Below are positions 1-64,000 of a DNA stretch of 64,000 nt, piece after piece. A program made the position numbers and the translations under genes. How positions within the stretch are numbered: the stretch's first letter is position 1; each line of letters begins with the position of its first letter. The notes beneath the pieces are model-generated. The model was not told where the DNA came from. It worked only from the letters and a program-made list of their open reading frames with translations, and did not search any database. This DNA is from Flavobacterium muglaense. Lineage in GTDB: Bacteria; Bacteroidota; Bacteroidia; Flavobacteriales; Flavobacteriaceae. The stretch spans positions 1 through 64,000 of the forward strand of contig NZ_JACRUK010000009.1 in the NCBI RefSeq assembly GCF_014305155.1, written 5' to 3'.

Positions 1-38
1 AAAAAAAGAGTAGAAATCCATAGATATCTACTCCTTTT
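1..38 (-). terminator. Terminator after atpDC
   Basis: The arms GAGTAGA (8-14) and TCTACTC (27-33) form a 7-bp stem. On the minus strand the stem is followed by seven T residues (1-7), so it can end the leftward atpD-atpC transcript. Confidence 0.55.
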
Positions 39-115
39 TAGGTCTTAATTTATTAGAAACACTTTTTCAGTGCCCTCGCTTAGCTTGACGTTTTTTTATA
101 TAAATTAAAACTAAT

Positions 116-397
116 TTAATCTGCGAGTACAATAACTTTATTGCCTTTCATCTCAATAGTTCCAGCAGAAATTGCAAGGGTATAATTCTGATCATTTACT
201 TTCGAGAATAAACCTGCCGTTTCCTTATCAAACTTAAAACTTGGAGCTGTAATAGTTACAATTCCTTTTTGAAGTAATGAAACTATAGGAGCGTGATTAT
301 TCAAAATTTGAAAACTTCCGTTAACACCTGGTACAGATACTGAAGTCACTTCGCCTTTAAATAAAGATGCCTCTGGTGATACTATTTCTAAAATCAT
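116..397 (-). CDS. atpC: F1F0 ATP synthase epsilon subunit (short form)
   Basis: Epsilon subunit of the F1 central stalk, which couples the gamma rotor to the c-ring at the cytoplasmic membrane. The 93 residues match only the N-terminal beta-sandwich of the family (start MILEIVSPEASLF, then a GSFQILNNHAPIVSLL segment typical of epsilon). The C-terminal helical hairpin that inhibits ATP hydrolysis in roughly 130-140 residue homologs is absent; short epsilon subunits are usual in Bacteroidota. It lies 77 bp downstream of atpD on the same strand, so the two are probably co-transcribed. The rest of the ATP synthase genes are not in this window. Confidence 0.93.
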   Translation of the reverse strand: MILEIVSPEASLFKGEVTSVSVPGVNGSFQILNNHAPIVSLLQKGIVTITAPSFKFDKETAGLFSKVNDQNYTLAISAGTIEMKGNKVIVLAD

Positions 398-474
398 AAT
401 TTTTTAGTTAAAGGTTTAGAGTCTAAAGTTTAAAGTTACTAATGAACCTTAAACTTTAAACCTTAAACTATTTT

Positions 475-1989
<1,515 letters not shown>

Positions 1990-2031
1990 TTATGTATTTA
2001 TTAAATAGCTATTTAGGTTTATGAAATATAG

Positions 2032-2100
2032 TTAACCGAAACATATCGGTTAAACCCTTTTTTCAGAGTGCAAAGATAATTTTTTAAAATAAAAAATCAA
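2032..2100 (-). promoter_or_regulatory. atpD promoter and leader hairpin
   Basis: Read on the minus strand, TTG (2098-2100) and TATCTTTG (2071-2078) are separated by 19 bp, matching the Bacteroidota -33/-7 consensus TTG / TAnnTTTG. Downstream in the leader, TTAACCGA (2032-2039) and TCGGTTAA (2046-2053) form an 8-bp stem with a 6-nt loop. Confidence 0.6.
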
Positions 2101-2186
2101 TTATTTTTTTGATAAAAAACAGCAACTATTAAAAGAGTGACCAAAAATCACATTAAAAATTGCTAAATCCTTGCATTTCAGTATAA

Positions 2187-2228
2187 ATAAAAACCACCAC
2201 GTCAAAAAAAACGGGTGGCTTTATTTTA
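2187..2228 (-). terminator. Terminator after the SGNH hydrolase gene
   Basis: ACCACCACGT (2193-2202) pairs with ACGGGTGGCT (2211-2220), allowing a bulge. A T-rich run follows on the minus strand. It sits just past the stop of the gene that ends at 2245. Confidence 0.55.
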
Positions 2229-2244
2229 TTATATTGGTTTTAAT

Positions 2245-3810
2245 CTATTGAATTACTTTTGGATACACTATTGGAAAAAGACTTAAATCTAATTTCTTCA
2301 ATGTCGATCCGTATTTTTCATTGATTGCTGTACTAAAAGCGTTCGCTATTAAAGCATACCCCCTAGGACTTGGATGTATCCCATCTAATGAAAAACCACC
2401 ACCTGTCACATAGGCTGAAGTAACCGTAAAACCATTAGCCACAATACCACCTGATGACAATTGCGTCATAATTGCTTTTGTATCCACAAAAGCCAACCCT
2501 TTAGCAGCTGCAGCTGCTTTAATACTCACATTATAAGCATCTGTAGCAACTTTAATTTCAGCAATTTCTGTAGGAATTAAAACATGAGCATCTTGCAAAG
2601 GATATGTAATTCCAAATTTATTCAAAGGAGAAGGCGGAGCAATACCTATACCTGAATTAATAGCAGTAGGTGCAGCGGCAATAACGGACTGAGTTGGTAA
2701 TAAAACCAAATCGGCAGCGGTAGCTTGACGCGCTTGACCAAAAACAGTACCATAAAAAGTAGCGGTTGCCAAACCTAAAGAAGGAGTAAACGCAGCAGTT
2801 AATTGTGCTGATAAATTAGGCAACGACTCATCTTTAATCAGCAATGGATTTGCTACTGTAGCAGAAAGTAAATTAATACGATCTCCAGCTCCAAAAGCAG
2901 TTAAAGCAGCTTTCAAAGGTGAATACAACTGTGCATTAAGAGCCGCTACAGTTGCTTGCCCTACAGCAAGATTTCCTGAACCCAGAACAGTCGCACTTAA
3001 AGGATTATAAGGAACTGTTTTAAAATAAGGAAGCGTACTCACATACGGTAAATTAGCAACAACACCTTTAGCTCCATTTGCTGTTAAACCAGTTACTAAA
3101 TTCGAATACACATTTGCAAAAAGAGTAGGGTCAGTAATATCACTAGAGCCATACCCACTTGCGTTTAGATTACCTGTTTGATTTACACCCACTCCACCAG
3201 AAGTAGCATAACCCAACACATCATTACCTCCAATCCATAAAGAAAAGAAAGTAGGCGTTTGCGCTAAAGCATCCGCTATAACAGTTGTTGTATTTGAAGT
3301 AGCAAATCTCGCAAAATAAGGGTTCGCAGCTCCAGTTGGCACTCCTGTAACACTCCCGTATCCTGGAGCAACTAAATGATAACTCTTAGCACCTGGCACC
3401 CCTAAATTATTAAAAGGCCCTGTAATACGAGTTGTAACCTCAGTCGTAGGCGACCCATCAACAGAAGCTGGACCTGTCCCGTTAAAATACAAACGCACAG
3501 CTGCAATAGGAGTACCTCCATAAAGCAAACCTCCAATATTATCAGACATAAGCGGAGTCTTTATCTCAGATCCTCCAGCCTCTATAAATTGCTTCGCTAA
3601 AAGATTAACATACGACCCTTCTTGACCTTTCTTGAAAAGAGCTCCATCGCTATATCCTGCAGCAAAAGAATCCCCTAAGGCGACATATTTTGTAAAACTT
3701 GCCGAGCCTGAGGTTGCCGGTACATCCGCCTGTGCAACACCAGAATCATCACTACTACATGCTACTACGGTTAACGAAACCAACAGCAGCCATTTTAAAT
3801 TTTTTATCAT
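2245..3810 (-). CDS. SGNH/GDSL-hydrolase family lipoprotein
   Basis: Predicted esterase or lipase of the SGNH superfamily, exported and lipid-anchored. From the chosen start (MIKNLKWLLLVSLTVVACSS) there is a hydrophobic signal with lipobox VVAC. An upstream in-frame Met at 3888 would add 26 residues, overlap the preceding receptor gene and spoil the signal peptide. Catalytic blocks are visible: GDSFAAG (block I Ser), GGND (block III Asn) and DGIHPSPRGY (block V Asp/His). The 521-residue length exceeds a minimal SGNH domain, and a large insert separates blocks III and V. It lies 37 bp downstream of a TonB-dependent receptor on the same strand, so the two probably form an operon handling an esterified ligand. 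The substrate cannot be read from sequence. Confidence 0.85.
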   Translation of the reverse strand: MIKNLKWLLLVSLTVVACSSDDSGVAQADVPATSGSASFTKYVALGDSFAAGYSDGALFKKGQEGSYVNLLAKQFIEAGGSEIKTPLMSDNIGGLLYGGTPIAAVRLYFNGTGPASVDGSPTTEVTTRITGPFNNLGVPGAKSYHLVAPGYGSVTGVPTGAANPYFARFATSNTTTVIADALAQTPTFFSLWIGGNDVLGYATSGGVGVNQTGNLNASGYGSSDITDPTLFANVYSNLVTGLTANGAKGVVANLPYVSTLPYFKTVPYNPLSATVLGSGNLAVGQATVAALNAQLYSPLKAALTAFGAGDRINLLSATVANPLLIKDESLPNLSAQLTAAFTPSLGLATATFYGTVFGQARQATAADLVLLPTQSVIAAAPTAINSGIGIAPPSPLNKFGITYPLQDAHVLIPTEIAEIKVATDAYNVSIKAAAAAKGLAFVDTKAIMTQLSSGGIVANGFTVTSAYVTGGGFSLDGIHPSPRGYALIANAFSTAINEKYGSTLKKLDLSLFPIVYPKVIQ

Positions 3811-3847
3811 TGTAAATGTTTTTATTTTATTAATGAATATTAATTGC

Positions 3848-6682
3848 TTACGGAGTAATTGTCCATGAAGCAAAATATTGCTGACCAATTAAACCAGCTC
3901 CTAATACTTGAGCATATTCTTTACCACCAATATTAGCAGCACCAATTTTTAAAGTAGATTTCAACTTAGGAAAACTGTAATTAACCTGTGCATCAATAAC
4001 TGTTGCAGCATCAATCATACCGTCAACCATAGACGATTGCCATAAATATGAACTACTCCATCTTCCACTAATGTTAAATCCAAAGTTTTCAAATAATTTT
4101 TCATTACCAAAAGAAGCTTTAGCTCTATGCTTAGGCGTATTAAACCCAGCTTCAAAACTAGGATCTTTTGATTGATCAAAACTAAAATCTGCATAGTTGT
4201 AATTTACACTTACCTCAAAATCTCTGTAAACTTTTCTACCCAATCCTATTCCGAAACCTAGAGATTTAATTTCTAAAGGAGTATTAGTATACAATTGAAA
4301 AGTACGTGTATTACCACTTTGCAATGCTTGCAAAGCTTTTGATCCTTCAGGGTCTGTCAACCCACCGCCATCTAAAGCTTGACCATACAAAGGAGTAATA
4401 ACGTTTAAATTACCTATAAAATTATTATAAACATTATAGTAACCGTTGATATCAATCGATGTTTTATTGATAAATGATCTATACCCTAATTCAATCGCCT
4501 TAACCTCTTCAGGCTTAACTAAATTTGCATTAGTTTTTTGCAGCAAGGCAGGATTTCCCGCTGCCGCAAATGCCAAAACGGATGAAGCAAGATAAGAGTT
4601 ATTGTATGCTCTTGTACCATCGATGGTTTGAGAACCATTTCCGTTGTTAAGTGCTTTACCTACATCACCTTTAATATCTATTGTCTCTACAAAACGTGTT
4701 AAGTTGTCTGGAGCAGAACCTAACAATACTGCACTTCCAACATTAAACCCAATATATTGATCTTGCGTAGATGGATTTCTAAAACCTGTTTGAAACGAAG
4801 CTCTAAAATTGTGTTTTCTACTTTCTCCACCTGAATACACAAATGAAATTCTTGGCGAAACATTTCCATTAAAATTTTTAGACTTATCATAGCGAACTGA
4901 TCCTGTAAATTTCAAACGATCGTCCATCATTTTCTTAGAAAGCTGCGTGTACGCACCGTACTCATTGTAATAGATAGGACCATTTGCATCTGTGTAAATT
5001 CTACCAAAAGAATTCAACTCATATTGACGGTAAGAACCCCCCACCTGCACCTCTGCAAATTCGATTAAATCTTTAAAGTTATAATTTGCATCTGAATGAT
5101 AAATTCTTGAATTATCTACCAACTTAGAACCTGTAAGAACATTTTCACCTGCAATTACTTTGTTAAATGCATTTTTGAAAGCTTGTGTTCCCGGCATCAA
5201 TCTAGTTCCTCTAGGCTCATTTCCATTTACATTAGGCGTCAATACAAGACCACCTATTAAACCCGTAGGACTGATGTTGTAATCAGCAAAATTTCTAGCT
5301 CCAGCATGCGCTTGCGCAGGCAACTGCCCTGCCAATGTAGCTTGAGCGAATGCAGTACCATAATCTCTAAACCAGTTCGTATTCGACTTCCATTGGTTAT
5401 TTATGTTTATACCTGTAAACAACATATCATACGAATTTCCACCATCTTCAGTAGTAGTATACCCTCTCACGAAGAAGTTTTTACCTTTAATTTCTAATTT
5501 ATGTTGCTGCATAAAAAAGTTATTCAAGTAATATCTATTTGCTCCTTGATACACTGCATTACCATAACCAAATTTACTTTGCCAAATCACTTCTAGATTT
5601 TCATCCCCAAAAGGTCTATAGTGTAGCGAGAAATCAATTTTAGTATTACTCGCTTTATTATCTGTAAGATCAGTTTCATTATAACCCGTTCTAGAAACCT
5701 TCTCGCTAGGCAATGTTGGCGCGCCTATAATCGTCGCTACTTCATCTCCATAAACATTGATCCCATCATAACCATAATGACTTCTATCTCTACCAGCAAC
5801 TGTTTTATCATTTGTATTGGTAGCAAACCAGTCTGTACCACGCATGTACGTGAAGTTAGCTTTAGCAGCAAACTTAGGACTAAACGCATGAGCCATACGA
5901 ATTCCGTAATCTACATAATCATTTGTTCCTGCAGCTTTTTGAGAAGTTTGCCCAAATTTTGCGTAAGCAGTAATTCCTTGACTTGTAAAAGGGCTTTTAC
6001 TTGTCATAAATAAAATACCATTAAAGGCATTTGCACCATACAAAGCAGAAGAAGCACCTGGTAAAAGTTCCACACTTTGAACATCAATTTCAGAAATACC
6101 AATCATATTCCCCAATACAAAGTTCAACAAAGGAGAAGAGTTATCCATTCCGTCAACCAATTGCATGAAACGTGTATTTGCTACAGTAGCAAATCCACGA
6201 GTGTTAATTGATTTAAATGACAAACTACTTGTATTCATTTGCACCTCTTTCATATTCTCCAGTCCGTCATAAAAAGAAGCCGAAGCCGATTTCTTGATAT
6301 CCGCAACGCCCATTCTTTCAATGGTTACAGGAGACTCTAAAACACGTTCCGGAGTTCTAGACGCCGAAACAACAATCTCGTTTAGTAAGTTTTGTTCTTC
6401 AACTAGAACAACAGCTACTTTTTGATTAGTTGATGTAATACTTACTTTTTTTGATCCAAAACCAATACTAGTTACCTCAATAGTAAAAGGAGGTTTTTTT
6501 GAAGAAGCAAGTGTGAATTTCCCATCAATATCTGTAACAGATCCAATGTCTTCTCCAACTATTTTAATATTAGCGCCAATGATTGGTTGTCCATCACTGT
6601 CAGCTACCGAACCCGAAATTGAGTTTTGCGCAAAACTAATGCAACAAAAAAACAATGACAAAAAAAGTAAATAAGCTCTCAT
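3848..6682 (-). CDS. TonB-dependent receptor with carboxypeptidase-like domain
   Basis: Outer-membrane beta-barrel receptor for TonB-driven uptake. The 944 residues comprise a signal peptide (MRAYLLFLSLFFCCISFA), a carboxypeptidase-regulatory-like domain (about 20-105, with GSVTDIDGKFTL), a plug domain (about 115-230; VQSVELLPGASSALYGANAF) and a long barrel ending in an aromatic-rich C-terminus (YFASWTITP). There is no SusD partner beside it, so it is more like a ferrisiderophore- or lipid-type receptor than a SusC. The downstream SGNH hydrolase is the likely partner. The ligand is unknown. Confidence 0.9.
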   Translation of the reverse strand: MRAYLLFLSLFFCCISFAQNSISGSVADSDGQPIIGANIKIVGEDIGSVTDIDGKFTLASSKKPPFTIEVTSIGFGSKKVSITSTNQKVAVVLVEEQNLLNEIVVSASRTPERVLESPVTIERMGVADIKKSASASFYDGLENMKEVQMNTSSLSFKSINTRGFATVANTRFMQLVDGMDNSSPLLNFVLGNMIGISEIDVQSVELLPGASSALYGANAFNGILFMTSKSPFTSQGITAYAKFGQTSQKAAGTNDYVDYGIRMAHAFSPKFAAKANFTYMRGTDWFATNTNDKTVAGRDRSHYGYDGINVYGDEVATIIGAPTLPSEKVSRTGYNETDLTDNKASNTKIDFSLHYRPFGDENLEVIWQSKFGYGNAVYQGANRYYLNNFFMQQHKLEIKGKNFFVRGYTTTEDGGNSYDMLFTGININNQWKSNTNWFRDYGTAFAQATLAGQLPAQAHAGARNFADYNISPTGLIGGLVLTPNVNGNEPRGTRLMPGTQAFKNAFNKVIAGENVLTGSKLVDNSRIYHSDANYNFKDLIEFAEVQVGGSYRQYELNSFGRIYTDANGPIYYNEYGAYTQLSKKMMDDRLKFTGSVRYDKSKNFNGNVSPRISFVYSGGESRKHNFRASFQTGFRNPSTQDQYIGFNVGSAVLLGSAPDNLTRFVETIDIKGDVGKALNNGNGSQTIDGTRAYNNSYLASSVLAFAAAGNPALLQKTNANLVKPEEVKAIELGYRSFINKTSIDINGYYNVYNNFIGNLNVITPLYGQALDGGGLTDPEGSKALQALQSGNTRTFQLYTNTPLEIKSLGFGIGLGRKVYRDFEVSVNYNYADFSFDQSKDPSFEAGFNTPKHRAKASFGNEKLFENFGFNISGRWSSSYLWQSSMVDGMIDAATVIDAQVNYSFPKLKSTLKIGAANIGGKEYAQVLGAGLIGQQYFASWTITP

Positions 6683-6983
6683 TTGGTTAATTTTTTAAGA
6701 TTTATGTTACCAAAGTACAAATAATTTTGATATTACTAAAAAAACGTTAAAAATAAATCAGTATTATCACAAAAAACAACCTCCTCAAACACAGCAAAAC
6801 AGCCGATTTGTTAAGTAATAAGCATAAAAAATTGTTAAAAAAACCAAAAGTACTATGCATACATAATAAATTAACAATAAAAATACATTTATCATAAAAA
6901 AACCCTTTTTAAAAAATTTTATCATAAAAAAAAAGGAGCAAGACCTAAAGTCTTACTCCTTTTATATAAAATCGATTTAAAAT
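6683..6983. other. AT-rich intergenic region
   Basis: About 300 bp, very AT-rich, between the receptor gene and glmS, both on the minus strand. It holds the glmS terminator at its left end. On the minus strand it also holds TACTTTGG near 6711-6718, an imperfect -7 element about 30 bp upstream of the receptor start. No open frame looks real. Confidence 0.5.
6931..6966 (-). terminator. Terminator after glmS
   Basis: AAGGAGCAAGAC and GTCTTACTCCTT pair with one internal mismatch around a CTAAA loop. On the minus strand the stem is followed by a T-rich run. It lies just beyond the glmS stop. Confidence 0.7.
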
Positions 6984-8831
6984 TTATTCTACCGTAACAG
7001 ATTTTGCCAAGTTCCTTGGTTGATCGACATTACACTCTCTCAATACCGCAATATGGTATGATAATAATTGCAATGGAATAGTAGTTATTAATGGCGATAA
7101 CGCATCTGATGTTTCTGGAATTTCAATTACATAATCCGCTAAATCACGTACTTGTGTATCTCCTTTAGTCACAATAGCTATAATTCTACCGCTTCTAGAT
7201 TTAATTTCTTGAATATTACTAACAATCTTGTCATAGTGCCCTTGCTTAGGCGCAATAACCACAACAGGCATGTGCTCATCAATTAAAGCAATAGGACCGT
7301 GCTTCATTTCGGCTGCAGGATATCCTTCAGCATGAATGTAAGAGATCTCTTTTAGCTTCAAAGCACCTTCTAAAGCAACAGGGAAATTATAGCCACGACC
7401 TAAGTACAAACAATTAGGTGCATCTTTGAAGGTAGCTGCAATTTCTTTGGCTCTATCATTCGTTTCAAGCGCTTCTTTAACCTTTTCAGGAATTAACTCA
7501 AGCTCTTGTAAATACATATGGAAATCAGATAATGACATCGTTCCTTTGGCTTTCGCCAAACGAAGAGCGATCATCGTCAATACAGTAATTTGAGTAGTAA
7601 ATGCTTTAGTAGAGGCAACACCAATTTCCGGTCCTGCATGTGTATAGGCACCCGCGTGAGATTCTCTAGAAATAGACGAACCCACCACGTTACAAACACC
7701 AAAAACGAAAGCACCATTTTCTTTCGCTAATTTAATAGCAGCCATAGTATCAGCCGTTTCACCCGATTGTGAAATTGCAATAACAACGTCCCTACTATTT
7801 ATAATAGGATTTCTATATCTAAATTCAGACGCATACTCTACTTCAACCGGAATTCTTGCAAATTCTTCAAAAATATATTCTGCTACTAAACCAGCGTGCC
7901 ATGAAGTTCCACAGGCAACAATTATAATTCGATCCGCATTTAAGAACTTCTCCAAATTATCCTCAATACCGGACATTTGAATGATACCCTCATTTGCATG
8001 TAATCTTCCTCTATACGTATCTTTTATCACACTAGGTTGCTCATAGATCTCCTTTAACATAAAGTGATCGTAACCTCCTTTTTCAATTTGCTCCAAATTC
8101 ATCTGAAGTTCTTGAATGTAAGGATCAACAAGCGAGTCATCTTGTATTTTTCTAACCTTGATTTTCTTGTGCAGTCTGATGTTAGCCATCTCTCCATCTT
8201 CAAGATATACCGCATTTGAAGTATATTCAATAAAAGGTGACGCATCTGACGCTATAAAATATTCTCCTTCACCAATTCCAATAGCCAAAGGACTACCTAA
8301 ACGCGCTGCAACGATCTCAGTTGGATTTTTCTTATCAAAAACCGCAATAGCATAAGCTCCCACTACTTGGTTTAAAGCAATTTGAACTGCCTTACCTAAT
8401 TTTTGGTTTTCATTTTTCTGAATTTCTTCAATAAGATTCACCAATACCTCCGTATCAGTATCCGAATGAAATACGTAACCTCTTTTTATCAACTCCTCTT
8501 TCAAAGGGGCATAATTCTCAATAATCCCGTTGTGAATAATCACTAAATCACCTGAATTTGACACATGTGGATGCGAATTTACATCATTAGGAACACCATG
8601 TGTTGCCCAACGAGTATGTCCTATACCAATTGTACCTCCAGTTTTCATTTCAATAGCTGCTTTAGCTTCTAGGTCAACAACTTTACCTTTAGTTTTGCAC
8701 ACCTTGACATCTTCACCATCATATATCATTACTCCGGCACTATCGTACCCTCTGTATTCTAATCTTTGCAACCCTTTGATAACAATTGGGTAAGCTTCTC
8801 TATGACCTATGTATCCAACAATTCCACACAT
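6984..8831 (-). CDS. glmS: Glutamine--fructose-6-phosphate aminotransferase (isomerizing)
   Basis: Makes glucosamine-6-phosphate from fructose-6-phosphate and glutamine, the first step towards UDP-GlcNAc for peptidoglycan and LPS. It begins MCGIVGYIG, so Cys2 is the N-terminal nucleophile of the glutaminase domain (about 1-220). Two SIS sugar-isomerase domains follow (about 290-430 and 460-600; ACGTSWHAG, ISQSGETADT, KELSY-like region KLKEISYIHAEGYPAAEMKHGP), and the C-terminus is the family signature PRNLAKSVTVE. The 615-residue length is normal. It is the last gene of a tight operon: 9 bp after the DUF4270 gene, which itself follows a glycogen-synthase-like gene. Confidence 0.98.
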   Translation of the reverse strand: MCGIVGYIGHREAYPIVIKGLQRLEYRGYDSAGVMIYDGEDVKVCKTKGKVVDLEAKAAIEMKTGGTIGIGHTRWATHGVPNDVNSHPHVSNSGDLVIIHNGIIENYAPLKEELIKRGYVFHSDTDTEVLVNLIEEIQKNENQKLGKAVQIALNQVVGAYAIAVFDKKNPTEIVAARLGSPLAIGIGEGEYFIASDASPFIEYTSNAVYLEDGEMANIRLHKKIKVRKIQDDSLVDPYIQELQMNLEQIEKGGYDHFMLKEIYEQPSVIKDTYRGRLHANEGIIQMSGIEDNLEKFLNADRIIIVACGTSWHAGLVAEYIFEEFARIPVEVEYASEFRYRNPIINSRDVVIAISQSGETADTMAAIKLAKENGAFVFGVCNVVGSSISRESHAGAYTHAGPEIGVASTKAFTTQITVLTMIALRLAKAKGTMSLSDFHMYLQELELIPEKVKEALETNDRAKEIAATFKDAPNCLYLGRGYNFPVALEGALKLKEISYIHAEGYPAAEMKHGPIALIDEHMPVVVIAPKQGHYDKIVSNIQEIKSRSGRIIAIVTKGDTQVRDLADYVIEIPETSDALSPLITTIPLQLLSYHIAVLRECNVDQPRNLAKSVTVE

Positions 8832-8840
8832 ATACTTTTA

Positions 8841-10457
8841 TTAATTAGGTTTTGTATAATAAATTTCTAATTTCAATCTTTTTTCATCAGCTACAGTAGC
8901 CTTACCACCGTACAATATTGTCCCCAAAGGATTCATTACACTCGCTCTAGGCGCCTGAGAAATCTTTGTCGTTGCTGTTTTTAATTTACTTGAGGCTGTT
9001 GTATAAATATCTTCAGTAACAACTAAGCCCATCTTGACATTTGTAGAGTCCACGTTTTTAATCAGTCCTCTAATTTGATTTGTAACACGCACTTTGTAAG
9101 TCAAACCTCTTCCGCCGGTTACAGCTTCCTTAACGATTAGACCACCAAAAACACTTTTATCCTTCTTAGTAGTTGTACCAGTTGTACCATCATTGTAATA
9201 ATCTACAATTGGCCTATGGTTGTTATAATCGTACAAATAAATTCTATTGGGCTCAAAACTATTAACCATTGCAGCAGCATCCACGTGGAAAACCAAATTA
9301 GCCTCATTTATCAACCAACCATTTTTTCTAATGCGATCAATTTCATCAGCCACACCATTTGGACTACCCGTTAAACCATCTACGCCATATAAATCTTTAC
9401 CAAAAAGTTCTAAAATAGCTAAAGATCCTTCACCACCTTTTAAAAACAATTTCTCATCTCCATCAGTTGTATTAGGAGCAGTAGTAGCATTTGCGTAAGC
9501 GGCATTTGTATTTGTTTGATTTAACAAATTAACCGTATTCCCTAACAAATTAAGCACTATTGTTTTCTCTACACGAGTAGCATCTGTTAGTGATGTATCC
9601 TCTTTATACGTGATTGTAATTTTACCTTTTTTAAAATCCATCATCGCCATAGCGCTAGGACTACTACCTGATTTTTCTACTTTAAAAAACAATCCTCTAA
9701 AATAATTTTTGAAAACATCTGCAGTTGCTAATTTCCCAGAAGCAGCAGCGTCAATAATTTTAGTTTTAAAGAAACTTGTATTAAGATTCAAACGCATTCC
9801 CGGAGCAACTCTAGTCACCACATCTGTACCAGTTGTATTGACTGTAGTTTTATACTCGGCTGGATCAAAAAAGAAAGCATCGTTCTCTGCAGTGCTAGTA
9901 GCATCGTTTAAACGAGCGCCCACTTTTGCATTGTCAAAATCAGCATTTTGATCTGTATAAAAACTCTGAGCGGTTTGAAAACCTCCTATTGGATCCAAAT
10001 CTCTCATAAAATAACCCGATTCATAAACACTTAGTTTTATTTTAGCATCAGTTCCTCCGCTGTAGATAGAATCCAATTCATAAACATGATTGCCATCAGT
10101 ATCCGTAGATAATAATGTACTATAGTACGGAATTGTCAAAACTACACTTGCAATCTCTGGGTTATTACCAATTGTAGGATTAAGCGTTTCTAAACTAACT
10201 TGACTGGCAAAATTTGCAGTGGTTGTTCCAAATGCTGGATTATCATAAACACCTAAAGCATTTACATTTAAATTATTGGATTGAATTGGTCCTATTTTTT
10301 GATTATAAGATACCACTGCCGAAGTATATTTTTCAAAACCAAAATGGTTGTCACCAATTAAATCACTACCTATTGTATTGTAATCTTTATCACAAGAATA
10401 CAAGAAAAGAACTACAGCAACAATTAGAACTTTCTTAAAAAAAGAAGTATTATACAT
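8841..10457 (-). CDS. DUF4270 family lipoprotein
   Basis: Bacteroidota-specific DUF4270 protein of unknown biochemical role. It has a 538-residue chain with a type II signal peptide (MYNTSFFKKVLIVAVVLFLYSC, Cys22 lipidated), then the family opening DKDYNTIGSDLIGDNHF, and later an EPNRIYLYDYN segment. It sits 9 bp upstream of glmS and 20 bp downstream of the glycogen-synthase-like gene, so all three are probably on one transcript. This gene order is common in flavobacteria as far as I recall. The context hints at the cell envelope, but no function can be assigned. Confidence 0.85.
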   Translation of the reverse strand: MYNTSFFKKVLIVAVVLFLYSCDKDYNTIGSDLIGDNHFGFEKYTSAVVSYNQKIGPIQSNNLNVNALGVYDNPAFGTTTANFASQVSLETLNPTIGNNPEIASVVLTIPYYSTLLSTDTDGNHVYELDSIYSGGTDAKIKLSVYESGYFMRDLDPIGGFQTAQSFYTDQNADFDNAKVGARLNDATSTAENDAFFFDPAEYKTTVNTTGTDVVTRVAPGMRLNLNTSFFKTKIIDAAASGKLATADVFKNYFRGLFFKVEKSGSSPSAMAMMDFKKGKITITYKEDTSLTDATRVEKTIVLNLLGNTVNLLNQTNTNAAYANATTAPNTTDGDEKLFLKGGEGSLAILELFGKDLYGVDGLTGSPNGVADEIDRIRKNGWLINEANLVFHVDAAAMVNSFEPNRIYLYDYNNHRPIVDYYNDGTTGTTTKKDKSVFGGLIVKEAVTGGRGLTYKVRVTNQIRGLIKNVDSTNVKMGLVVTEDIYTTASSKLKTATTKISQAPRASVMNPLGTILYGGKATVADEKRLKLEIYYTKPN

Positions 10458-10477
10458 ATTTGTTAATAAAATTAAAA

Positions 10478-11281
10478 TTAAATAATCTCGTTGTAAAAGG
10501 TACTATACGCCTCAGCGAAAGCATCTTTGGGCACGAAAGGTAAAAAAGGTTTTCCTGAAGATTCTATATATTTTGTTAAACTTGAAGACAGACTATCAGA
10601 TGCAATGATTATACCATCTGAATGGTCTATTGTTGCTTTAATAATACTTTCATAATCTGGATTTTTCAAGTCGGCAATAGCTTCTAGAGGCACCTCATCA
10701 AGACCTATTTTATTGATCATCTCAGCATCTAAAATTCCGTCAAAAGACTGACTATACACTGAAGTTATTATTTTAGTATCCGAAAACAAAGCTTCATTTT
10801 TATAATAATGTTTCATATAAATAGGCAACATTGCTGCCATCCATCCATGAACATGTATAATATCTGGAACCCAATTTAATTTTTTTACCGTTTCCACAAC
10901 TCCTTTGGCGAAGAAAATAGCACGTTCATCATTATCTGGATACATTACACCCTCTTCATCGGCGAATGTTGCTTTTCTTTTAAAATACTCATCGTTGTCA
11001 ATAAAATAAACTTGAATGCGCTCTTTTGGGATTGATGCTACTTTAATAATTAAAGGCATATCCAAGTCGTTCACCACCAAATTCATTCCTGAAAGTCTAA
11101 TTACTTCATGTAATTGGTGTCTTCTTTCATTTATATTTCCATATCTAGGCATGAAAATTCTTATTTGTCCACCTTGATCATTAACCATCTTGGGTACATC
11201 GTATGACATTAAAGAAACTTCATTTTCAGCCAAATAAGGCACCACTTCAGATGATACGTATAATATCCTCTTGTCTTTCAT
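10478..11281 (-). CDS. Glycogen/starch-synthase-like protein, N-terminal domain only
   Basis: The 267 residues resemble the N-terminal (GT5 catalytic) Rossmann domain of glycogen synthase: ILYVSSEVVPYL at the start, RIFMPRYGNINERRHQLHEV, and PDIIHVHGWMAAMLPIYMK. GlgA normally has about 480 residues. The C-terminal GT-B half, which carries the ADP-glucose-binding motifs, is missing, and the N-terminal KTGGL substrate loop is not seen (it reads VSLMSYD). The chain ends naturally with no sign of frameshift, so it is more likely a stable short family than a broken glgA. Glycogen synthase activity is doubtful. First gene of the operon with DUF4270 and glmS. Confidence 0.75.
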   Translation of the reverse strand: MKDKRILYVSSEVVPYLAENEVSLMSYDVPKMVNDQGGQIRIFMPRYGNINERRHQLHEVIRLSGMNLVVNDLDMPLIIKVASIPKERIQVYFIDNDEYFKRKATFADEEGVMYPDNDERAIFFAKGVVETVKKLNWVPDIIHVHGWMAAMLPIYMKHYYKNEALFSDTKIITSVYSQSFDGILDAEMINKIGLDEVPLEAIADLKNPDYESIIKATIDHSDGIIIASDSLSSSLTKYIESSGKPFLPFVPKDAFAEAYSTFYNEII

Positions 11282-11319
11282 ATTGTAATTTGCTTAGTTT
11301 ATTGGCAATAAAAACCACG

Positions 11320-11366
11320 CAAAATTACAAAATTTTATGCAGTTATTAACTAATATATTATGTTTG
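11320..11366. promoter_or_regulatory. Divergent promoter region, glycogen-synthase-like gene / panC
   Basis: In the 108-bp divergent gap, the minus strand carries a -7 element TAATTTTG (11320-11327) for the leftward operon. The plus strand carries TATGTTTG (11359-11366), 24 bp before the panC ATG. No clear -33 TTG is seen at standard spacing for either. Confidence 0.4.
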
Positions 11367-11389
11367 CATAGAATTTAAATAAAATCACA

Positions 11390-12238
11390 ATGCAAATTTT
11401 CACTGGAAAAGCAGCTTTAATAGCCCATTTGAGCTCTATTAAAACGACTAATTCCACTATAGGTTTTGTTCCTACAATGGGTGCTTTGCATCAAGGACAT
11501 CTCTCACTAATGCAACAATCATTGCAAGAAAACAGCAAAACAGTCATTAGTATTTTTGTCAATCCTACTCAATTTAACAATCCTGAAGACCTATTAAAAT
11601 ACCCAAGAACTTTAGATAAAGATATTGAAAAAATTAGCAGTTTAAGTACCGAAATAATTGTCTACGCCCCTACTGTTCATGACATATACGAAGGAAAAAT
11701 ACTATCACAGGATTTTGATTTTGACGGTTTGGAACACCAAATGGAAGGTAAATTTAGACCTGGACATTTCAATGGTGTGGGAACCATCGTAAAACGCTTG
11801 TTCGAGATTGTAACTCCAACCAAAGCTTATTTTGGAGAGAAGGACTTTCAACAACTTCAAATTGTTAAAAAAATGGTAGCCAAAACTAAACTACCCGTAC
11901 AGGTTGTTGGCTGCGAAATTTACAGAGAAAAAAACGGCTTAGCAATGAGCTCCAGAAACGAACGCCTTACGGAAGACGAACGCAATAAAGCCGCATTAAT
12001 TTACGAAACACTACTTACCACCAAAGATCAATTTACAAAAAATAGCGCCAAAGAGATCAGCGACTGGGTTCAAAAAACATTCGAAAAAAACGACACATTC
12101 GAATTAGAATATTTTCAAATTGCCGAAGTAGCAACGCTTTTACCGTGCATTCGAAAAAACAAAAACAAAAAATACCGCGCTTTCATAGCTGTATTTGTCA
12201 ATAATATTAGATTGATTGACACCATTTCATTAAATTAA
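11390..12238 (+). CDS. panC: Pantoate--beta-alanine ligase
   Basis: Condenses pantoate and beta-alanine with ATP to give pantothenate, the coenzyme A precursor. The 282 residues are normal. Nucleotidyl-transferase motifs are present: [13 protein letters not shown] (HxGH at about 34-37), the pantoate-binding [26 protein letters not shown], and the KMSKS-equivalent MSSRNERL. It is directly followed by panD, whose product supplies the beta-alanine. Confidence 0.97.
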
Positions 12239-12252
12239 TTTACTTTTGTAGC

Positions 12253-12603
12253 ATGCAAATTCAAGTACTAAAATCAAAGATCCACCGAGTAAAAGTTACT
12301 GGAGCCGATTTAAATTATATCGGTAGTATTACTATAGACGAGACACTTCTTGAAGCTTCGAATATTATTGAAGGAGAAAAAGTGGCAATTGTTAACATCA
12401 ATAATGGAGAACGTTTCGAAACTTACGCTATCAAAGGCGAAAGAAATTCAGGCGAAATAACCCTAAATGGTCCTGCAGCTCGTAAAGTGCAAAAAGATGA
12501 TATTATCATTATTATCGCTTATGCCACTTTAGAATTTGAAGAGGCAAAAACCTTTAAACCGTGGATTATTTTTCCAAATGAAAAAGACAACTCCTTAACT
12601 TAG
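12253..12603 (+). CDS. panD: Aspartate 1-decarboxylase proenzyme
   Basis: Pyruvoyl-dependent decarboxylase making beta-alanine from L-aspartate for pantothenate synthesis. The 116 residues include the self-cleavage site YIGS with Gly24-Ser25, which gives the pyruvoyl group on the alpha chain; the conserved [12 protein letters not shown] and LNGPAAR segments follow. The start is 14 bp after the panC stop. A TACTTTTG box (12241-12248) lies almost directly against the ATG, with a TTG (12216-12218) 22 bp further upstream, so an internal promoter giving a nearly leaderless panD mRNA is possible. Confidence 0.97.
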
Positions 12604-12626
12604 TTCCTTATACCCACATTATAACA

Positions 12627-12661
12627 AAGTCTTTCAATATAGTTGCTATATTGAAAGACTT
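12627..12661 (+). terminator. Hairpin after panCD
   Basis: A perfect 15-bp inverted repeat: AAGTCTTTCAATATA (12627-12641) and its complement (12647-12661) around the loop GTTGC. The following sequence is only moderately T-rich, so termination is likely but not certain. Confidence 0.6.
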
Positions 12662-12691
12662 ACTTATTTACATACGATTCACTTTCCTTCA

Positions 12692-12723
12692 TTTGCAAAA
12701 AAAATATTGTAGATTTACCTTTG
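12692..12723 (+). promoter_or_regulatory. Promoter of the esterase-like gene
   Basis: TTTG (12692-12695) and TACCTTTG (12716-12723) are 20 bp apart, a good match to the Bacteroidota -33/-7 pair. The ATG at 12788 gives a leader of about 60 nt. Confidence 0.55.
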
Positions 12724-12787
12724 TGATAATTGACATCTGTATTTTCACATCGTTATTTTAATGCTATTATGATCTAAAATAAAAAAC

Positions 12788-13936
12788 ATGAAAAAAATTA
12801 TACTGTTCTTCTTCTTCACATTATCAATGTTTTCACAAAAAACGACCGAACTATTCAAATCAGCAAAGCTGGGTACTTCTCGTCCAATAATTATCAGCCT
12901 ACCCGCTTCCTACGAAAAGGAACCTACAAAAAGATACCCACTCCTAATTTTATTAGATGGAGAATATTTATTTGACCCTTTTAATGGAGCCTTAACCTAT
13001 GGTGCATATTGGGATGATTTACCCGAAACCATCATAGTAGGTATCACACAAAACAAAAACAACGATAGAGAAAGTGATTCTAGTTACGACCAATCAGAAG
13101 GGGTGCCTACCAACAAAGGAGCTGCTTTTTTTGAATTTTTAGGTGGTGAACTTATTCCTTATATCGAAAGCAAATACCGTACTGCACCGTTTAGAATCAT
13201 TGCAGGACATGACACAACTGCAGGGTTCTTGAACTTCTTCCTTTACAAAGATTACCCATTATTTAATGCCTATATTTCATTAAGTCCGGAGTTAGCCCCA
13301 AAAATGGAACAGCGTATCTCGATCAACTTAGCCAAATTAAAACAACCTTTATTTTACTACCAATCTTCTGGATCTGGAGATATCAAACAATTAAGAGAAC
13401 CCATCCAAGAATTAGACGAAAACATCAAAAAAATTCAAAATCCTTTGTTAAACTACAAGTTTGACGACTTTGCAAACGCCTCGCACTATTCACTTGTTCT
13501 ATATTCTATTCCAAGCGCTTTGTACCAGATTTTTGAATCATACAAACCCATTTCATCTGCTGAATTTGCAGAAAAAATCGTAGTACTACAAGAAGGATAT
13601 GTGGATTATTTGGTAAAAAAATACGACTTGATCGACAAAACCTTAGGCATGAAAATTCCTGTTCGCTTAAACGATTTCAAAGCTATAGAAGCCGCGATCC
13701 TAAAAAATAACGCTTACAATGAACTGGATCAATTATCACAAATTGCCGATAAAAACTACCCTAAATCAATGCTGGCCTCCTACCAGCTAGGTTTAATGTA
13801 CGAGAAAAAAGGCGATGCCAAAAGAGCTGCTCAAAAATACCAACGCGCTTCTCAACTAGAAGAAATTGGCGATTTGACCAAGGACATGATGTTTGAAAAA
13901 TACGATGATATGAAAAGCTTAACACAAAAAAAATAA
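12788..13936 (+). CDS. Esterase-fold protein with altered nucleophile motif and C-terminal TPR
   Basis: Exported alpha/beta-hydrolase of the putative-esterase (EstD-like) family: signal peptide to about residue 16, then YPLLILLDGEYLF, the family core strand. At the nucleophile elbow, where active members have GHSxGG, this protein reads AGHDTTAGF (about residue 138), so the serine is replaced by aspartate. It may be a non-catalytic member; this GHD variant may be conserved in flavobacteria. The last 60 residues contain one TPR-like helix pair (ASYQLGLMYEKKGDAKRAAQKYQRA). The stop codon overlaps the radA start by one base, so the two are translationally coupled. Confidence 0.75.
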   Translation: MKKIILFFFFTLSMFSQKTTELFKSAKLGTSRPIIISLPASYEKEPTKRYPLLILLDGEYLFDPFNGALTYGAYWDDLPETIIVGITQNKNNDRESDSSYDQSEGVPTNKGAAFFEFLGGELIPYIESKYRTAPFRIIAGHDTTAGFLNFFLYKDYPLFNAYISLSPELAPKMEQRISINLAKLKQPLFYYQSSGSGDIKQLREPIQELDENIKKIQNPLLNYKFDDFANASHYSLVLYSIPSALYQIFESYKPISSAEFAEKIVVLQEGYVDYLVKKYDLIDKTLGMKIPVRLNDFKAIEAAILKNNAYNELDQLSQIADKNYPKSMLASYQLGLMYEKKGDAKRAAQKYQRASQLEEIGDLTKDMMFEKYDDMKSLTQKK

Positions 13937-15297
13937 TGTCTAAAGTTAAAACTACGTTTTTTTGTCAAAACTGCGGTGCTCAATATGCCAAATGGCAAGG
14001 ACAATGTAACTCCTGCAAAGAATGGAATACCATTGCCGAAGAAATAATCCAAAAACAGGAAAAAGTAGCTTGGAAAACCGAAGCTACACCCGTGACTAAA
14101 GCTCCAAGACCTTTACGAATCACCGAAATAGACTCAACACAGGAAGTGCGCATGAACACTACTGATGCCGAGCTAAATCGCGTTTTGGGTGGTGGTATTG
14201 TTCCCGGTTCTTTAACACTATTAGGTGGTGAGCCCGGAATAGGAAAGAGTACTTTACTGCTACAAGTGTCATTAAAATTACCTTATAAAACCTTATACGT
14301 ATCCGGTGAAGAAAGTCAGAAACAAATAAAAATGCGTGCCGAAAGGATCACTCCTTCCAGCGACAATTGCTACATATTAACCGAAACAAAAACGCAGAAT
14401 ATCTTCAAACAGATCGAAGCCATTCAGCCCGAAATAGTTATTATTGATTCAATTCAAACCTTACATACAGATTACATTGAATCAACTGCAGGAAGCATCT
14501 CTCAAATTAGAGAGACTACAGCCGAGCTCATAAAATTTGCTAAAGAAACCAACATTCCTGTAATTTTGATTGGGCATATAACCAAAGATGGAAATATCGC
14601 AGGGCCAAAAATATTAGAGCACATGGTGGATACCGTGCTCCAATTTGAAGGAGACCGCAACCATGTCTATCGCATTTTGCGTTCGTTAAAAAACCGTTTT
14701 GGCTCCACAGCCGAAATCGGAATTTACGAAATGTTAGGAAGTGGCTTACGCGAAGTCTCCAACCCATCCGAAATATTAATTTCGCATAAGGACGAAGAAT
14801 TATCTGGAACCGCAATTGCCTCGACATTAGAAGGCATGCGACCTTTAATGATCGAAATACAATCACTGGTAAGCACAGCCGTTTACGGCACACCGCAACG
14901 CAGCACCACTGGCTACAACGCCAAAAGGCTAAATATGATATTAGCTGTACTTGAAAAAAGAGCTGGCTTTAGGCTTGGCGCCAAAGACGTCTTCCTGAAC
15001 GTAACCGGAGGAATATCAGTAGATGATCCTGCAATTGACTTAGCTGTTGTGGCAGCCATTTTATCTTCGAATGAAGACATCCCTGTGAACAAAGATTTTT
15101 GTTTTGCTGGCGAGGTGGGACTTTCCGGAGAAATAAGACCTGTTAACCGTGTCGATCAGCGCATTCAAGAAGCAGAGAAACTTGGTTTTTCGACCATATT
15201 TGTATCCAAATACAATAAAATCGCATTGAAAAATACCGGTATTAAAATTCAATTAGTGGCTAAAATTGAAGATGTAGCGAGTATGTTATTTGGCTAA
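13936..15297 (+). CDS. radA: DNA repair protein RadA
   Basis: RecA-like DnaB-type helicase that promotes branch migration in recombination. The 453 residues include an N-terminal C4 zinc finger (CQNCGAQYAKWQGQCNSC), Walker A GGEPGIGKST (near 95), Walker B VIIDSIQTL, the RadA-specific KNRFG motif, and a C-terminal Lon-protease-like domain (about 290-450; DPAIDLAVVAAILSS). The ATG overlaps the upstream stop (TAATG). A conserved metalloprotease-like gene follows 15 bp downstream. Confidence 0.97.
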   Translation: MSKVKTTFFCQNCGAQYAKWQGQCNSCKEWNTIAEEIIQKQEKVAWKTEATPVTKAPRPLRITEIDSTQEVRMNTTDAELNRVLGGGIVPGSLTLLGGEPGIGKSTLLLQVSLKLPYKTLYVSGEESQKQIKMRAERITPSSDNCYILTETKTQNIFKQIEAIQPEIVIIDSIQTLHTDYIESTAGSISQIRETTAELIKFAKETNIPVILIGHITKDGNIAGPKILEHMVDTVLQFEGDRNHVYRILRSLKNRFGSTAEIGIYEMLGSGLREVSNPSEILISHKDEELSGTAIASTLEGMRPLMIEIQSLVSTAVYGTPQRSTTGYNAKRLNMILAVLEKRAGFRLGAKDVFLNVTGGISVDDPAIDLAVVAAILSSNEDIPVNKDFCFAGEVGLSGEIRPVNRVDQRIQEAEKLGFSTIFVSKYNKIALKNTGIKIQLVAKIEDVASMLFG

Positions 15298-15312
15298 TAA
15301 AACATTATTACA

Positions 15313-15825
15313 ATGAAATCGTATTCCGATCAGTTACAAATCATCAACAATTTCCACGAACTAGGAGAAACCGTTCTAGCCGCACAATTCCTTCTGGAAG
15401 AGTACGGCTTAGAACACGCCAACTTCAAAGGGTTTGAACTACGAGAAATAGCCAAACCTAATTTTATATTAATGACCACCGAAGGCGTTCTTGGTGAGCC
15501 TCAAATCATACGCATTCCAGAGAATACATTTGCATTTCCATTGGAATTAATGCTCAATTTACTAGCACATGAAATGGTACATGTGGGGCAAAAAACCAAA
15601 GAAAACCTTGTAGCAGACAAAAATGAAAGAGAATGGCAAGCCTACTATGAAATGCTGTTCCACAAAAACTACCCCTTAATTCCTGATGTATCTCCTTTTC
15701 ATAAAAAATTCTTTGCCAACAAAGCATTAGAATATTACAATCGAATGGAGAAAGACGGTGCGCTACAACAAAAATACGCCAATGAAAAAATGGAAATTAC
15801 CCATTTACTGCTATCCATGACATAA
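15313..15825 (+). CDS. Small HExxH-motif protein (putative metallopeptidase)
   Basis: A 170-residue protein with no signal peptide. The central helix LLAHEMVHVGQ has the zinc-peptidase motif HEMVH (about residues 95-99), and a possible third ligand lies in the NEREWQAYYE segment about 20 residues later. It is otherwise unrecognised. It follows radA by 15 bp, so it is probably co-transcribed. A cytoplasmic gluzincin-like fold is a reasonable inference from the motif; activity and substrate are unknown. Confidence 0.6.
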   Translation: MKSYSDQLQIINNFHELGETVLAAQFLLEEYGLEHANFKGFELREIAKPNFILMTTEGVLGEPQIIRIPENTFAFPLELMLNLLAHEMVHVGQKTKENLVADKNEREWQAYYEMLFHKNYPLIPDVSPFHKKFFANKALEYYNRMEKDGALQQKYANEKMEITHLLLSMT

Positions 15826-15989
15826 CCCCTAGAACCTGATAGTCCAATAGTACTGCCAATTATTTTATAAAAAATTGCTTTTTCCAACAACAGTAAAATA
15901 TATTTGATACAATTGAGTTAAATTTGTTTAGCAAATGACAACTTCCTTACTAATTGTATTAAAAGTTGTGATTCAAATGACCCAAATAA

Positions 15990-17951
15990 ATGAAAAAAAG
16001 CAAAAAAATTATTCTTAAAACCTGTATTGCGCTTGCCATCGTATTTCTCTTAATCATAGGTGGTTTTTTCTTTTTTAGAGATGCGGTCCTAGCCCAAGTC
16101 ATACAGAAAACTTCGAATAAATTAAAACAAGATTACAACAGCAGTTTAACTATCCAGAAAGCTGCCTTCGTAGGATTGTCTGGTTTAGAAATTACCGATA
16201 TGACATTGGTTCCTAAAGATGCCGACACGCTTTTTAGGATCCAAAAAATGGAAACCTCCGTCAATTTCTGGCATTTATTTATTGGAGACATTCAACTGGG
16301 AACATTAAAAATAAACAACGGCTTAGTACAACTGGTTCAAAAAGGAAAGGTGAAAAATTTTGCTGCTTTTTTAAAAAAAGACAGTACTGCAATAAACACA
16401 ACCGAAAAACGTGATTATGCCGAATTTGCTTACCGTATTATATCGAAAACGCTTAATTTGATTCCGACTGATATGAAAATCGAGAACCTCACCATTAAAC
16501 TCGATGACAACGGAAAAAAAGCAAAAATTGACATCAAGCAATTAGTACTCGATAAATCACAAGTTGAAACATCTATTAATGTTACAACAAATACGTTCTC
16601 TCAACGATGGAAAATCAAAGGTTTTGCCGATCCGCGCAATAAAAAAGCCGACTTACAATTTTTTAACATAGATACAGGGGCAATAAAAGTGCCTTATTTT
16701 GACGAACGTTACAACTTGCAATCCAGCTTTGACTCCATCCGATTAAAAATCACAAACATTGACAAAAGTGGTGGCGAACTTCATATTGACGGCTATACTT
16801 CGATCACCAACCTGCGTATAAACCATCCTAAGATTGCTAGTAAGGATGTCCTCATAAAAAATGCTCGATTTGATTATCGTTTGCTGCTTGGTTCAAATTT
16901 TATCTCGGTTGACAGTAGTTCAACTGCGCAGTTCAATGCTATAAAATTCCATCCTTATGTGGCCTACGAAACAGAGAAAGACACGGTATACAGACTCAAG
17001 GTAAACATTCCAAAAATGGAAGCGCAAGACTTCATATCGTCCCTACCTGACGGTTTATTTACGCATTTTCAAGGAATGGAAGCCGAAGGAACCTTCGATT
17101 ATAAATTAAATTTTAAGTTCAATAAAAATAAACCAGACCAACTTGTTTTTGACAGTAACCTCAAAAAAGAAAACCTCAAAATTACAAAATACGGAGAAGC
17201 CAATCTCAACAAACTCAATGGTGAATTTATCTACCGAGCCATTATCAACAATGTGTTGCAACGTCCGGTTTTAGTAGGAACCGCTAATGCAAATTACAGC
17301 ACGATGGATCAAATATCGCCTTATTTACAAAAGTGCGTCTTGACTACTGAAGATCCTTCATTTTTCACCCACCACGGTTTCATCAATGAAGCGTTTAAGC
17401 AATCTATTGTCAAAAACATAAAAACCAAAAAATTCTCAAGAGGTGCTAGCACGATTAGCATGCAATTAATCAAAAACGTTTTTCTAACCCGTGAAAAAAC
17501 ACTTTCGAGAAAACTAGAAGAAATTTTACTCGTTTACATCTTAGAAAACAACAGAATTGTAAGTAAAGAAAGGATGCTAGAGGTTTATTTTAATATTATC
17601 GAATGGGGGCCAAATGTTTATGGAATTGGCGAAGCAAGCCAATACTATTTTCAAAAACCCGCTTCTGAACTTACGTTAAACGAATGTTTGTATTTGGCTC
17701 GAATCATTCCAAGTCCTAAAAAGTTCATGTATCAATTTGATGACCAAGGACTATTGAAAGATTTTGCTCAAAAGCAACAAACCTTTTTGACCTCCATTAT
17801 GATGCGTAGAGGTTTGCTCACCGCAGACGACACCATTTATAAAACACAGCCTATCCTTATTACCGGACCTGCAAAATCACTTATTAAATTACGCGTTCAA
17901 GACAGTACAGCAATAGACTCCACTACTATAAAAAACGAGTTCGAATTTTAG
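15990..17951 (+). CDS. AsmA-like / GT51 transglycosylase protein
   Basis: Membrane-anchored protein of 653 residues. One N-terminal membrane helix (about 7-29) leads into a long beta-rich periplasmic region (about 40-430) that resembles AsmA/DUF3971-type proteins. A GT51 peptidoglycan glycosyltransferase-like domain follows (about 445-590). GT51 motifs are visible: TEDPSFFTHHGF (catalytic Glu), GASTISMQLIKN, RKLEEILL and SKERMLEVYFN. There is no transpeptidase domain. The large AsmA-like part before GT51 is unlike PBP1 or MtgA. It could polymerise lipid II or act on another envelope glycan; I infer an envelope-biogenesis role only. Confidence 0.75.
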   Translation: MKKSKKIILKTCIALAIVFLLIIGGFFFFRDAVLAQVIQKTSNKLKQDYNSSLTIQKAAFVGLSGLEITDMTLVPKDADTLFRIQKMETSVNFWHLFIGDIQLGTLKINNGLVQLVQKGKVKNFAAFLKKDSTAINTTEKRDYAEFAYRIISKTLNLIPTDMKIENLTIKLDDNGKKAKIDIKQLVLDKSQVETSINVTTNTFSQRWKIKGFADPRNKKADLQFFNIDTGAIKVPYFDERYNLQSSFDSIRLKITNIDKSGGELHIDGYTSITNLRINHPKIASKDVLIKNARFDYRLLLGSNFISVDSSSTAQFNAIKFHPYVAYETEKDTVYRLKVNIPKMEAQDFISSLPDGLFTHFQGMEAEGTFDYKLNFKFNKNKPDQLVFDSNLKKENLKITKYGEANLNKLNGEFIYRAIINNVLQRPVLVGTANANYSTMDQISPYLQKCVLTTEDPSFFTHHGFINEAFKQSIVKNIKTKKFSRGASTISMQLIKNVFLTREKTLSRKLEEILLVYILENNRIVSKERMLEVYFNIIEWGPNVYGIGEASQYYFQKPASELTLNECLYLARIIPSPKKFMYQFDDQGLLKDFAQKQQTFLTSIMMRRGLLTADDTIYKTQPILITGPAKSLIKLRVQDSTAIDSTTIKNEFEF

Positions 17952-18174
17952 CGCTCCAATGAACTACCGTTAACAATCTGTATTTTAAAGAGTTGAAAAT
18001 TGCTTATTTTTATCGTTATTTGTTCTAGAAATACTACATATTGTAAATTATTCTAAGTTAAAACATAGAAAAATGACGTTAGCGCTTGGTTATTTATTGG
18101 CAATTAAAAATTAAATTATTGACTTTAACTAAGTCATTTCACTAAGTTGGATGAATTTTATAAAAAAACAAATC

Positions 18175-19806
18175 ATGAAAAAAAGTTATTTATTGTTTGC
18201 ACTTTTGGTTTCAACAATAGGTTTGGCACAAAAAGTAATTTTATCTTCGGCTAAGGCCAAAGCAGTAACTGTCTACACCAATTCGGCCGAAATTTTACAA
18301 GCAGCATCAGCAACACTTCCCAAAGGCACATCCGAAATTGTGATTAGTAATATAGCTAATTACGTCAATGAAAGCACCATACAAATAGGTGCTCCTGCAA
18401 ATGTCACCATCTTATCCGTACAATTTTCAAATAACTATGTTTCGGACTATGAAACGACCAACCAAAATCCAGCACTAAAAAAAGTACTAGACAGTATTTT
18501 CTGGGTCAAAAAAGAATTACAGAAAGTCGCTATCGACAAAAACTCGACTACTAAAACCATAGAAATATTAGATACAAATCAACAAGTAGCCAGCTTGAAC
18601 TCAGGACTCAACGTAGCCGAACTAATGAAGTTGATTGATTACTACAAACCCAAACGCAACGAATTGAGTAACGGTTTACTAGCACTTGACGAAAAAGAAA
18701 ACAAACTAAGGTTACAATTGAACAACTTAAACGGTAGGTTGCAAACTAACACTAAAAACGAAGAGGTGGTATCAAATGGAAAACTCATCTTGCAAGTCAT
18801 GAATGACGAAGCCGGAAAAGTAGATTTTTCGATCAATTACTTAGCTTCTTATGCATCATGGAGACCCTTTTATGACTTGAGAGCAAACAGCATCACGGAA
18901 CCGATGGAGATGATGTATAAAGCCGAAGTAACCCAAAACACGGGGATTGACTGGAAAAATATTAAACTAACCTTATCTTCGGGAAATCCAAATCAAAACA
19001 ATCAAGCGCCTACTGTGAATCCTTGGTTTTTAAGATATGAGCCAAGTGTAGCGCCTGTTGCCTACGCGCAAAAAATGACCAAAAGAAAAATGGCCGAAGA
19101 AGTCATACAAGGTGACGCTGATGCGGTACTGACAGTTGCACCGGCAATGTTAAATGAGTCCGTAGTTAGAGCCATTCCATCGAACATCTCAGAAAACCAA
19201 CTTAACATTTCATTTGATATTGACATTCCGTATGATATTTTATCGAATGGAAAAGGGCATAGCGTGGCGTTGAAAGCATTGAAACTACCTGCGACTTACA
19301 AATACTACGCAGCACCAAGACAAGAAAAAGAAGCTTTCCTACTAGCCGAAATTGCTGATTACTCGAAATACAACTTGCTAAGAGGAGAAGCTAATATTAT
19401 TTTTGAGGGTATGTATGTGGGTAAAACGATGATCAACCCCAACCAAACTGCGGATACCCTAAGCCTGAGCATGGGAAGAGATAAAAAAATAGCAATCAGT
19501 CGTGAGAAGGTCACTGACAAATCTGGAACTAAGTTTTTCTCATCAAAAAAAGAACAAACCTTTACCTTCGACATAACCGTTAAAAACAACAAAAAAGAAA
19601 CGGCTCAAATACTCCTGAAAGACCAATACCCATTGAGTTCAGACAAGGATATCGAAATTGAATTATTGCAAAGCGACAAAGCAAAAATCAATACCGAAAC
19701 CGGAATACTGACTTGGGATCTTGAATTAAAACCCAATGAAACCAAAAAAATTAGAATGAGTTATCAAGTGAAATATCCCAAAGATAGAATACTAGATAAT
19801 TTATAA
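18175..19806 (+). CDS. DUF4139 (MuiA-family) domain protein
   Basis: Exported protein of 543 residues: signal peptide MKKSYLLFALLVSTIGLAQ, a DUF4140-like N-terminal beta domain (about 20-130; VTVYTNSAEILQ), a coiled-coil stretch (about 150-215; LDEKENKLRLQLNNLNGRLQ), then the DUF4139 beta-rich region (NYLASYASWRPFYDLRA; VTQNTGIDWKNIKLTLSSGNP). It ends in a WDLELKPNETKKIRMSYQV immunoglobulin-like segment. The upstream Met at 18151 adds eight residues before the signal peptide, so I prefer 18175. The family is named mucoidy inhibitor A in some annotations, but its biochemical role is not known to me. Confidence 0.8.
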   Translation: MKKSYLLFALLVSTIGLAQKVILSSAKAKAVTVYTNSAEILQAASATLPKGTSEIVISNIANYVNESTIQIGAPANVTILSVQFSNNYVSDYETTNQNPALKKVLDSIFWVKKELQKVAIDKNSTTKTIEILDTNQQVASLNSGLNVAELMKLIDYYKPKRNELSNGLLALDEKENKLRLQLNNLNGRLQTNTKNEEVVSNGKLILQVMNDEAGKVDFSINYLASYASWRPFYDLRANSITEPMEMMYKAEVTQNTGIDWKNIKLTLSSGNPNQNNQAPTVNPWFLRYEPSVAPVAYAQKMTKRKMAEEVIQGDADAVLTVAPAMLNESVVRAIPSNISENQLNISFDIDIPYDILSNGKGHSVALKALKLPATYKYYAAPRQEKEAFLLAEIADYSKYNLLRGEANIIFEGMYVGKTMINPNQTADTLSLSMGRDKKIAISREKVTDKSGTKFFSSKKEQTFTFDITVKNNKKETAQILLKDQYPLSSDKDIEIELLQSDKAKINTETGILTWDLELKPNETKKIRMSYQVKYPKDRILDNL

Positions 19807-19808
19807 TA

Positions 19809-19846
19809 AAAGGCCCTAGAGATCAAATCTATAGGGCCTTTGTTAA
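19809..19846. terminator. Bidirectional terminator
   Basis: AAAGGCCCTA (19809-19818) and TAGGGCCTTT (19832-19841) form a perfect 10-bp GC-rich stem, with A and T runs on either side. It lies between the convergent DUF4139 gene and the aldo-keto reductase gene and can serve both. Confidence 0.75.
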
Positions 19847-19859
19847 TTTAAAGAATAAA

Positions 19860-20897
19860 TTATGGCGCTGGATTAGGGATCAACTCTTGTACTTTATTAA
19901 TTTCTTGGAGCACATCAGCTGATAAAGTAACATTGATCGTGTCAATATTTTCCTTTAATTGCTCCATAGTGGTAGCACCAATGATAGTACTGGTTAAAAA
20001 ATGTTGTTGCTCAATAAACGCCAAGGCTAATTCCGTTAACGTCAAGCCATTTTTTACTGCGATATCATGGTATAACTTTGTTGCCTCAGTACATTGCGCA
20101 CTATTGTATCTTGTGTATTGTGGAAACAAGTTAATTCGGGCTTTTGGATGACTTTCACCCGTTAAAAACTTACCTGACAAAACACCAAAACCCATTGGCG
20201 AATACGCCAATAAACCAACATTCTCACGAAAACAAATTTCAGAAGAAGCACCTTCAAAAAGGCGGTTTAATAAAGAATATGGATTTTGAATTGTTTTTAC
20301 CCTAGGCAAATTATTGTATTTATTCTCTTCCAGAAAACGCATGATTCCCCAAGCATTTTCATTAGACAAACCAATATGCTTGATCTTTCCTTCTTTTACA
20401 AAACCATCAAGGGTTGTAAGTACTTCATGAATATTATCTTCCCAAGCGTCGTCTTGCAAACTAAAACCACGTTGACCAAAATAATTAGTCTTCCGTTCTG
20501 GCCAATGCAATTGGTACAAGTCGATGTAATCCGTTTGTAAACGTTGCAAGCTATTATCTAATGCATATTTAATACTAGCCGCTGAGAAATCATTTTTCTC
20601 ACGCATATAGGTAAAATTAGGATTAGGACCTGCGATTTTTGAAGCTAAAACAATTTTATCTCTATTTCCTGATTTTTTAAACCAAGAACCAATAATTTTC
20701 TCCGTACTTCCGTAGGTTTTTTCATTTGCAGGAATAGAATACATCTCGGCAGTGTCAAAAAAGTTCACACCACGCTCTAAGGCGTAATCCATTTGAGCAT
20801 GTCCTTCAGCTTCGTTATTTTGTTCCCCGAAAGTCATCGTTCCAAGACAAATTTTACTAACTTTTACATCGGTATTGGGTAATGTGGTATATTTCAT
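19860..20897 (-). CDS. NADP(H)-dependent aldo-keto reductase (Tas-like)
   Basis: TIM-barrel oxidoreductase of 345 residues in the aldo-keto reductase superfamily. The catalytic tetrad region is visible: NFFDTAEMYS (Asp/Tyr), LASKIAGP (Lys) and LYQLHWPERK (His). It has the Tas-type opening MKYTTLPNTDVKVSKICLGTMTFGEQN and the cofactor-binding end TSTIIGATTMEQLKENI. The substrate is not predictable. It is a single gene on the minus strand, convergent with the DUF4139 gene. Confidence 0.9.
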   Translation of the reverse strand: MKYTTLPNTDVKVSKICLGTMTFGEQNNEAEGHAQMDYALERGVNFFDTAEMYSIPANEKTYGSTEKIIGSWFKKSGNRDKIVLASKIAGPNPNFTYMREKNDFSAASIKYALDNSLQRLQTDYIDLYQLHWPERKTNYFGQRGFSLQDDAWEDNIHEVLTTLDGFVKEGKIKHIGLSNENAWGIMRFLEENKYNNLPRVKTIQNPYSLLNRLFEGASSEICFRENVGLLAYSPMGFGVLSGKFLTGESHPKARINLFPQYTRYNSAQCTEATKLYHDIAVKNGLTLTELALAFIEQQHFLTSTIIGATTMEQLKENIDTINVTLSADVLQEINKVQELIPNPAP

Positions 20898-20980
20898 ATT
20901 GTTTCAAAATTATAAAGCAAAAAGTCATGAAGTTTATCCAAAAAAGGGAACTATTTCATGACTCTCTACTTCACAAAAAA

Positions 20981-21922
20981 TTAATTAATTGTATTTAACA
21001 TTTGAGCAATTTCGTCTAATCTTGGCGTCAGAATAATTTCGATTCTACGATTCTTTGCTTTTCCTTCAGCAGTTGCATTACTTGCCAATGGAGAAAATTC
21101 TCCACGACCTGCAGCTGTTAAACTTTGTTTATTGATCATTTTATTTTCGCTTAAAATAGCCACAATTGCAGTCGCTCTTTTTGTAGATAAATCCCAGTTA
21201 TTTGCAATAGGTCCAGCGCTAGAAAAACCATCATCATCAGTATGGCCTTCGATCAAGACCGAAATATCTGGATTATCTGCTAATACTTTACCCAATTCTA
21301 CTACCGCTTTTTTTCCTTCAGAACCTACAGAGTAGCTACCAGAATTGAATAGCAATTTATTTTCCATAGACACGTATACTTTTCCGTTCTTTTGTTCTAC
21401 AGTCAATCCTTTTCCTTCAAAACTATTCAAGGCTTTAGATAACGTTTCCTTTAATTTTTTCATTGCAGCTTCTTTCGCAGCAATTATAGATTCCATTTCT
21501 TGTAAACGCTGTGAACTTTTATTCAAACGCTCTTGTTCAATAGCCAATGCTTTACCTTTTGCATCTAGCTGCGCTAATAAATCACGGTTTTTAGCCATAT
21601 TAGATGTTAAGGCTTCGCTGCTGTTTTTTTCTAAAGCTTTATAAGACTCTTGCAAAAGATCCATTTTCGTTTTTAAAGCAGCATTGTCAGCAATCCATTT
21701 GTCACGTTCTTGTTTTACTTTATCCGAAGCCACTTTTAAGGCGTTCAAATCCATTTCTAACTGGTTCTTATCTTTCAATAATTTCCCATTCGCATCAGAT
21801 ATACTTCTGTTTTCTTTTTTTAGATCAGTGTACTTATTTTCTAAATCTGTGTATATTTTCTTAGACACACATGAAGTAGAAAGTGCTATAATCAACAAAC
21901 CAATTGAGATTTTCTTTATCAT
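20981..21922 (-). CDS. OmpA-family lipoprotein with coiled coil
   Basis: Outer-membrane lipoprotein that probably binds peptidoglycan. The 313 residues comprise signal and lipobox (MIKKISIGLLIIALSTSC), a long heptad-rich coiled coil (about 25-165) and a C-terminal OmpA domain (about 180-300) with the diaminopimelate-binding region ISVLIEGHTDDDGF...NWDLSTKRATAIVAIL and AAGRGEFSPLASN...NRRIEIIL. It has no beta-barrel. The coiled coil could span the periplasm or mediate oligomers. It lies 41 bp after xth on the same strand. Confidence 0.88.
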   Translation of the reverse strand: MIKKISIGLLIIALSTSCVSKKIYTDLENKYTDLKKENRSISDANGKLLKDKNQLEMDLNALKVASDKVKQERDKWIADNAALKTKMDLLQESYKALEKNSSEALTSNMAKNRDLLAQLDAKGKALAIEQERLNKSSQRLQEMESIIAAKEAAMKKLKETLSKALNSFEGKGLTVEQKNGKVYVSMENKLLFNSGSYSVGSEGKKAVVELGKVLADNPDISVLIEGHTDDDGFSSAGPIANNWDLSTKRATAIVAILSENKMINKQSLTAAGRGEFSPLASNATAEGKAKNRRIEIILTPRLDEIAQMLNTIN

Positions 21923-21963
21923 TTTTATTAATTTAAAATTTAATTATTTTTTTTATAATTCGC

Positions 21964-22728
21964 TTATGCTATTTCAACAACAACGGGACAATGGTCAGAA
22001 TGTTTCGCTTCGGGCAGAATAAATGCTCTTTTAATCTTGTCTTTTAGAGGTTCGCTTACTAAACAGTAATCAATACGCCATCCTTTATTGTTTAACCTTG
22101 CCGATGGAAAACGCATGGTCCACCAGGTATAATTATCGGGTTCTTTATTTAGCAAACGAAAACTATCTATGAATCCATTTTTCAAAAAGGCATCTAACCA
22201 AGCACGTTCTTCAGGTAAAAACCCAGATGTTTTTTTATTGCGTATTGGATCATGAATATCAATAGCTTCGTGGCAAATATTGTAATCCCCACATATCACA
22301 AGGTTAGGCACTTCCTTTTTCAATTCGGTAATATAATTTTGAAAGTCATCCATGAACATGAATTTATGACTCAAGCGCTCACTATTGGTTCCCGAAGGCA
22401 AATACAAACTCATTACAGAAACCGTATCAAAATCGACACGAATATTCCTACCTTCAAAATCCATGTGCTCGATACCAGTACCATAAACCACATTATTAGG
22501 CTTCACTTTTGACAAGATTGCTACACCGCTATACCCTTTTTTTGTAGCTGGAAACCAGTAATGATAAGGGTAACCTGCTAGCTCAAAATCAAGCAAAGGA
22601 ATTTGCTCAGGACTTGCCTTAATTTCCTGTAGACAAATGACATCAGGATCAGCTTGTTGTAACCAATCGATAAATCCTTTAGAAATTGCCGCTCGAATTC
22701 CGTTCACATTATAAGAAATAATCTTCAT
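21964..22728 (-). CDS. xth: Exodeoxyribonuclease III
   Basis: Base-excision-repair enzyme acting as AP endonuclease and 3'-5' exonuclease. The 254 residues have the full set of EEP-family motifs: ISYNVNGIRAA at the start, ICLQEIKA (metal-binding Glu near 36), SLYLPSG, VICGDYNI (Asp/Asn), WRIDYCLVS and the C-terminal SDHCPVVVEI (catalytic His). A minus-strand -7 box TATTTTTG (22749-22756) lies about 20 bp upstream of the start. Confidence 0.96.
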   Translation of the reverse strand: MKIISYNVNGIRAAISKGFIDWLQQADPDVICLQEIKASPEQIPLLDFELAGYPYHYWFPATKKGYSGVAILSKVKPNNVVYGTGIEHMDFEGRNIRVDFDTVSVMSLYLPSGTNSERLSHKFMFMDDFQNYITELKKEVPNLVICGDYNICHEAIDIHDPIRNKKTSGFLPEERAWLDAFLKNGFIDSFRLLNKEPDNYTWWTMRFPSARLNNKGWRIDYCLVSEPLKDKIKRAFILPEAKHSDHCPVVVEIA

Positions 22729-22832
22729 CTAAATTTAATTTTGGTTTCCAAAAATACTAAAAATAAAAAAGCATCTCGTATAAATAACGAGAAAATCGAA
22801 TCGCTACATAGGTGGTTAATCGAGTTTTTTTC

Positions 22833-22840
22833 TATCTTTG
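22833..22840 (+). promoter_or_regulatory. -7 element of the OlsF-like gene
   Basis: TATCTTTG matches TAnnTTTG exactly and lies 25 bp before the ATG at 22866. No clear -33 TTG is seen at standard spacing. Confidence 0.45.
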
Positions 22841-22865
22841 TTTTTCGCTCAAAAACAAAAAGTAA

Positions 22866-24671
22866 ATGGGTTTAGTTACCGCCAAAGAAGTTGCAAAAGC
22901 AATAAATGCAGAAAAATACGGAGTTTTAGGAACTTTTTCCGGTTGGGTATTGATGAAAGTGTTAAAAATTTCAACTCTTAATAAATTTTACGATAGTAAT
23001 AAACACTTAAAAGACGTAGAATTCTTAAACGCTATTGTTGACGATCTCCAAATAAAATTTGAAATTCCCGAAGAAGACTTAAAACGATTACCTAAAGAAG
23101 GCGCTTATATTACTATCTCTAATCATCCATTAGGAGGAATTGATGGAGTTTTGCTATTGAAATTAATGTTAGAAAGAGAGCCTAATTTTAAAATTATAGC
23201 TAATTTTCTTTTGCACCGTATAGAGCCGCTTAAAAAATACATTATGCCTGTAAATCCTTTTGAAAATCATAAGGATGTCAAATCAAGCGTTGTAGGGATT
23301 AAAGAAACTTTACGTCATTTAAGTGATGGCAAACCACTAGGAATGTTTCCTGCGGGAGAAGTTTCAAGCTATAAAGACGGGCAGTTAATGGTTGACAAAC
23401 CATGGGAAGAAGGAGCTATCAAGGTAATTAGAAAAGCACAAGTCCCTGTTGTTCCTATATATTTCCATGCCAAAAACAGTAGGCTTTTTTACTTTTTATC
23501 TAAAATTAGCGACACTTTACGTACCGCAAAATTACCATCTGAAGTTTTTAGCCAACGCAATCGCGTCATCAAAGTACGAATTGGTAAACCCATTTCTGTT
23601 GCAGAACAAAACGAACATCTTTCACTAGAATCCTATTCGGAGTTCTTGAGAAAAAAAACATACATGCTTGCTAATCCTTTTGAAAAGGAAAGCAAATTAT
23701 TACACACACCTCATTTAAAATTACCCAAAAGCATCCCGAAAGAAATTGCAACTCCTGCAAATGGCGAAAAAATGATTGCCGAAGTAAATGCTTTACGAGA
23801 CACCGATTGCCGATTATTACAAAGCAAAAATTACGAAGTCTTTTTTGCCGAAGCAAAAAACATACCCAATGTATTGCATGAAATAGGACGCTTACGCGAA
23901 ATTACCTTTAGAGAAGTTGGCGAAGGAACTAACGAGTCGATCGATTTAGATAAATTTGACCAATATTACCACCACCTATTTTTATGGGATGAAGACGCAA
24001 AGAAAATTGCAGGTGCTTACAGAATGGGATTGGGATCTGAAATTTTCCCGAAATATGGTATTGAAGGTTTTTACTTAAATGAACTTTTCCGTTTTGAACC
24101 TGAATTGCATGATATGATGCATCAATCTATCGAAATGGGTCGTGCCTTTATCATCAAGGAATACCAACAAAAACCGATGCCTTTATTCCTGTTATGGAAA
24201 GGTATTATTCATACTACCTTACGTTTTCCAGAGCATAAATTCTTGCTTGGCGGTGTGAGTATTAGCAATCAATTCTCGGATTTCTCAAAATCATTGATGA
24301 TTGAATTCATGAAATCAAATTACTACGATCCGTATATTGCACAGTACATACATCCTAAAAAAGCCTATAAAGTTAAACTGAAAGATGCCGACAAAGATTT
24401 CATTTTTAATGAAACAGAAGCCGATTTGAATAAATTTGATAAAATTATTGACGAGTTAGAACCCGGAAGTTTACGCTTACCTGTATTGATAAAAAAATAC
24501 ATCAAGCAAAATGCGAAGGTGGTTGCTTTTAATGTCGATCCTTTATTCAACAATGCAGTCGATGGTTTAATGTATATAAGAATCGCCGATATTCCAGAAA
24601 GCACTATGAAACCCGTTATGGAGGAATTTCAAGCTGAACTCGAAAGAAAGTTGGCTGAAAAAGAAGAGTAA
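22866..24671 (+). CDS. Bifunctional aminolipid acyltransferase (OlsF-like)
   Basis: Two acyltransferase domains in 601 residues. The N-terminal lysophospholipid-acyltransferase domain (about 60-280) has the NHPLGGIDG active-site motif and the FPAGEVS motif. The C-terminal domain (about 320-520) is an OlsB/GNAT-like N-acyltransferase (EIGRLREITFREVGEG; FYLNELFRF; LLGGVSISNQFS). This order matches OlsF, described in Serratia and Flavobacterium as making ornithine lipid in two steps: N-acylation by the C-terminal half, then O-acylation by the N-terminal half. The amino acid head group (ornithine, glycine or other) cannot be told from sequence. Confidence 0.82.
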   Translation: MGLVTAKEVAKAINAEKYGVLGTFSGWVLMKVLKISTLNKFYDSNKHLKDVEFLNAIVDDLQIKFEIPEEDLKRLPKEGAYITISNHPLGGIDGVLLLKLMLEREPNFKIIANFLLHRIEPLKKYIMPVNPFENHKDVKSSVVGIKETLRHLSDGKPLGMFPAGEVSSYKDGQLMVDKPWEEGAIKVIRKAQVPVVPIYFHAKNSRLFYFLSKISDTLRTAKLPSEVFSQRNRVIKVRIGKPISVAEQNEHLSLESYSEFLRKKTYMLANPFEKESKLLHTPHLKLPKSIPKEIATPANGEKMIAEVNALRDTDCRLLQSKNYEVFFAEAKNIPNVLHEIGRLREITFREVGEGTNESIDLDKFDQYYHHLFLWDEDAKKIAGAYRMGLGSEIFPKYGIEGFYLNELFRFEPELHDMMHQSIEMGRAFIIKEYQQKPMPLFLLWKGIIHTTLRFPEHKFLLGGVSISNQFSDFSKSLMIEFMKSNYYDPYIAQYIHPKKAYKVKLKDADKDFIFNETEADLNKFDKIIDELEPGSLRLPVLIKKYIKQNAKVVAFNVDPLFNNAVDGLMYIRIADIPESTMKPVMEEFQAELERKLAEKEE

Positions 24672-24690
24672 ATTATCTAACTATAAATTA

Positions 24691-24720
24691 AAAAGTCTCG
24701 ACAATGTCGAGACTTTTTAA
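24691..24720. terminator. Bidirectional terminator
   Basis: AAAAAGTCTCGA and TCGAGACTTTTT form a 12-bp stem around a CAATG loop, with A and T runs built into the ends. It serves the convergent OlsF-like gene (plus) and the dehydrogenase-VOC gene (minus). Confidence 0.8.
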
Positions 24721-24732
24721 TTTAATTTCATA

Positions 24733-26094
24733 TTATTTGAAAGCGTTATCTATCGGTTCCCATAGTTCTATTTTGTTTCCTTCTGGATCTAAAATCCAAC
24801 CGAATTTCCCATAATCATAGGTCTCCATTTCCCCTACAATTGTTACACCCTCATTAGCTAATTTTTTCAACAAATTTTCTAGATTTTCAACTCTGAAATT
24901 TTGCATGAATTGCTTTTCGCTTGGCGCAAAATAAGCAGTATCGGCTGCAAAAGGCGACCATTGCGTAGAACAGTCTTCGCCATCGTTGTTTTTCCACCAG
25001 AACGTCGACCCGTAATCATCTGTTTTTAAACCCAAATGTTTACCGTACCAAGCCACTAGCTCCTTAGAATTTTCGGCCTTGAAGAAAAAGCCTCCAATTC
25101 CCGTTACGCGTTTTTCGACTTTACCCAGTTCCGGCTCCCCAAAATACTTTGCTTTTATTTTATCGACAATTACTTGCGCCAGGCGTTCATGACTCTCAAA
25201 TGTCCAGCCCGCAACATGGGGTGTCAAAATCACATTTGGAGCATCTAATAAATACTGAAAAGCTTCGGGTGTATTGTCTTCTTGGAATAAAGTTTCAAAA
25301 GATAGTTTTTCATATTCTAAAACATCCAGTCCTGCTCCTAGAATCTCGCCTGCTTTCATAGCAGCAACAAGATCAGCCGTTACGATGTTTTTTCCTCTTG
25401 AGGTATTGACAATCCAAAACGGTTTAGCAAAGCCTTTAATAAACGCGGCATTCACCATTTTATCCGTCTCGGGCGTCCACGGAAGGTGCAGACTTAGGAC
25501 TTCTACTTTTTGTTGGAATTCTTCAAAGGAAACTTGCTTCGCATTTCCATCACCTACATTTTCTAGAATATCGTAGCACAAGACTTGAACGTCAAAACCA
25601 CGTAGCTTCTTGGCAAATGATTTTCCCATATTTCCGTAACCGATGATTCCTACGGTTTTACCATCGAGTTCATGACCGCGATTGCTTTCTCGGTTCCAGT
25701 GTCCAGAACGGATCTCTTTATCGGCTGTGTTTAATTTATTGAACAGGGAAAGAATCATCCCCAAAGAATGCTCGGCAACTGCATTACGATTTCCTTCAGG
25801 AGCCGCGATTAACGTTACCTTTTTGCTAGTTGCATATTCGCAGTCTATACTTTCAAGACCGGCGCCTACACGTGCTATAAATTGCAAATTTGTGGCTTTA
25901 TCGAGGAATTGTTTGTCAATTTTAAAGCGACTGCGGATTACGATTCCTTGATAATCGTGAATTTTAGCTTCCACTTCTTCTTTGGTCGAACTAAAATCAG
26001 ACTCATTCGTAAATCCTAATGCTTGCAATTGCTCCCACATAATGGAATTATTGCTATCTATATGTAGTATTTTGATGTTTTCGGGATGCAACAT
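24733..26094 (-). CDS. D-2-hydroxyacid dehydrogenase fused to a VOC/glyoxalase-like domain
   Basis: One continuous frame of 453 residues encodes two usually separate proteins. Residues 1 to about 320 are an NAD-dependent D-2-hydroxyacid dehydrogenase of the phosphoglycerate-dehydrogenase type: VGIIGYGNMGKSFAKKL (Rossmann loop), ARVGAGLESID, NTSRGKNI (catalytic-Arg region) and LTPHVAGWT (catalytic His). About 335-450 is a complete vicinal-oxygen-chelate domain (GIGGFFFKAENSKELVAWYG; GWILDPEGNKIELWEP). The linker is short (KYFGEPELGKVEKR). The VOC part begins like a free-standing protein but with Val where a start Met would be. Whether the first half makes serine precursors is unclear. Confidence 0.85.
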   Translation of the reverse strand: MLHPENIKILHIDSNNSIMWEQLQALGFTNESDFSSTKEEVEAKIHDYQGIVIRSRFKIDKQFLDKATNLQFIARVGAGLESIDCEYATSKKVTLIAAPEGNRNAVAEHSLGMILSLFNKLNTADKEIRSGHWNRESNRGHELDGKTVGIIGYGNMGKSFAKKLRGFDVQVLCYDILENVGDGNAKQVSFEEFQQKVEVLSLHLPWTPETDKMVNAAFIKGFAKPFWIVNTSRGKNIVTADLVAAMKAGEILGAGLDVLEYEKLSFETLFQEDNTPEAFQYLLDAPNVILTPHVAGWTFESHERLAQVIVDKIKAKYFGEPELGKVEKRVTGIGGFFFKAENSKELVAWYGKHLGLKTDDYGSTFWWKNNDGEDCSTQWSPFAADTAYFAPSEKQFMQNFRVENLENLLKKLANEGVTIVGEMETYDYGKFGWILDPEGNKIELWEPIDNAFK

Positions 26095-26117
26095 GGAATT
26101 TTTTATTTACTGTTGCC

Positions 26118-26125
26118 CAAAGTTA
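26118..26125 (-). promoter_or_regulatory. -7 element of the dehydrogenase-VOC gene
   Basis: On the minus strand the sequence is TAACTTTG, a match to TAnnTTTG, placed 24 bp upstream of the start codon at 26094. Confidence 0.45.
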
Positions 26126-26301
26126 CAAATTTGAATCAGGAATCGTTTCTAATTTGTTTGTATAATTAGATCGATGGACAAATTGCATTAACCCTCCAAA
26201 CACCATTAAGTGTACTATAAATTTAAAAAAAGGAACGTTTTACCATCGTACCAATCAAAAAATGTTGCGAAAGTTGCAAACACAATACCTGTCAACAACA
26301 T
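26123..26301 (-). pseudogene. Possible remnant of a small membrane-protein gene
   Basis: Minus-strand translation gives MLLTGIVFATFATFFDWYD to about residue 28, ending at a stop at 26215-26217. The neighbouring frame continues in the same style (FIVHLMVFGGLMQFVHR) to a stop at 26123-26125. Together they look like one small membrane protein with two hydrophobic segments broken by a frameshift in an AT run. No homolog is named, and the case rests on composition only. Confidence 0.3.
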
Positions 26302-26349
26302 GATTTTTACTCATTTCTTCTACTGTGGTTTCATGGGAACTATTTATAC

Positions 26350-26739
26350 TTATTTCCTATCATATTCACTTTGATAACAATCATTACACTCATCATTCAA
26401 AAACAATTTATTGTCATCCACCTCAAAAGATTGACTAGGTCTTCCTGATTCATAGACTAACATTTGTTTGTCACCACCAAAAATTGATTTTTTAGTTTGA
26501 ATCGAATAAGAATCCGTTTGCAAAAGACTTCCGTCTAGATAATATTGAATTGTAGTTGCGGTAATCACTATTTGCCTGCTGCTTGCTGTTGAACTAGGAC
26601 TTGTAGTCGTTCCTGCTAAACCACCGCTAGACTCGACCCATTCCCAGCTACCAACAAGCGCCTTTGTACCAGGCTCAACCGTTGAAGAACAACCTGCCAA
26701 AACAAAAACCAATATAATACTTGCGAGACACTTTTTCAT
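26350..26739 (-). CDS. Small lipocalin-like lipoprotein
   Basis: A 129-residue exported lipoprotein: signal and lipobox MKKCLASIILVFVLAGC (Cys17). The mature part starts with LVGSWEWVESSGGLAG, a pattern common to small Bacteroidota lipocalin-like proteins, and ends with a Cys-containing segment (NDECNDCYQSEYD). The central Ser/Thr-rich loop (TTTSPSSTASS) is low complexity. Single gene, function unknown. Confidence 0.7.
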   Translation of the reverse strand: MKKCLASIILVFVLAGCSSTVEPGTKALVGSWEWVESSGGLAGTTTSPSSTASSRQIVITATTIQYYLDGSLLQTDSYSIQTKKSIFGGDKQMLVYESGRPSQSFEVDDNKLFLNDECNDCYQSEYDRK

Positions 26740-26801
26740 AAGAAATACTTTTTAGTTTAGATGATTGAAAAACAGAAAGGTTGCGCTCCAAACCGACAAA
26801 C

Positions 26802-27755
26802 TTACACAATTACATATTTTGTTTTATTCATTAATCCCACACTTTTAAACAAGTTTAAGTCCATTCCTTTTTTTAAATCTCTACTTGCAGTGGCTGATGA
26901 AAGGTCTTTAAAAATATTCATATAATCCTTCCTCGTAAAATCGACTAAACCTAGACTTAAAAAATAATCCAGACGGTCAATATTTTTTAAAACTCTGTTA
27001 TTATAAGAAAGCAAAATACCTAATGCCTCTTCAATCACTGCTAGCATGTACTCCATAAAATAAGTTGACTTTCCTGTTTTATCACTCATCGCCAATGACT
27101 GATAATATTCTGTTTGAGTCTTACTAATTAATGTTTCAAATGGTAAGAATTCAAATACTGGATATTCTGAAATTAAGATTAAAGTTTGCCACAATCGGCC
27201 CATTCTACCGTTACCATCTAGAAAAGGATGAATAAACTCCATTTCATAATGAAACACACAACTTTTAATAAGTATCAATTCATCATTGTCTTTCAAATAA
27301 TCAAATAGATCATTCATTAAAAAAGGGACATTTGCATGAGGTGGCGCAACATGTTCCACCTTATTACCTTTCACAATACCAACCCCTTTATTGCGATATC
27401 TTCCTGGATTTCCCATTAAACCTGTCATCAAGTCTGCATGAGCATTTAAAAAATCTTTAGCCGATGAAAATTTAAAAGTGTTTAACTTAGAATATACTTT
27501 TATTGCATTTAAAACCTCCAAAACATCTTTTTCAGGACCTATAACTCTTTTGTTCTCGAGTAAAGCGGTGATTTGTTCTTCGGTTAAGGTATTTCCCTCT
27601 ATCTGTAAGGAAGAATGAATTGTTTTAATACGATTCTGTTTTCTAAGTTGTGGTGATTGCCTGCTTAAAAATGTGGCATTTACCGCACCTAACTTTTCAG
27701 ATATACTACTAATTAATTTTAATATTTTGGGTGTAATGTCATACGGAGGTTTCAT
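26802..27755 (-). CDS. Fic-domain protein with winged-helix C-terminus
   Basis: Probable AMPylase of the Fic/Doc family. From MKPPYDITPK the protein has 317 residues. An N-terminal inhibitory helix carries SSLQIEGN (the (S/T)xxxE(G/N) motif near residue 48), typical of class II Fic proteins that are autoinhibited. The catalytic loop is HPFLDGNGRMGR (catalytic His near 179), preceded by the flap region NKVEHVAPPHANVPFLM. The last 60 residues (RKDYMNIFKDLSSATASRDLKKG) look like a winged helix-turn-helix. A 26-bp palindrome overlaps the start. A Met at 27767 would add four residues and put the palindrome inside the gene; I prefer 27755. Confidence 0.88.
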   Translation of the reverse strand: MKPPYDITPKILKLISSISEKLGAVNATFLSRQSPQLRKQNRIKTIHSSLQIEGNTLTEEQITALLENKRVIGPEKDVLEVLNAIKVYSKLNTFKFSSAKDFLNAHADLMTGLMGNPGRYRNKGVGIVKGNKVEHVAPPHANVPFLMNDLFDYLKDNDELILIKSCVFHYEMEFIHPFLDGNGRMGRLWQTLILISEYPVFEFLPFETLISKTQTEYYQSLAMSDKTGKSTYFMEYMLAVIEEALGILLSYNNRVLKNIDRLDYFLSLGLVDFTRKDYMNIFKDLSSATASRDLKKGMDLNLFKSVGLMNKTKYVIV

Positions 27756-27780
27756 TGATAGTATCATTTGATACTATCAA
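27755..27780. promoter_or_regulatory. Palindromic operator at the fic start
   Basis: TTGATAGTATCA (27755-27766) and TGATACTATCAA (27769-27780) are perfect 12-bp inverted arms with a 2-bp spacer. They lie directly against the proposed fic ATG. This is a typical size and place for an autorepressor site, possibly bound by the Fic protein's own winged-helix domain. Confidence 0.55.
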
Positions 27781-28002
27781 AAGTAGCTTTACTTATTGAT
27801 TCAAGCAAATAAATCAGGAACAAATTGCAACATAAAACGATAGGCCTTACAAATGTTTTCTTTTGTACTCCCTTATTTCAGCTGATTGCAATAAGATCTT
27901 GTTAACGAATGTTCTAGTATCTCCTTGACTTAAATAGCACCACCACTCTCGCGTGAGGGATAGCAGCTAGCTACCGAAGTAGCGCGTATAGCCCGACGCC
28001 AT
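27781..28002. repeat. Intergenic gap with a structured dispersed element
   Basis: The gap between fic and proC (both minus strand) has no credible gene. At 27951-28000 there is a compact fold: GCGT...ACGC and GGG...CCC outer pairings around a hairpin GCTAC-CGAA-GTAGC (27970-27983) with a GNRA-like loop. It looks like one of the palindromic elements scattered through flavobacterial genomes. Its function is unknown. Confidence 0.45.
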
Positions 28003-28050
28003 AAAAAAAAGGGTCTCATCAAGACTTTGCTGATGAGACCCTTTTATTTT
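28003..28050. terminator. Bidirectional terminator after proC
   Basis: GGGTCTCATCA (28011-28021) and TGATGAGACCC (28031-28041) form a perfect 11-bp stem, with eight A residues before it and a T-rich run after it. It lies just past the proC stop on the minus strand. Confidence 0.8.
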
Positions 28051-28084
28051 ATGGGGGCACGCCCAAAACGATATTCGTTCTAGC

Positions 28085-28861
28085 TTACCCTTTTATTTTT
28101 TTTAATGCTGCTTTGATTCCGCGTATTATTGATGAACTAAAGCCGTGCGACTCCATTTCGCTCAATCCTGCTATGGTACAACCTTGTGGCGTAGTCACGC
28201 GATCAATTAATTGTTCTGGATGGACTTGCTCTTCCATTAGCATTTTGGCTGCTCCTTTTACGGTTTGTGCCGAAATTTCTAAAGCAGTTTGCCAGTCAAA
28301 ACCTATTTCGATTCCTGCCTGCATAGACGCACGAATGTAACGCAATGCAAAGGCAGTTCCTGAGGCAGCTAGCACGGTTGCAGCATCCATCAACTTCTCA
28401 TCAATTACAGGAGCAGTACCTAAATCAGCAAAAAGAGTTACTAATTTTTGACCTTGGGCCGCATTATTTTCATGAAAAGAAATACAAGTCGCCGACTCTC
28501 CAAATTGTGCTGCGATATTAGGCATGATGCGGATTGCTTGATGCTCTTGTCCTATTTTATTTTGCAAAGCTTCTGTAGAAAGTCCAGTTACCGCCGAAGC
28601 GATAATTTTATTTTTAATGACTGGTAGAATCTCTGATAAAACCAAATCTACCTGATAGGGTTTTACGGTTAAAATCACGATATCAGCTTCTTGAATGGCA
28701 TGTGTATTATCTGTAGAAAGTGTAATTCCTAGCGGCTCTAAATGCTGGATTTTACTAATATTCCTGCGGGTTACCGTTATTTTATGGTTGCTGGAAAACT
28801 TAGCAAGCCCAATAGCAACAGAGGCCCCTAGATTACCGCCTCCAATAATGTGAATATTCAT
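28085..28861 (-). CDS. proC: Pyrroline-5-carboxylate reductase
   Basis: Last step of proline synthesis, NAD(P)H-dependent reduction of pyrroline-5-carboxylate. The 258 residues have an N-terminal Rossmann fold (IIGGGNLGASVAIGL), the VILTVKPYQVD segment, the IRIMPNIAAQFGES loop, and the C-terminal signature GCTIAGLSEMESHGFSSSI. Length is slightly under the usual 265-270. It lies 50 bp downstream of mgtE on the same strand. Confidence 0.95.
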   Translation of the reverse strand: MNIHIIGGGNLGASVAIGLAKFSSNHKITVTRRNISKIQHLEPLGITLSTDNTHAIQEADIVILTVKPYQVDLVLSEILPVIKNKIIASAVTGLSTEALQNKIGQEHQAIRIMPNIAAQFGESATCISFHENNAAQGQKLVTLFADLGTAPVIDEKLMDAATVLAASGTAFALRYIRASMQAGIEIGFDWQTALEISAQTVKGAAKMLMEEQVHPEQLIDRVTTPQGCTIAGLSEMESHGFSSSIIRGIKAALKKIKG

Positions 28862-28911
28862 TGTTAATAGTTATTAGTTGGTTGTTATAGTTCAATAGTT
28901 TTATGCATTTT

Positions 28912-30264
28912 TTAAAAGCCCAAAATCATTCTCGCAATAGAGAAATAGATTAGGATTCCGCAGATATCATTACTGGTTGTGATAAATGGTCCGGTTGCTA
29001 AAGCGGGGTCGACACCAAATTTATCCAACAATAACGGCACGAAAGTTCCAATTAATGAGGCAATAATAATCACCGACATTAAAGCGGCACAAATTACAAA
29101 TCCGATGATAGGTGGTTCACCCAATAAGAAGTAACTCCCTAAAAACAAGATTGCAGCTAAGATTCCTCCGTTTAATAAACTAAGTGAAATCTCTTTTATC
29201 AATCGTCTAAAAAGCGAACCGCTCAAGGTATTGTTAGCCAAACCTTGTACAATAATCGCTGATGACTGAACCCCTACGTTTCCTGCCATTGCGGCAATAA
29301 GTGGGGTAAAAAAGAAAAGGTTTCCGTGTTCAGCCATGGCGCCTTCAAACAAACCCAACACCCTTACGGTGATGAATCCTCCTAGAAGCGCTAAAACCAA
29401 CCATGGAAGACGTGCCTTAGATAATTCAAGAATACTATCATCTGCCTCAACATCCTGGGAGATACCGGCCGCTAACTGGTAATCTTTATCGGCTTCATCC
29501 CTAATTACGTCAATAATATCATCAATGGTAATACGACCCACTAAGCGCCCCATAGCATCGACTACAGGAATAGCCTCAAGATCGTACTTTTGCATGATAC
29601 GAGCTACCTCAACATCCTCGGCATCTACATTAACAAAGGTAACCTTCTTAATGTAAATATCTGATATTTGCGTTTTGGTCGAAGTTGTCAATAAATCTTT
29701 TAATGACAAGCGACCTTTTAATCTATTTTCGTCATCTACGACATAAATAGAGTGCACGCGCGAAACATTTTCGGCTTGGGCACGCATCTCCTTAACGCAG
29801 GTAAGCACGCTCCAATTTTCGTTTACTTTTACAAGCTCCTTACCCATTAATCCCCCAGCGGTATCCTCGTCATAGCGCAATAGGTCAATAATGTCCTTTG
29901 CGTGTTCTAAATCGTCCAGCTCAGAGATTACCTCTTCTTTCTTAGATTGCGAAAGCTCCGCGATGATATCCGCAGCATCATCGGTATTCAGCTCATCAAG
30001 CTCTTCTGCAATCTCTTTTGCAGAAAGTCTTTTAAGGATATTTTCTCTTAGATCGTCTTCTAATTCAAGAAGTATTTCAGATGTTTTCTCTGAATCTAAG
30101 ACCTTAAAAATATAGGTTGCCTCGTCAAAATCTAGTTCATCCAGAATCTCGGCTATATCGGCATGGTGCATTTCACCAAGTAAACGCTCTAAACCGGCGT
30201 CGTCCTTGTGGACAATGTATTGCTCTAATTCGAGTATTAAGTCTTTACTGATTTTAAATTCCAT
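28912..30264 (-). CDS. mgtE: Magnesium transporter MgtE
   Basis: Mg2+-gated inner-membrane channel. The 450 residues follow the family order: MgtE_N helical superhelix (about 10-130; acidic, with [17 protein letters not shown]), two CBS domains (about 140-260; [23 protein letters not shown]), a connecting helix, then five membrane helices (about 285-450) with the pore signature [17 protein letters not shown]. The start overlaps the rsmA stop region by 11 bp, which suggests coupled translation. Confidence 0.96.
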
Positions 30265-31033
30265 CGGCTTCTATTTTTTTAGTCAGTTCAATAAATTCTT
30301 CCACGCTAAGTTGTTCTGGTCGTAAGTTAAAAACAGTGTCTTCTCTTAATTCATCAGATAAGTTTAATGTTTTCAAACTATTACGAAGCGTTTTGCGGCG
30401 TTGCTGAAAAGCAGTTTTGACTACCGTAAAAAACAGCTTTTCGCCGCAAGGCAAACTAAAATCAGCTTTTCTACGCATGCGCATCACTCCTGATTTTACC
30501 TTGGGTGGTGGAATAAATACGTTTTCGTCAACGGTAAATAAATATTCTACATCATAAAAGGCTTGCGCCAAAACTGATAGTATTCCGTAGGCTTTACTTC
30601 CTTTTTTCTCGCAAATACGTTGCGCTACTTCTTTTTGAAACATCCCAGCAAATTCCGGAATTTGGTGCTTTAATTCTAATGTTTTAAAAACAATTTGAGT
30701 AGAAATATTGTACGGAAAATTCCCAATAATAGCAAACTGCTTTCCTTGAAAAATCTCATTAATATCGTACCTCAAGAAATCTTGTGAGATAATTTTATCT
30801 TTCAATTTTGGGTAATTCTCGTCTAAATACGCTACAGATTCGGTATCGATCTCAATAACATACGTATTTGTAGGCTTGTCAAGCAAGTACTTTGTAAGCA
30901 CTCCCATTCCTGGCCCTATTTCTAACACGTCGTCATAGCCTTCAAGATTGATGGTATCTGCGATTGCCTTGGCAATGCTCTCATCTTTCAAGAAATGCTG
31001 TCCGAGGTGTTTTTTTGCTTTTACTTTTTCCAT
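30254..31033 (-). CDS. rsmA: 16S rRNA (adenine1518/1519-N6) dimethyltransferase
   Basis: KsgA/RsmA dimethylates two adjacent adenines in helix 45 of 16S rRNA during 30S maturation. The 259 residues have KKHLGQHFL at the N-terminus, the SAM motif [10 protein letters not shown], the catalytic motif [10 protein letters not shown], and PPPKVKSGV in the C-terminal domain. It is followed by mgtE with an 11-bp overlap. A 157-bp gap separates it from the upstream DUF4286 gene. Confidence 0.97.
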
Positions 31034-31190
31034 GATTTTTGTTTAAAGTTTAAAGTTTTACGGCTTCCGTTTCTCAACTCAACCCGTATTCAATAAACTA
31101 TTTTTGAATTAGAGATGCTGTTTGCTTCGTCTAATAGGTATTCCATCTTTTTTTACTGTAATTGCCCTAAAGCTGCACATTAAAAAAATT

Positions 31191-31502
31191 TTAGTGATCC
31201 GATACTACTTGCAACTCTGTTCTAAAAGCCAATACTTTCTCACCAAATAATTTTTCGATCTCAGCACGAAATTTAGGAGCGTCTTCTTGGTAATATTTTT
31301 CTAAAGTTTCCTTGCTATCTGTTGTGTATTGAGCCGAATACGTAACACCGCCCATTTCTTCTTCAATTAAAACACGCACTAATCTTGCCGAAACAAATTT
31401 TCCAGTAGCTAAGATTTCTGGAATGTGCTTGTGTTGCATGAAGATCATCCATTGATCGTGAATACTTTCGTGTACGTTGCTTGTAACGTTATATATAATC
31501 AT
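31191..31502 (-). CDS. DUF4286 family protein
   Basis: A 103-residue protein of the Bacteroidota DUF4286 family, starting MIIYNVTSNVHESIHDQWM. An alternative start at 31559 would add 19 non-conserved residues; the family start is MIIYNVT. The fold is probably a ferredoxin-like alpha/beta (YSAQYTTDSKETLEKYYQED). Function is unknown. It sits between the TPR protein and rsmA on the same strand, an order I recall from other flavobacteria. Confidence 0.85.
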   Translation of the reverse strand: MIIYNVTSNVHESIHDQWMIFMQHKHIPEILATGKFVSARLVRVLIEEEMGGVTYSAQYTTDSKETLEKYYQEDAPKFRAEIEKLFGEKVLAFRTELQVVSDH

Positions 31503-31563
31503 CTTTTTCTGTTTAATTGTTGGTGGTTCCTTTGTTTCATTGACTAAACAAATCCCCATTTTA

Positions 31564-33342
31564 TTATAAATTAGTATCTCCTCTTAACTTTCTAAAACTT
31601 TTTCTAGCTTCCACAAAATAAATACTGTCTTCATGATTAAAAATAATTTGCTCATAAAGTGGTTTTGCTTTCTCGGGTTCGTTTAGCTTTTTATTATACA
31701 TTTCTGCCGAAAAATAGAGTGCTTCATCAATATAGATTCCGTCAGCATGATTGGTAATTATATCTTGATATTGGCTTAAAGCCAAATCAAATTGGGCTGT
31801 TTTTTCATAAATCTTCCCTAAACGCAACAGCGTCACTGCTTCAATTTCTGCACCTTTAAATTGTTTCAAAATGGACTGAAACTGCTCAATAGCTTCCTTA
31901 TTTCTATTTTGGTACAATAAATAATCTCCTTTGGCAAATGCTGTTAAAGCTGTTTGTGTCGAATCGGCCACGGTATTATCATTGATCAATAAGAAATATT
32001 CTAAAGCATCATTAGCAATCAACTGTGTATTGGCCGCTTTTAACTCTTTAAATTGTTTTAACGCCCAAACAAAATCAGCTTTAAAATAACTGGTTTTAGC
32101 CGCTTTTAAACTGGCTTCGTGAGCAACAACATCATTCTTTAGATCCAATTCAATTTGCGAATAATAAATCAACGCTTGATTAAACTTTTGTTCGAAAAGC
32201 AAAATATCCGCCAATTCCATTTTCACTTTGGCTTGATCATACACATTCAATTGCATCTCGAGTGCTTTCTTCACTATTGCTTTTCCTTGTTCCGGATTCT
32301 TTAGATTAAAAGCTACAAAATGAGCCTGAATAAGTTGCAAAGATAAGGTAAATGGTGTTATTTCATATTCGGTCAGCAAACGTTCTAACTCTGAGTTGAT
32401 TGCAGCAAAATCCTTTTCTTGTGCTTTGTCAATCTTTAAATTCAATATGTAGGTATGTGCTTGTACCAGGAGAGACAAATCCTTGGTGTTTTCGATTATA
32501 AAAAGCAACATTTCATTGGCATTTTGCTCGTCTTGTTCCTCAATTGTCAACTGAATCAAGCTAACAATTGCGGATAATGATTCGGGATTGCGTTTGTAAA
32601 TGGCTTTTTCTTGAATAAAGGCTTTACCAAATTCCTTTTGCTGTACATAAAACCAACTTAAATAGCGGTTCCAAAAAAGGTCTTGTGTTTTTTGGACTCT
32701 CAAAACAAGCTCTTTTCTTAAGATAGCACTAAAAGTGCCATCAATATCTTCGCCCATATATCGTGCCAACTGATTTTGAATCATAATCGAATTTTGAGGC
32801 GTAGAGACAGCTTCATCCAGAAAAGTAGCAATCATCATTTGAGTATTCCCTAATTGCCCATAAAGCAACCCTTTTTGATAATTAAAATTATAATTGGGCA
32901 CTAAGTCACCTGCAATTTGATAGGATTGCAAGGCATAATCGAGCAGTACCTTTTTTTCAAAAGCATTAGAAACAGCATAGACTTCGTTTGGGTTTTTCCG
33001 GATTCGATCAATAGCCAAGTCATAATTAACTTTGGCTTTAGCTTCTTTTTTCTGGAGTTGAAAATTGTATCCTAGCTCCACTAATAAGCTTCCTTGTTTG
33101 TATTGGTCCAATCGTGTTTGAATCAATTTTTCGGCAACATCATATTGCTGCAATTGCTGGTAACAATCCACCGACCTTAAAAAGTATCGCATGTTTTGAG
33201 GCAAAGTTTGCAGTAGCTCTTCGTAACTTAGTTTTGCTTTTTCAAAATCGCCTTTGTCGTAATAGTAGTCGGCTAATTGTTCATTTTGAGAAAAACAAAA
33301 TAATGAAAAAAACAGGGAGATATGTAGAAAGAGTTTTTTCAT
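31564..33342 (-). CDS. Tetratricopeptide-repeat protein
   Basis: Exported TPR protein of 592 residues. It has a signal peptide (MKKLFLHISLFFSLFCFSQ), then TPR helices along the whole chain: ADYYYDKGDFEKAKLSYEEL near 24, others near 480-530 (LLYQNRNKEAIEQFQSILKQF; LRLGKIYEKTAQFDLALSQYQDI). It is presumably a periplasmic or outer-membrane-associated scaffold. It is the first gene of the cluster leading to DUF4286, rsmA and mgtE. Confidence 0.8.
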   Translation of the reverse strand: MKKLFLHISLFFSLFCFSQNEQLADYYYDKGDFEKAKLSYEELLQTLPQNMRYFLRSVDCYQQLQQYDVAEKLIQTRLDQYKQGSLLVELGYNFQLQKKEAKAKVNYDLAIDRIRKNPNEVYAVSNAFEKKVLLDYALQSYQIAGDLVPNYNFNYQKGLLYGQLGNTQMMIATFLDEAVSTPQNSIMIQNQLARYMGEDIDGTFSAILRKELVLRVQKTQDLFWNRYLSWFYVQQKEFGKAFIQEKAIYKRNPESLSAIVSLIQLTIEEQDEQNANEMLLFIIENTKDLSLLVQAHTYILNLKIDKAQEKDFAAINSELERLLTEYEITPFTLSLQLIQAHFVAFNLKNPEQGKAIVKKALEMQLNVYDQAKVKMELADILLFEQKFNQALIYYSQIELDLKNDVVAHEASLKAAKTSYFKADFVWALKQFKELKAANTQLIANDALEYFLLINDNTVADSTQTALTAFAKGDYLLYQNRNKEAIEQFQSILKQFKGAEIEAVTLLRLGKIYEKTAQFDLALSQYQDIITNHADGIYIDEALYFSAEMYNKKLNEPEKAKPLYEQIIFNHEDSIYFVEARKSFRKLRGDTNL

Positions 33343-33450
33343 TATTTCTATTTTTTAATTGCAATATACTTATTCATTACAAACCTGTACAGCTGCAAAT
33401 TCGCAAATTATTCTTCAAAACTGAAATACTATCTCATTATCAAAAAATTA

Positions 33451-33505
33451 AACCATTAAGAAATTAAGATTATTTAGTTCAATACTTCTAAATTTCTTAA
33501 TGGTT
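33451..33505 (-). terminator. Inverted repeat after serS
   Basis: AACCATTAAGAAATT (33451-33465) and its exact complement (33491-33505) form 15-bp arms with a 25-nt loop, placed 25 bp beyond the serS stop. On the minus strand an AT-rich stretch follows. The long loop makes this a less typical terminator. Confidence 0.5.
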
Positions 33506-33529
33506 AAAAAACTATTTGTAATACTGGAA

Positions 33530-34801
33530 TTAGTTTATAATATCAAAACCACAGTATGGGCGTAAAACCTCTGGTATTACAATACCTTCTGGAGTTTGGT
33601 AATTTTCTAAAATTCCAGCAAGAACTCTTGGCAAGGCCAATGCACTTCCGTTTAAGGTGTGTGCCAATTGATTTTTTCCGTCCTTATCTTTGAAACGTAA
33701 TTTCAAACGATTGGCTTGAAAAGTCTCAAAGTTAGATACTGATGAAATTTCTAACCAACGGTCTTGTGCGGTTGAAAACACTTCAAAATCATAAGTTAAA
33801 GCCGATGTGAATCCCATATCACCTCCGCAAAGGCGTAAAATTCGATAAGGCAATTTTAAATCATTCAAAATATCTTTTATGTGCTCCACCATTCCGTCAA
33901 GTGCTTTGTATGAATTATCAGGATGTTCAACTCGTACAATTTCTACTTTATCAAATTGGTGCAAACGATTCAATCCACGTACGTGTGCTCCATAAGAACC
34001 TGCCTCTCTCCGGAAACAAGGCGTGTAAGCAGTAGTTAAAATAGGCAATTCGGCTTCCGCCAAAATAACGTCTCTAAACAAGTTCGTTACTGGAACCTCA
34101 GCAGTAGGAATTAAGTACAAATCATCTGTAGCATCGTGGTACATTTGCCCTTCTTTGTCTGGTAACTGTCCTGTTCCATAAGCCGAAGCTTCGTTAACAA
34201 AATGAGGCACTTGTACTTCATTGTAACCCGCAGCAGTGTTTTTGTCTAAGAAATAGTTGATTAAAGCACGTTGTAATCTAGCTCCTTTTCCTTTATAAAC
34301 AGGGAAACCAGCACCCGTGATTTTAACTCCTAATTCAAAATCAATAATATCGTATTTTTTCACCAACTCCCAGTGTGGTTGTGCAGCTTCATGCAAAACA
34401 GGCACTTCGCCAGCTTCAAAAACATTTAAGTTTTCTTCAGGCGTTTTCCCTTCTGGAACAATAGCTGCAGGTAGATTAGGTAAAGTATATAATTTCTCTA
34501 AAAGCTCGGCAGCAAAGGCATCCGCTGCTTCAGCCAACACTTTACTTTTCTCTTTTAGCAAAACTGTTTTTTCTTTTAGGATCGCCGCTTTTGATTTCTC
34601 ACCCGCTTTCATCAGTTCTCCAATATCTTTGGATAATTTATTAGATTCAGATAAAATTCCGTCTAGTTCTACTTGTGTAGATCGACGTTTTTCATCTAGT
34701 TGAACAACTTCTTCAACAATGCTAGTGGCATCCATATTTCTTTTTGCCAAAGCCTTGATTACTTTTTCTTGATTCTCTCTAATAAATGCGATTTGTAACA
34801 T
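33530..34801 (-). CDS. serS: Serine--tRNA ligase
   Basis: Class II aminoacyl-tRNA synthetase of 423 residues. The N-terminal tRNA-binding coiled coil (about 25-105; VQLDEKRRSTQVELDGILSE) is followed by the catalytic core with motif 2 (CFRREAGSYGAHVRGLNRLHQF) and motif 3 (NGSALALPRVLAGILENYQ). The start MLQIAFIRENQEKV is typical. On the minus strand a -7 box TAAATTTG (34841-34848) lies about 40 bp upstream. Confidence 0.98.
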   Translation of the reverse strand: MLQIAFIRENQEKVIKALAKRNMDATSIVEEVVQLDEKRRSTQVELDGILSESNKLSKDIGELMKAGEKSKAAILKEKTVLLKEKSKVLAEAADAFAAELLEKLYTLPNLPAAIVPEGKTPEENLNVFEAGEVPVLHEAAQPHWELVKKYDIIDFELGVKITGAGFPVYKGKGARLQRALINYFLDKNTAAGYNEVQVPHFVNEASAYGTGQLPDKEGQMYHDATDDLYLIPTAEVPVTNLFRDVILAEAELPILTTAYTPCFRREAGSYGAHVRGLNRLHQFDKVEIVRVEHPDNSYKALDGMVEHIKDILNDLKLPYRILRLCGGDMGFTSALTYDFEVFSTAQDRWLEISSVSNFETFQANRLKLRFKDKDGKNQLAHTLNGSALALPRVLAGILENYQTPEGIVIPEVLRPYCGFDIIN

Positions 34802-34840
34802 AGCTTGATTTTATTAATCTTCTTTTTTATATAATGGAAG

Positions 34841-34848
34841 CAAATTTA
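34841..34848 (-). promoter_or_regulatory. -7 element of serS
   Basis: Minus-strand TAAATTTG matches TAnnTTTG, 39 bp upstream of the serS start codon. No well-placed -33 was identified. Confidence 0.4.
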
Positions 34849-35302
34849 AGGAAATGTTTAATACTTACAGCGGAAACTTTTGAGGAATGAAATATTTGTA
34901 AGTAGGACTAGACTTTCTTCCTTTAGATAAGTAGTAAACCGTTCGATAAAATACACTGAAAATTTTGGTTACATTTTTATCCCTTTGACCAAACTCCAAA
35001 TTAATCCCGCAAAAAGTTTTTTTATCTAACTGGTGCACCACTAGCCTAGTTTTTATGATTTTTTTAAGGCCAAAACCTTTGTTAGTACTCTTAAACTTAC
35101 AAAATTCATTTTTAAGGAGTGTTTTCGGCTCGTGAAACACTGTTAAAATTAGCATAATTTTTACTAAAATCGCATTTTCACTAAAAAAACCGCAATAAAA
35201 TAGATCATTAATAATAAAATATGTTTTTAATTTCTTTTGTAGAATTTTTTGCAATATTTCCTGATTTTAATTGGTGAAAAAAAAATATGTTTGTCAAATC
35301 GA

Positions 35303-35334
35303 TTGGTTAACCAATTTGGTTATTTAGTTTGGTT
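35303..35334. promoter_or_regulatory. Putative GntR operator upstream of susC
   Basis: TTGGTTAACCAA (35303-35314) is a perfect palindrome of the type TTGGT-N2-ACCAA, followed by two further TTTGGTT half-sites (35315-35321 and 35328-35334). The core is the one I know for hexuronate regulators of the FadR subfamily such as UxuR. Similar sites precede the PL7 gene and the gntK-gnd operon in this window. It lies about 110-135 bp before the susC ATG. Confidence 0.6.
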
Positions 35335-35439
35335 TCTAAAAAATCAAATTGGTTGCAAAAAAAACTAAATCGATGTAGTTGTACGAAATAAACGACTACA
35401 CTAAAACCACAAAAAAACAACTAACAAAAGGATTAAATT

Positions 35440-38400
35440 ATGAAAAAAACAATTTTAATGTTTCTACTAGTTTTCTCAGCTATTATGAACGCTCAAACTG
35501 ATAAGCAAAAAATATCAGGAAAGGTCGTTGATAATACCGGGCAAGCTATACCAAATGTAACTATCTCAGTTGATGGCAACAGTATTATTACTGATTTGGA
35601 TGGAAAATACACAGTACAAGTAAAAAGCGCTAAATCGGTTCTTAAATTTTCTTATTTAGGATTTGACACAAAATCGGTTGAAGCTGGAAAGAACAGTACA
35701 TTAAACGTGACATTATTAGAGTCAAATAACGTACTTAATGAAATTGTAGTTGTAGGATACGGAACTCAAAAGCGCTCTAGCGTAACTGGATCTGTTGCTA
35801 AATTAAAAAGCGAAAGAATCGAAAAAGCACCAGTATCTCGTTTAGACCAAGCTATCCAAGGAAAAATTGCGGGTGTGAGAGTACAAAATATTTCATCTGA
35901 AGCAGGAGCGACAACACAAATCAATATTAGAGGAATCGCCTCTATTAGCGCGGGAGCTGGACCACTTGTTGTGGTTGATGGCCAACCTATGGCTGACGGT
36001 ATGGGATCTGTAAACAACGCTGACGTAGAATCGGTTGAAGTTTTAAAAGATGCTGCATCTGCTGCTATCTACGGATCTAGAGCTGCTGGTGGGGTAATCA
36101 TGATTACTACTAAAAAAGGAAAAGAAGGTAAAACTAAATTTAAATTTAGTAACACTACAGGTATCAAAAGCGTTGCTAAAACATACGACGTAATGAGTAC
36201 TACTGACTATGTAGAACGTTTGTACGCAGAGTCAACATTAAGAATCAACGATCCATTATGGACTGGAGGAACTACACTTGCAAATACTATTGGGTCTTTG
36301 GGTAAATTCCAATCTCAATATGCAATCGAAAAAGAACTTTTGAATGGTCAAGGAACTGATTGGCAAAAAGAAGCATTAAGAACTGCTTTTTACCAAGATT
36401 TACAATTCAACGTATCTGGAGGAAGCAAGAAAAATAGTTTTTATGTTTCAAGTGGATTTCAAAAAGACGACGGTTTAATGCTAAAAAGCAACTTTCAAAA
36501 ATTAAATTTCCGATTTAAGTTCGATTCAGAATTGACAGATAAAATAAAATTAAACGTTAATTTAAATCCATCAAACACTATCACAGAAAGACCAGCAGCC
36601 AACTTTATTGATTTCGCAAGATTTCCAAGTTTTATGCCAGTGTATCACACACAAAAAACAGCTGACTATATCAATGCACAAGACCCTACAAGAAACATCA
36701 AAGTAGGTGATTTTGCAGAAGATGATGACTTCTCTGGAATCGCTTATTCAAGTATTGATCCACAAGGGAATGCTTATACTGTATCTAATAATACAAACAA
36801 CAGACCGTTTAACACTTCGAATACAAACCCTATTCGTAATTTAACGCAACAAGATGACAAAACAAACGACTTCCGTTTTCAAGGAAGCGCTGGATTGACA
36901 TTCGAACTTGCAAAAGGATTATCATTCAAAACAACACAAAGTGTTTACTTTAGAAATACAGAAAGAAAACAAACAGGTGAAACGAACGCAGCAAGATTTG
37001 GAAATCCAAATTATGCGACTTACACAAGTACACGTTTTTATGATTTCTTAACGGAAAACACGTTGAACTACAACAAATCAATTGGTAATCATGACTTCAC
37101 TGCTTTAGTAGGTGCAACGTACGAAACAAAAAACACAAAATCACTAGTTACTGCAGGAACAACATTCTCAAGCGAAAGTATCCGTAATTTAAACTATGCT
37201 ACTGTAATCTTACAGCCTGTTCAATCAGATATTACAATCAACTTAGCATCCGTATAAACAAGAGTAAACTATGCCTACAAAAACAAATACTTATTGATGG
37301 CTAGTTACCGTACAGATGGTAGCTCATTATTTGGAGTTGGTAATAAATGGGGAGGATTCCCAGCAGTATCTGCAGGATGGGTAGTATCTAAAGAAAACTT
37401 CCTAGCTAATGTAACTGCAATCAATAGACTTGCCCTTAGAGCATCTTATGGAGCTGTAGGAAATAATGGAATTGATTCATTTTTATACCAATCAACATTA
37501 AATAGTTCAAACTATGTTAGCGGAATTGGAAACGGAACGGTATCGACAGGTTTAGCTAACTTAGCTTCTGTATACAGCAATAAAGACATCACTTGGGAAA
37601 GAACATTCTCAACTAACTTAGGTTTTGACTTGTCATTATTCAAAAGCAGATTGAACTTAAACATCGATGTATTTAACTCAAATACTGAAAAACTATTACT
37701 AGAAAATTCAGCATTATTAATTACGGGATCTAGCTCGATCATTACTAATGCTGGAAGTATGAATAACAGAGGATTTGAAGTTGAATTATCTACAGTAAAC
37801 GTTAAAACGAAAGATTTTACATGGTCTACAGATTTCAATATCTCACAAGCTAAAAACAAAATCACGGAACTAGGAGATAAAACATCTTTAATTTCACCAA
37901 CAATAGATGGTAGAAATGGATTGAACAACTACGCAATTGTAGGTCAACCATTAATCAGCTACTTTGGATATAAAACAGATGGTGTATGGAATAGTACTGC
38001 CGACATTAATGCAGCTAAACTAAATGGCTTAACATCTACATTGACGGGAGACTTAGTAGAAGGTGGGTTAAAAATTGTTGATACCAACGGTGATAAAGTA
38101 ATCGATACTAAAGATCGTGTAATATTAGGAAATCCGTACCCAGACTTTACTTGGGGAATCACAAACAATTTAAGATACAAAAACCTAGATTTGAACTTTA
38201 CACTTCAAGGGGTTGTAGGTGGTGAATTAATCAATGGTGACGTTAATTACAACGAAATTAAAGAAAGAGTAACAAATTACATGGGGAACAGATGGGTAAG
38301 CCCTAGTAATCCTGGAGATGGTAAAACACCTTATTTAACAAATGGAGTTAACCCATTGTTTACTGATGCAGCTGTAGAAGACGCTACTTATTTCACATTA

Positions 38401-38625
38401 AGAGAAGTTGCTCTTGGATATAGTTTTGATGCTTCAAAACTTAAATTATCTACATTAAGACTTTCTTTGACTGGACAAAACTTATTCTTTGTAAACAACA
38501 AAGACTACAGAGGAATCAATATCGAAGCTAGAACCGCAACAAGTAGTGCATTAACTGATGGTTACCAAAGAGGTGCATTCCCAATTCAGAAAACAGTTCT
38601 ATTCGGAGTAGAAATTGGTTTCTAA
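35440..38625 (+). pseudogene. susC: SusC-like TonB-dependent receptor, interrupted by one in-frame stop
   Basis: Outer-membrane oligosaccharide importer, partner of the SusD downstream, probably for alginate oligomers. The frame runs 1,061 codons but is split by TAA at 37255-37257 into 605 residues (35440-37257) and a part with its first Met at 37294 (443 residues to 38625). Both halves are in the same frame. The second continues the family sequence without a gap (TRVNYAYKNKYLL...MASYRTDGSS), so a single substitution explains it. The N-terminal half has a signal peptide, a carboxypeptidase-like domain (ISGKVVDNTGQAIPNV), the NEIVVVGYGTQKR SusC signature and the plug (VLKDAASAAIYGSRAAGG). As written it cannot make a complete barrel without readthrough. 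Confidence 0.85.
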
Positions 38626-38705
38626 TATAAAATAATTGACAAGAACGAAATCATTCTAACAGTAGTTTTAGTGCCCGTTCTTTAGAACTTTTTAAAAATA
38701 TAAAT

Positions 38706-40298
38706 ATGAAAACTTACAACAAAATAAATAAACTCTTTATTTTATTTTCGATTTTTTCGCTAGCAAGTTGTTCTGATAATCTAGATGTAGATAACGTAAA
38801 TACACCAACACAAGATGCCTTTTATAAATCAGCATCAGACTTTACTGTAGGGCTTAATGGTTGTTACAGTACTTTAAGAGCACCAATCGCTTACGAATGG
38901 ATGTTAACCGAAGTACGTTCAGATAACACTTACCTTAATAACTACGGAACGACTAATCCTCAAAACTTACAAATCATCAGTAATGATGTATTTGAAGCGC
39001 CGTCATTTGACTTATTTATTGAGCAATACTGGGCAACAACTTATACAAGTATTCGTAGCATTAACGGTTTAACAGATGCACTAGGTGCTACGTACAACCA
39101 ATCTACAGGTACGATCGACTATGCTGCAACTGCGGCTACGTTCCCCTTATCTACTGCTGAAAGAAAGAGAATCGCCGGTGAAGCTTCATTTATGAGAGCG
39201 TATCACTACTTTAACCTAGTACGTACTTATGGAGGTGTGTTTTTATTAGATAAAATTGTTACACCAGATGAAGCCTTGTTACTTTCAAGATCAACCTCTG
39301 CAGATATTTATAAATTTATCATTGCCGACTTGAAAAATGCAAAAGACAATTGCACTACTGCTAAATACTTAGCTACAGCTGGTACTGGAGGAGCTGCAAC
39401 AAAATGGGCTGCAGAAGCTTTATTGGCTAAAGTATACCTTACTTTAGGACAAAAAACAGATGCTATCCCATTATTAACTGATGTCATTTCGGCAAGTGGT
39501 CACTCATTAATTACTGCTGGAACTACACCTTATGCTGATGTGTTCTCTGCAACTAACGAATTGAATGCTGAAATCCTTTTTGCAATCCGTTTCAAATCTG
39601 GATCATTAGGATATGGTAGTTCATTATCTAATTTATTCTCTAGCACAACTGACCAAAAAATTACAGGTTTGGTTTATCCTACTGGAACAAGAGGTGGATA
39701 CAACAACCCAACTCCTGAATTGTACACATCATACGCTACTAATGACACTCGAAGAACTTTTAACATCAAAACGAAGACTGCAACACCAGCATCTAGTCAA
39801 TTATTTTGGTCTGGTAAACACAACATCGCTGTTGCTAGTTTAAATGACTCAGAGCTAGATTGTCCAGTATTAAGATACAGTGATGTATTGTTGATGTATT
39901 GCGAAGCAGTAGGTGTTTACAACACAACTACATTTGCATACTTAACACAAGTACACAACAGATCCGTACCAACTGCTATAACAGCTGCAAGTGTAAGTAC
40001 TCAAGCTACCTATGAAAAAGCGGTTGCCAATGAGAGAAGATGGGAATTTGCAATGGAAAACCAAAGATGGTTTGACTTGTTGCGTTTCACCACTACAATG
40101 CCAACAGTGAATGCAAAAGCAGTTATGAAAAGTCACTTCGCATTAATGTCTACGTACTATACACAGTTTAACAACCCGTATACAACAGCACAATTAGAAG
40201 CGAAAGTAGATAATCCTAAATTTGATTTATCTCCAATTCCTAATGTGGAAATTGTTACAAATACTAAAAATCCAATTACTCAGAATACTGGTTATTAA
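38706..40298 (+). CDS. susD: SusD/RagB-family glycan-binding lipoprotein
   Basis: Cell-surface lipoprotein that caps the SusC barrel and binds glycan. The 530 residues start with a lipoprotein signal (FILFSIFSLASCSDN). A SusD-like N-terminal TPR-rich region (about 35-250; RIAGEASFMRAYHYFNLVRTYGGVFLL) and the C-terminal RagB/SusD domain (ANERRWEFAMENQRWFDLLRF) follow. It lies 80 bp after the interrupted susC and ends before a strong terminator. Together with PL7 and PL6 lyases in the locus, alginate is the likely ligand. Confidence 0.92.
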   Translation: MKTYNKINKLFILFSIFSLASCSDNLDVDNVNTPTQDAFYKSASDFTVGLNGCYSTLRAPIAYEWMLTEVRSDNTYLNNYGTTNPQNLQIISNDVFEAPSFDLFIEQYWATTYTSIRSINGLTDALGATYNQSTGTIDYAATAATFPLSTAERKRIAGEASFMRAYHYFNLVRTYGGVFLLDKIVTPDEALLLSRSTSADIYKFIIADLKNAKDNCTTAKYLATAGTGGAATKWAAEALLAKVYLTLGQKTDAIPLLTDVISASGHSLITAGTTPYADVFSATNELNAEILFAIRFKSGSLGYGSSLSNLFSSTTDQKITGLVYPTGTRGGYNNPTPELYTSYATNDTRRTFNIKTKTATPASSQLFWSGKHNIAVASLNDSELDCPVLRYSDVLLMYCEAVGVYNTTTFAYLTQVHNRSVPTAITAASVSTQATYEKAVANERRWEFAMENQRWFDLLRFTTTMPTVNAKAVMKSHFALMSTYYTQFNNPYTTAQLEAKVDNPKFDLSPIPNVEIVTNTKNPITQNTGY

Positions 40299-40346
40299 AA
40301 ATAAATGGTTTTATTAGATAGAAGCTCATTCTAGTAATTGAATTTA

Positions 40347-40392
40347 GCTCCCTTTGATACTTATTAAGTAAGTATTAAAGGGAGTTTTTTTA
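40347..40392 (+). terminator. Terminator after susCD
   Basis: CTCCCTTTGATACTTA pairs with TAAGTATTAAAGGGAG with one mismatch, followed by TTTTTTT (40385-40391). It is a strong intrinsic terminator 50 bp after the susD stop. Confidence 0.8.
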
Positions 40393-40428
40393 TGTCTTAC
40401 AGCGCCAAAATTGGATTGGATACCGACA

Positions 40429-40470
40429 AAAAAAATCACCTCTATCTTTCGACAGGGTGACTCTTTTTCA
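40429..40470 (-). terminator. Probable terminator after gntR
   Basis: TCACC (40436-40440) and GGTGA (40456-40460) form a short stem. On the minus strand it is followed by a T-run (A8 at 40429-40436 on plus). It lies 20-60 bp past the stop of the minus-strand gntR. Confidence 0.4.
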
Positions 40471-40492
40471 TCTTACGAGATCTTCTTAATTA

Positions 40493-41200
40493 TTAGATAT
40501 TGTAACAGTATTCATATAATGATTTGAAATGTTTTTTCATTCTTTGTTTAGCCAATTGTGGATCTTGAGCCACTATCGCTTCATACACATCCGTATGTTC
40601 TTGAATTCGTTCCATCCCATCATTTTCATTCTTATCACATACATGGTACTTTTCAAAATTGGTGATAATCTCCGGAGTGATAATCAACATTAAATTATTG
40701 ATAGTATTATTACCACTTGCTTTGGCTATAGCCAAATGGAAAATTAAATCTTCTTGAACAGCATCTTCTCCCACAGCAGCTTTTTCAGCAAAAGCGTCTA
40801 AAGCGGCTTTAATTTGAATCAAATCTTCTTCGGTTCTTCTAGTTGCTGCCAATCGAACTGTTTTCAATTCGATAAGAATTCTAGTCTCTACAAGTGATTT
40901 AAAATCCGAAGTTCCCAAGCGGAGAATTTCGTCAATAATACCATTGATAGCTATTTTCCCAATATCAGCCACGAAGGTACCACTTTGCGGAATGGATTTT
41001 AAAATTCCGTAGAACTCTAGCTTTTGTATGGCTTCACGCACACTGCTTCTACTCGCATCAAACCTTTCAGACAACATCCTTTCAGAAGGTAATTTATCTT
41101 GTGGCTCTAAATTTTTAAAATTGATATAATCTCTAATTTGACCAATGATAGCATTGACAGACTCTTTATTCTCTTTCCTGGTAATTACCTCTAACTTCAT
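40493..41200 (-). CDS. FadR-subfamily GntR transcriptional regulator
   Basis: Ligand-responsive repressor of 235 residues. The N-terminal winged helix is at about 15-80 (LPSERMLSERFDASRSSVREAIQKLEFYGILKS), followed by an all-helical FCD ligand-binding domain (about 95-225), whose metal-site histidines include DLIFHLAIAKAS, IQEHTDVYEAI and MKKHFKSLYEY. FadR-type regulators with FCD domains often sense uronates or other hydroxy-acids and bind TGGT-N-ACCA palindromes; such sites occur upstream of susC, PL7 and the gntK-gnd operon. A broken paralog lies at 48846-49556. It is convergent with susD and upstream in transcription of nothing else obvious. Confidence 0.93.
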   Translation of the reverse strand: MKLEVITRKENKESVNAIIGQIRDYINFKNLEPQDKLPSERMLSERFDASRSSVREAIQKLEFYGILKSIPQSGTFVADIGKIAINGIIDEILRLGTSDFKSLVETRILIELKTVRLAATRRTEEDLIQIKAALDAFAEKAAVGEDAVQEDLIFHLAIAKASGNNTINNLMLIITPEIITNFEKYHVCDKNENDGMERIQEHTDVYEAIVAQDPQLAKQRMKKHFKSLYEYCYNI

Positions 41201-41315
41201 AATATTATATTCATTTTAAAAACCTCTAACTAACCTAATTAGTCGGTAAATTTATAAAAAAATAACAATATCAAAATTAAAATGAACCTTTTATAAATAA
41301 AAAACTAAATTATTA

Positions 41316-42182
41316 TTAATGAGAAACTTTCAAAGCATAAATTTTAACCGTCGCGGAGGTTCCAGGATTCTTAGATTGAAAGTAATTACCTGCTTTAAAA
41401 TAATTATCAAAAACACCCCATTTCTTGATGTTCACATCATTATAAACAAACGACTCCCCATTATTTAAGATCACCTCTAACCTACCATCAGATACTTTTA
41501 CCTCTAAAGTAAATCGATCAAAATCGACTTTTTCTTTAAAAACACGACCATCGTCATCAACCCAGGCATCAGCTGGCAACAACTCTTTTAAACTTGCTGC
41601 TGGATTTTTTAAAACTTTAGTTTTGACTTTAATCTTACCTTGATCCCAATAGATTTTTAAAATTGGAGCGGCATTATTGTCTTTTTGGCCAAGTAATTTT
41701 TGCTGCTCATCTGTCAATCTACCGTGTATTTGAGCAATAATCACTTTACTGTATTTACCCTCTTCCTCTTTAGATACATTTTGCATTCTATAAGTAGCTT
41801 CCATACGCCCCCCTTTTGCAAAGTTCCAGTTGGTGTTTTTATCTCCAATAACCATTGTTTCTCTCAACTCAGACCTAGAAAAGTGACTATTGGCCGTAGA
41901 AGTTCCAGATGGAAAGGCATAAAAAACAAGTGATTTGTCTTTTGGATCCTCATACATGTATTTCTTAGTAGCTTCATTGGAAGCAAAATCAAGAATTTCA
42001 GGATAATTTAAATCTAAGGTTTTACCGGGATGATCTGTATCTTCCTCTGGGGTTGTTAATGTCCAATGTGACAAATCAATTTTGGCTACGTTCTTGCGTT
42101 CGTTAGCAACTTGACCATAACTTGCCGTTGCAAGAGCGATCGTGCTGAGCAAAGCAATTTTAGAATAATGTACCTTCATCAT
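41316..42182 (-). CDS. Polysaccharide lyase family 7 alginate lyase
   Basis: Secreted or surface alginate lyase that cleaves alginate by beta-elimination. From MMKVHYSK the protein has 288 residues with a signal peptide (to about ASYGQ) and one PL7 jelly-roll domain. All three PL7 signature motifs are present: RSELRE ((R/S)E(L/V)R), IAQIHG (QIH, the isoleucine form linked to polyG or polyMG preference) and YFKAGNYFQ (YFKAGxYxQ) near the C-terminus. An upstream Met at 42281 is in frame, but its extension is not a signal sequence and contains the putative operator. ATG at 42179 is equally possible. No lipobox is evident. Confidence 0.93.
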   Translation of the reverse strand: MMKVHYSKIALLSTIALATASYGQVANERKNVAKIDLSHWTLTTPEEDTDHPGKTLDLNYPEILDFASNEATKKYMYEDPKDKSLVFYAFPSGTSTANSHFSRSELRETMVIGDKNTNWNFAKGGRMEATYRMQNVSKEEEGKYSKVIIAQIHGRLTDEQQKLLGQKDNNAAPILKIYWDQGKIKVKTKVLKNPAASLKELLPADAWVDDDGRVFKEKVDFDRFTLEVKVSDGRLEVILNNGESFVYNDVNIKKWGVFDNYFKAGNYFQSKNPGTSATVKIYALKVSH

Positions 42183-42214
42183 AATCGTTTTGATTAATTT
42201 TTTGTTTCGAATAA

Positions 42215-42232
42215 ACCAAATTGGAAAACCAA
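42215..42232. promoter_or_regulatory. Putative GntR operator upstream of PL7
   Basis: ACCAAATTGG (42215-42224) overlaps TTGGAAAACCAA (42221-42232), a variant of the TTGGT-N2-ACCAA palindrome seen upstream of susC and gntK-gnd. It lies about 35-50 bp upstream of the lyase start. A nearby ACTAAATCGAT (42241-42251) also recurs next to the susC operator (35364-35374). Confidence 0.5.
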
Positions 42233-42326
42233 ATATAGAAACTAAATCGATTGAAAAAACATAAGCTATCACAAAAATCAAGCCTCAAAAATGATCCTAC
42301 AAAGCAGCTTTTTGTAAATCTATCGT

Positions 42327-42368
42327 ATAAAAAATCCACAGTCATTTTTTGGAAATAGCCTGTGGATT
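42327..42368 (-). terminator. Terminator after the DMP19 gene
   Basis: AATCCACAG (42333-42341) and CTGTGGATT (42360-42368) form a perfect 9-bp stem. On the minus strand it is followed by a run of T residues. It lies 19 bp past the DMP19 stop. Confidence 0.7.
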
Positions 42369-42386
42369 ATTCAACTTAATATAAAA

Positions 42387-42926
42387 CTATGCTCTTGTGA
42401 TCTCGTGCCCTACAAACTCTTCTAAAGCAGCAAACATTTCGTCTACCGATAGGACTTCGGTATCGGGATGAGACTTCAAGAAAGCAGCATTAAGATGCAC
42501 CAAATTCTCTTCAATTTCATAGAACGTATCGCTATTCATTAAGTCTCTTACGGGATTAACGCCTTCTAACTTTCCTTTAAAGAACTTCTCTCTTTTTACG
42601 GAACTCATCAACTTCACTTTCTTGCATTGTTGCTGGAATAACTCCAAATGCTTTTCGGCTCCTAAAAGCTGTAGTCCTTCTTCAATAAGTTCGTTTAATT
42701 CTAGATTCCATTTTGAATTGTAGACAAACTGGGCAAAATTCCCTTCGGTATATTGTGATGTATAATAATCTAAATAATAACTCATCAAAGCGTCTTCATG
42801 AATTAGATCATCATCAATTTTTTCCTCACGCATTAAGTTAATCACCGAAATATTAGAGTTGATAATGTCTTGTGGGTTTTCGCTAGCAGCGGCCGTTTCT
42901 GAAATAATTATTTTACCGAATTCCAT
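42387..42926 (-). CDS. DMP19 (DUF4375) family protein
   Basis: A cytoplasmic 179-residue protein starting MEFGKIIISE. Family features are the acidic segment ending SYYLDYYTSQYTEGNFAQFVYNS, the usual DMP19 signature of aromatic residues plus GGFxQ-like turn (here EGNFAQF), and the C-terminal LNAAFLKSHPD. A longer frame from 43013 adds 29 residues without similarity to the family start. The role is unknown. It sits between the two parts of the alginate locus and is not obviously related to it. Confidence 0.75.
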   Translation of the reverse strand: MEFGKIIISETAAASENPQDIINSNISVINLMREEKIDDDLIHEDALMSYYLDYYTSQYTEGNFAQFVYNSKWNLELNELIEEGLQLLGAEKHLELFQQQCKKVKLMSSVKREKFFKGKLEGVNPVRDLMNSDTFYEIEENLVHLNAAFLKSHPDTEVLSVDEMFAALEEFVGHEITRA

Positions 42927-43030
42927 TTGAATGTTGTTTACTGAATTGACGGCAAATTTCGGGTAAAATAGTGAGGAATGGAAATGTTTTTTAAGAACGA
43001 TTGTCTGAATCAAATATTGGAATTAATTGA

Positions 43031-43201
43031 TTACTCCTTTTCAGAATCATTTTCATTTTTCTGTTGGTTCATTTTAGTAACTAAAGCTTTTAAGCGCAAT
43101 ACTTTTTCCTTTTTCTCTTCTTGCAATTTGGCTTTTTTACGATTAAGTAATTTGGTATGCAAGGCTTTATTTTTAGTGTTTTTTTCGGGTCCTTTTGCCA
43201 T
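43031..43201 (-). CDS. Small lysine-rich protein, copy 1
   Basis: A 56-residue basic protein beginning MAKGPEKNTKNKALHTKLLN, mostly a single charged helix with about a quarter lysine and no cysteine or hydrophobic core. A close paralog of 57 residues is encoded at 44691-44864 and a decayed copy lies at 43931-43990, all on the minus strand. Conservation between the two intact copies, including the whole first 20 residues, supports a real gene. Function unknown; an RNA- or ribosome-binding role would fit the composition but is a guess. Confidence 0.65.
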   Translation of the reverse strand: MAKGPEKNTKNKALHTKLLNRKKAKLQEEKKEKVLRLKALVTKMNQQKNENDSEKE

Positions 43202-43265
43202 GGCTTATTGGTATCAAAATTTGAGTTTTATTGTTTAGCAATAGCTTATATTTCAGATCAACTGT

Positions 43266-43472
43266 TTATAATTTGTCAGCATTCTTATCTTTTACTCTTT
43301 GGTAAAGATAAAACAACATACCTTCTAAAAAGTACAATGCAACATCAATCCAATCTGAAGAATATCTAGAGTTATTTTTATGTACATAATAGTTGAAATA
43401 TACTGCCGTAATAAATAGCATTGTTAAATTCACTAAAAGGAATAAAATATTTTCACTTATTAACAACTTCAA
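43266..43472 (-). CDS. Possible small membrane protein
   Basis: A 68-residue frame with two hydrophobic segments (ILFLLVNLTMLFITAVYF and WIDVALYFLEGMLFYLY) and a charged C-terminus (QRVKDKNADKL). It is predicted to span the inner membrane twice. No family is recognised. It lies alone upstream of the small lysine-rich gene on the same strand. It may be chance in AT-rich DNA, though the topology is protein-like. Confidence 0.4.
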   Translation of the reverse strand: MKLLISENILFLLVNLTMLFITAVYFNYYVHKNNSRYSSDWIDVALYFLEGMLFYLYQRVKDKNADKL

Positions 43473-43632
43473 AAATATTTTACAACCAAAATCTCCCAGG
43501 TATTTTCAACTGATAAGAAAATTTATTTAATTAAAATTAAAAACCATTATCTGACATTCAATCCATTAAGTAAATACTCAAAATTTATCAGCGATACCTG
43601 CTGCTTCTATTAGTTTTTGTACCAAATAATAC

Positions 43633-43640
43633 TATATTTG
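43633..43640 (+). promoter_or_regulatory. -7 element upstream of tRNA-Trp
   Basis: TATATTTG matches TAnnTTTG, 31 bp before the tRNA 5' end. A TTTTTG (43614-43619) upstream is closer than the usual -33 spacing. Confidence 0.45.
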
Positions 43641-43671
43641 CGTCTTGAGAGCAGTTCGTTCTGCTTATACT

Positions 43672-43742
43672 ACGGGCGTAGTTCAAGGGTAGAATAGCGG
43701 TCTCCAAAACCGTTGATGGGGGTTCGAATCCCTCCGCCCGTG
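43672..43742 (+). tRNA. tRNA-Trp (CCA anticodon)
   Basis: The full cloverleaf can be read. The acceptor arm is ACGGGCG with CGCCCGT, followed by a D-arm and an anticodon stem CGGT/ACCG around loop CTCCAAA (anticodon CCA). The T-arm is GGGGG-TTCGAAT-CCCTC. The 3' CCA is not encoded (GCA follows), as is common in Bacteroidota. It lies in the island that separates the two parts of the alginate locus. Confidence 0.97.
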
Positions 43743-43755
43743 CAAGCAAAATTTA

Positions 43756-43795
43756 AATAACAAAGTCTAAGGATTAATCCTTAGACTTTGTTATT
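43756..43795. terminator. Perfect 40-bp palindrome after tRNA-Trp
   Basis: AATAACAAAGTCTAAGGATT (43756-43775) is followed at once by its exact complement (43776-43795). The hairpin starts 13 bp after the tRNA and probably ends its transcript. The AT-rich ends let it act on both strands. Confidence 0.7.
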
Positions 43796-44108
43796 CAAAT
43801 TAAAAACCACTGCTACATTTAATGCAAATTCTGCACAAAAATAAATAATTAAAGGTCGTGAAGAAAAATCGATGTGCACCTACTTTCTCTATAGGTATGT
43901 TTATTTATTTTGTCAACAAGGAATTTCAAAGATTAAGCAATTTGGTATGCAAGGCTCTATATTTAGTATTTTTTTTAGTTCTATTTTCCTAATATTTCAG
44001 AACGTCAAGAATATATTTTTAGTAAGTTAAGGATTGGAATACCTAGATTTCGAGGACTCTGTTAATATCATAAAAAAAAGAATATATTTGATCATACTAT
44101 AAAAATCA
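43796..44108. other. Intergenic region with no intact gene
   Basis: About 310 bp between the tRNA terminator and the thioredoxin-like gene. Apart from the decayed small lysine-rich gene copy at 43931-43990, I see nothing functional in it. Confidence 0.5.
43931..43990 (-). pseudogene. Remnant of a third small lysine-rich gene
   Basis: About 60 bp closely match the 5' part of the small lysine-rich gene at 43031-43201 (compare 43931-43975 with 43141-43185). The start codon and the region coding for MAKGPEK have been lost through substitutions (ccttttgccat has become ctattttccta). No open frame remains. It marks an old duplication between the two intact copies. Confidence 0.6.
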
Positions 44109-44615
44109 ATGATGAGAAAGTTGTTGTTACTACTATTGTTTTTGCTTCCATTACATTCGTTTTCACAAGAAAAAGAAATGTACGCAGAATCAATCTTAAA
44201 TAAAAAAGCACCGGTATTAGTGGTAGAAAAATGGATTTCGGATATACCAGACACCAAAGGAAAATTTGTACTAATTGATTTTTGGGCAACTTGGTGTACT
44301 ACTTACAATTTAGTCATACCCCAATTAAACCAATTTAAAACAGAGTTTGAAAACGACTTAATCATAATAGGTATAAGCGATGAATCTAAAAGGAAAGTGG
44401 ATAAACTAATAGAGCCTAAAATTGAATATTACAGCGCGATCGATAGCAGAAGGAAATCAAATAAATTATTAAAACTAAAAGCACTACCTCATTGTATAAT
44501 CATTGATCCCTACGGCATTGTCCGATGGGAAGGCGACCCGCTACTAAAAGGGTTTGAGTTAACTTCAGATGTCATCAAGGATATTATAAAGAAATATAAA
44601 AATCCAAAAAACTGA
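44109..44615 (+). CDS. TlpA-like thioredoxin-fold protein with WCTTY motif
   Basis: Exported thioredoxin-fold protein of 168 residues: signal peptide MMRKLLLLLLFLLPLHSFSQ, then a TlpA/ResA-like domain (KFVLIDFWATWCTTY near 52-66; cis-Pro region LKALPHCIIIDPYG). The expected active site WCxxC is WCTTY here, so the second catalytic cysteine is missing. One further Cys (PHC) lies next to the cis-Pro. Normal disulfide exchange by the CXXC mechanism is therefore unlikely; a monothiol role is possible. The gene stands alone beside tRNA-Trp. Confidence 0.8.
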   Translation: MMRKLLLLLLFLLPLHSFSQEKEMYAESILNKKAPVLVVEKWISDIPDTKGKFVLIDFWATWCTTYNLVIPQLNQFKTEFENDLIIIGISDESKRKVDKLIEPKIEYYSAIDSRRKSNKLLKLKALPHCIIIDPYGIVRWEGDPLLKGFELTSDVIKDIIKKYKNPKN

Positions 44616-44690
44616 TATTGTAACAGCGTACAAAACGACTAAATAGCTATATGATAAAGCGTAAAATATAATTTGGATAAACTATAGTAC

Positions 44691-44864
44691 TTATCCGTTT
44701 ACAGAATCATCATTAGCTTTCTTTTGCGCATTAACTTTAGCCACCAAAGCTTTCAATCTTAAAGCAGATGCTTTTTTATCAGCTTGCAATTTTGCTTTTT
44801 TCTTATTGAGCAATTTGGTGTGTAATGCTTTGTTTTTGGTATTTTTTTCGGGTCCTTTTGCCAT
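44691..44864 (-). CDS. Small lysine-rich protein, copy 2
   Basis: A 57-residue paralog of the protein at 43031-43201. The first 20 residues (MAKGPEKNTKNKALHTKLLN) are identical. The middle reads KKKAKLQADK where copy 1 has RKKAKLQEEK, and both continue LRLKALV. The nucleotide changes between the copies are largely synonymous in this part, which supports selection on the protein. Function unknown. Confidence 0.65.
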   Translation of the reverse strand: MAKGPEKNTKNKALHTKLLNKKKAKLQADKKASALRLKALVAKVNAQKKANDDSVNG

Positions 44865-44990
44865 GGTGATAGGATTCGTTAGTTGTCGAGTTGCAAAGAT
44901 AAAGAAATCAAATCATTAACTAAAAAGCATACTATCATTTGCATCACCCCAGAAAATGTTACTTTTCTAAAAATAACCTATCTTAGCAGT

Positions 44991-45326
44991 ATGAAAATGA
45001 AAGAGTCCATACAAACCAAACTAGTGGAATTTTTGACCTTATGCAAAAGTCATAAAGTCAAAAACATCTATGCTTTTGGTTCTGCGGTGACTGAAAATTT
45101 CAATGAGGAGTCTAGCGATATTGATTTATTAATCGAAATTGACACGGAAGATCCTATCGAACGAGGCGAAAATTTAATGGATATTTGGGATAAACTCGAA
45201 GACTTTTTCCAACGAAAAGTGGACTTACTAACGCTCTCTTCTATCAAAAATCCAATTCTTAGAAAAAATATAGACAGTACCAAAATTTTACTTTATGACG
45301 GAAAAGAGCAAAAAGTATGTTTCTGA
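44991..45326 (+). CDS. MntA-type nucleotidyltransferase (antitoxin)
   Basis: Minimal nucleotidyltransferase of 111 residues starting MKMKESIQTK. The polymerase-beta-like motif is FGSAVTENFNEESSDIDLL, so GS and DxD are separated by 11 residues rather than the usual 10. It overlaps the HEPN gene downstream by 32 bp, the standard MNT-HEPN arrangement. In characterised MntA/HepT pairs the MNT protein AMPylates and silences the HEPN ribonuclease. A longer reading frame from 44883 exists, but its extra residues are not family-like. Confidence 0.85.
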   Translation: MKMKESIQTKLVEFLTLCKSHKVKNIYAFGSAVTENFNEESSDIDLLIEIDTEDPIERGENLMDIWDKLEDFFQRKVDLLTLSSIKNPILRKNIDSTKILLYDGKEQKVCF

Positions 45327-45627
45327 TGTCTTGAGGGCAATAGACTTAATTCGCCTATTTAGTATTGACGTTACGGACTTCAATAGTTACGAAAAAGACT
45401 TAAAAACCCAAAGTGCTGTTGAAAGACAGTTGGTCATTATTGGAGAAGCTTTAAATAAACTTAGACAAACTGAATCTGGAATTACAATTGAAAATGACAA
45501 ACAGATTATTGGTTTTCGCAATCGGCTAGTTCATGCTTATGACAGTATTGACAATTCCATTGTTTGGGCAATAATTAAACGTCATTTAGAGAAGTTAAAA
45601 CTGGAGATTGAAGGCATGGAAGGTTAA
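45295..45627 (+). CDS. HepT-like HEPN ribonuclease (toxin, DUF86)
   Basis: A 110-residue all-helical HEPN protein. The catalytic motif RX4HXY is present as RNRLVHAYDSID (about residues 76-87), including the tyrosine that is AMPylated by MntA in characterised systems. ERQLVIIGEALNKL is the other conserved helix. It overlaps the upstream nucleotidyltransferase gene by 32 bp in a different frame, so the two are translationally coupled as a type VII-like toxin-antitoxin pair. Confidence 0.87.
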   Translation: MTEKSKKYVSDVLRAIDLIRLFSIDVTDFNSYEKDLKTQSAVERQLVIIGEALNKLRQTESGITIENDKQIIGFRNRLVHAYDSIDNSIVWAIIKRHLEKLKLEIEGMEG

Positions 45628-45726
45628 AATAATTTATTTAGCTAATTAGTCTAGAAACATAGTCATAACGTTTCACTTACGAATTGAAAGAATGTGAAAT
45701 AATTCCAAACTTACTACTACAACCCC

Positions 45727-45806
45727 ATATTCCCTAGCCCCGATAGCAGTGAAAATCCTTTTACTTTTTTTTTAAAGTAAAAGATTGTAATGGATAGCGG
45801 GAAATA
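45727..45806. repeat. Dispersed structured element, GATAGC type
   Basis: The core AATCCTTTTACTTT pairs with AAAGTAAAAGATT (one bulge) around a T-rich loop. Flanks read CCTAGCCCCGATAGCAGTG and GGATAGCGGGAAATAGCTCC; parts of these (CCC...GGG) also pair. I recognise this as a sequence recurring at the 3' ends of genes in many flavobacteria. It lies between the convergent HEPN gene and MFS gene and may act as a terminator. Confidence 0.5.
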
Positions 45807-45819
45807 GCTCCTAAAAAGT

Positions 45820-47061
45820 TTAATCTTCTTCAACAAAATCAGCAACAGTAGGTCTAAGGAAAGTAAGTTGAACCACTAGAGCCACTAAAACAGCGCCCGC
45901 CATAATGCCAAAGTCATGACCAAGATGGCCTTCGTCTGCTGATTTTCCTAATAAATCAGTGATAAAAGCACCTGCTAGAATTCCGGTTAAATTCATAAAT
46001 CCAAAAGCGGTTGCGCGGTGTTTTGGCGCAACAAACTGACAAAGAATAGGCATGTTATTGACATCAAACATTCCGAAACCGAAACCAAAGCAACAAGCAG
46101 CCATTATAATATGAGTTAACGAGTGTCCGAAACCAAGCAATAGCAAGGCAGGAATAGTCAAGGCCAGGCCTAAAGAAGAAGTGTAAATTCGCCCTCTGAG
46201 GTGTTTTCGTGCCCATTTGTCGGATAGAATTCCACCAATTATAACACCAAACAAAGATGAAACGGCTGTAGTAATCGTCGATAGTGGACCGGCTTGGGCC
46301 ATATCAATGTGCAGTGTACTAGCAAAAAGTGTTGGCAACCAGTTTTTTGTTCCCCAACCTGGTAAAAATGGAACGGCAAAATAAAATAAGATGATCCAAT
46401 AGGAAATGTTGCTAAACAAGACGCTAAAGACTTTCATTATTGGCACCTTCTTTTCTACAATTTTATCTTTTGCAAGTTCGGCTTTGGAACGTTTGAATTC
46501 TCTTAAAAATAAGATCAATACAAAGGAATATACTACTCCTATGAGGCCAAATAACTGAAAGGTAAACTTCCAGTTCCAATGCGCTGCAATACTAGCGCCG
46601 AACCCACCTAGCGCTTGCCCCATGAACAAACCAGTAAGGTGAATCCCGATGGCAAGTGACCTTGTTTTATTCGAATGAAAGTCGGCTATTAATGACAGAG
46701 CAGCCGGAATATACATGGCTTCACTGACTCCCATTATGGCACGAAGCCAGTAGAGTTGTTGAAAAGTTTCGGCATACCCCATGGCAATAGTGACCGAGGA
46801 CCATACAAATAAACTGATGACAATGAGCCATTTTCTATTCAATCTATCAGCAATAAGACCTGATACGGGACTCATAAAGGCGTACACCCACATGAAAACC
46901 GCCATCAATCTACCAAAGTTTTCGGCGGTTTCTAATTCTGCGAAATCGACCATCATAGCTGGTTTCATTGTAGCCAGCATTTGCCTGTCCATATAATTTA
47001 ATAAGGCAACCACCCAAAGTAAAGCGACAAGAACCCAAGGATAAAATTTAGAATTTTTCAT
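45820..47061 (-). CDS. MFS transporter, probable uronate carrier
   Basis: Twelve-helix major-facilitator protein of 413 residues. The first loop has SGLIADRLNRKWLI (MFS signature G-x-x-x-D-R), and a second such motif is IIGGILSDKWARKHLRGR. The opening WVVALLNYMDRQML resembles the anion:cation symporter (ACS, ExuT/UhpC-like) branch. As last gene of the part-two operon with PL6, an SDR reductase and an RbsD/FucU protein, it probably imports unsaturated uronate monomers across the inner membrane. It lies 69 bp downstream of the RbsD/FucU gene. Confidence 0.88.
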   Translation of the reverse strand: MKNSKFYPWVLVALLWVVALLNYMDRQMLATMKPAMMVDFAELETAENFGRLMAVFMWVYAFMSPVSGLIADRLNRKWLIVISLFVWSSVTIAMGYAETFQQLYWLRAIMGVSEAMYIPAALSLIADFHSNKTRSLAIGIHLTGLFMGQALGGFGASIAAHWNWKFTFQLFGLIGVVYSFVLILFLREFKRSKAELAKDKIVEKKVPIMKVFSVLFSNISYWIILFYFAVPFLPGWGTKNWLPTLFASTLHIDMAQAGPLSTITTAVSSLFGVIIGGILSDKWARKHLRGRIYTSSLGLALTIPALLLLGFGHSLTHIIMAACCFGFGFGMFDVNNMPILCQFVAPKHRATAFGFMNLTGILAGAFITDLLGKSADEGHLGHDFGIMAGAVLVALVVQLTFLRPTVADFVEED

Positions 47062-47130
47062 ATTGTATGTTTGACCCTTTGGGCATAATTAAATTATTAG
47101 TTTACTGCTACTCTTATCTTGGTCGCCTGC

Positions 47131-47565
47131 TCAAAAACTACTTTCTTCGGCCATTTTTACAACACCTACTATAAGAATTAAATTGGCAAAGCGACGTTGT
47201 TCTCCAGTTTGAATAATTAATGTCGTAGATGGTTCTCTGATTTTGTCATAGAAAGCCCAGCGTTCCATCTCGTCCCAACTGACGTCTCCGAGCAAGTTTT
47301 TGTAAGCAAGGTGTATGTCGGCATTGGCTTCGGCAGGTTTCTCCATAACGATTGCCCCTTGAAAAGGACAGACTTCTAATAATCCTTCCAAGACCGTAAC
47401 TGCGTCTAATAATCCTGGTCGAAAATTGAGATGTACTGTAGTAGAATTGGGGCCTGTCATGGCACCCACAGGTAAATTACCATCTGCAATAACTACTTGG
47501 GCAAAGTGCCCAGAACGCGCCAAAGCTTCTAATATAGTTGGGTGTATTACTGCGGTCTTTAACAT
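47131..47565 (-). CDS. RbsD/FucU-family protein (possible sugar mutarotase)
   Basis: A 144-residue protein of the RbsD/FucU fold, which interconverts anomers of ribose or fucose in known members. Key features are HPTILEALARSGHFAQVVIADGNLPVG, keeping the catalytic His of the GH motif (GHFAQ rather than GHGD), and the C-terminal YDKIREPSTTLIIQTGEQRRFANLILIVGVV. It lies between an SDR reductase and an MFS transporter in an alginate operon that has no KdgF cupin, so it could act on unsaturated uronates. That is inference from position only. Confidence 0.8.
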   Translation of the reverse strand: MLKTAVIHPTILEALARSGHFAQVVIADGNLPVGAMTGPNSTTVHLNFRPGLLDAVTVLEGLLEVCPFQGAIVMEKPAEANADIHLAYKNLLGDVSWDEMERWAFYDKIREPSTTLIIQTGEQRRFANLILIVGVVKMAEESSF

Positions 47566-47595
47566 AATGATGGTTTTGAAAATTATTATTTTAAC

Positions 47596-47800
47596 TAACC
47601 CGTTGGCTGTAATTCAATTTGTTTAATTTTTTAACCACATAGAAACATAAATTTTAATAGATGTTTCACTTTATTTAAAGAAAACAGAGCTATGTGAAAC
47701 CAAGAATTGGACTATCCTACACTTTTTCCTATGTTTCTATGTGGTTAAATTTTTATTAAATGGTTAATTAAAATTTTTATTAATTACACCCAACGGGTTA
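47596..47800. repeat. Nested inverted-repeat element (MITE-like)
   Basis: Outer arms TAACCCGTTGG (47596-47606) and its exact complement (47790-47800) enclose inner 20-bp perfect arms at 47630-47649 and 47730-47749 (TTTAACCACATAGAAACATA). The total length is about 205 bp, with no coding capacity. It lies in the 270-bp gap between the SDR and RbsD/FucU genes. The inner sequence resembles repeats I know from other Flavobacterium intergenic regions. Confidence 0.6.
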
Positions 47801-47835
47801 TTTAACTGGTTATTGGCATGCCATTTAACAAAGAA

Positions 47836-48606
47836 CTACATATTATAGACTCCGCCATTAATATCCAGAGTAGCCCCAGTTATAAAACCGTCATACTCGG
47901 ACGCTAGGTATACAACTGCTCGCGCTACATCATCAGCATTACCTGCTCGCTGGATAGGAATGCCTGCGACTGTAGCAGCTGCGGACTCTGCCGTTGTATG
48001 TGTATTATGAAAAGAAGTACCCAGAATAAGTCCTGGAGCAACAGCATTCACACGAGTGCCTTGAGGTCCTAATTCTGATGCAAGTGCTCTTGTAAAAGTT
48101 AAAATCGCTCCTTTGCTTGTTGAATATACCAGTGAGCCCGGATGACCGCCTTTACGCCCTGCAAGTGACGCCAGATTCACAATACTGCTATTGCTGTTTT
48201 TGGCGAGATAAGGCGCTGCCGCACGTGTGACCAACATCATGGACGTAAGGTTGATATCCATGACTTTATGCCAGAACTCTATTTCCATTTCGTTCAGCAT
48301 TTTTCGGGCAACTAGCGAACCTGCATTGTTAATTAGGACATCTAGACTTCCTAAAGCATTTACTGTTTTTTCAATTAATTCATTTGCATCGGCTTCTTGG
48401 GTTAAATCACCTGCTATTGCCAAGGCTTTTTGCCCTTTGCTACTTGCATATTCCACCAATTCGTTTGCGGTCGCTGCACTAGAAAAATAATGTATGGCAA
48501 CATTGGCACCGCTATCTATAAAGTGTCTCGTTATTGTTTCACCGATACCCTGCGCACCAGCAGTGATGAGGATATTTTTTCCGGTTAATTTTGTATTGTT
48601 ATTCAT
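47836..48606 (-). CDS. SDR-family oxidoreductase, probable DEH reductase
   Basis: Short-chain dehydrogenase of 256 residues: NAD(P)-binding ITAGAQGIGE, NNAG, catalytic Ser (NLASLAG) and YSTSK (Tyr/Lys), and the C-terminal DGFITGATLDINGG. In alginate loci such SDRs reduce 4-deoxy-L-erythro-5-hexoseulose uronate to 2-keto-3-deoxygluconate, and the adjacent PL6, PL7 and MFS genes make that role likely. Cofactor choice is not obvious from sequence. Part of the leftward operon. Confidence 0.85.
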   Translation of the reverse strand: MNNNTKLTGKNILITAGAQGIGETITRHFIDSGANVAIHYFSSAATANELVEYASSKGQKALAIAGDLTQEADANELIEKTVNALGSLDVLINNAGSLVARKMLNEMEIEFWHKVMDINLTSMMLVTRAAAPYLAKNSNSSIVNLASLAGRKGGHPGSLVYSTSKGAILTFTRALASELGPQGTRVNAVAPGLILGTSFHNTHTTAESAAATVAGIPIQRAGNADDVARAVVYLASEYDGFITGATLDINGGVYNM

Positions 48607-48683
48607 GATTTTATTTCTATTATTTGATAATTTTCGGTTTATTCCTAATCATTTTAGCATTAAAAACACTGCTTACATTAGGT

Positions 48684-48762
48684 TGTCAAATCGAGCGCAG
48701 TCGAGATGTTTTTAATTTACTATTTTCTAGAATTGAAGGGTTTCGACTCGCTCAACCTGACA
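48684..48762. repeat. Dispersed GAGCG..GTCGA palindromic element
   Basis: TGTCAAATCGAGCGCAGTCGA (starting 48684) is the imperfect complement of the sequence TCGACTCGCTCAACCTGACA ending near 48762. The spacer is about 35 nt. This pattern recurs in many flavobacterial genomes. It lies between the broken gntR and the SDR gene. Confidence 0.55.
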
Positions 48763-48845
48763 AAAAAGCGAAGACTTTATACAGCTGTTTCTAAAGATGA
48801 ATTGGGATTACGTAGTCATTAATTATTTCGACTTCCTTTTTAATG

Positions 48846-49556
48846 CTAACTAATGTCGCAGTACTCGTATAGTAACTTGAAATGTTCTTTCATTCTTTTT
48901 TTGGCCAATTTTGGATTTTGATCCCGAATGGCTTCGTAGATTTCTGTGTGCTCCTTGATTCTCAAATCATCTAGCTGGTTGTATTCTACATGGTACTTCT
49001 TAAAATCTACAATAATTTGCGGTGTGATGGCAATCATAATTTGGTTCATGGTAATATTATCACTGGCTTTGGCTATAGCCAAATGAAATAATAAATCTTC
49101 CTACACGGCATCTTCACCAGACAGTATCTTTTTTTCATGTGCATCCAAGGCTTTTTTAATATTTGCTAAGCCTTCGTTTGTGCGTTTTTTTGCCGCCGAC
49201 TTCACCGCTTTTAATTCTAATACAATTCTAGTTTCAACTAAAGATTTAAAACTGGGTACTCCAAGATTTAAAATATCTTCAATCATTCCGTTCATAGCAA
49301 TGCTACCAATATTGGGAATAAAAGTCCCGCTTTGAGGCAGTGATTGTAAGATTCCATAGGATTCTAATTTCAAAATGGCCGTATGAATACTTCTTCTGCT
49401 TACTCCAAATTTCTCGGCTAATTCTCGCTCCGGTGGCAATCGATCACCTGGTTGTAAATTTTTCTTGTTTATTAATTCATTGATTTGACTAATGATGGTA
49501 TTAACACGCGCAGTTATTTCTAAATTTTCGTTTTTCGAAAGGATATCTAAGTTCAT
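48846..49556 (-). pseudogene. FadR-subfamily GntR regulator, interrupted by one in-frame stop
   Basis: A paralog of the regulator at 40493-41200. The frame reads from 49556 to 48846 but is cut by TAG at 49101-49103 (reading GEDAV-stop-EDLLFHLAIAKAS; the intact paralog has GEDAVQEDLIFHLAIAKAS). A single CAG to TAG change fits, because the paralog has Gln at that place. The N-terminal part (151 residues) keeps the winged helix (LPPERELAEKFGVSRRSIHTAI). The remaining 78-residue piece holds most of the FCD metal-site region. The truncated product could still bind DNA but lacks ligand sensing. Confidence 0.85.
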
Positions 49557-49643
49557 ATTCTACAAAATAGTATTAAATTGAAGCGACAAAATCATTGGGT
49601 AACTGCTTTATTTTAATGAATTGGCTATTTCTAAATCACTTAG

Positions 49644-51998
49644 TTATTTAGTGCTTTTTTGATCTATAATTCCTAAGTCTAGTTTATCAGTTCCTTTGCC
49701 TTTTAGTGGCGAATCATCCAATAACTTAAAAGTTTCACTATCATATGAAGGTTTCAATTCCCAAAGATTTTCTACAGTGTATTTTTGATCTCCCGTAACT
49801 TCAAGTTTACCGGACTCGTAGAAATCATTATTTAGAATGTTAACTACTGGCTCTCCTACTACTAAATGCATATTTACCGGCTTGGTTTTATTAAAAATAT
49901 TATTTTCAATAGCAATAACTTGGACTCCGTATAAAGAAATGGCCGCTCCATATTTATTTCTAGTTCCAAAACCTACATGGTCTAAAACATTGTGATCCAC
50001 ATCTAAGAAAGGACCAAAAGTACTTTCGTCTGTTCCTCCTCTGTAAATTCGTATAGCACTACCTTGTACGTCTTTCAGGATATTGTTTTTCATTATAAAA
50101 TGCTCCACATTATAAGCTCCAATATCATCGGTTTCGGTATCTAATGCGGCGATGTGACCAGTAATATTCTTGAATTTTGAATTCTGAATACTAATTGTAT
50201 CGGCAAAGGTTCCCTTAGCCACTCGTAGCACATCAAAAGAATGATTTACGATCAAATTTTCGAAAACACATTTATCGATAAACAACTTATAGTTTTCGAT
50301 CATCGAATTCTTGCTGGTAGTAATCACTGAATTTGCAGCATAATCTGGCGAACTCGCTCCATCAAATTTTAAATTATCTAAGGACATACTTCCGCCATTT
50401 TGAATTTCGAAAGCCATCATTCTTTCGAATAAAATAGTTGCTTTTTCTGCTCCCGAAGTTTTAAAAGTCAATGGATGTTTGATCTCAACCACTTTGGTAA
50501 ACACATATTCCCCACCCGATTGAAGTTCAATAATATCACCCGGCTGAGAATTTGTAGCAGCATCAAATACCGTGTTGATTCCTGGTTTTGCAACAATGGT
50601 TTTTCCCGAATTTAAAGCGATGGTTTTATCTGCTTTAGCGTACCAAGTAGTTCCCGTATTGTCTTTAGTGGCAATAAGAGCACTAATTTCGATTTTAGTT
50701 TTAATTTTATTCGAAACAGGAATTAAAAACCCCTGCTTGTTTTTTACCAATTTCATGTCGGCCGTTGTGAAACCGTTTTTGAAAGTAGTGGAGGTGTTTT
50801 TACTTAAAATATTATCTTTAAAAGTGATACCGCTAATATCATCATAGGCCGTAAAAATATCTTTCTGCACATCATTGTAAAATATATTCCCTGACATTTC
50901 AGAGTTTTTTGGCGGCATACTTCTTTCGGCATCGCTACCGGCACACAGCTGAATATAGTCGCAATTAACAAAAGTATTGTTGTTTACTTTCGCTTTTATC
51001 ACTGGCACATAACGATTTGGTGGCGAATTTGGAACCCCATTCATCATGACAAAAGCACCTCTAAATCGGTAACCCGCCAATCCTATATGGTAATTATTGA
51101 TGACCGTTTGCGCTTCATTGATTACGCGAACACCACCGGTACTTGCCAAACCATTTCCAATAAACACATTACCATCAACCAAAGTTTCATTACCATGACG
51201 GATGGTTAAAGTTCCTGTACATTCAAAAAACATATTGTATTTATAGGTGTTCTGACAGGATTTATTGGAGATAATTTCATGTTCACCATCACATCTGTCA
51301 AAATAATTAGACTCCACCACCGTTTTAGAATTTTCCAATGCATTATGACTTGTACCGATTCTTAAGGTTTCGCCCCCATTATTTCCATAAGTAGGTCGTG
51401 GCCCAAAATAGTTGTGGTCTATTTTATGATTGTTTTCGATACTTCCTTTGGTATCCAAACCAACAATCATGGTTACTCCTAAATTCTTTTTACCTTCAAT
51501 ATGATTGTGATCTATTCGATTGTTTTTTCCATAAATAGCAACCCAATAATCTTGCAACTGGCGTTCTGGATTGTTATAATTATCGATTACACACTCCGTT
51601 AAACGGCAATTATTAGCTAGTTCCTTTTTATTTTTTCGAAAAGAAATCACCTCGTTGGATGGTGTGTATCCGTTTTTAAAAACCAAACCTTTTACAATTA
51701 AATATTCTCCCGCAATTTGAAGATTGGAACGACCTTCCAAAGTAACTTTCCCAGCTTCTTCTACCGTTAAAGTGATCGGTTGTGCCGCCGTACCTTTTCC
51801 TTCAAATAGAAGTTCGGTATTTTTCCAAACGCCATTCGCTAGTACAATAACAGCTCCTGGTTTCGCGTTGGCAACGGCTTTGTTAAATTCAGCAGCGTTT
51901 TTAACTAAAATATCAGACTCCTTATTGTTTGCTTTCCATGAAGTCATCCCTACGATAATGACTATTGCTATTAAAAAACGACTAAGTAAATTTTTCAT
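49644..51998 (-). CDS. Polysaccharide lyase family 6 alginate lyase
   Basis: Exported alginate lyase of 784 residues with two parallel beta-helix regions. After the signal segment (about 1-22), the PL6 catalytic domain (about 30-420) carries the expected catalytic lysine in ISNKSC (Lys246) and arginine in TIRHGN (Arg267), plus RPTYGNNGGETLRIG. The second beta-helix (about 455-780; VDHNVLDHVGFGTRNKYGAA) resembles the non-catalytic C-terminal domain of two-domain PL6 enzymes. It lies 56 bp downstream of the gntK-gnd fusion. Likely acts in the periplasm or on the surface, releasing oligo- or monouronates. Confidence 0.92.
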   Translation of the reverse strand: MKNLLSRFLIAIVIIVGMTSWKANNKESDILVKNAAEFNKAVANAKPGAVIVLANGVWKNTELLFEGKGTAAQPITLTVEEAGKVTLEGRSNLQIAGEYLIVKGLVFKNGYTPSNEVISFRKNKKELANNCRLTECVIDNYNNPERQLQDYWVAIYGKNNRIDHNHIEGKKNLGVTMIVGLDTKGSIENNHKIDHNYFGPRPTYGNNGGETLRIGTSHNALENSKTVVESNYFDRCDGEHEIISNKSCQNTYKYNMFFECTGTLTIRHGNETLVDGNVFIGNGLASTGGVRVINEAQTVINNYHIGLAGYRFRGAFVMMNGVPNSPPNRYVPVIKAKVNNNTFVNCDYIQLCAGSDAERSMPPKNSEMSGNIFYNDVQKDIFTAYDDISGITFKDNILSKNTSTTFKNGFTTADMKLVKNKQGFLIPVSNKIKTKIEISALIATKDNTGTTWYAKADKTIALNSGKTIVAKPGINTVFDAATNSQPGDIIELQSGGEYVFTKVVEIKHPLTFKTSGAEKATILFERMMAFEIQNGGSMSLDNLKFDGASSPDYAANSVITTSKNSMIENYKLFIDKCVFENLIVNHSFDVLRVAKGTFADTISIQNSKFKNITGHIAALDTETDDIGAYNVEHFIMKNNILKDVQGSAIRIYRGGTDESTFGPFLDVDHNVLDHVGFGTRNKYGAAISLYGVQVIAIENNIFNKTKPVNMHLVVGEPVVNILNNDFYESGKLEVTGDQKYTVENLWELKPSYDSETFKLLDDSPLKGKGTDKLDLGIIDQKSTK

Positions 51999-52054
51999 AT
52001 TAATCTGTTGTGTTTAATGCGCACCTTTTTGGTACAATTCAATTAAAAATAATG

Positions 52055-53932
52055 TTACCAATTCGTATGATGAAATGTTCCTGACTCATCATCTGTTCGT
52101 TGATAGGTATGTGCGCCAAAATAATCGCGTTGGGCTTGTATGATATTTGCTGGTGAATTTGCGGTTGTATATCCATTGAAAAAATTAACAGCGTCACTCA
52201 AACAGGGAGCTGCTAATTCATTTAAAACACAATTTGCAACTACTGTGTTTATCGATGGTTTCAATAATTTGACCTGATCAATAATGGTTTTATGTTTCAA
52301 AATAGCATCCTCTTCCTTTAAAACCCCAATGAGTTCCACCATAAAGTCCGATCGAATGATGCAGCCATTTGTCCAGATTCTAGCTATTTCACTTAAGTTT
52401 AAATTCCACTTATACGCTTTCCCAGCATCAGCAATTAATTTAAATCCTTGATAATGATTTACAATTCTAGCAAACTGATAGGCTTCTAAAACTTTTTGAT
52501 GGTCTACAACCAATTCCTGATTTTCAGTAGTAAAATTGATGCTTGCTTGAATTCGGTCTTCTTTATAAAACGAGTTAAAACGGGCAAATAATGCAGTCGC
52601 AATCATACTGCTTGGCACTCCTAGTTGGGCCGTGGCAATGGTTGCCCAGTTTCCAGTTCCCTTATTTCCTGCTTTGTCGACAATTTTATTGACTAACCAA
52701 TCGTCTCCTTCTTTTTTTCGAAGAATAGCAATCGTGATTTCTAGTAAATAACTATTCGCTGTAGGTTGCCAAGATGCTAAAATGTCGGCAATTTTATCAG
52801 GAGCAGTTCCCATTCGATGAAAAATACTGTAGACCTCGGCCAACAATTGCATTTCTACATACTCTACACCATTATGAACCATTTTTACAAAATGACCACT
52901 ACCTTCTTCACCTATATAGGTACAACAAGGCAAGCCGTTCGCATCTTTGGCTGCGATTTTTTCTAAATAAGGTTGAACCAAATTGTAAATTTCTTTGTTT
53001 CCACCAGGCATAATCGAAGGTCCTTTTAGTGCGCCTTCTTCACCACCAGAAACACCAACACCAATAAAATGGATGTTTTTATTTTTTAATAGATCGTGAC
53101 GTTCTTTTGTGTCTAAATAATTGGAGTTTCCGCCATCAATCAAGATATCGCCATCAGTTAAAAACGGAACCAAATCGGCAATAACGCTATCAGTAGTTTT
53201 TCCTGCATTGACCATAAGCATGATTCTTCTAGGGGTTTGCAAGGAATTTGCAAAGGCTTCTAAATCAGAAAAAGCTTTTGCCGTTTGTAATTCCTCATGA
53301 TCGTTCTTGAAATTGGCAGCAACTGATTCCTCGACCCCAGCCACTTCTCTATTAAATATAGAAATATTGAATCCTTTTTGAGCTAAGTTTCTACTCAAAC
53401 TCTTTCCCATTACTCCCAATCCAAATAATCCAAATTCTGATTTCATTTCCATTTTCTTGGCTATTATTTCAACAATATCTTCGGGTTTTAAATCAATCTT
53501 AATTTCCAGTGCATTTAAGGGTTCTTCTAAAATATCAAACTGTGATTGCAATAAATCAGATTGCATATAATGGTTCTCTCTTTTATTTATTCGATCTAAA
53601 ATTTGGTCAAAACTTCCAGCCAAATGAATCCATTTTGTTTGATTTTGAATATCAGTACTTAAAATGTCTCTGTAGGATTGTTTTAAAGCCGAACAAACAA
53701 TAACACAACTGTTACTTTCTAGAGTTTCTTTGGCCAATTTATTGAGTGTAACCAACCAGCCGTAGCGGTCTTCATCATTCAGTGGCACGCCATTACTCAT
53801 TTTGTCAACATTGGATTGCGGATGAAAATCATCACCATCAAAAAAAGTAACTTTTAACCTTTTAGACAGCAATTGTCCAACCGTGCTCTTTCCGCAGCCA
53901 GATACACCCATTATAAAGATTACATTATTCAT
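52055..53932 (-). CDS. Bifunctional gluconokinase / 6-phosphogluconate dehydrogenase
   Basis: One 625-residue chain joins two consecutive enzymes. Residues 1 to about 160 are gluconokinase: P-loop GVSGCGKSTVGQ, DGDDFHPQSNVDKMSNG, and VIVCSALKQSYRD. Residues 163-625 are decarboxylating 6-phosphogluconate dehydrogenase: FGLFGLGVMGKSLSRN, VSGGEEGALKGPSIMPGG and KMVHNGVEY. Gluconate would thus become ribulose-5-phosphate and NADPH in one protein. It is the first gene of the alginate part-two operon and is preceded by two tandem TTGGTGAACCAA sites. Alginate breakdown normally goes via KDG, not gluconate, so its metabolic role here is unclear; NADPH supply for the SDR is one idea. Confidence 0.93.
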   Translation of the reverse strand: MNNVIFIMGVSGCGKSTVGQLLSKRLKVTFFDGDDFHPQSNVDKMSNGVPLNDEDRYGWLVTLNKLAKETLESNSCVIVCSALKQSYRDILSTDIQNQTKWIHLAGSFDQILDRINKRENHYMQSDLLQSQFDILEEPLNALEIKIDLKPEDIVEIIAKKMEMKSEFGLFGLGVMGKSLSRNLAQKGFNISIFNREVAGVEESVAANFKNDHEELQTAKAFSDLEAFANSLQTPRRIMLMVNAGKTTDSVIADLVPFLTDGDILIDGGNSNYLDTKERHDLLKNKNIHFIGVGVSGGEEGALKGPSIMPGGNKEIYNLVQPYLEKIAAKDANGLPCCTYIGEEGSGHFVKMVHNGVEYVEMQLLAEVYSIFHRMGTAPDKIADILASWQPTANSYLLEITIAILRKKEGDDWLVNKIVDKAGNKGTGNWATIATAQLGVPSSMIATALFARFNSFYKEDRIQASINFTTENQELVVDHQKVLEAYQFARIVNHYQGFKLIADAGKAYKWNLNLSEIARIWTNGCIIRSDFMVELIGVLKEEDAILKHKTIIDQVKLLKPSINTVVANCVLNELAAPCLSDAVNFFNGYTTANSPANIIQAQRDYFGAHTYQRTDDESGTFHHTNW

Positions 53933-54058
53933 ATTCGATTTATCTTTTTAAACTATTATCAATTTAACAGATCACAAAGCGCAAAAGCTATTGTTCCGGC
54001 CATTAGATTTAGCGTAAATGGCTAATTCCAATTTGAGGTTTTTTAGTACGTCAATAAA

Positions 54059-54083
54059 TTGGTGAACCAAATTGGTGAACCAA
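54059..54083. promoter_or_regulatory. Tandem putative GntR operators of the gntK-gnd/PL6 operon
   Basis: TTGGTGAACCAA occurs twice (54059-54070 and 54072-54083), centre to centre 13 bp. The TTGGT/ACCAA arms with a 2-bp spacer are the same as the palindrome upstream of susC (TTGGTTAACCAA). They lie about 130 bp upstream of the gntK-gnd start. Confidence 0.6.
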
Positions 54084-54224
54084 ATATAATATTAATTAAT
54101 TACTATTAAAATTTATTTTAGTATTAATGCGAATTTGACAAAAAAAACTACTAAATATTTGATTTTTAGAACCTAGATATATTTTTGACATATATCAACA
54201 TTCTCACCTAAAAGAATAATTTAC

Positions 54225-54359
54225 GTACGGACAAGTCGCGACTTGCCCCCCCAACCCTACGATAAAAAATCTTATTTCTAATATGGAGCTCGATCATTAT
54301 AATTTGAAAAATCACATTTTTTTTCACACAAGTACGGACAAGTCGCGACTTGTCCCTAC
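54225..54359. repeat. Two copies of a GTCGCGAC palindromic repeat
   Basis: Copy B has the perfect 20-bp palindrome GGACAAGTCGCGACTTGTCC (54336-54355). Copy A (54229-54248) differs in one base at the right arm. Both are followed by similar AT-rich tails (ATAAAAAATCTTATTT and ATAAAATATCTTATTT), so they are direct repeats of about 50 bp, spaced 107 bp. They look like a dispersed REP-like element. Confidence 0.6.
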
Positions 54360-54378
54360 GTCCTATCATAAAATATCT

Positions 54379-54386
54379 TATTTTTG
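54379..54386 (+). promoter_or_regulatory. -7 element of metG
   Basis: TATTTTTG matches TAnnTTTG, 20 bp before the metG ATG at 54406. It lies within the AT tail of repeat copy B, so the repeat may have supplied part of the promoter. Confidence 0.5.
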
Positions 54387-54405
54387 CACCCAATAAAATT
54401 GAATC

Positions 54406-56490
54406 ATGATACAGAATCCAAAAAGATATACGATTACTGCGGCATTGCCTTATACAAACGGACCCATTCACATTGGCCATTTAGCGGGTGTTTACGTGCC
54501 ATCCGATATTTATTCTCGTTACTTGAGATTGCAAGGTAGAGACGTTTTGTTTGTTTGCGGAAGCGACGAGCACGGTGTGGCTATTTCGATGAAAGCCAAG
54601 AAAGAAGGAATTAGTCCGCAAGAGGTAATTGATAAATACGATGGTATTATTCGCAAATCATTTATTGATTTTGGAATCTCATTTGATAATTACTCGAGAA
54701 CTTCGGCTAAAATTCATCATGATACGGCTCAAGATTTTTTTAAAAAATTGTACGATAATGGTGATTTTATAGAACAAGTAACGGAACAATTGTATGACGC
54801 AAAGGCAGATCAGTTTTTGGCAGACCGTTTTGTAACAGGAACTTGCCCTAAATGTGGCAACGAAGAAGCGTATGGTGATCAATGTGAGAAATGTGGATCT
54901 ACTTTGAATGCGACAGATTTAATAAACCCAAAATCGACTATAACTGGTGAAACTCCAATTATGAAATCAACGAAACACTGGTTTTTACCTTTGGATCGTT
55001 ATGAAGATTTCTTGAAAGAATGGATCTTAGTTGGACATAAAAATGACTGGAAACCTAATGTTTACGGACAAGTAAAATCGTGGATTGATGGCGGATTAGA
55101 ACCTCGTGCGGTTACGCGTGACTTGGATTGGGGAATTGATGTTCCTGTGACTGGTGCCGAAGGAAAAAAACTATATGTTTGGTTTGACGCTCCTATTGGA
55201 TACATCTCAGCTACTAAGGAATGGGCTTTACGCGAAGGAAAAGAATGGGAACCGTACTGGAAAGATCAAGATACCAAGCTAGTTCACTTTATTGGCAAGG
55301 ACAATATTGTTTTTCACTGTGTAATTTTCCCGGCGATGTTGAAAGCCGAAGGAAGTTACATTTTGCCAGACAACGTGCCTGCAAATGAGTTCTTAAACTT
55401 AGAAGGAAATAAATTATCGACTTCTAAAAACTGGGCGGTTTGGCTGCACGAATATTTGGAAGAATTTCCAGGACAGCAGGATGTATTGCGCTATGCATTG
55501 ACCTCAAACGCACCCGAAACAAAAGACAACGACTTTACTTGGAAAGATTTTCAAGCTAGAAATAACAATGAATTAGTAGCTATTTACGGGAATTTCATTA
55601 ACCGCGTGGTAGTTTTAACTAATAAATATTACAACGGGATTGTTCCTGCGCCAAACGAATTATCAGAAGTAGATGAAGCGACTTTAACAGAGTTGAAAGC
55701 ATATCCAGCTGTAATTTCGAGTTCTGTGGAGCGTTACCGTTTTAGAGAAGCGTTAGGAGAATTGATGAACGTAGCGCGTTTAGGAAATAAATATTTAGCC
55801 GATGAAGAGCCTTGGAAAGTGATCAAAGACAATCCAGAGCGTGTACAAACACAAATGTATGTAGCTTTGCAAATTGCGGCCGCGTTGAGTGCACTTTGCG
55901 AACCTTTCTTACCTTTTACAGCAACTAAATTATCGAGAATATTAAAAATCGAAAGTCCGTTGAACTGGAACAGCATTTCAGAAACTTCAGATTTATTGGT
56001 TGCGGGTCACCAAATAGGAGAAGCTGAACTATTGTTTGCAAAAATAGAAGACGAAGAAATTCAGAAACAAATTGACAAATTGGAAGCAACTAAAACGGCT
56101 AATATCGCCGAAAACAAAAAAGCTGAACCGCAAAAAGAAGCGATTCAATTTGATGACTTTGCCAAAATGGATTTGCGAGTTGGAACCATTATCGAGGCCG
56201 AAAAAATGTCTAAAGCAAATAAATTACTAGTGCTAAAAGTAGACACTGGTATTGATGTTCGTACGATAGTTTCGGGAATTGCTGAGAGCTTTAAACCGGA
56301 AGACATCATAGGAAAGCGAGTAACTGTATTAGTAAACCTAGCGCCTAGAGCACTACGCGGTGTAGAAAGTCAGGGAATGATCTTGATGTTTACAAATGCC
56401 GAAGGGAAATTAGTTTTTATTAATCCAGACACTTCGACTTCACTCAGTACAGGTTCTGACGGTGTTGCCAATGGTGAAACGATAAATTAA
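54406..56490 (+). CDS. metG: Methionine--tRNA ligase
   Basis: Class I aminoacyl-tRNA synthetase of 694 residues. The HIGH motif is HIGHLAG (about 22-28). The zinc-binding knuckles [19 protein letters not shown] lie near 147-165, and the KMSKS-equivalent KLSTSKNW near 340. An anticodon-binding domain follows, then a C-terminal Trbp111-like tRNA-binding domain (about 580-690; [20 protein letters not shown]) that dimerises the enzyme. The four-Cys zinc module is intact. Confidence 0.98.
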
Positions 56491-56511
56491 AAAAAAATAA
56501 AAATATACCAG

Positions 56512-56565
56512 CACGAATTTCACTAATTTGCACTAATTTATTTGTGTAAATTAGTGAAATTCGTG
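56512..56565. repeat. Inverted repeat between metG and the EamA gene
   Basis: CACGAATTTCACTAATTT (56512-56529) and its perfect complement (56548-56565) make 18-bp arms around an 18-nt loop that itself repeats CACTAATTT. No T-run follows, so it is not a clear terminator. The motif is common in flavobacterial intergenic DNA, as I recall. Confidence 0.55.
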
Positions 56566-56591
56566 TATATAATAGAGAACAGCAAAAAGCA

Positions 56592-57473
56592 ATGACCAAT
56601 ACAAAACCAAGATTAGCACTCGCTTTCGGGATACTGTGTATTTCGATCTTTCCCATTTTAGTAAAACTGAGACTTACACCGGGATTAATATCCGCGTTTT
56701 ATAGAATGGCAATCGCTTTCTCATTGCTGCTACCTTATATGCTTATCACTAAAAAGTTTAAGCTCCCTCAAAAGAAATACATTTTATTAGCCATTATATG
56801 TGGGGTATTATTTGCCTCAGATGTTGCGGTTTGGAATATTGCCATTCAAGAATCAAGTGCTACGCAAGCATCGTTATTGACTAATTTGTCTCCGTTGTGG
56901 GTGGGAGTAATCTCTTATGTGTTTTTAAAAATTAAACCCGCTACTAATTTTTGGATCGGAACGATCGTTGCTTTACTTGGAATGATCTTATTAGTAGGTT
57001 TCGAATTTTTCCTAGAACTCAACTTTGACCATGCTTTTATACTAGCCGTCTTATCTGGTCTATTTTACTCGATTTATTTATTGGTCAGTAAAAAAGCATT
57101 GACACATATTGATGTACTTTCGTTTATGATGATTAGTTTACTGGCATCATCAATCTACTTAGCAATAGCTTGTTTACTAATGAATGAACCCTTTTCAGGA
57201 TTTAGTGATATGGGTTGGTTTGTATTATTACTTCAAGCAGTAGTTTGCCAATTGATGGCATGGTTATCCATTAGTTATGCTACGCAGCATATGCGCCCTA
57301 CCAGAGTTTCACTAAGCTTACTCGCTCAAGCAGTAATCACCGCACTTCTCGCCTGGGTATTTCTAGATGAAAAAATAACATTCAATATGGTTATAGGTGG
57401 AATGATATTATTATTAGGAATACGAATCACTTTTTACACAAAAAACATTATTACCCAAAAACCGACAACATAA
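56592..57473 (+). CDS. EamA-family (DMT superfamily) transporter
   Basis: Inner-membrane protein of 293 residues with ten predicted helices in two EamA repeats (about 5-135 and 150-285). Typical features are GLISAFYRMAIAFSLLLP in repeat 1 and LLAQAVITALLAWVFLDEKI near the end of repeat 2. The substrate is unpredictable; metabolite export is usual for the family. It lies between metG and a HAD phosphatase gene on the same strand. Confidence 0.88.
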   Translation: MTNTKPRLALAFGILCISIFPILVKLRLTPGLISAFYRMAIAFSLLLPYMLITKKFKLPQKKYILLAIICGVLFASDVAVWNIAIQESSATQASLLTNLSPLWVGVISYVFLKIKPATNFWIGTIVALLGMILLVGFEFFLELNFDHAFILAVLSGLFYSIYLLVSKKALTHIDVLSFMMISLLASSIYLAIACLLMNEPFSGFSDMGWFVLLLQAVVCQLMAWLSISYATQHMRPTRVSLSLLAQAVITALLAWVFLDEKITFNMVIGGMILLLGIRITFYTKNIITQKPTT

Positions 57474-57541
57474 CACCATTATAAAAGAGCCTTTGTTCAT
57501 CCCTAAAAAACCACAACTGCGTTTCTTTAAAAACAAAAAAC

Positions 57542-58228
57542 ATGACCGATTTTAAAATAATAGCCTTTGATGCCGACGATACTTTATTTGTCAACGAAAC
57601 CTATTTTGCGGAAGCAGAAGAAAAATTCTGTGCGCTAATGAGTGATTATCATTCTAAGCAAAGCATCTCTCAAGAGCTTTTCAAAACGCAAATCAATAAC
57701 TTACCCACTTATGGCTACGGAATAAAAGGCTATATTCTTTCGATGATTGAAGCAGCTATGGTTATTTCAAATAATACCATTCCGGTAGAAGCAATCAGTA
57801 AAATAATTCAATTCGGAAAAGAGTTGGCCGAAAAGCCAATTGAATTACTCGAAGGAGTCGAACAAACACTAGAGGCCTTATATGGTAAATACAAATTAGT
57901 TGTTGCAACAAAAGGAGATTTACTAGACCAACGTAGAAAGCTACACAAATCGGGTTTAGGAAAGTATTTTCATCACATCGAAGTCATGTCAGACAAGCAA
58001 GAAATCGACTATCTTGATTTAATCAAACGCTTAGACATCAAACCATCCGAATTCTTCATGATTGGCAATTCCCTTAAGTCGGATGTTTTACCGGTATTAG
58101 CGATTGGAGGTCACGCAGTTCATATTCCATTTCACACTACTTGGGCGCACGAAAAAATAGATCACAAGGTAGAACACCCTAATTTTAGGTCTCATTTTAA
58201 AATATCTGATGTTTTAAACACAATTTAG
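57542..58228 (+). CDS. HAD-superfamily phosphatase (YjjG-like)
   Basis: A 228-residue haloacid-dehalogenase-type hydrolase. Motif I is FDADDTLFVNE (nucleophilic Asp near 10), motif II VVATKGD, and motif IV MIGNSLKSDVLPVLAIGG. A helical cap lies between motifs I and II. Substrate unknown; nucleotide or sugar phosphates are common. Start ATG is 69 bp after the EamA gene stop. Confidence 0.9.
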   Translation: MTDFKIIAFDADDTLFVNETYFAEAEEKFCALMSDYHSKQSISQELFKTQINNLPTYGYGIKGYILSMIEAAMVISNNTIPVEAISKIIQFGKELAEKPIELLEGVEQTLEALYGKYKLVVATKGDLLDQRRKLHKSGLGKYFHHIEVMSDKQEIDYLDLIKRLDIKPSEFFMIGNSLKSDVLPVLAIGGHAVHIPFHTTWAHEKIDHKVEHPNFRSHFKISDVLNTI

Positions 58229-58416
58229 ACAAAAAAAATAATATATTCTTCCAAAAAATTAAATATCAGGGTCAAAAAATTAACACCTAAGCACAAAATT
58301 CCTCAAAATATTACCATTAAAATTATTGATGTCATAAAAAAAACATTAATTATTAAGAATAAAAATGATTTTTCACCTAATTGACCGTTTGAAATTTCTT
58401 ATTAAACATTATATCG

Positions 58417-58424
58417 TATTTTTG
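58417..58424 (+). promoter_or_regulatory. -7 element of the OmpA porin gene
   Basis: TATTTTTG matches TAnnTTTG, 24 bp before the ATG. A TTTG at 58388-58391 may serve as -33, but its spacing of 25 bp is long. Confidence 0.45.
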
Positions 58425-58448
58425 CGTAGAATTTAAATAAAAAATAAA

Positions 58449-59702
58449 ATGAAAAAATTAATACTTAGTTTTGTTTTTGCATCTGCAATTACAACAATGA
58501 GTGCTCAAACAGAGAATGCACCGAGCGTAAAAAATGATTATAACAAATGGTCTGTTGAATTAGCAGGTGGTTTGAATAAAACACAACGTCCAATGACTGC
58601 TGGTTACGCTACAGCTACACCAAGTCCTTTTGTTGCTGACCTAGGAGTAAGATACATGTTCAACAATAAGTTTGGGGTAAAAGCTGACTTTGGTTACAAC
58701 AGTTTTACTGAAAAAAGCGGAAGCGCTCCATTTGATACAAGATACTACAGAGTAGATTTACAAGGAGTTGCAAACTTAGGAAGAATCATGAACTTTGAAT
58801 CTTTCACAAACACTATTGGTTTATTAGGACACGCTGGTTTTGGATTAGCTCAATTAGAGGATCAAAACTCTGCTGCTAAAGACAAAATTGGTAACTTCAT
58901 GGCTGGTATTACTGGTCAAATCAAATTAACAAACAGAATTGCTTTAACAGGTGATTTCACAACTATCCTTAACGCATCTCAAAACATGAGTTTTGATGCT
59001 GCAAGCGCTGCAGGTGGAAGAGGTTTCTCTGGAATCCTTTTTAACGGAACTGTAGGTGTAACTGTTTACTTAGGTAAAAACGAAAAACATGCTGACTGGG
59101 TTTCTGATGGAAATCGTTTAGACGGTATCGAATCTAGAGTAGCTGCAATTGAAACTAAAATGGTTGATACTGACAATGACGGTGTTGCTGATTATTTAGA
59201 TCAAGAGCCTAACTCTGCTGCAAATGCTTTGGTTAACACTAAAGGTAAATCAGTTGACGCTAACAATAATAATGTTCCTGATGATGTTGAAAGCTATATC
59301 GTTAAAAACTACGGTAACCCAGCTGACAAATCTCCTGTATTAGGAAACAACGAATTAATCACAGGTTTAATTAACGGTGGTTACATCGCTACTTACTTTG
59401 ATTTCAACAAATCTACTCCAACTGAAGTTTCAGCTGAAGGAATTGATTTCATCTTAACTTACTTAAGAAAAAACCCATCTGCTTCAATTGACATTACTGG
59501 TCATGCTGACGAAATTGGTGGTACATCATTCAACAACGCATTATCTAACAAAAGAGCTAACACTGTAAAAGACGTATTAGTTAAAGCTAACATCGCTGCT
59601 TCAAGATTGAACGTGATCGCTGCTGGTGAAGATAACTCAGTTGATGTAAACTCAGAATCTGCTAGAAGATTAGTTAGAAAAGTTACTTACACAGTAAAAT
59701 AA
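58449..59702 (+). CDS. OmpA-family major outer-membrane protein
   Basis: A 417-residue OmpA-type porin: signal peptide (MKKLILSFVFASAITTMSAQ), an eight-strand beta-barrel (about 30-215), and a linker with two calcium-binding TSP3-like repeats (DTDNDGVADYLDQEPNS; DANNNNVPDDVES). A C-terminal OmpA peptidoglycan-binding domain follows (about 300-415; IDITGHADEIGGTSFNNALSNKRANTVKDVL). The strong promoter and terminator and the even codon use suggest high expression. Confidence 0.93.
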   Translation: MKKLILSFVFASAITTMSAQTENAPSVKNDYNKWSVELAGGLNKTQRPMTAGYATATPSPFVADLGVRYMFNNKFGVKADFGYNSFTEKSGSAPFDTRYYRVDLQGVANLGRIMNFESFTNTIGLLGHAGFGLAQLEDQNSAAKDKIGNFMAGITGQIKLTNRIALTGDFTTILNASQNMSFDAASAAGGRGFSGILFNGTVGVTVYLGKNEKHADWVSDGNRLDGIESRVAAIETKMVDTDNDGVADYLDQEPNSAANALVNTKGKSVDANNNNVPDDVESYIVKNYGNPADKSPVLGNNELITGLINGGYIATYFDFNKSTPTEVSAEGIDFILTYLRKNPSASIDITGHADEIGGTSFNNALSNKRANTVKDVLVKANIAASRLNVIAAGEDNSVDVNSESARRLVRKVTYTVK

Positions 59703-59720
59703 TTTCTACTACATAATTCA

Positions 59721-59758
59721 AAAAGCCCTAAAAGGAAATCCTTTTAGGGCTTTTTTTT
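59721..59758 (+). terminator. Terminator after the OmpA porin gene
   Basis: AAAAGCCCTAAAAGGA pairs with TCCTTTTAGGGCTTTT around a short AAA loop and is followed by a further T-run to 59758. It is a strong intrinsic terminator. Confidence 0.85.
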
Positions 59759-59792
59759 GTTCCAATATTTCTGCCGTCCGATTAATAAAATG

Positions 59793-59800
59793 TATTTTTG
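59793..59800 (+). promoter_or_regulatory. -7 element of the CAT-like gene
   Basis: TATTTTTG matches TAnnTTTG, 19 bp before the TTG start codon. A short leader is predicted, which supports that start. Confidence 0.45.
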
Positions 59801-59819
59801 AAAAATAAAAAAGCTTATT

Positions 59820-60449
59820 TTGAAAACATTTTTAGACATTGAAAATTGGCCTCGAAAAGAACATTTTCATTTTTTTAGAAAATTTGAAGAACCATTCTTT
59901 GGCGCAACAGTTGAAATCGACTGCGCCAAAGCCTACCAAACAGCTAAGGACTTAGACGCTTCTTTTTTTATCTACTACCTGCATAAAACGGTTGTAGCCA
60001 TAAACACCATCACCCCATTTAAATACCGAATTTTAGACGATCAAATACTAATTTACGACCAAATTAACGCATCGGCCACCATTGGTCGCGACGATGATTC
60101 TTTTGGCTTTTCACTAATCGAATACAGTCCTGACTTTGCTGTTTTCAAAGAAAACGCTTTGACAGAAATAGCAAGGGTTCAACAAACCCCGGGTCTATTT
60201 ACCCGTTCCTTTGAAACAGATGACGTTATTCATTTTTCGGCCATTCCTTGGGTTAACTTCACTTCATTGTCACATGCCCGAAGTTATAGCTTTCCGGATA
60301 GTTGCCCGAAAGTTTCTTTTGGAAAAATGACCACCAACGAAAACGGTAAGAAAACCATGTCGATGTCGGTTCATGTGCATCATGGCTTAATTGACGGCTT
60401 GCATTTAGGCCAATTTATCGATTGCTTTCAAGACCTTATGAATCAATAA
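59820..60449 (+). CDS. CAT-like acetyltransferase (chloramphenicol acetyltransferase family)
   Basis: A 209-residue protein of the trimeric CatA fold, using an unusual TTG start; no ATG is near, and the family N-terminus FLDIENWPRKEHFHFF begins right after. The catalytic motif HHGLIDG (near residue 190) has the active-site His and the structural Asp. Also visible is IPWVNFTSLSHA. Such genes in flavobacteria are often annotated as chloramphenicol acetyltransferase; resistance is not established by similarity alone. Confidence 0.85.
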   Translation: MKTFLDIENWPRKEHFHFFRKFEEPFFGATVEIDCAKAYQTAKDLDASFFIYYLHKTVVAINTITPFKYRILDDQILIYDQINASATIGRDDDSFGFSLIEYSPDFAVFKENALTEIARVQQTPGLFTRSFETDDVIHFSAIPWVNFTSLSHARSYSFPDSCPKVSFGKMTTNENGKKTMSMSVHVHHGLIDGLHLGQFIDCFQDLMNQ

Positions 60450-60472
60450 AAAGAGTAAAAATGATACCCACA

Positions 60473-60507
60473 AAAAAACCATTCGCATCAACGAATGGTT
60501 TTTTTCT
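60473..60507. terminator. Bidirectional terminator
   Basis: AAAAAACCATTCG and CGAATGGTTTTTTT form a 13-bp stem around a 6-nt loop, with A and T runs at both ends. It lies between the convergent CAT-like and ssb genes. Confidence 0.85.
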
Positions 60508-60525
60508 ACTTCATAATGCTACGCG

Positions 60526-60858
60526 TTACTTCCCTAGCAACAGCAACTCAGAGGCGACTACTTCGGTAACATAGCGTTTTTCTCCATTCTTGTCATCGTA
60601 ACTCCTGTGAGTTAATTTTCCTTCGATAGCAATCTCTTTTCCTTTGGTTACATACTTTTCGATAATTTCAGCAGTCTTTCCCCATGCTTTTACTCGATGC
60701 CATTGGGTTTCTTCTACTTTTTCACCTTTGTCGTTTTTATACGACTCATTAGTCGCTAAGGTAAAAAGAGCTAATTTTTTTCCTCCTTCAAGGTTTTTGA
60801 TTTCTGGATCGTTTCCTAAATGTCCAATCAATTGTACTTTGTTTCTTAATGCATTCAT
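60526..60858 (-). CDS. ssb: Single-stranded DNA-binding protein, short form
   Basis: OB-fold single-stranded DNA-binding protein of 110 residues: MNALRNKVQLIGHLGNDPEI, FTLATNESY, TQWHRVKAWGK and EIAIEGKL are typical. The chain stops at the end of the OB fold (ELLLLGK). The flexible linker and acidic C-terminal tip (DDDIPF-like), which recruits repair and replication partners, are absent. It is probably a second, specialised SSB beside a full-length one elsewhere. Confidence 0.92.
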   Translation of the reverse strand: MNALRNKVQLIGHLGNDPEIKNLEGGKKLALFTLATNESYKNDKGEKVEETQWHRVKAWGKTAEIIEKYVTKGKEIAIEGKLTHRSYDDKNGEKRYVTEVVASELLLLGK

Positions 60859-60998
60859 GGCGTGTAAAATTTAATAGTTATCGTTATGTATAAAGTCTGC
60901 GCCGAGCCTTGTTTGATTCGACAGTGCAAAGATGAAACAGTACCCCAAACTTATTCGGTTAGTATTCAATTACTTTCGGTTGTAAATATTTGTAAACG

Positions 60999-61030
60999 TT
61001 TGTAAACGGATAATATTTTTCGTATATTTG
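60999..61030 (+). promoter_or_regulatory. Promoter of the GNAT-nitrilase gene
   Basis: TTTG (60999-61002) and TATATTTG (61023-61030) are 20 bp apart, a good Bacteroidota -33/-7 pair. The -33 box lies in a direct repeat TTTGTAAACG. The ATG is 18 bp downstream. Confidence 0.55.
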
Positions 61031-61047
61031 TTAAAAATTAAACACAT

Positions 61048-62571
61048 ATGCCAAGCACAATACAGTCTATTGAATTAAGAAATTTAAAAATAGAAGATTA
61101 CAAAGAATTAAAAAAATCAATGATTGAGTCCTATCCAGAAATGGCTGAATCGTTTTGGAAAGAAGAACAATTAGAAGTATTACTAAATAAATTTCCCGCA
61201 GGACAATTGGTTATTGTTGTTGACGGTATTGTGGTTGGCTCGGCTTTATCCATTTTAGTAACCGAAGACTTTGCGTTTAAAACCAAAACATACAAAGAAA
61301 TAACTGGAAACTTTGAATTCTCAACACACAATCCAGCCGGAGAAGTAGTGTACGGAATCGATGTTTTTATTAACCCAAAATACCGCGGATTGCGTTTAGG
61401 GCGTCGTTTATACGACGTGAGAAAAGAATTGTGCGAACAATTAAACCTAAAATCAATCATCTTTGCTGGTAGAATACCTAGCTACGGAAAATACAAAGAC
61501 GAAATCACACCTAAAGTTTACATAGAAAAAGTAAAGAAAAAAGAGATCTACGATCCCGTTTTGTCTTTTCAATTGAGTAACGACTTCCATGAGGTACGTG
61601 TGCTTCAAAACTATTTAGTAGGAGACACAGAGTCTCTTGAATATGCTGTTCTTCTTGAATGGAACAACATTTACTATGATGACAGCCCCAAATTAATAAA
61701 CACTACCAAAAGCGTGGTTCGATTGGGATTAATCCAATGGCAAATGCGCTCACTAGCTAATCTCGAAGCGTTATTTGATCAAGCGGAATTTTTCATTGAC
61801 ACCGTTTCGGGTTACGGAAGTGATTTTGCATTATTTCCTGAGTTTTTTACCGCTCCGTTGATGGCTGATTACAATCATTTATCAGAAGCAGAAGCGATTC
61901 GCGAACTAGCACGACATACCGAAGCAGTAAAATTGAAATTTCAAGAATTTGCAATTTCGTATAACATCAATATTATTACCGGTAGTATGCCTTTTATCGA
62001 AAATGAACATGTTTACAATGTTGGTTTTTTATGCAAACGTGATGGGACTAATGAAATGTATCGCAAGATCCATATTACTCCTAATGAAGTTTTCCATTGG
62101 GGAATTACTGGAGGCGATGTTATTCAAACATTTGACACGGATTGTGGAAAAATAGGAATTGTAATTTGTTACGATGTCGAGTTCCCAGAGCTTTCAAGAT
62201 TAATGGCAGACGAAGGTATGAATATTTTATTTGTTCCTTTCCTTACCGATACTCAAAACGGTTACACACGTGTCAAACATTGTGCACAAGCAAGAGCGAT
62301 TGAAAACGAATGTTATGTAGCCATTGCAGGCTGTGTAGGGAATCTACCAAAAGTAAACAACATGGACATTCAGTACGCACAGGCAGCTGTATTTACACCC
62401 TCAGATTTTGCTTTTCCTAGTAACGGAATCAAAGCCGAAGCGACACCTAATACAGAGATGACTTTAATAGTTGATGTTGACATTAATCTTTTAAGAGAAT
62501 TACACGAACACGGAAGCGTGAAAATCCTCAAAGACAGAAGACACGATCTCTATAGTTTGACAAAAAAATAA
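61048..62571 (+). CDS. GNAT acetyltransferase / carbon-nitrogen hydrolase fusion
   Basis: A 507-residue fusion. The N-terminal GNAT domain (about 1-210) has the acetyl-CoA loop NPKYRGLRLGRRLYD. The C-terminal nitrilase-superfamily domain (about 225-500) has the complete catalytic triad: Glu in FPEFFTAP, Lys in RKIHITPNE and Cys in VICYDVEFPE. This architecture is known from other bacteria as a stand-alone protein of unknown substrate; amidase plus N-acyltransfer is a plausible pair. A small zinc-finger gene follows 3 bp after the stop. Confidence 0.92.
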   Translation: MPSTIQSIELRNLKIEDYKELKKSMIESYPEMAESFWKEEQLEVLLNKFPAGQLVIVVDGIVVGSALSILVTEDFAFKTKTYKEITGNFEFSTHNPAGEVVYGIDVFINPKYRGLRLGRRLYDVRKELCEQLNLKSIIFAGRIPSYGKYKDEITPKVYIEKVKKKEIYDPVLSFQLSNDFHEVRVLQNYLVGDTESLEYAVLLEWNNIYYDDSPKLINTTKSVVRLGLIQWQMRSLANLEALFDQAEFFIDTVSGYGSDFALFPEFFTAPLMADYNHLSEAEAIRELARHTEAVKLKFQEFAISYNINIITGSMPFIENEHVYNVGFLCKRDGTNEMYRKIHITPNEVFHWGITGGDVIQTFDTDCGKIGIVICYDVEFPELSRLMADEGMNILFVPFLTDTQNGYTRVKHCAQARAIENECYVAIAGCVGNLPKVNNMDIQYAQAAVFTPSDFAFPSNGIKAEATPNTEMTLIVDVDINLLRELHEHGSVKILKDRRHDLYSLTKK

Positions 62572-62574
62572 ATC

Positions 62575-62922
62575 ATGAAAAACTGTCTAGAATGTAGTGA
62601 GAAAATTGTGGGTCGCGAGGACAAAAAATTCTGTAGCGATGGTTGTCGTAATGCGTACAACAACAAGATCAACAAAGACAATAATAATTTCATGCGCAAC
62701 GTTAATAATAAACTGCGTAAAAATTACCGCATTCTATTAGAACTTAATCCAGATGGAAAATCAAAAACAACCCGAGCTAAGTTACTTAGTAAGGGTTTTG
62801 ATTTTGATTTCATCACCAATATATTGCACACAAAAAGCGGTAACACCTATTACTTTTTGTACGATCAAGGCTATATGCTCTTGGATAATGACTACTACAT
62901 GTTAGTCAAAAAAGACATTTAA
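62575..62922 (+). CDS. Small zinc-finger protein
   Basis: A 115-residue protein with an N-terminal treble-clef-like zinc finger (CLECSEKI...KFCSDGC, four cysteines) followed by a basic helix (NNKINKDNNNFMRNVNNKLRKNYR). The C-terminal half (GFDFDFITNILHTKSGNTYYFLYDQGYMLL) is conserved-looking. No function is recognised. The start is 3 bp after the GNAT-nitrilase stop, so it is almost certainly co-transcribed. Confidence 0.8.
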   Translation: MKNCLECSEKIVGREDKKFCSDGCRNAYNNKINKDNNNFMRNVNNKLRKNYRILLELNPDGKSKTTRAKLLSKGFDFDFITNILHTKSGNTYYFLYDQGYMLLDNDYYMLVKKDI

Positions 62923-62947
62923 ATACCACAGCTTACACATTCGAAAT

Positions 62948-64000
62948 ATGAAAAAAGGTTTAACCTCCCTATTATCCATTGTATTTATCCTGTTTACCCT
63001 ATGCGTCCTTTTCTTTACAATGATGCCACAATGGACAGCAGACAGCACGCAACCGCTTTCTGAATTTTCTACCAAAAGAGCTTTTGCTCATGTGGAAGCA
63101 ATTTCAAAGCAACCGCATTATGTAGGGTCCAAAAACCATGAACAAGTTGCACTCTATTTACAGCAAGAACTACGCAAACTAGGACTTCAAACATCTGTTC
63201 AAGAAGGATACACACTGACCGATTGGGGAAACTTAGTTAAATCCAAAAACATATTAGCACGAATCAAAGGAAGTGACAACAGCAAAGCCTTACTACTGCT
63301 CACACATTATGACAGCGCACCACACTCTTCTAGCACGGGAGCAAGTGATGCGGGATCAGGAGTAGCTACTATTCTAGAAAGTGTACGTGCTTTTTTACAC
63401 GCCAAAACAGCTCATAAAAACGATATTGTTATTCTATTTTCGGATGCCGAGGAATTAGGTTTAAACGGAGCTGCCTTATTTGTAACTCAACACCAATGGG
63501 CGAAGGAGATCGGACTCGCCTTGAACTTTGAAGCCAGAGGTTCATCAGGACCCAGCTATATGTTAATGGAAACTACGCATGGAAACGCCGGCTTAGTAAA
63601 TGCATTTGCAGCAGCCGGTGTACCTATGCCTGTAAGCAACTCCTTGATGTATAGTATTTATAAAATGCTTCCAAACGACACTGATCTAACCGTTTTTAGA
63701 GAAAAAGGGGAAATTCAAGGATTTAATTTTGCCTTTATCGACGATCATTACAATTACCACACCGCTCAAGATGACAGCAATCATTTAGACCAAAACACCT
63801 TGGCTCATCAAGGGAGTTATTTAATGCCATTATTGCATTATTTTGCAAACACCAATTTAGACAGCCAACAAGTCAACGATGACCAGGTTTACTTTAGCAT
63901 TCCTTACGGCTTTATTCACTACCCTTTTAGCTGGGTATTACCTATGCTATATGGAGCATTAGCACTTTTTGTGTTTTTTATTTTCATAGGAAAAGCCAAA
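62948..64000 (+). CDS. M28-family zinc peptidase, 3' end cut by window
   Basis: The first 351 codons of a membrane-anchored M28 peptidase, open to the last base. It starts MKKGLTSLLSIVFILFTLC (one membrane helix). The M28 zinc ligands and catalytic pair are visible: THYDSAP (His), GASDAGSGVA (Asp), DAEELG (catalytic Glu and ligand Glu), NFEARGSSGP, and YNYHTAQDD (His). A second membrane helix begins before the window ends (WVLPMLYGALALFVFFIFIG), as in M28 proteins with C-terminal multispan regions. Start is 25 bp after the zinc-finger gene. Confidence 0.88.
   Translation, partial: MKKGLTSLLSIVFILFTLCVLFFTMMPQWTADSTQPLSEFSTKRAFAHVEAISKQPHYVGSKNHEQVALYLQQELRKLGLQTSVQEGYTLTDWGNLVKSKNILARIKGSDNSKALLLLTHYDSAPHSSSTGASDAGSGVATILESVRAFLHAKTAHKNDIVILFSDAEELGLNGAALFVTQHQWAKEIGLALNFEARGSSGPSYMLMETTHGNAGLVNAFAAAGVPMPVSNSLMYSIYKMLPNDTDLTVFREKGEIQGFNFAFIDDHYNYHTAQDDSNHLDQNTLAHQGSYLMPLLHYFANTNLDSQQVNDDQVYFSIPYGFIHYPFSWVLPMLYGALALFVFFIFIGKAK

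Follow-up and report, generated by a model that had tools for sequence, protein, structure and literature searches.

Alginate catabolism is normally drawn as a single route that passes through the unsaturated uronate and DEH, and proteins of the RbsD/FucU family are mutarotases that form ring-shaped oligomers. The section of one review that deals with L-guluronate and D-mannuronate catabolism gives only the DEH route for alginate (PMC6353982). In Flavobacterium sp. UMI-01 an alginate cluster has been described with FlRed, FlKin, FlAld and a KdgF-like protein (PMC4306948, PMC5334617); with FlRed located by an antibody peptide printed in PMC8563752, the order of this cluster reads Eda, KdgK, FlRed, MFS, GntR, PL7, KdgF, PL17, other genes, DMP19-like and MetG. 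A gene annotated as rbsD is drawn in another setting, the L-glucose/L-galactose pathway of Luteolibacter LG18, in the cluster of lguG, the gene for 5-keto-L-gluconate/D-tagaturonate epimerase (PMC12632266). The enzymes and substrates of that cluster are unlike those of the locus described here, and the part of that paper cited here gives its rbsD no function. Within open-licence PMC, no paper was found that pairs RbsD with 'alginate lyase', and none that names a 'mannuronate reductase'; searches combining ribose pyranase, RbsD or fucose mutarotase with alginate returned no title on alginate catabolism among the matches listed.

The locus considered here lies in a window (the whole stretch of Flavobacterium muglaense DNA that was analysed, 64,000 nucleotides) and comprises the features listed in Table 1. 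Like the UMI-01 cluster, the window carries GntR-PL7, DMP19 and MetG in identical order. Unlike that cluster, it lacks KdgF, PL17, FlRed, KdgK and Eda; the FlRed query finds in it only the SDR. The gene next to PL7 is DMP19 in the window, after about 105 bp, whereas KdgF and PL17 come next in UMI-01. UMI-01 itself holds an RbsD that is 94% identical to that of the window, on a different contig from its alginate cluster.

The RbsD/FucU protein and its locus

Table 1. Features of the window (coordinates are positions of the whole stretch)
Feature	Position	Strand	Basis
SusC-type TonB receptor, in-frame TAA at 37255-37257	35440-38625	plus	sequence and SusD neighbour, no profile
SusD-type glycan-binding lipoprotein	38706-40298	plus	ORF, sequence
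GntR/FadR-type regulator, intact	40493-41200	minus	ORF, profile
PL7 alginate lyase	41316-42281	minus	ORF, profile
MFS permease, directly downstream of RbsD	45820-47061	minus	profile; matches other loci
RbsD/FucU-family protein, GHFAQ subfamily, proposed uronate mutarotase	47131-47565	minus	144 aa, Pfam, alignments, model
SDR oxidoreductase, usual RbsD partner, 36% identical to DEH reductase FlRed	47836-48606	minus	profile and structure matches, loci
GntR/FadR-type regulator, shortened by in-frame TAG (49101-49103)	49101-49556	minus	ORF, profile
PL6-type lyase (Pfam Chondroitinase B) with C-terminal DUF4957 match	49644-51998	minus	profile
Gluconokinase - 6-phosphogluconate dehydrogenase (GntK-Gnd) fusion	52055-53932	minus	TIGR01313, TIGR00873

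The plus strand of the rbsD interval is interrupted by stops, and the open reading frame lies on the minus strand. Its product was described at first as an RbsD/FucU protein of mutarotase fold, placed between an SDR and an MFS gene, and both the placement and the fold hold. Pfam RbsD_FucU (PF05025) spans the whole protein (98 bits against a cut-off of 25, residues 1-136 on profile positions 1-138), which is the sole PF05025 match in a profile search of its genome. An AlphaFold model (mean pLDDT 82.1) matched 21 chains at E <= 0.001, every one a FucU/RbsD entry, among them 2ob5, titled a putative sugar-binding protein; against solved FucU/RbsD structures the model gave E values of 1.6e-9 to 5.3e-7 and Z of 16.9-18.7, with an rmsd of 1.9-2.9 over 127-131 residues.

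The fold, the length and several conserved residues are those of E. coli FucU and RbsD, His20, Asp28, Glu122 and Asn128 being common to all three proteins in the alignment. Unlike them, to which it is respectively 28% and 24% identical, the window protein reads GHFAQ where FucU and RbsD have GHGD and GHTD, so that the His is kept and the Asp of GHGD becomes Ala, as had been noted in the preliminary description. GHF(A/S)Q occurs in nearly all members of the subfamily: in the survey of loci given below (best 80 of 81), 62 of the 68 close homologues read SGHFAQ and all 12 distant ones SGHFSQ, and GHFAQ is thus a subfamily hallmark rather than a local quirk. At a position where FucU and RbsD of E. 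coli both have Tyr, 40 of 40 aligned members have Phe, and a further homologue (L028) has Tyr. The subfamily also differs in carrying an Arg pair (R124/R125) after TGEQ, directly before the aromatic residue and the Asn shared by the family; R125 is invariant in the 40 aligned sequences, R124 is conserved at >= 90%, and the pair is a possible grip for a carboxylate. The protein falls below the NCBIfam equivalog cut-offs for D-ribose pyranase RbsD (PRK11797, 42.4 against 93 bits) and for L-fucose mutarotase FucU (PRK15420, 31.5 against 141 bits).

Upstream of the SDR, and on the same strand as rbsD, lie the truncated GntR gene, the PL6-type lyase, here called an alginate lyase from its context, and the GntK-Gnd fusion, which scores 175 bits on TIGR01313 (cut-off 113.75) and 514 on TIGR00873 (cut-off 426.7). 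The MFS permease is matched at 88% in the UMI-01 locus and at 92% in that of F. fluviatile. Past its premature stop the shortened regulator still resembles the intact paralogue, and because both this gene and the SusC gene carry in-frame stops the locus may be decaying. The strain is known here from its genes alone, and these do not imply growth on alginate.

The preliminary description had found no KdgF in the operon, and indeed the ORF list gives no cupin among the operon ORFs; the search that it proposed for a kdgF homologue elsewhere in the genome likewise found none. A profile search of the genome (117 contigs, stated completeness 100%) gives six Cupin_2 matches, only one of which is found by a KdgF-like query (E <= 0.001), at 35% identity over 12-114 of 125 residues. 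This 161-aa protein begins, judged by eye, with a signal-peptide-like stretch, is encoded beside another gene family, and matches at E 1e-5 structure 7zyb, titled only Cupin, which we take to be the KdgF of Bacteroides eggerthii. It was considered as a hidden KdgF and rejected: elsewhere, genomes have cupins of 34-39% identity in addition to a true KdgF, so that it is probably a paralogue. That the search works is seen from the recovery of KdgF by the same query in all seven of a first set of other genomes and in 123 of a set of 397.

FlRed was not found in the genome at E <= 1e-60, and KdgK has a single match there, of 23% identity. Nor was PL17 found at E <= 0.001 in a genome search run without a positive control; read against the window, the PL17 queries, which matched 18 of 20 control loci, also found nothing. 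The absence of KDPG aldolase (Eda) covers the window, that of KdgF, FlRed and PL17 the whole genome. Comparison with the partly syntenic UMI-01 cluster, in which all three are present, suggests that KdgF, PL17 and FlRed, the DEH reductase, were probably lost from this genome. The DEH route appears to be lost, and lyases, SDR, RbsD and GntK-Gnd remain.

RbsD and KdgF across genomes

The absence of KdgF beside RbsD had suggested that RbsD might stand in its place. The two proteins share an alginate setting, and either could conceivably open the ring of a uronate; unlike RbsD, KdgF belongs to the Cupin_2 family, and in most genomes searched the two coexist. Among 397 genomes of the family, KdgF was called in 123 (E <= 1e-25), RbsD in 12 (95 bits or more) and both in 10. 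The genes do not exclude each other; they are positively associated, with KdgF in 10 of 12 RbsD genomes versus 113 of 385 others (p = 2e-4 by Fisher's test, which here, as for the SDR below, ignores phylogeny). The two RbsD genomes without KdgF are that of the window and one that is 68% complete. Weaker PF05025 matches in eight further genomes were left uncounted. Some Flavobacteriaceae (L021-L023 and similar) have another PF05025 group that scores lower (27-35 bits); one of its members (L022_02) is 193 aa long and has a lipoprotein-like start.

Individual searches of 56 RbsD genomes, some of them also within the 397, found KdgF in 45 (7/7 and 38/49), at 47% identity or more. All 41 Bacteroidota genomes with a named RbsD locus carry it (7/7 and 34/34), and none of the 11 of 49 genomes without a detected KdgF (E <= 1e-8) belongs to the Bacteroidota. 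Within 10 kb of each other, KdgF and RbsD are found in 5 of 68 close loci (L078, L082, L083, L086 and L103; best 80 of 81). The partner SDR occurs in 42 of the 397 genomes (E <= 1e-100), 41 of which hold KdgF, the sole exception being the genome of the window. Since most genomes with close relatives of this RbsD hold both genes, replacement of KdgF as a general rule is rejected, and the missing KdgF of one genome should not be read as replacement. A KdgF-like role may apply in four Paraglaciecola (L064, L094, L099 and L111), because lyases lie beside RbsD there and KdgF was not detected.

Neighbourhoods of RbsD and its partner SDR

A collection of genomes was scanned with two peptide patterns, MERWAFY and MLKT[PAQ]VIH, and relatives without both patterns would be missed, the scan having relied on them. 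The counts of RbsD loci in this and the following section refer to 80 loci, the best 80 of 81; several end at contig ends, so that absences from them are lower bounds on presence. Sixty-eight loci hold a close RbsD (77% identity or more), in hosts that include Flavobacteriaceae, Marinifilaceae, Puniceicoccaceae, Alteromonadales, Leucothrix, Granulosicoccus and others, Pseudomonadota among them. The other 12 hold a distant one (56-62%), in Verrucomicrobia, Lentisphaeria, Pirellulaceae and one MAG named Thalassocella. When 395 genomes were drawn for spread across the phylum, including 20 others of the genus, only the window's own genome was found, and among 109 pattern matches no RbsD relative lay in a viral contig. 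A tree of SDR and RbsD places Granulosicoccus, Leucothrix and a Phycisphaera MAG among the Bacteroidota, with 28 of 57 inner branches open, which makes horizontal transfer of the pair only likely.

The usual neighbour is the SDR (>= 45% identity): 57 of the 68 close loci have it upstream of rbsD, on the same strand and at a gap of 19-268 bp; RbsD stands without it in 11, in one of which (L126) the contig starts inside rbsD. Across the 397 family genomes the SDR is present in 11 of 12 with RbsD versus 31 of 385 others (p = 6e-11), and 31 of the 42 SDR genomes lack RbsD. More distant SDRs occur near RbsD at 57% in an Oceanospirillaceae MAG (L102) and at 27-32% in L104, L109 and L092, so that the partner can differ. 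In two Lentisphaeria loci (L120, RbsD at 10001; L123, RbsD at 3662) an RbsD of 56-59% lies two genes upstream of an SDR of 58-60%, with unrelated genes around. On such sequence comparisons the pairing may be older than its link to alginate.

It is improbable that the SDR is just the DEH reductase, because FlRed is a different SDR (76-83% identity) that coexists with it in 40 of 42 SDR genomes, being missing in that of the window and in G129. Relatives of FlRed share 80-88% identity (PMC4306948), versus 36% between FlRed and the partner SDR, and an identity of the two was rejected. On NCBIfam models the SDR scores 214.1 bits for glucose 1-dehydrogenase (cut-off 215) and passes the FabG model marginally (222.4 against 222). 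It matches structures 4w7i (titled DEH reductase A1-R') and 3afm (titled carbonyl reductase, and which we take to be A1-R), neither as its best match.

The surroundings differ with the presence of lyases. Alginate lyases were found in 32 of 68 close loci, and the other 36 have none within the fetched stretch. Among lyase-bearing loci 19 of 32 carry GntK and/or Gnd, 8 carry ManD or UxuA, and 23 carry either; gluconate or mannonate enzymes occur in 0 of 36 close loci without lyases (p = 3e-11). The ManD of L053 scores 668 bits against an NCBIfam equivalog cut-off of 550, the UxuA of L064 501.5 against 199.55, and the GntK of L111 passes the GntK/IdnK subfamily cut-off; the ManD/UxuA of L101 is only a 29% match, and UxuA lies on the opposite strand in L064, L099 and L111. 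FlRed and Eda were found in 0 of 68 close loci and KdgK in one. As these loci carry gluconate and mannonate enzymes and lack both FlRed and KDPG aldolase, a saturated uronate is a likelier substrate than the unsaturated one proposed earlier.

The survey of neighbours of homologues elsewhere, which the preliminary description had called for, found no fucose or ribose operon in the 80 loci. With E. coli queries (tblastn, E <= 1e-8), fucO/A/P/I/K occur in 0 of 80, as do rbsB and rbsK; a pair of ABC genes like rbsA and rbsC (43-45%) is present only in L109, with weaker rbsA matches in four more. A role in fucose or ribose metabolism was accordingly rejected, the equivalog cut-offs having been missed as well.

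For comparison, 20 KdgF loci were chosen by the strength of their KdgF match from genomes without this RbsD (20 of the 123; in two of these, G236 and G314, PF05025 is matched weakly, under the 95-bit line). Seven of these loci contain the SDR, and all their Nramp-like (6) and Gnd (4) genes fall among those seven, with neither gene in the 13 loci that lack the SDR; GntK is matched only weakly (30-33%) in L157 and in L153, the latter one of the 13 loci without the SDR, with a match of 33%. A set of 27 RbsD-free SDR loci (20 and 7), covering 27 of the 31 SDR-positive, RbsD-negative genomes, has Gnd in 12 and Nramp-like genes in 15 within six genes of the SDR, which directly follows KdgF in 6. In L177, Gnd, the Nramp-like gene and the SDR adjoin, and there is no lyase within six genes. 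Gnd and the Nramp-like gene therefore track the SDR, to which RbsD is an optional addition.

The canonical metal motif of Nramp proteins is DPGN. In the Nramp-family transporter of these alginate loci (PF01566, for example L060:6021-7295), GTGS stands at that site in 18 of 24 members of its cluster; the other six did not match the GTGS pattern, at least one of them being truncated. The protein possibly imports a uronate or an aldonate rather than a metal, a suggestion drawn from the altered motif and counted against by its score on the NCBI Nramp_1 model (85.7 against a cut-off of 50 bits).

A proposed role of the RbsD-SDR pair

We propose, with a probability of roughly 0.45, that RbsD is a cytosolic mutarotase that feeds saturated uronates from alginate to the adjacent SDR, beside the KdgF/FlRed route. 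Uronates are mostly closed rings, and with a mutarotase more of the open aldehyde would become available. RbsD would thus speed ring opening or anomer exchange of the uronic acid, and the SDR would act on the aldehyde, reducing L-guluronate at C1 to D-gluconate, which the GntK-Gnd fusion would carry into the pentose phosphate pathway. In relatives the SDR would convert D-mannuronate to D-mannonate, for dehydration to KDG by ManD or UxuA. By our own derivation of the stereochemistry, reduction at C1 gives D-gluconate from L-guluronate and D-mannonate from D-mannuronate, so that one uronate reductase would explain both enzyme sets. Such a branch would run parallel to the KdgF-FlRed-KdgK-Eda route for the unsaturated uronate and would not replace it. 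What is observed is the fold, the subfamily, the link to the SDR, the gluconate and mannonate enzymes near lyases and the coexistence with KdgF and FlRed; activity as a mutarotase, the substrate, the direction of the SDR and the product are proposals. Certain PL7 lyases are reported to yield saturated M and G monomers (PMC5809466); the flux may be small, since such monomers should derive only from the original non-reducing chain ends. Several points count against the proposal: it is built on sequence context and a structural model, RbsD is optional, with Gnd and Nramp-like genes tracking the SDR rather than RbsD, 11 of 68 close loci have RbsD and not this SDR, 9 of 32 lyase loci have no gluconate or mannonate gene, the locus of the window may be decaying, and the position of the SDR directly after KdgF in some RbsD-free loci suits a DEH-related role.

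This last arrangement, seen in 6 of 27 loci, belongs with an alternative that we consider unlikely, in which the pair serves the unsaturated route, RbsD converting hemiacetal or hydrate forms of DEH, or opening the unsaturated ring in the manner of KdgF, and the SDR acting as a second DEH reductase. The lyases near 32 of 68 loci, the matches of the SDR to 4w7i and 3afm and the genomes (that of the window and four Paraglaciecola) with RbsD and lyases and no detected KdgF would all fit it. Against it count the coexistence of KdgF with RbsD in 10 of 12 and 45 of 56 genomes and of FlRed with the SDR in 40 of 42, as well as the lack of FlRed and Eda in all 68 loci and the gluconate or mannonate enzymes of 23 of the 32 lyase-bearing ones.

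Quite improbable, in our view, is a second alternative, which makes the SDR an aldose 1-dehydrogenase of glucose or mannose type that oxidises a neutral algal-polysaccharide sugar to its aldonate, with RbsD supplying the right anomer and GntK-Gnd or ManD taking the aldonate. The near miss of the glucose 1-dehydrogenase cut-off and the marginal pass on the FabG model speak for it, and GntK-Gnd would suit a gluconate product, but alginate lyases accompany these enzymes in 23 of 23 RbsD loci, no neutral sugar comes from alginate itself, and the guluronate/mannuronate route covers the gluconate and mannonate branches by one chemistry. Least probable is that RbsD is an unspecialised mutarotase or sugar-binding protein, with neither a fixed substrate nor a dedicated alginate role, kept beside the SDR by inheritance and transfer. 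This would account for the 36 of 68 close loci without lyases and for the pair lying among housekeeping genes in Maribacter, Zobellia uliginosa and Kriegella EG-1, but sits poorly with 78-94% identity across 68 loci that reach into Pseudomonadota and with KdgF in each of the 41 named-locus Bacteroidota genomes.

A mutarotase feeding saturated uronates to the SDR remains our preferred reading of RbsD. A wider proposal, rather doubtful as it stands, is that a branch for saturated monomers moves horizontally among marine bacteria of several phyla, beside the unsaturated KdgF/FlRed route. It would be made up of a uronate mutarotase from a new RbsD/FucU subfamily, an SDR acting as uronate-1-reductase on both L-guluronate and D-mannuronate, and a non-canonical Nramp-family importer. 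If true, this conserved multi-phylum cassette would constitute a second branch of alginate catabolism, and it would add a uronate to the substrates, ribose and fucose, for which this mutarotase family is known.
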